From Candidatus Saccharimonadota bacterium (GTDB lineage Bacteria; Patescibacteriota; Saccharimonadia; Saccharimonadales; Saccharimonadaceae): DNA of 13,337 nucleotides. The position numbers and the translations under genes were made by a program. The notes beneath the pieces were generated by a model. That model had not been told where the DNA came from. It searched no databases and worked only from the letters and a program-made list of their open reading frames with translations. Shown here piece after piece: positions 1 to 13,337 of the stretch. Location: positions 1 to 13,337 of the forward strand of contig JAUNAO010000016.1 in NCBI GenBank assembly GCA_030527565.1. The letters are read 5' to 3'. Every line of letters begins with the position of its first letter. The first letter of the stretch is position 1.

Positions 1-55
1 AGTACATCGGGTTTTCATCCCGACAACGCGGGTTCGACTCCCGCAGAGATCACCA
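1..55 (+). tRNA. tRNA-Glu(TTC), 3' portion, cut by window edge
   Basis: The sequence carries the last part of a tRNA. The anticodon stem TCGGG/CCCGA (7-11 with 19-23) closes a seven-base loop TTTTCAT whose central triplet TTC (14-16) reads Glu codons. A four-base variable region follows, then a perfect T arm GCGGG-TTCGACT-CCCGC (28-44), the 3' acceptor strand (45-51), discriminator A52 and an encoded CCA (53-55). The D arm is only partly present and the 5' acceptor strand lies left of the window. The Glu assignment rests on the anticodon alone. Confidence 0.93.
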
Positions 56-59
56 ATCC

Positions 60-80
60 CCCCTGTTGAGGGGCTTTTTC
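60..80 (+). terminator. Rho-independent terminator of tRNA-Glu
   Basis: A five-base-pair stem CCCCT/AGGGG (60-64 with 69-73) with loop GTTG is followed by CTTTTTC. It begins five bases after the tRNA CCA end, the expected place for a tRNA terminator. Confidence 0.85.
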
Positions 81-109
81 TTGACTTTTTCAATAAAGTA
101 TGCTATAAT
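81..109 (+). promoter_or_regulatory. Near-consensus sigma70-type promoter facing into ligA
   Basis: TTGACT (81-86) and TATAAT (104-109) are separated by 17 nt. A TG one base upstream of the -10 box (101-102) adds an extended -10. Predicted start is near 116. It directly follows the tRNA terminator, and the only annotated gene ahead of it (ligA) lies on the opposite strand, so any transcript would be antisense to the ligA 3' end or a short RNA starting with the hairpin at 120-139. Confidence 0.7.
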
Positions 110-110
110 T

Positions 111-139
111 AAAATATAAGGTTACCCTTACCGGTAGCC
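111..139 (-). terminator. Probable terminator of the lemA-htpX-ligA run
   Basis: On the minus strand a hairpin GGCTACC-GGTAAG-GGTAACC (139 to 120) begins eight bases after the ligA stop and is followed by TTATATTTT. The stem has one C-A mismatch on this strand but a G-U pair on the plus strand, so the same hairpin could instead belong to the plus-strand transcript from the promoter at 81-109. Confidence 0.45.
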
Positions 140-147
140 AGTCTTTC

Positions 148-3170
<3,023 letters not shown>

Positions 3171-3190
<20 letters not shown>

Positions 3191-4049
3191 TCTCTAACCT
3201 TTCAATCCGTTTTTCAATCGGCGGATGCGTACTTAATAAATTATTGAAAAAACCTTTCCTCAAAGGATCATTAATATACATTGACGCCGCCGCAACATTT
3301 TGGTTTTTCATCGGTTGCGAATGACTCTGCAGCTTTTTAAGCGCCGCAATCATCCCTTCTGGATAGCGTGTTATATGTGCAGCCGACGCATCCGCAAGAT
3401 ACTCTCGCTGACGAGACACCGCCATCTGCGCAACTGCTGCTACAATCGGCGACAAAATCGCCGCAATCATAATCAGAAAATATCCCATCGGACTCCCCTC
3501 TTCATCTCGTCGCCTTGAACCATAAAACATCATTCGAAATGCAATATCAGAAATCAAACCAACCACACAAACTAGCCCAAACACAATCATCGACACTCGA
3601 ATATCATAATTCTTTACATGTGCCATTTCATGCGCCATCACCGCAGTTAACTCTTTATCGTTCATAATATCGAGCAGTCCAGTCGTCGCCGCTACAACCG
3701 CATGCTTCGGGTCGCGCCCCGTCGCAAATGCATTCGGCGCCGGATCGTCGATAATATAAACCTTCGGCACTGGCAAGCCTGTCGTAATCGAAAGATTTTC
3801 AACGATGTTATAAAGTCGCGGATTATCTTTTTTCTGAATTTCTCTCGCCCCAGTCATCGCCGTTGCAAGCGAACCGGCTAAGAAATATTGAATCACTGCA
3901 TAAATTATCGCAATAATAACCGTCCAAACCGCAATGAACGGATTACGATAAACATATGCAAACGCTCCCGCAATCGCAGTAATCATCAAAACAAACCCGA
4001 TAATAATCAATATCGTGCGACGTTTGTTTTGTTCAATATGCTTGTACAT
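3171..4049 (-). CDS. htpX: HtpX-type M48 membrane zinc metalloprotease
   Basis: Membrane-bound quality-control protease expected to cleave misfolded membrane proteins with its catalytic domain facing the cytoplasm. The 292-residue length is typical for HtpX. Two N-terminal membrane segments (about 13-33 and 38-58) precede the HExxH zinc motif as HEMAH (140-144). The third zinc ligand is expected at E216 in REYLADASAA. Two more hydrophobic segments (about 155-175 and 189-210) lie between these motifs. The asparagine-containing PNAFATG (105-111) is also characteristic. It starts two bases after the lemA stop, with no clear Shine-Dalgarno, suggesting coupling to lemA. The lemA-htpX pairing is common across bacteria, which supports both calls. 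Confidence 0.96.
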
Positions 4050-4051
4050 TT

Positions 4052-4627
4052 TTAGAATTTAACTTCTGGCGCTTTCTCAATGCGAGCTTTTTCAGTATCC
4101 GCAACCTCGAAATAATCGCGTCGCTTAAAATGACCAACAATTTTATTGATTAAATTCGTTGGGAAAGTTTTAATTTTCGTATTAAGTTCTTTTGCGCCAG
4201 CATTATAAAACCGGCGAGCCGCCTGAATCTTATCTTCAACGTCCTGAAGCTGTGTTTGTAAAGTTTGGAAATTTGTATTTGCTTTCAAATCCGGGTAAGC
4301 CTCCGCAATTGCGAACAGCCGCCCAAGCACACTTTGCATCTCATTTTCCGCCGCAGCTGCCTGCTTTACAGTTTTTGCACCCATCACTGCCGATCGTGCC
4401 GACGTCACCATTTCAAAAGTTTCTTTTTCGTGCTTTGCATAGCCCTTAACCGTATCTACAACGTTCGGGATCAAATCTGCACGATACTTTAATTGCACCG
4501 TAATATCAGACCACGCTTCATTCACTCGCTCATCAAGCGAAACTAAACTATTATAAATTCCCGCAATAAAAATGCCTAGCACAACAATTACTGCTAAGAT
4601 AATTAAAATGATTCCAATTGGTTCCAT
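4052..4627 (-). CDS. lemA: LemA family membrane-anchored protein
   Basis: This 191-residue protein has one N-terminal membrane segment (about 5-25) followed by a long, mostly helical domain. The conserved LemA core is visible as YNSLVSLDERVNEAWSDI (25-42), then QLKYRADLIPNVVDTVKGYA, the FAIAEAYPDLKAN segment and RRFYNAGAKELN. Molecular function of the family is not settled; LemA proteins are routinely found beside HtpX or TPM-domain proteins and are thought to act in envelope or membrane-protein homeostasis. The start is fixed by GAAAGGA upstream of the ATG and by the extended -10 promoter at 4653-4661. It is the first gene of the lemA-htpX-membrane protein-ligA run. Confidence 0.96.
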   Translation of the reverse strand: MEPIGIILIILAVIVVLGIFIAGIYNSLVSLDERVNEAWSDITVQLKYRADLIPNVVDTVKGYAKHEKETFEMVTSARSAVMGAKTVKQAAAAENEMQSVLGRLFAIAEAYPDLKANTNFQTLQTQLQDVEDKIQAARRFYNAGAKELNTKIKTFPTNLINKIVGHFKRRDYFEVADTEKARIEKAPEVKF

Positions 4628-4652
4628 TTATTTCCTTTCAAGTTATATATCT

Positions 4653-4661
4653 ATTATAGCA
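4653..4661 (-). promoter_or_regulatory. Extended -10 promoter of the lemA operon
   Basis: Minus-strand TGCTATAAT gives a perfect -10 with an extended TGn. No good -35 is seen at 17 nt. The predicted start near 4646 leaves a leader of about 19 nt containing GAAAGGA before the lemA ATG. Confidence 0.65.
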
Positions 4662-4667
4662 CAAATA

Positions 4668-5201
4668 CTATTTATTATGTTTATGCGAATGCGCTTTGAT
4701 ACCGTATTTATGATTTGTCGGATCTTCGAGTAGAAATTCTTTTGCCGGCGCATAAGTATTCATCATAAAAGTAAAGAAAATTATAATCAAACCAACAATC
4801 CCAATATGATCCAAAACCATATTTGAAACATTTAATTGTATTAATCCATAAAATATCGCTTGTCCCGCAACAATCGCAACAATAAAACTTAAAATATCAA
4901 CTATTAAAATTGGTTTTTTCGTAAAGCGCGTATAGGTATAGAAAATAATCGGGATAATTGAAATCATCGCGAACAGACTCATAAATCGCGCGAAAAAGAA
5001 ATTCGGATTCCCAGAATAAAAATGATATTCAACCAACATCCATGCCAATGTCGGAAAAACTACTAATTTTAAATGCTCCCATGTCGACTCATTCACTGCC
5101 GCAAAATACCCAACAAACTTGTTGTGTCGTGTCCAATCATACACAAAATGATTCAAACACCCAACCACAATAATAAATACAGCACCGATAATTTCTAACA
5201 T
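4668..5201 (-). CDS. DUF6512-like small membrane protein
   Basis: A polytopic membrane protein of 177 residues (ATG at 5201; an in-frame TTG at 5207 would add two residues). About five hydrophobic segments are visible. The conserved N-terminal block with NHFVYDWTRHN and VNESTWEHLK resembles the DUF6512 family, whose function I do not know. The C-terminus is histidine-rich (AHSHKHNK), which could bind metal but this is speculation. The ATG lies only 18 nt after the CCA end of tRNA-Leu and no Shine-Dalgarno is seen between them, so the gene is probably expressed from the tRNA promoter, with the mRNA 5' end possibly set by tRNA processing. Its stop lies within 10 nt of the lemA promoter. Confidence 0.88.
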   Translation of the reverse strand: MLEIIGAVFIIVVGCLNHFVYDWTRHNKFVGYFAAVNESTWEHLKLVVFPTLAWMLVEYHFYSGNPNFFFARFMSLFAMISIIPIIFYTYTRFTKKPILIVDILSFIVAIVAGQAIFYGLIQLNVSNMVLDHIGIVGLIIIFFTFMMNTYAPAKEFLLEDPTNHKYGIKAHSHKHNK

Positions 5202-5219
5202 AATCAAAATCCAATCAAA

Positions 5220-5304
5220 TGGTGCCCAGTATGAGACTTGAACTCATATCCCGTTAGGGAAGCGATTTTAAGTCGCTCGCGTATACCAATTCCGCCAACT
5301 GGGC
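5220..5304 (-). tRNA. tRNA-Leu(TAA)
   Basis: A complete 85-nt class II tRNA on the minus strand. The acceptor stem GCCCAGT/ACTGGGC pairs fully, followed by discriminator A and encoded CCA (5222-5220). The anticodon stem GCGA/TCGC closes the loop CTTAAAA with anticodon TAA. A long variable arm (TCCC-TAAC-GGGA) marks it as Leu/Ser/Tyr class and the anticodon makes it Leu. The T arm is ATGAG-TTCAAGT-CTCAT. Confidence 0.97.
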
Positions 5305-5313
5305 CCTTAATTA

Positions 5314-5342
5314 ATTATATCACAATACTTTCTATTCGTCCA
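5314..5342 (-). promoter_or_regulatory. Promoter of tRNA-Leu
   Basis: Minus-strand TGATATAAT (extended -10; hexamer 5314-5319) with a partial -35 TGGACG (5337-5342) at 17 nt. The -35 overlaps the last codons of trxB. The predicted start is a few bases upstream of the mature tRNA 5' end. Confidence 0.6.
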
Positions 5343-6261
5343 CGCACGCCGCCGCCAAAGTCTTCCCCGCATATGCCGCCGCGGCATTCCCCGCAACCGC
5401 CCCATCCGCCGCCGCCGTAATCAACTGCTTCATACACTTTGTCCGGCAATCCCCCGCAACAAACACCCCATCACGAGACGTCATGCATTCCTCACCCGCA
5501 ATAATATATCCCGCCTCGTCCATCTTCACGAAGCCCCGGAAAGCCTCCGTCGCCGGCTCTTTTCCAACCGCCACAAAAATCCCCGAAGCTAAAATCTCTC
5601 GCCGAACGCCGTCCACGCCTTCAACAACCAGTCCCTCAATTTTCTCATCGCCTAAAATCTCAACCGGCCAACTCGACATCACAAATTCAACATTCCCCTT
5701 CGCACGCACTTTATCGACAAGCATCGCATCCGCCCGGAATTCATCCCGTCGATGCACAATATAGACTTTCGAACAAACATCCGCAAGATACAGCGCATTA
5801 TAAAACGCCGAATTCCCGCCCCCGACTACTATAACATCCCGCCCAGCATACAAAGCCCCGTCGCAAGTGCCGCAATAAGAAATTCCCCGCCCGAAAAACT
5901 CCGCCTCGCGCGGTAAACCTAAAGGCCGATCAATCGCCCCCGTTGCAATAATTACCGCCCGCGCCGAAACAACCCCCTCATCCGTCTCGACTTCCTTATA
6001 ATCCTCAAAATCCCGCACCGCAATCACCTTTTCATACCGAATTTCCGCCCCTAAATTATTCGCGTGGTGATATATTTTCTTCATTAAGTCCGGACCTGAA
6101 ACGTCTGGATCTCCAGGCCAATTCCCAACCGTAAAAGTTGATAAAATCTGCCCCCCGTAGGTCTTTTCCTCTAAAATAACCACAGATTTATTCGCTCGCC
6201 GCGCATAAATCGCCGCTGTAAGACCAGCCATCCCCGCCCCGATAATCAACACATCTATCAT
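5332..6261 (-). CDS. trxB: Thioredoxin reductase (NADPH)
   Basis: FAD flavoprotein that passes electrons from NADPH to thioredoxin in the cytoplasm. The 309-residue length fits. The N-terminal FAD-binding dinucleotide fold shows GAGMAGLTAAIYA (8-20), the NADPH fold shows GGGNSA (147-152) and the NADPH-phosphate motif HRRDEFRA (170-177). The redox-active pair is CGTC (C130 and C133), where many family members have CATC. The FAD-binding FVAGD (267-271) and the C-terminal TAAADGAVA block are in place. It starts 23 nt after the RNase J stop with GGAG 11 nt upstream of the ATG, so it is likely co-transcribed with the RNase J gene. Related ferredoxin-NADP reductases of the TrxR-like family lack the CxxC, so the call is firm. 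Confidence 0.96.
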   Translation of the reverse strand: MIDVLIIGAGMAGLTAAIYARRANKSVVILEEKTYGGQILSTFTVGNWPGDPDVSGPDLMKKIYHHANNLGAEIRYEKVIAVRDFEDYKEVETDEGVVSARAVIIATGAIDRPLGLPREAEFFGRGISYCGTCDGALYAGRDVIVVGGGNSAFYNALYLADVCSKVYIVHRRDEFRADAMLVDKVRAKGNVEFVMSSWPVEILGDEKIEGLVVEGVDGVRREILASGIFVAVGKEPATEAFRGFVKMDEAGYIIAGEECMTSRDGVFVAGDCRTKCMKQLITAAADGAVAGNAAAAYAGKTLAAACVDE

Positions 6262-6283
6262 AAAATTATTCGCTCCATGATAT

Positions 6284-6289
6284 ATTATA
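6284..6289 (-). promoter_or_regulatory. Possible internal -10 for trxB
   Basis: A TATAAT on the minus strand overlaps the RNase J stop codon. There is no extended TG and no recognisable -35, so this may be chance; if used, transcription would begin just before the GGAG of trxB. Confidence 0.25.
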
Positions 6290-8411
6290 CTTTATTAATT
6301 ACTGGAATTACGATCGGCGTATGCCCCGTCGCATCAAACAAAATATGCGTAATATCTTCCTTAATCTCTTCCTTCAAAACCTTCATCTCCGGATCCGTCG
6401 AAATCGATTTATCTGTCTTCTGGCGCAAATAATGCCGAATCTTCCCAATCAACTCCTCCGAATTATCAAGATAGATGAACGCCCGCGACACAATATCTGG
6501 CGTCTTCATTAGATGCCCCGTCTTCTTATTCAACGTCAAAACAATCACAAAAATCCCTTCGCGCGAAATGTGAATCCGGTCCTTAACAACCGCCTCGTGT
6601 ACTGGATGATCCGCATCGTCATACAGCTTATTTCCAACCGGAATTCGCCCGCCTTTTCGAATCGTCCGATCTGGCAACAATTCAACCACGTCGCCATCAT
6701 CCGTCACCAAAATCCGATCCCGACTCATCCCAATCACATTCTCCGCCATCTCCGCGTTATGTTCAAGCATGTAAAACTCACCATGATACGGCATATAATT
6801 CTTCGGTTTCATTCGCTCTAGGAATTCAACATGGTCCTCATAATACGCATGACCCGAAAGATGCAATGGCCCGATATTTGTCAAATGCGTCTTCCCATTC
6901 TGAATCACCTGCGCCCCTTCGCGAAGCAATCCATCAACCGTATTAACAACGTGTGGCTCATTCCCAGGAATCGGATTCGACGAGAAAACAATCGTATCCG
7001 TCGATTTAATCTTAATAAACTTATGCGCCCCCGTCACCATCCGATTCAAAACCGCATTAAGTTCCCCCTGCGAACCCGTACAAACAATACAAACTTTCTC
7101 ATCCGGAAGTTTAATAATATCTTCCATCTTCACAACCGTATCTTTCGGCACCTTTATCGACTTCGCCCGCAGCGCAACTTCGACGTTGTTAATCATCGAA
7201 AAGCCCGAAAACGCCACTTTCCGTCCACGCGCCGCCGCTTCTTTCAAAACTAACTCAATTCGCGAAATCTGCGACGAGAAACACGAAATAATTACTCGCC
7301 CATTCGCATAATGATCCATCACCCGACCCAAATTCTCGCCGACATCATACTCCGAATGCGGATGTCGCCCAGGCGAATCGATATTCGTCGATTCATTAAG
7401 CAAAAGATCAATCCCCTCCTTCGCGACAATTTCATTCATCCGTTCATAATCCGCCTGAATTCCCATCGGTTTCTCTTCATGCCGCCAGTCACCCGAAAGA
7501 TAAATCACCCCATTCGGCGTCCTAACCACAATCGCCGCATTCCCCGGAATTGAGTGTAAAGTATGGATAAACTCAACCGAAAGATTCGGTGAAACCTGAA
7601 TTATATCATGTTTAAACGGGTCCACAACTTGATAATTCAACTCTGGCAAATCATCAAGCTCTGACATCTGTCGCTTAATCATCCCAATCGTAAAATCCGT
7701 CGCATAAATCGGCGTGAGAGGCGAAAACTTCGGGAGCAAATGTCGGCAAGCCCCGATATGATCAAGATGCGCATGCGTAAAACAAATCGCCTTTACTTTC
7801 GATATATTATCTTCTAAATACTTAATGTCCGGTATCAGATAATTTACGCCAGGGTAATCATCACTCGCAAACAAAACGCCCATATCAACCACGATCATCT
7901 CAGATTTATACTCGATAATCGTCATATTTTTACCAATCCCAAATTCGCCCGCGCCCCCAATCGGAATAATTCTTACCGAATCCGGATCGAGTCGCATTTG
8001 CTTCAACTTCGCATTCGTCATCTGCTCACCATTAAAGCCGTTGTACTTCGACTTATTGACCGGTAAGCCAATGATATGTTGCGTCGCCTGTGCGTTCACA
8101 TCCTGCGACAACATTCGCTGATGATGTACCATATCACCTTTTTTCGCCGACACCGAAAGATTAACTTTTCGTTTTTCCGCCTCGGATTTTGCGGTCGTCG
8201 CCTTTTTTGGCACATTTTTAGCAACTTTTTTACCAGCTTTTTTCGCCGCCCCCTTCCTTGAAGCTACCGCCATCGCGTCTTTTCCACCAGGCTGAAAATT
8301 CGAATTAAAATTCCGTTTCTGCGCTTCTTCGAATTGTCGCTTAATATCAGGCAATCTTTCAGCCCGCGATTTTAAGAGCCGGGCACGACGCTCTTCCTCA
8401 TTTTTATTCAT
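6285..8411 (-). CDS. rnj: Ribonuclease J with long basic N-terminal extension
   Basis: Metallo-beta-lactamase/beta-CASP ribonuclease with endo- and 5'-3' exonuclease activity, a central enzyme of mRNA decay and rRNA maturation. The catalytic region begins near residue 146 (RIIPIGGAGEFGIGKNM). The zinc motif HAHLDH is at 213-218, followed by LHSIPGNAAIVV, SGDWRHE and, late in the protein, SGHAYYED. Residues 1-145 are an extra N-terminal region rich in Lys, Arg and Ala (for example GAAKKAGKKVAKNVPKKA), unlike the short start of Bacillus RNase J1, and it may bind RNA. I chose the ATG at 8411, giving 708 residues, because it has AAAAAGGA upstream and because the promoter -10 (8449-8454) lies inside the codons that a longer start at 8477 would require. 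It is divergent from nusA and upstream of trxB. Confidence 0.95.
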   Translation of the reverse strand: MNKNEEERRARLLKSRAERLPDIKRQFEEAQKRNFNSNFQPGGKDAMAVASRKGAAKKAGKKVAKNVPKKATTAKSEAEKRKVNLSVSAKKGDMVHHQRMLSQDVNAQATQHIIGLPVNKSKYNGFNGEQMTNAKLKQMRLDPDSVRIIPIGGAGEFGIGKNMTIIEYKSEMIVVDMGVLFASDDYPGVNYLIPDIKYLEDNISKVKAICFTHAHLDHIGACRHLLPKFSPLTPIYATDFTIGMIKRQMSELDDLPELNYQVVDPFKHDIIQVSPNLSVEFIHTLHSIPGNAAIVVRTPNGVIYLSGDWRHEEKPMGIQADYERMNEIVAKEGIDLLLNESTNIDSPGRHPHSEYDVGENLGRVMDHYANGRVIISCFSSQISRIELVLKEAAARGRKVAFSGFSMINNVEVALRAKSIKVPKDTVVKMEDIIKLPDEKVCIVCTGSQGELNAVLNRMVTGAHKFIKIKSTDTIVFSSNPIPGNEPHVVNTVDGLLREGAQVIQNGKTHLTNIGPLHLSGHAYYEDHVEFLERMKPKNYMPYHGEFYMLEHNAEMAENVIGMSRDRILVTDDGDVVELLPDRTIRKGGRIPVGNKLYDDADHPVHEAVVKDRIHISREGIFVIVLTLNKKTGHLMKTPDIVSRAFIYLDNSEELIGKIRHYLRQKTDKSISTDPEMKVLKEEIKEDITHILFDATGHTPIVIPVINKV

Positions 8412-8448
8412 AAGTTCCTTTTTATTACAAGTAAGATTTGTTACCTCT

Positions 8449-8477
8449 ATTATAACAAACCCCTTGCCTTTTTTCAA
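8449..8477 (-). promoter_or_regulatory. Promoter of RNase J
   Basis: Minus-strand TTGAAA (8472-8477), 17 nt, TATAAT (8449-8454) with an extended TG. This excludes the upstream in-frame ATG at 8477 and leaves a leader of about 30 nt with AAAGGA before the chosen start. It overlaps the nusA promoter by 14 nt. Confidence 0.75.
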
Positions 8478-8492
8478 GTTCTTTGATATACT
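8464..8492 (+). promoter_or_regulatory. Promoter of nusA
   Basis: TTGCCT (8464-8469), 17 nt, TATACT (8487-8492) with TG at 8484-8485. The predicted start near 8499 gives a 60-nt leader with AAAGGA before the ATG. The -35 half overlaps the RNase J promoter, so the two cannot easily be occupied at once. Confidence 0.65.
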
Positions 8493-8510
8493 TAATATAT
8501 ACAGAATTTG

Positions 8511-8539
8511 ACCGGCGCCTAGAAAGCGGCGGTATTTTT
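8511..8539 (+). promoter_or_regulatory. Terminator-like hairpin in the nusA leader
   Basis: ACCGGCGC (8511-8518) pairs with GCGGCGGT (8526-8533) with one G-G mismatch; the loop is CTAGAAA. It is followed by ATTTTT (8534-8539). It sits between the predicted transcription start and the nusA Shine-Dalgarno, so it could act as an attenuator. Confidence 0.45.
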
Positions 8540-8558
8540 AAGCAAAAGAAAGGAAAAA

Positions 8559-9665
8559 ATGGAAAATCTAGATCTGAAACAGATGTCTGCTATGGTCGAT
8601 GTTATTGCCGAAGAAAAAGGCCTTCCACGCGATGCAGTTCTCTCAGTTATCGAACAAGCTATCGCTGCCGCTTGGCGCAAAGACAATGGCGATCGTGAAA
8701 TGAACGTCCGCGCTATCCTTGATACAAATTCCGGTGAAGCAACTGTTTATGTTGCCCGCGAAGTTATCGAAGATGAAATCGCTTACAATCCTTCGACCGA
8801 AATTCCGGAAAAAGAAGCAAAGGGTGCTAAGATTGGCGATATCGTCGAAGAAGAATTCAAAGTTACGACTTTCGGCCGCGTCGCTGCGCAAACCGCAAAA
8901 CAGGTCGTCATCCAACGCCTCCGCGAAGCTGAAAATGATGCGGTTCTCGCTGAATATGAAGATAAGGTTGGAACCGTCGTTACGGGAACCGTCTCCCGTG
9001 TCGAATCAAAAATGGTTCGCGTTGACCTCGGCCGCGCGAACGGCATTATGCCTCGCTCGGAACAAATCGATGGCGAATATTATACCGTCGGTAACCGAAT
9101 TAAGGTTTTAATTAAGAAAATTGAGCGCAATGAACGCGGCGCACAACTTATTCTTTCCCGCGGTTCAGCTGAATTTATCGAATATCTCTTCCGCCAGGAA
9201 GTTCCAGAACTCGAAAACGGTTCTGCCGAAATTAAAGGCATCGCTCGCGAAGCTGGCCGCCGCACTAAGATTGCCGTAACAAGTAAAGTCCCAGGTGTCG
9301 ACCCTGTCGGTACCTTCGTTGGTGGTCGCGGTATCCGCGTCCAGGCCGTTATGAACGAAATCGGCGATCGTGAAAAAATCGATATTATCAACTGGAGCGA
9401 CAACGCTTCCGAATATATCCGTGAGGCCTTAAGCCCGGCCGAAATCATGAAAGTCGAAATCGACGGCAAGAAAGCTAAGGTCTTCGTCTCCGAAGAGCAA
9501 CAGTCAATCGCCATCGGTAAGCAAGGCCAAAACGTCCGCCTCGCTTCGAAATTGACTGGCTATGATATTGATATCGAATTACAAAAAGCCACAGCAAAAA
9601 AGAAGAAAAAGAACGTCGAAGATTCGCTCCTCTCCGCTCTCGAAGAGACCGAAGACGAAGAGTAA
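8559..9665 (+). CDS. nusA: Transcription termination/antitermination factor NusA
   Basis: Binds RNA polymerase and nascent RNA to modulate pausing, termination and antitermination. The 368-residue length matches the shorter NusA form without the C-terminal acidic repeats of enterobacteria. The N-terminal RNAP-binding domain (about 1-130) is followed by an S1 domain (about 135-202, with VGTVVTGTVSRVE) and two KH domains: KH1 with GGRGIRVQAVMNEI (255-268) and KIDIINWS, and KH2 with IAIGKQGQNVRLASKLTG (317-334). The tail is lysine-rich then acidic. The start has GAAAGGA a few bases upstream. It is a stand-alone gene here: the usual rimP neighbour is not upstream, where the divergent RNase J gene lies instead, and a strong terminator follows directly. 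Confidence 0.96.
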   Translation: MENLDLKQMSAMVDVIAEEKGLPRDAVLSVIEQAIAAAWRKDNGDREMNVRAILDTNSGEATVYVAREVIEDEIAYNPSTEIPEKEAKGAKIGDIVEEEFKVTTFGRVAAQTAKQVVIQRLREAENDAVLAEYEDKVGTVVTGTVSRVESKMVRVDLGRANGIMPRSEQIDGEYYTVGNRIKVLIKKIERNERGAQLILSRGSAEFIEYLFRQEVPELENGSAEIKGIAREAGRRTKIAVTSKVPGVDPVGTFVGGRGIRVQAVMNEIGDREKIDIINWSDNASEYIREALSPAEIMKVEIDGKKAKVFVSEEQQSIAIGKQGQNVRLASKLTGYDIDIELQKATAKKKKKNVEDSLLSALEETEDEE

Positions 9666-9675
9666 TCTCCTCTCG

Positions 9676-9705
9676 AAAAGTCGCGACCCCCATCGCGACT
9701 TTTTT
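9676..9705. terminator. Bidirectional terminator between nusA and the convergent gene
   Basis: A perfect AAAAGTCGCGA / TCGCGACTTTT stem with loop CCCCCA is followed by more T on the plus strand. The A-run on the left gives a T-run on the minus strand, so it can stop both nusA and the gene that ends at 9708. Confidence 0.88.
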
Positions 9706-9707
9706 GT

Positions 9708-10679
9708 TTATACATCAATCCCGTAACTATAGTGCATAAATTCTTCGTAACTTAATGCCTGTCCTTCTGGCATTTTCGTTTCTTGTTTGTATTTTTCATA
9801 TTCTGCTTGGAACTTCCCCGGATTTCGCCCATACATCTCCGAAATCAAACCCCCCGCAAACAACCAAGGATTATTCACCCTTCTCATATCGTACCCCTCC
9901 GGCGCCTGTCCATCTTTAAACCAACTCGGATCATCCATCGGAGATTTATCTTTATAAGATTTTCTAAACTCCGCCAACATCTTCGCAAGATCTCTCCCAC
10001 CAAAATCTAAACTATCGACGTCATATCCCTTTTCTATCAACATCTTCGTTGTCGCTAGAAATTGGAATCTCCGATCTACGCCATCTTCCACCTTCCCCCG
10101 AATCGCCAAATCACATTGATTTGAGAGCATATCATGTACTAACTTGTCATCCGACATCACAAGGTCAACTTTCTTCGCCAGCATATCTTTATCCCTCGTC
10201 GTCCCCATCATAATATCTTCATAAACGACTTCGCGGTCCCCCTCGCGGATAGTTTCTGGCGTCAAATCCCCTGACCTAATTAACTCCGCCGGCTCTTTGC
10301 CGTCGATATTTGGTCTCCCCGCCCCCTCAATAAAACCCTCATTATAGTAATGTTCCGAGGATTTGTAACCAGGATCATTCGAAATGCCTTGCCCAACCAT
10401 CACCGGCCGATCTCCATAATCATTATAAAAACTTTCCGCATCCGCATACCCCGAACCCTGATAGCCATAGCCCGGATACTCACTCCTCTCCGTCGGATCG
10501 GGCGTAGTCTCTCGAGCTACCGCCACCTGCTGGCTTCCCAAATGATTATAATAATGTTCCGAATTTACATATCCATCCCCCTGAAACCCCGTCCCCCGAA
10601 ACGGCACTTCGGATAAAGAATCCCATCCACTACTTCCAGATGCTTCTTTATCACCAATCAACTTCTCTGCATTACTCAT
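9708..10679 (-). CDS. Unrecognised repeat protein under a poly-G promoter
   Basis: I do not recognise this 323-residue protein. It has no signal peptide and no membrane segment, so it is soluble and cytoplasmic unless exported by another route. The N-terminal third is Gly-, Tyr- and Ser-rich and carries three copies of a motif of the form GYxxxExYYN: GYVNSEHYYN (36-45), GYADAESFYN (77-86) and GYKSSEHYYN (104-113). Copies one and two are preceded by GFQG or GYQG and are 41 residues apart; the second and third are 27 apart. From about residue 130 to the end the sequence is charged and looks mainly helical, with no motif I can name. The start has AGGA six bases upstream. Its promoter (10704-10734) has a 14-G spacer, so expression is probably phase-variable. 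It converges on nusA and diverges from the fic gene. A surface or host-interaction role would fit phase variation but is only a guess. Confidence 0.85.
   Translation of the reverse strand: MSNAEKLIGDKEASGSSGWDSLSEVPFRGTGFQGDGYVNSEHYYNHLGSQQVAVARETTPDPTERSEYPGYGYQGSGYADAESFYNDYGDRPVMVGQGISNDPGYKSSEHYYNEGFIEGAGRPNIDGKEPAELIRSGDLTPETIREGDREVVYEDIMMGTTRDKDMLAKKVDLVMSDDKLVHDMLSNQCDLAIRGKVEDGVDRRFQFLATTKMLIEKGYDVDSLDFGGRDLAKMLAEFRKSYKDKSPMDDPSWFKDGQAPEGYDMRRVNNPWLFAGGLISEMYGRNPGKFQAEYEKYKQETKMPEGQALSYEEFMHYSYGIDV
10335..10592 (-). repeat. Region encoding three GYxxxExYYN repeats
   Basis: Codons for residues 30-115 of the preceding protein. The three imperfect units share Gly-Tyr, a Glu four residues on, and aromatic-Tyr-Asn at the end. 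The nucleotide sequences have drifted, so this is an old protein-level repeat, not a recent DNA duplication. Confidence 0.7.
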
Positions 10680-10703
10680 GGTTTATCCTTTTTACTTGCT
10701 TTT

Positions 10704-10734
10704 ATTCTACCCCCCCCCCCCCCGAGTTTGTCAA
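10704..10734 (-). promoter_or_regulatory. Phase-variable promoter with G14 spacer (copy A)
   Basis: Minus-strand TTGACA (10729-10734) is a perfect -35 and TAGAAT (10704-10709) a one-mismatch -10. The 19-nt spacer is AACTC followed by 14 G. A spacer of 17 would need 12 G, so changes in tract length should switch promoter strength. It drives the 323-residue repeat protein, through a leader that contains AAAAAGGA. Confidence 0.85.
10710..10723 (-). repeat. Homopolymer tract of 14 G in a promoter spacer
   Basis: Fourteen consecutive C on the plus strand. It lies exactly against the -10 box. Such tracts mutate by slipped-strand mispairing, and the reported length may be a population consensus. 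Confidence 0.95.
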
Positions 10735-10771
10735 CCCTAAACCGCTTAACCTATCTTTTTTCTGGATTTTA

Positions 10772-10780
10772 TGATATAAT
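10772..10780 (+). promoter_or_regulatory. Extended -10 promoter of the fic operon
   Basis: TGATATAAT with six bases (10781-10786) before the ATG at 10787. No -35 is recognisable. The predicted transcription start coincides with the ATG, so the mRNA would be leaderless. Confidence 0.7.
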
Positions 10781-10786
10781 TATTCT

Positions 10787-11587
10787 ATGAACGAAGCGAC
10801 CTACGAAGAAATTCTCCCTGAAAATAATCCTAATTTGAAACGTGAATACTGGGATGTCGCTTTTGGCCTTCAAGAAGTAGACGGGCTAAAGCCTTCAAAA
10901 TATCTCCGCGAACTCTCCGAAGAACACATCCGCGGCGAAAAAACCTACGAAGAGATTAAAGAGAAGCTCGCCAACTATTACGAAACAACCGAAAATGACG
11001 ACTCAAAAGAGGCCGACGACGTCTCCGCCGAAATCTACAAAATCCTCGAAAATGGTGCTTTCCGCTTCGATCTTCTAACCTTTAAAGATTATCATAAACG
11101 CCTTTTTGGCGACCTAAACCCCGAAATTTATCATCCAGGCGAATTTCGTACTGTTAACTTAAAGAAAAAAGAGGCAGTTTTAGGCGGCGAAACCGTCGAA
11201 TATCAGGATTTTGGTCTCCTCGAAGAATCTCTAAAATACGATTTCGAAGAACAATCTAAGATCAACCTTTCCGAACTTGAGAAATCCGCTTTCGTGGAAA
11301 ATATTGCGAACTTTACTTCCCGCATCTGGCAAGTCCATCCTTTCTTTGAGGGGAACACCCGCACAACCGCCGTTTTCATCCAAAAATATCTCCGTTCGCT
11401 CGGTTTTAAAATCGACAACGAACTTTTCAAAAACCACTCCCTCTATTTCAGAAACGCCCTCGTCCGTGCGAATTATAATAATTACGAAAAATCCGTCTTC
11501 GCAAATCTCGAATTTCTTGAAAAGTTCTTCGAAAATCTCCTTTTCAACGCAGAAAATAACTTAGACAACAAAAATCTCTATATTTAA
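10787..11587 (+). CDS. Fic domain protein (probable nucleotidyl transferase)
   Basis: Fic proteins usually transfer AMP from ATP to a hydroxyl side chain of a target protein. The core motif is HPFFEGNTRT (184-193): the catalytic His184, Phe186, Glu188, Gly189, Asn190 and Arg192 are present, while the usual second Gly of GNGR is Thr191 and the later Arg of GNGRxxR is Ala195. The N-terminal region (about 20-65, with YWDVAFGLQEVDGLKPSKYL) resembles the antitoxin-like helix found fused to many Fic proteins, where an inhibitory (S/T)xxxE(G/N) motif occurs; the corresponding place here reads EEHIRG (45-50), without the Glu before Gly. The 266-residue protein has no Shine-Dalgarno and its ATG sits at the predicted transcription start. 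It is followed 16 nt later by the TM2 gene. Family is sure; target and activity are unknown. Confidence 0.92.
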   Translation: MNEATYEEILPENNPNLKREYWDVAFGLQEVDGLKPSKYLRELSEEHIRGEKTYEEIKEKLANYYETTENDDSKEADDVSAEIYKILENGAFRFDLLTFKDYHKRLFGDLNPEIYHPGEFRTVNLKKKEAVLGGETVEYQDFGLLEESLKYDFEEQSKINLSELEKSAFVENIANFTSRIWQVHPFFEGNTRTTAVFIQKYLRSLGFKIDNELFKNHSLYFRNALVRANYNNYEKSVFANLEFLEKFFENLLFNAENNLDNKNLYI

Positions 11588-11603
11588 ACCGATAGGAATG
11601 AAA

Positions 11604-11981
11604 ATGCAAAATCAACCAATACAAACCATAAAATCTTCAACAACAGCCGGCCTCCTCGGACTCTTCCTCGGCCCGCTCGGTGTCCATAATTTCTACCTTA
11701 ACCAAATCGGCAAAGGCATCGCTCATCTAATTTTAACCGTTCTCCCTTTCGTAGTCCTTTTCATCGCCACAACCATCGGCTCAACTTCAGATTTAAGTAT
11801 TTCAGAAGGTCAAGCCCTCGGTTGGGGATGTGTCTTTCTGGTTTGGATTTCCCTAGGAGTTAATTTCATGTGGGCTTTTATCGAATCGATTATTATCTTC
11901 GCACAAGGCGACGCCGGTCTCGCCCGGAAAGGCTACCGAGTCGCCGGATCAATCCCACCTTACCAACCACCAATTCTGTAA
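11604..11981 (+). CDS. TM2 domain membrane protein
   Basis: A 125-residue membrane protein. The TM2 signature is clear in AGLLGLFLGPLGVHNFYL (15-32) followed by NQIGKGIAHL, with two further hydrophobic segments (about 43-58 and 73-98). The proline-rich C-terminus (GSIPPYQPPIL) is probably cytoplasmic or peripheral. Function of the family in bacteria is not defined. I chose the ATG at 11604 because AGGA lies six bases before it; the in-frame ATG at 11598 begins inside that Shine-Dalgarno and would add two residues. It lies 16 nt after the fic stop, so the two genes form an operon. No clear terminator follows. Confidence 0.9.
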   Translation: MQNQPIQTIKSSTTAGLLGLFLGPLGVHNFYLNQIGKGIAHLILTVLPFVVLFIATTIGSTSDLSISEGQALGWGCVFLVWISLGVNFMWAFIESIIIFAQGDAGLARKGYRVAGSIPPYQPPIL

Positions 11982-12011
11982 ATATGAACACAACAAGAAA
12001 TCTAGGCGCCC
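11978..12011. repeat. 34-nt repeat, copy 1
   Basis: Matches 13304-13337 at 29 of 34 positions and ends in CTAGGCGCCC. It overlaps the last codon of the TM2 gene. Copy 2 runs to the window edge, so the full repeat could be longer. Confidence 0.75.
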
Positions 12012-12020
12012 GCGGCACCC
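12004..12020 (-). ncRNA. Hairpin leader behind an orphan promoter
   Basis: Minus-strand GGGTGCC-GCG-GGCGCCT forms a seven-pair stem that needs G-U pairs on this strand but would have C-A mismatches on the plus strand, so the folded RNA is more likely minus-strand. It begins just after the predicted start of the promoter at 12031-12059 and is followed by TAGATTTCTTG. It may be a weak terminator ending a very short RNA, or the head of an RNA antisense to the TM2 gene. Confidence 0.35.
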
Positions 12021-12030
12021 TACTCTCCTC

Positions 12031-12059
12031 ATTCTATCACACTTATGCTATTTTGTCAA
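12031..12059 (-). promoter_or_regulatory. Consensus promoter with no obvious gene (B)
   Basis: Minus-strand TTGACA (12054-12059), 17 nt, TAGAAT (12031-12036), with TG one base before the -10. This is the best-matched TTGACA/TAGAAT promoter here. The convincing coding sequence ahead of it (TM2) is on the other strand. Confidence 0.7.
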
Positions 12060-12113
12060 GTTTAACCCATCGAACCAATCTAGCCAGCACGCAATATTAG
12101 TATTCACTTTTCA

Positions 12114-12638
12114 CTAAATAAACAACAACGCAACATCCAACGCCAAAAGCGCCAACCCAACAACGTTAACCACCAACATTTTTGTAGATTGCAAGCCCTT
12201 TTCATAGTGATAAATCCCAATAACCGTAGCATAAAAACAACAACCAATTAATGGAATCAGAACTAGATCCATAATCGGCGACAAAGCCCACATCCCATAC
12301 GGGATAACTAACAAATCATTCATCCCACAAATCAAAATTGCCAAAAGTATCGCCCCAAAAACAATCGCAAAAATCCCATAATTCGCTAAAATCTTTGCGT
12401 CCTTCTTCTTATTTTTAATCCCCTTCGCGTTCCGATACTTATAAAGCTCCGTTACCCATAAAAGCAGTCCAATTATAGTTACCGAAAGCAACGGCATAAA
12501 AATCAAATAATAGCAATAGCTGTTTATACCATAAGCCATCACCCCTCCTAAAATACATATCAAAATCAAAACCGCCAGCAAAACCCTCCGCAAAATCTTT
12601 ATTTTATTGTCTTTCTTAGCTACTTTCTTTCTGCTCAT
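12114..12638 (-). CDS. Unrecognised five-segment membrane protein
   Basis: A 174-residue protein I cannot assign to a family. A short basic N-terminus (MSRKKVAKKDNKIKILRR) is followed by about five hydrophobic segments (17-36, 41-64, 84-105, 117-142, 153-173) with a lysine-rich loop (KGIKNKKKDAK, 72-82) between the second and third, consistent with inside-positive topology. I chose the ATG at 12638 because an extended -10 TGCTATAAT ends six bases upstream, so the mRNA would be leaderless; the in-frame ATG at 12656 would place the -10 box inside the coding sequence. It is the middle gene of a minus-strand series with the small ORF and the membrane protein to its right. Confidence 0.8.
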   Translation of the reverse strand: MSRKKVAKKDNKIKILRRVLLAVLILICILGGVMAYGINSYCYYLIFMPLLSVTIIGLLLWVTELYKYRNAKGIKNKKKDAKILANYGIFAIVFGAILLAILICGMNDLLVIPYGMWALSPIMDLVLIPLIGCCFYATVIGIYHYEKGLQSTKMLVVNVVGLALLALDVALLFI

Positions 12639-12644
12639 GCTTAA

Positions 12645-12653
12645 ATTATAGCA
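12645..12653 (-). promoter_or_regulatory. Extended -10 promoter of the five-segment membrane protein
   Basis: Minus-strand TGCTATAAT, six bases before the ATG at 12638. No good -35. It overlaps the last codons and stop of the small ORF 12646-12738. Confidence 0.65.
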
Positions 12654-12738
12654 CATTAGTAGTAGAGAAAAGCCCTGTAGAAATCTTAATCTGTCTTTTC
12701 AGACGAACGATTTGTGCAACAATTTCCTTTTCTTCCAT
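12646..12738 (-). CDS. Possible 30-residue small ORF behind promoter C
   Basis: An ATG eight bases after the -10 of promoter C opens a 30-codon frame, MEEKEIVAQIVRLKRQIKIS and ten more residues, ending in TAA. The first two-thirds are charged and could form an amphipathic helix. There is no Shine-Dalgarno, but neighbouring genes also start just after their -10 box. It may be a real leaderless small protein, or the leftover start of a lost gene. Its 3' end contains the promoter of the next gene. No similarity that I can recognise. Confidence 0.35.
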   Translation of the reverse strand: MEEKEIVAQIVRLKRQIKISTGLFSTTNVL

Positions 12739-12746
12739 TTATTTTT

Positions 12747-12773
12747 ATTCTATCTCCTCTCCGAACCTGTCAA
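12747..12773 (-). promoter_or_regulatory. Degenerate relative of the poly-G promoters (C)
   Basis: Minus-strand TTGACA (12768-12773) and TAGAAT (12747-12752) with a 15-nt spacer GGTTCGGAGAGGAGA. The upstream GATAGGTT(A/G)AGCGG, the GTTGACA and the downstream TAGAATAAAA all match copy A at 10704-10734, but the G run is broken by A. The 15-nt spacing suggests a weak, no longer switching promoter. Confidence 0.65.
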
Positions 12774-12800
12774 CCCGCTCAACCTATCTAAACTTCGCAT

Positions 12801-13271
12801 TTAAGCAGCCACTCCGAAAATTAAAGCCAACCCACCACCGAAAAATATAATAGGGTTTAGCAAAATCAAGAGAATCCATTGAATTATATAGTTTATTTTT
12901 AGCCACCCTCTCGTCATATTTAATACATACTTCCCATACATTTTTTTGTATTTTCGTATCCTATCAATTGCAAGAGCAGTTATCGGAATCGTCAAAAATA
13001 ATATTAGCGGATAGACTAAAATTATATCACCTGCCCCAGGTTCTTTAATCCGACCGCTAAAAAAGAAACCGACAATATAAATTTGAAAAGAAATCGCCAA
13101 CCCAGCAAAAAGCAATTCTAGAACCGTTGCCGCCAACATACTAGAAAGATCCAACTTTCCTTGGGCTGCCATTTTTTCTCTATACCTTCTCTCCCATCTA
13201 ATAACCCATATAAGCAACAGTGGCGATAGCAAAAGAAAAATACCTATCAATCGTGCCATTATGATTTCCAT
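12801..13271 (-). CDS. Unrecognised four-segment membrane protein under a poly-G promoter
   Basis: A 156-residue protein I cannot assign. Four hydrophobic segments are visible (about 6-24, 47-71, 82-103 and 127-153), with basic loops after the first (RWERRYREK, 25-33) and third (DRIRKYKKMYGK, 103-114) that place those loops in the cytoplasm. The ATG at 13271 begins six bases after the -10 box of the G14 promoter, so the mRNA is probably leaderless; a second ATG four codons on would give a start at MARLIG. There is no Shine-Dalgarno for either. Because its promoter contains the same G14 spacer as the 323-residue repeat protein, expression is probably phase-variable. Confidence 0.82.
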   Translation of the reverse strand: MEIIMARLIGIFLLLSPLLLIWVIRWERRYREKMAAQGKLDLSSMLAATVLELLFAGLAISFQIYIVGFFFSGRIKEPGAGDIILVYPLILFLTIPITALAIDRIRKYKKMYGKYVLNMTRGWLKINYIIQWILLILLNPIIFFGGGLALIFGVAA

Positions 13272-13277
13272 GCTTTT

Positions 13278-13308
13278 ATTCTACCCCCCCCCCCCCCGAA
13301 ATTGTCAA
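13278..13308 (-). promoter_or_regulatory. Phase-variable promoter with G14 spacer (copy D)
   Basis: Minus-strand TTGACA (13303-13308), then ATTTC and 14 G as a 19-nt spacer, then TAGAAT (13278-13283), AAAAGC and the ATG. From the C before the G run through AAAAGC it is identical to copy A. Confidence 0.85.
13284..13297 (-). repeat. Homopolymer tract of 14 G in a promoter spacer
   Basis: Fourteen consecutive C on the plus strand, directly against the -10 box, the same length and position as the tract at 10710-10723. Confidence 0.95.
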
Positions 13309-13337
13309 TATAAGCACAACTAGAAACCTAGGCGCCC
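13304..13337. repeat. 34-nt repeat, copy 2, at window edge
   Basis: Matches 11978-12011 at 29 of 34 positions. It covers the -35 box of promoter copy D and continues to the end of the window, so its true right boundary is unknown. Confidence 0.75.

Follow-up and report, generated by a model that had tools for sequence, protein, structure and literature searches.

Introduction

Slippage at long runs of G is a known phenomenon. In the Bordetella fim type of control the tract lies between the -10 element and an activator site, in a promoter without a good -35 element. In Neisseria porA tracts of 11G, 10G and 9G result in graded expression and deletion of mutS increases switching, as stated in the accessible part of PMC3639595, and Treponema pallidum tp0126 works best at a total spacing of 17 nt according to the available excerpt of PMC7864442. 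Switching of this kind has been described in other bacteria; for Saccharibacteria there is no report in the literature searched, and among the literature matches listed, which cover few subscription papers and preprints, no tract-driven promoter is described for Saccharibacteria or Patescibacteria. Saccharibacteria have very small genomes and live on other bacteria. Here we describe G tracts in promoter spacers of this lineage and argue that porA/tp0126-like phase variation at the level of transcription, by means of a slippage-prone promoter spacer, probably occurs in it.

Results

Promoters with a G14 spacer in the window

The window, i.e. the whole stretch of DNA that was analysed, is one complete contig of 13337 bases from a genome of 594,968 bases in 61 contigs. 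An earlier note on this DNA had described a TTGACA and a TAGAAT 19 nt apart with 14 G between them, and direct reading of the sequence bears this out (Table 1, promoter 1). The spacer (10710-10728) consists of 5 nt after TTGACA and the G14 tract, so that a homopolymer of at least 8 nt lies between the -35 and -10 elements of a sigma-70-type promoter, and the start of a gene on the same strand follows 24 nt downstream. In a window of such composition about 0.0003 runs of at least 14 G or C are expected, and the full promoter pattern, which was observed twice, did not occur in any of 2000 single-base shuffles. A chance origin of the tract promoter is ruled out by these shuffles together with the backwards and C-run controls given below.

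Table 1. Positions of promoter elements and associated coding features in the window
Feature	Position	Strand	Remarks	Basis
-35 element TTGACA, promoter 1	10729-10734	minus		sequence
G14 tract, promoter 1	10710-10723	minus	3' part of spacer, abutting -10	sequence
-10 element TAGAAT, promoter 1	10704-10709	minus		sequence
24-nt stretch, -10 to start codon	10680-10703	minus	AAGGA 10686-10690, likely ribosome site	sequence, inference
ORF of 323-aa Tyr/Gly (YG) repeat protein behind promoter 1	9708-10679	minus	ATG at 10679	
N-terminal motif GWDSLSEVPFRG, YG residues 18-29	10593-10628	minus	common to unrelated genus proteins	
-35 element TTGACA, promoter 2	13303-13308	minus		sequence
G14 tract, promoter 2	13284-13297	minus	19-nt spacer	
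-10 element TAGAAT, promoter 2	13278-13283	minus		
156-aa hydrophobic, membrane-type protein behind promoter 2	12801-13271	minus	no Pfam hit	
Related third promoter TTGACAGGTTC-GGAGAGGAGA-TAGAAT	12747-12773	minus	15-nt purine-rich spacer, no pure G run	

Two further promoters are missing from the earlier note. Promoter 2 (13278-13308, minus strand) also carries a G14 tract, and the 44-nt segments of promoters 1 and 2 are 91% identical. The first ATG of its gene (13271) is located only 6 nt past the -10 element, with a second in-frame ATG at 13259, and the contig ends 29 nt beyond the promoter. The third promoter has the same -10 element and shares an 18-nt upstream segment with promoters 1 and 2; it is possibly a degenerated, locked copy.

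The surroundings contain several other features. The divergent neighbour of the YG gene is a Fic-family gene (PF02661; 10787-11587, plus strand) with a sub-threshold VbhA-like antitoxin stretch, and since its ATG is only 6 nt below an extended -10 element (TGATATAAT) a leaderless mRNA is suggested. A TTGACA-17-TAGAAT promoter (12004-12059, minus strand) leads directly into a GC hairpin (12020-12004), the end of which is part of a 60-nt repeat with two copies that are 72% alike (11952-12011 and 13278-13337, the latter at the contig end). The window also contains ORFs that we take to be NusA-like and ligase-like.

The whole genome contains 12 runs of at least 8 G, six in long reading frames and six in intergenic regions, and all six intergenic runs are located shortly after a TTGAC. 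A relaxed version of the pattern recovered the same six sites, the highest number among 170 genomes of the genus. In one of them (on contig C37) TTGACG and TATTGT are only 9 nt apart, which is too close for a plausible promoter in the assembled form, and an ordinary TTGACA-17-TAAAAT is located between this site and the next gene. The three other sites outside the window precede genes for a TM2 protein, for a secreted-type protein carrying a pectate-lyase-like adhesive domain, and for a protein that has a single hydrophobic stretch. One of the runs in reading frames, a C10 run (position 1583 of L209, contig C23), coincides with a frame break in a membrane-protein gene, where it separates a short start region from a 277-codon membrane-protein frame. 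Because of this position, coding-tract phase variation may also exist in this genome.

Recurrence in the genus, family and phylum

We scanned 174 genomes of the genus for the strict pattern TTGACA-N-G7+-N-TANNNT and inspected all 54 sites, which are distributed over 37 genomes, with 137 genomes lacking a site. Replacing G by C yielded matches in 4/174 genomes, some of which may be real too, and the backwards control gave no match in the genus genomes. The position of the run is highly constant, as it ends 0-1 nt ahead of the -10 hexamer at 51 of the 54 sites, while its length varies from G7 to G19 and the spacer from 12 to 26 nt within this one genus. An ORF starts within 110 nt past the -10 element (3-99 nt) at 51/54 sites; two of the remaining three run off contig ends, and the third (G040:C16) resembles chance. 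In the family the pattern is present in 51/394 genomes and 16/61 genera, own genus counted (backwards control: one match), and in a sample of the phylum in 12/267 genomes, ten of which are outside the class. A search of viral contigs with the promoter of the window gave no match, and the general pattern gave 13 stretches.

Tract length, spacing and mismatch repair

The sample contains one genome per species. Lengths were compared between homologous promoters. Genome G050 has two near-identical promoters with G10 and G14, in which 120 of 127 flank positions are identical; the two copies may be either paralogues or alleles of different strains. Promoter pairs with tracts G11 and G10 (genome G075) and, with a short overlap only, G17 and G16 (genome G040) were found as well, and homologous promoters of genomes G047, G112 and G113 carry tracts G12, G11 and G9. 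Equal lengths occur in the pairs of genomes G156 and G049 (G10/G10 each) and between genomes G075 and G078. Tract length thus changes between homologous promoters with conserved flanks, though not in all pairs.

Loss of two G had been proposed to bring promoter 1 to an optimal 17-nt spacing. The ordinary promoters of the genome agree with this optimum, as 31 of 39 have a 17-nt spacer, 22 of these 31 with TG before the -10 element (the list omits the two tract promoters and may include chance matches), and so does tp0126. The tract promoters of the genus, however, centre on longer spacers: 7/54 are at 17 nt, 8/54 at 18 nt and 14/54, the mode, at 19 nt, giving 22/54 at 18-19 nt. G14 may therefore already be near ON. 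A tendency of poly-dG/poly-dC towards a more compact, A-like form, with less length per base pair than in ordinary DNA, could explain a longer spacing optimum.

Finally, we searched for the MutS_V domain (PF00488) and obtained no match in 60 genus genomes, with 11 of 14 controls being positive. MutS seems to be missing from the lineage, as judged from this one Pfam domain in genomes that are incomplete.

Genes behind the tracts

By a simple hydropathy rule, used in place of a signal-peptide predictor, 33 of the 51 tract genes encode a hydrophobic N-terminus compared to 14 of 64 neighbouring ORFs (Fisher p 4e-6, tract ORFs being counted from 30 codons up and neighbours from 100), and 18 of the 51 do not. 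The protein behind promoter 2 is of the membrane type. We scanned 54 proteins for Pfam domains, i.e. 50 of the 51 tract proteins (L061 left out) and four others of the window's genome. The domains obtained are in part of the adhesin and surface type and include LRR, Listeria-Bacteroides repeats, SpaA, a pectate-lyase-like adhesive domain, a papain-type protease, GNAT, TM2 and T4SS pilin. The T4SS pilin gene (L043 in genome G041, 1030-1467) is located behind a G14 promoter with a 22-nt spacer.

The YG protein, described in the earlier note as a Tyr/Gly-rich repeat protein of unknown function, contains three GYxxSEHYYN-type repeats and has no Pfam or PHROG hit. It also has no hydrophobic N-terminus by the hydropathy rule and is not an evident surface protein. 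No other match to its gene was found in 170 genus or 394 family genomes. Three relatives from protein databases (46-49% identity, without genomic context) resemble it in the C-terminal part and in at least some of the repeats, but not in the first 30 residues. In an AlphaFold model based on 4 sequences (mean pLDDT 58) residues 1-119 are below 50 and probably disordered, and the C-terminal part (about 120-322) is predicted to be helical. None of the 76 matches from a PDB fold search with an E limit of 10 reached 0.001, and the best was at 0.9. A weak ankyrin-like sequence hit (E 0.08) was not trusted.

A shared N-terminal motif

The motif near the N-terminus of the YG protein (Table 1) recurs in other proteins of the genus. 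A profile built from nine tract proteins and searched at E up to 0.5, with weak rows not being trusted, gave 65 rows in 48/170 genus genomes, the nine seeds included. Among the 56 non-seed rows we examined the 22 with a given locus, kept 21 with W[DEQNK] in residues 6-45 and dropped one; the W in these proteins is uninformative, as W[DEQNK] was partly the selection criterion. The residue three positions after W is L, V or I in 21/21, and the later motif positions hold F in 16/20 and G in 16/21. Together with the nine seeds, WDxLxxVPFxG is found on 30 proteins (loci including L230-L251) that fall into 24 unrelated C-terminal groups by BLASTP. Scanning 28 of the motif proteins gave three with GNAT domains and one HopA1-family match (L247, ORF 1501-2544), in which residues 198-279 match the Pfam HopA1 effector family with 24.4 bits (cut-off 22.7). 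Bodies with the motif include an acetyltransferase, the YG protein and a HopA1-like protein, the last of which does not belong to the tract set.

The motif is not tied to the tract as a rule, since none of the 21 non-seed genes has a six-G run in the upstream 110 nt. A reverse profile made from the 21 proteins matched 8/51 tract proteins at E <=0.0014, a test that is partly circular because the 21 came from a profile of tract genes, and 1/65 neighbours, itself the second gene behind a tract; the seed L188 was not recovered. A low-complexity N-terminus followed by or combined with a conserved aromatic box, on bodies that are otherwise unrelated, is suggestive of a tag for docking or export, and WDxLxxVPFxG is a possible sorting tag. 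The accessible part of PMC12857230 reports the T4SS to be essential in a cultured Saccharibacterium, which makes export of the motif proteins to the host cell a possible reading.

Poly-G promoters in other bacterial phyla

A scan across phyla with a pattern that allows spacers of up to 22 nt gave 116 stretches (L062-L177) with 120 sites among the matches listed, which include Lachnospiraceae, Blautia, Treponema, Bacilli, Alphaproteobacteria, Lentisphaerae and Planctomycetia. Of the 120 sites among these matches 58 have a spacer of 18-19 nt and 12 one of 17 nt, and 82 are followed within 120 nt by an ATG ORF of at least 80 codons. Hydrophobic N-termini are encoded by 61 of these 82 tract genes compared to 164 of the 526 remaining ORFs with 120 or more codons on these stretches, or 187 of 624 if comparison ORFs are counted from 80 codons, again among the matches listed. 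When five records from Saccharibacteria, Nomurabacteria and Patescibacteria were removed from the first 80 listed, the ratio was 41/52 to 110/349. The architecture, found before surface-type genes in records of many phyla, is therefore widespread and has probably arisen by convergence.

Discussion

Our data point to the G14 tract as the slippage-prone spacer of a sigma-70-type promoter. Replication would add or remove G's, and these changes would be left uncorrected as the lineage seems to lack MutS. A change in tract length would shift the -10 element relative to the -35 element, giving high, intermediate or low transcription of the gene behind it from cell to cell. Tract length would then vary within one population and alter transcription, and switching might diversify the cell surface, as well as certain other proteins, in an epibiont that faces its bacterial host. 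The idea of a phase-variable promoter put forward in the earlier note gains from the recurrence of the architecture, its strand preference (37 vs 4/174 genomes), the surface-type genes, the differences in length and the lack of a MutS_V match; points against it are the missing signal peptide of the YG protein, the equal tracts of some pairs, the spacer peak at 18-19 nt and the lack of a strict site in 137 of the 174 genus genomes.

Alternatively, the G run might be a fixed structural spacer, e.g. a G-quadruplex or a segment that is stiff or A-form-like, which would keep the strength of the promoter at a constant, weak level and in which length changes would be rare and selected against. This would agree with the identical G14 tracts of the window, the paralogue pairs of equal length and the 18-19 nt mode in distant bacteria (58/120 among the matches listed), which suggests a preferred geometry. 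We nevertheless regard a fixed spacer as unlikely in view of the wide range of tracts and spacers in a single genus, the G10 and G14 tracts in near-identical promoters of genome G050, the missing MutS_V match in the genus genomes searched and the variation of the tprL tract within isolates that is described in the excerpt of PMC7864442.

Exchange of promoter cassettes offers another role for the tract, which would tune recombination rather than spacing, the three promoters of the window being shuffled copies. The 91% likeness of the 44-nt segments before unrelated genes and the 18-nt segment in common with the third promoter are compatible with such shuffling, but the feature that stays constant across genomes is the position of the run relative to the -10 element (51/54), and among the families aligned flank similarity is confined to gene families, which makes recombination a very improbable function. 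Even less credible is that the assembled length results from an error in sequencing or assembly and that the run is short in reality: homopolymers are error-prone, the assembly is a draft in 61 contigs and the contig stops 29 nt past promoter 2, yet an artefact would not pick promoter spacers, one strand or surface genes, and the same architecture is present in 37/174 separate genus genomes and outside the phylum.

If slippage does drive these promoters, a stochastic switch on many surface genes would make cells differ from one another with no need for dedicated regulators, and this would matter for host range and for the escape from host resistance. Transcriptional phase variation may be overlooked in uncultured bacteria, as the occurrence of the same architecture in other phyla suggests, and the shared motif at the N-terminus would open a way to study a possible class of exported proteins. 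A combined scenario, in which a convergent poly-G switch with an optimum of 18-19 nt operates in many phyla and WDxLxxVPFxG is a translocation signal into the host bacterium on proteins some of which are phase-variable, is speculative and in our view doubtful as a whole.

Among the described systems, Bordetella fim, named as a parallel in the earlier note, fits less well than porA and tp0126, as the tract here is preceded by a perfect TTGACA and belongs to a promoter that does have a good -35 element. Neisseria opc resembles the locus in having a promoter homopolymer with length-dependent expression, but its poly-C encompasses the -35 region according to the excerpt of PMC7864442, whereas here the -35 and -10 elements are intact. 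The Gracilibacterium BD1-5 PTD-repeat protein likewise shows local hypervariation in a predicted surface protein of a Patescibacterium; in that case the accessible part of PMC6851277 describes a coding repeat with synonymous variation and no promoter tract. T. pallidum tp0126 and tprL have the poly-G run inside the promoter (PMC7864442, excerpt), the difference being that assembled spacers here centre on 18-19 nt. In Neisseria meningitidis porA, a surface protein gene, poly-G likewise occupies the spacer between -35 and -10, as far as the available text of PMC3639595 goes. However, porA encodes one porin in the outer membrane of a diderm that has MutS, whereas in Saccharibacteria, reduced epibionts in which no match to MutS_V was obtained, the tract belongs to a recurring set of genes.
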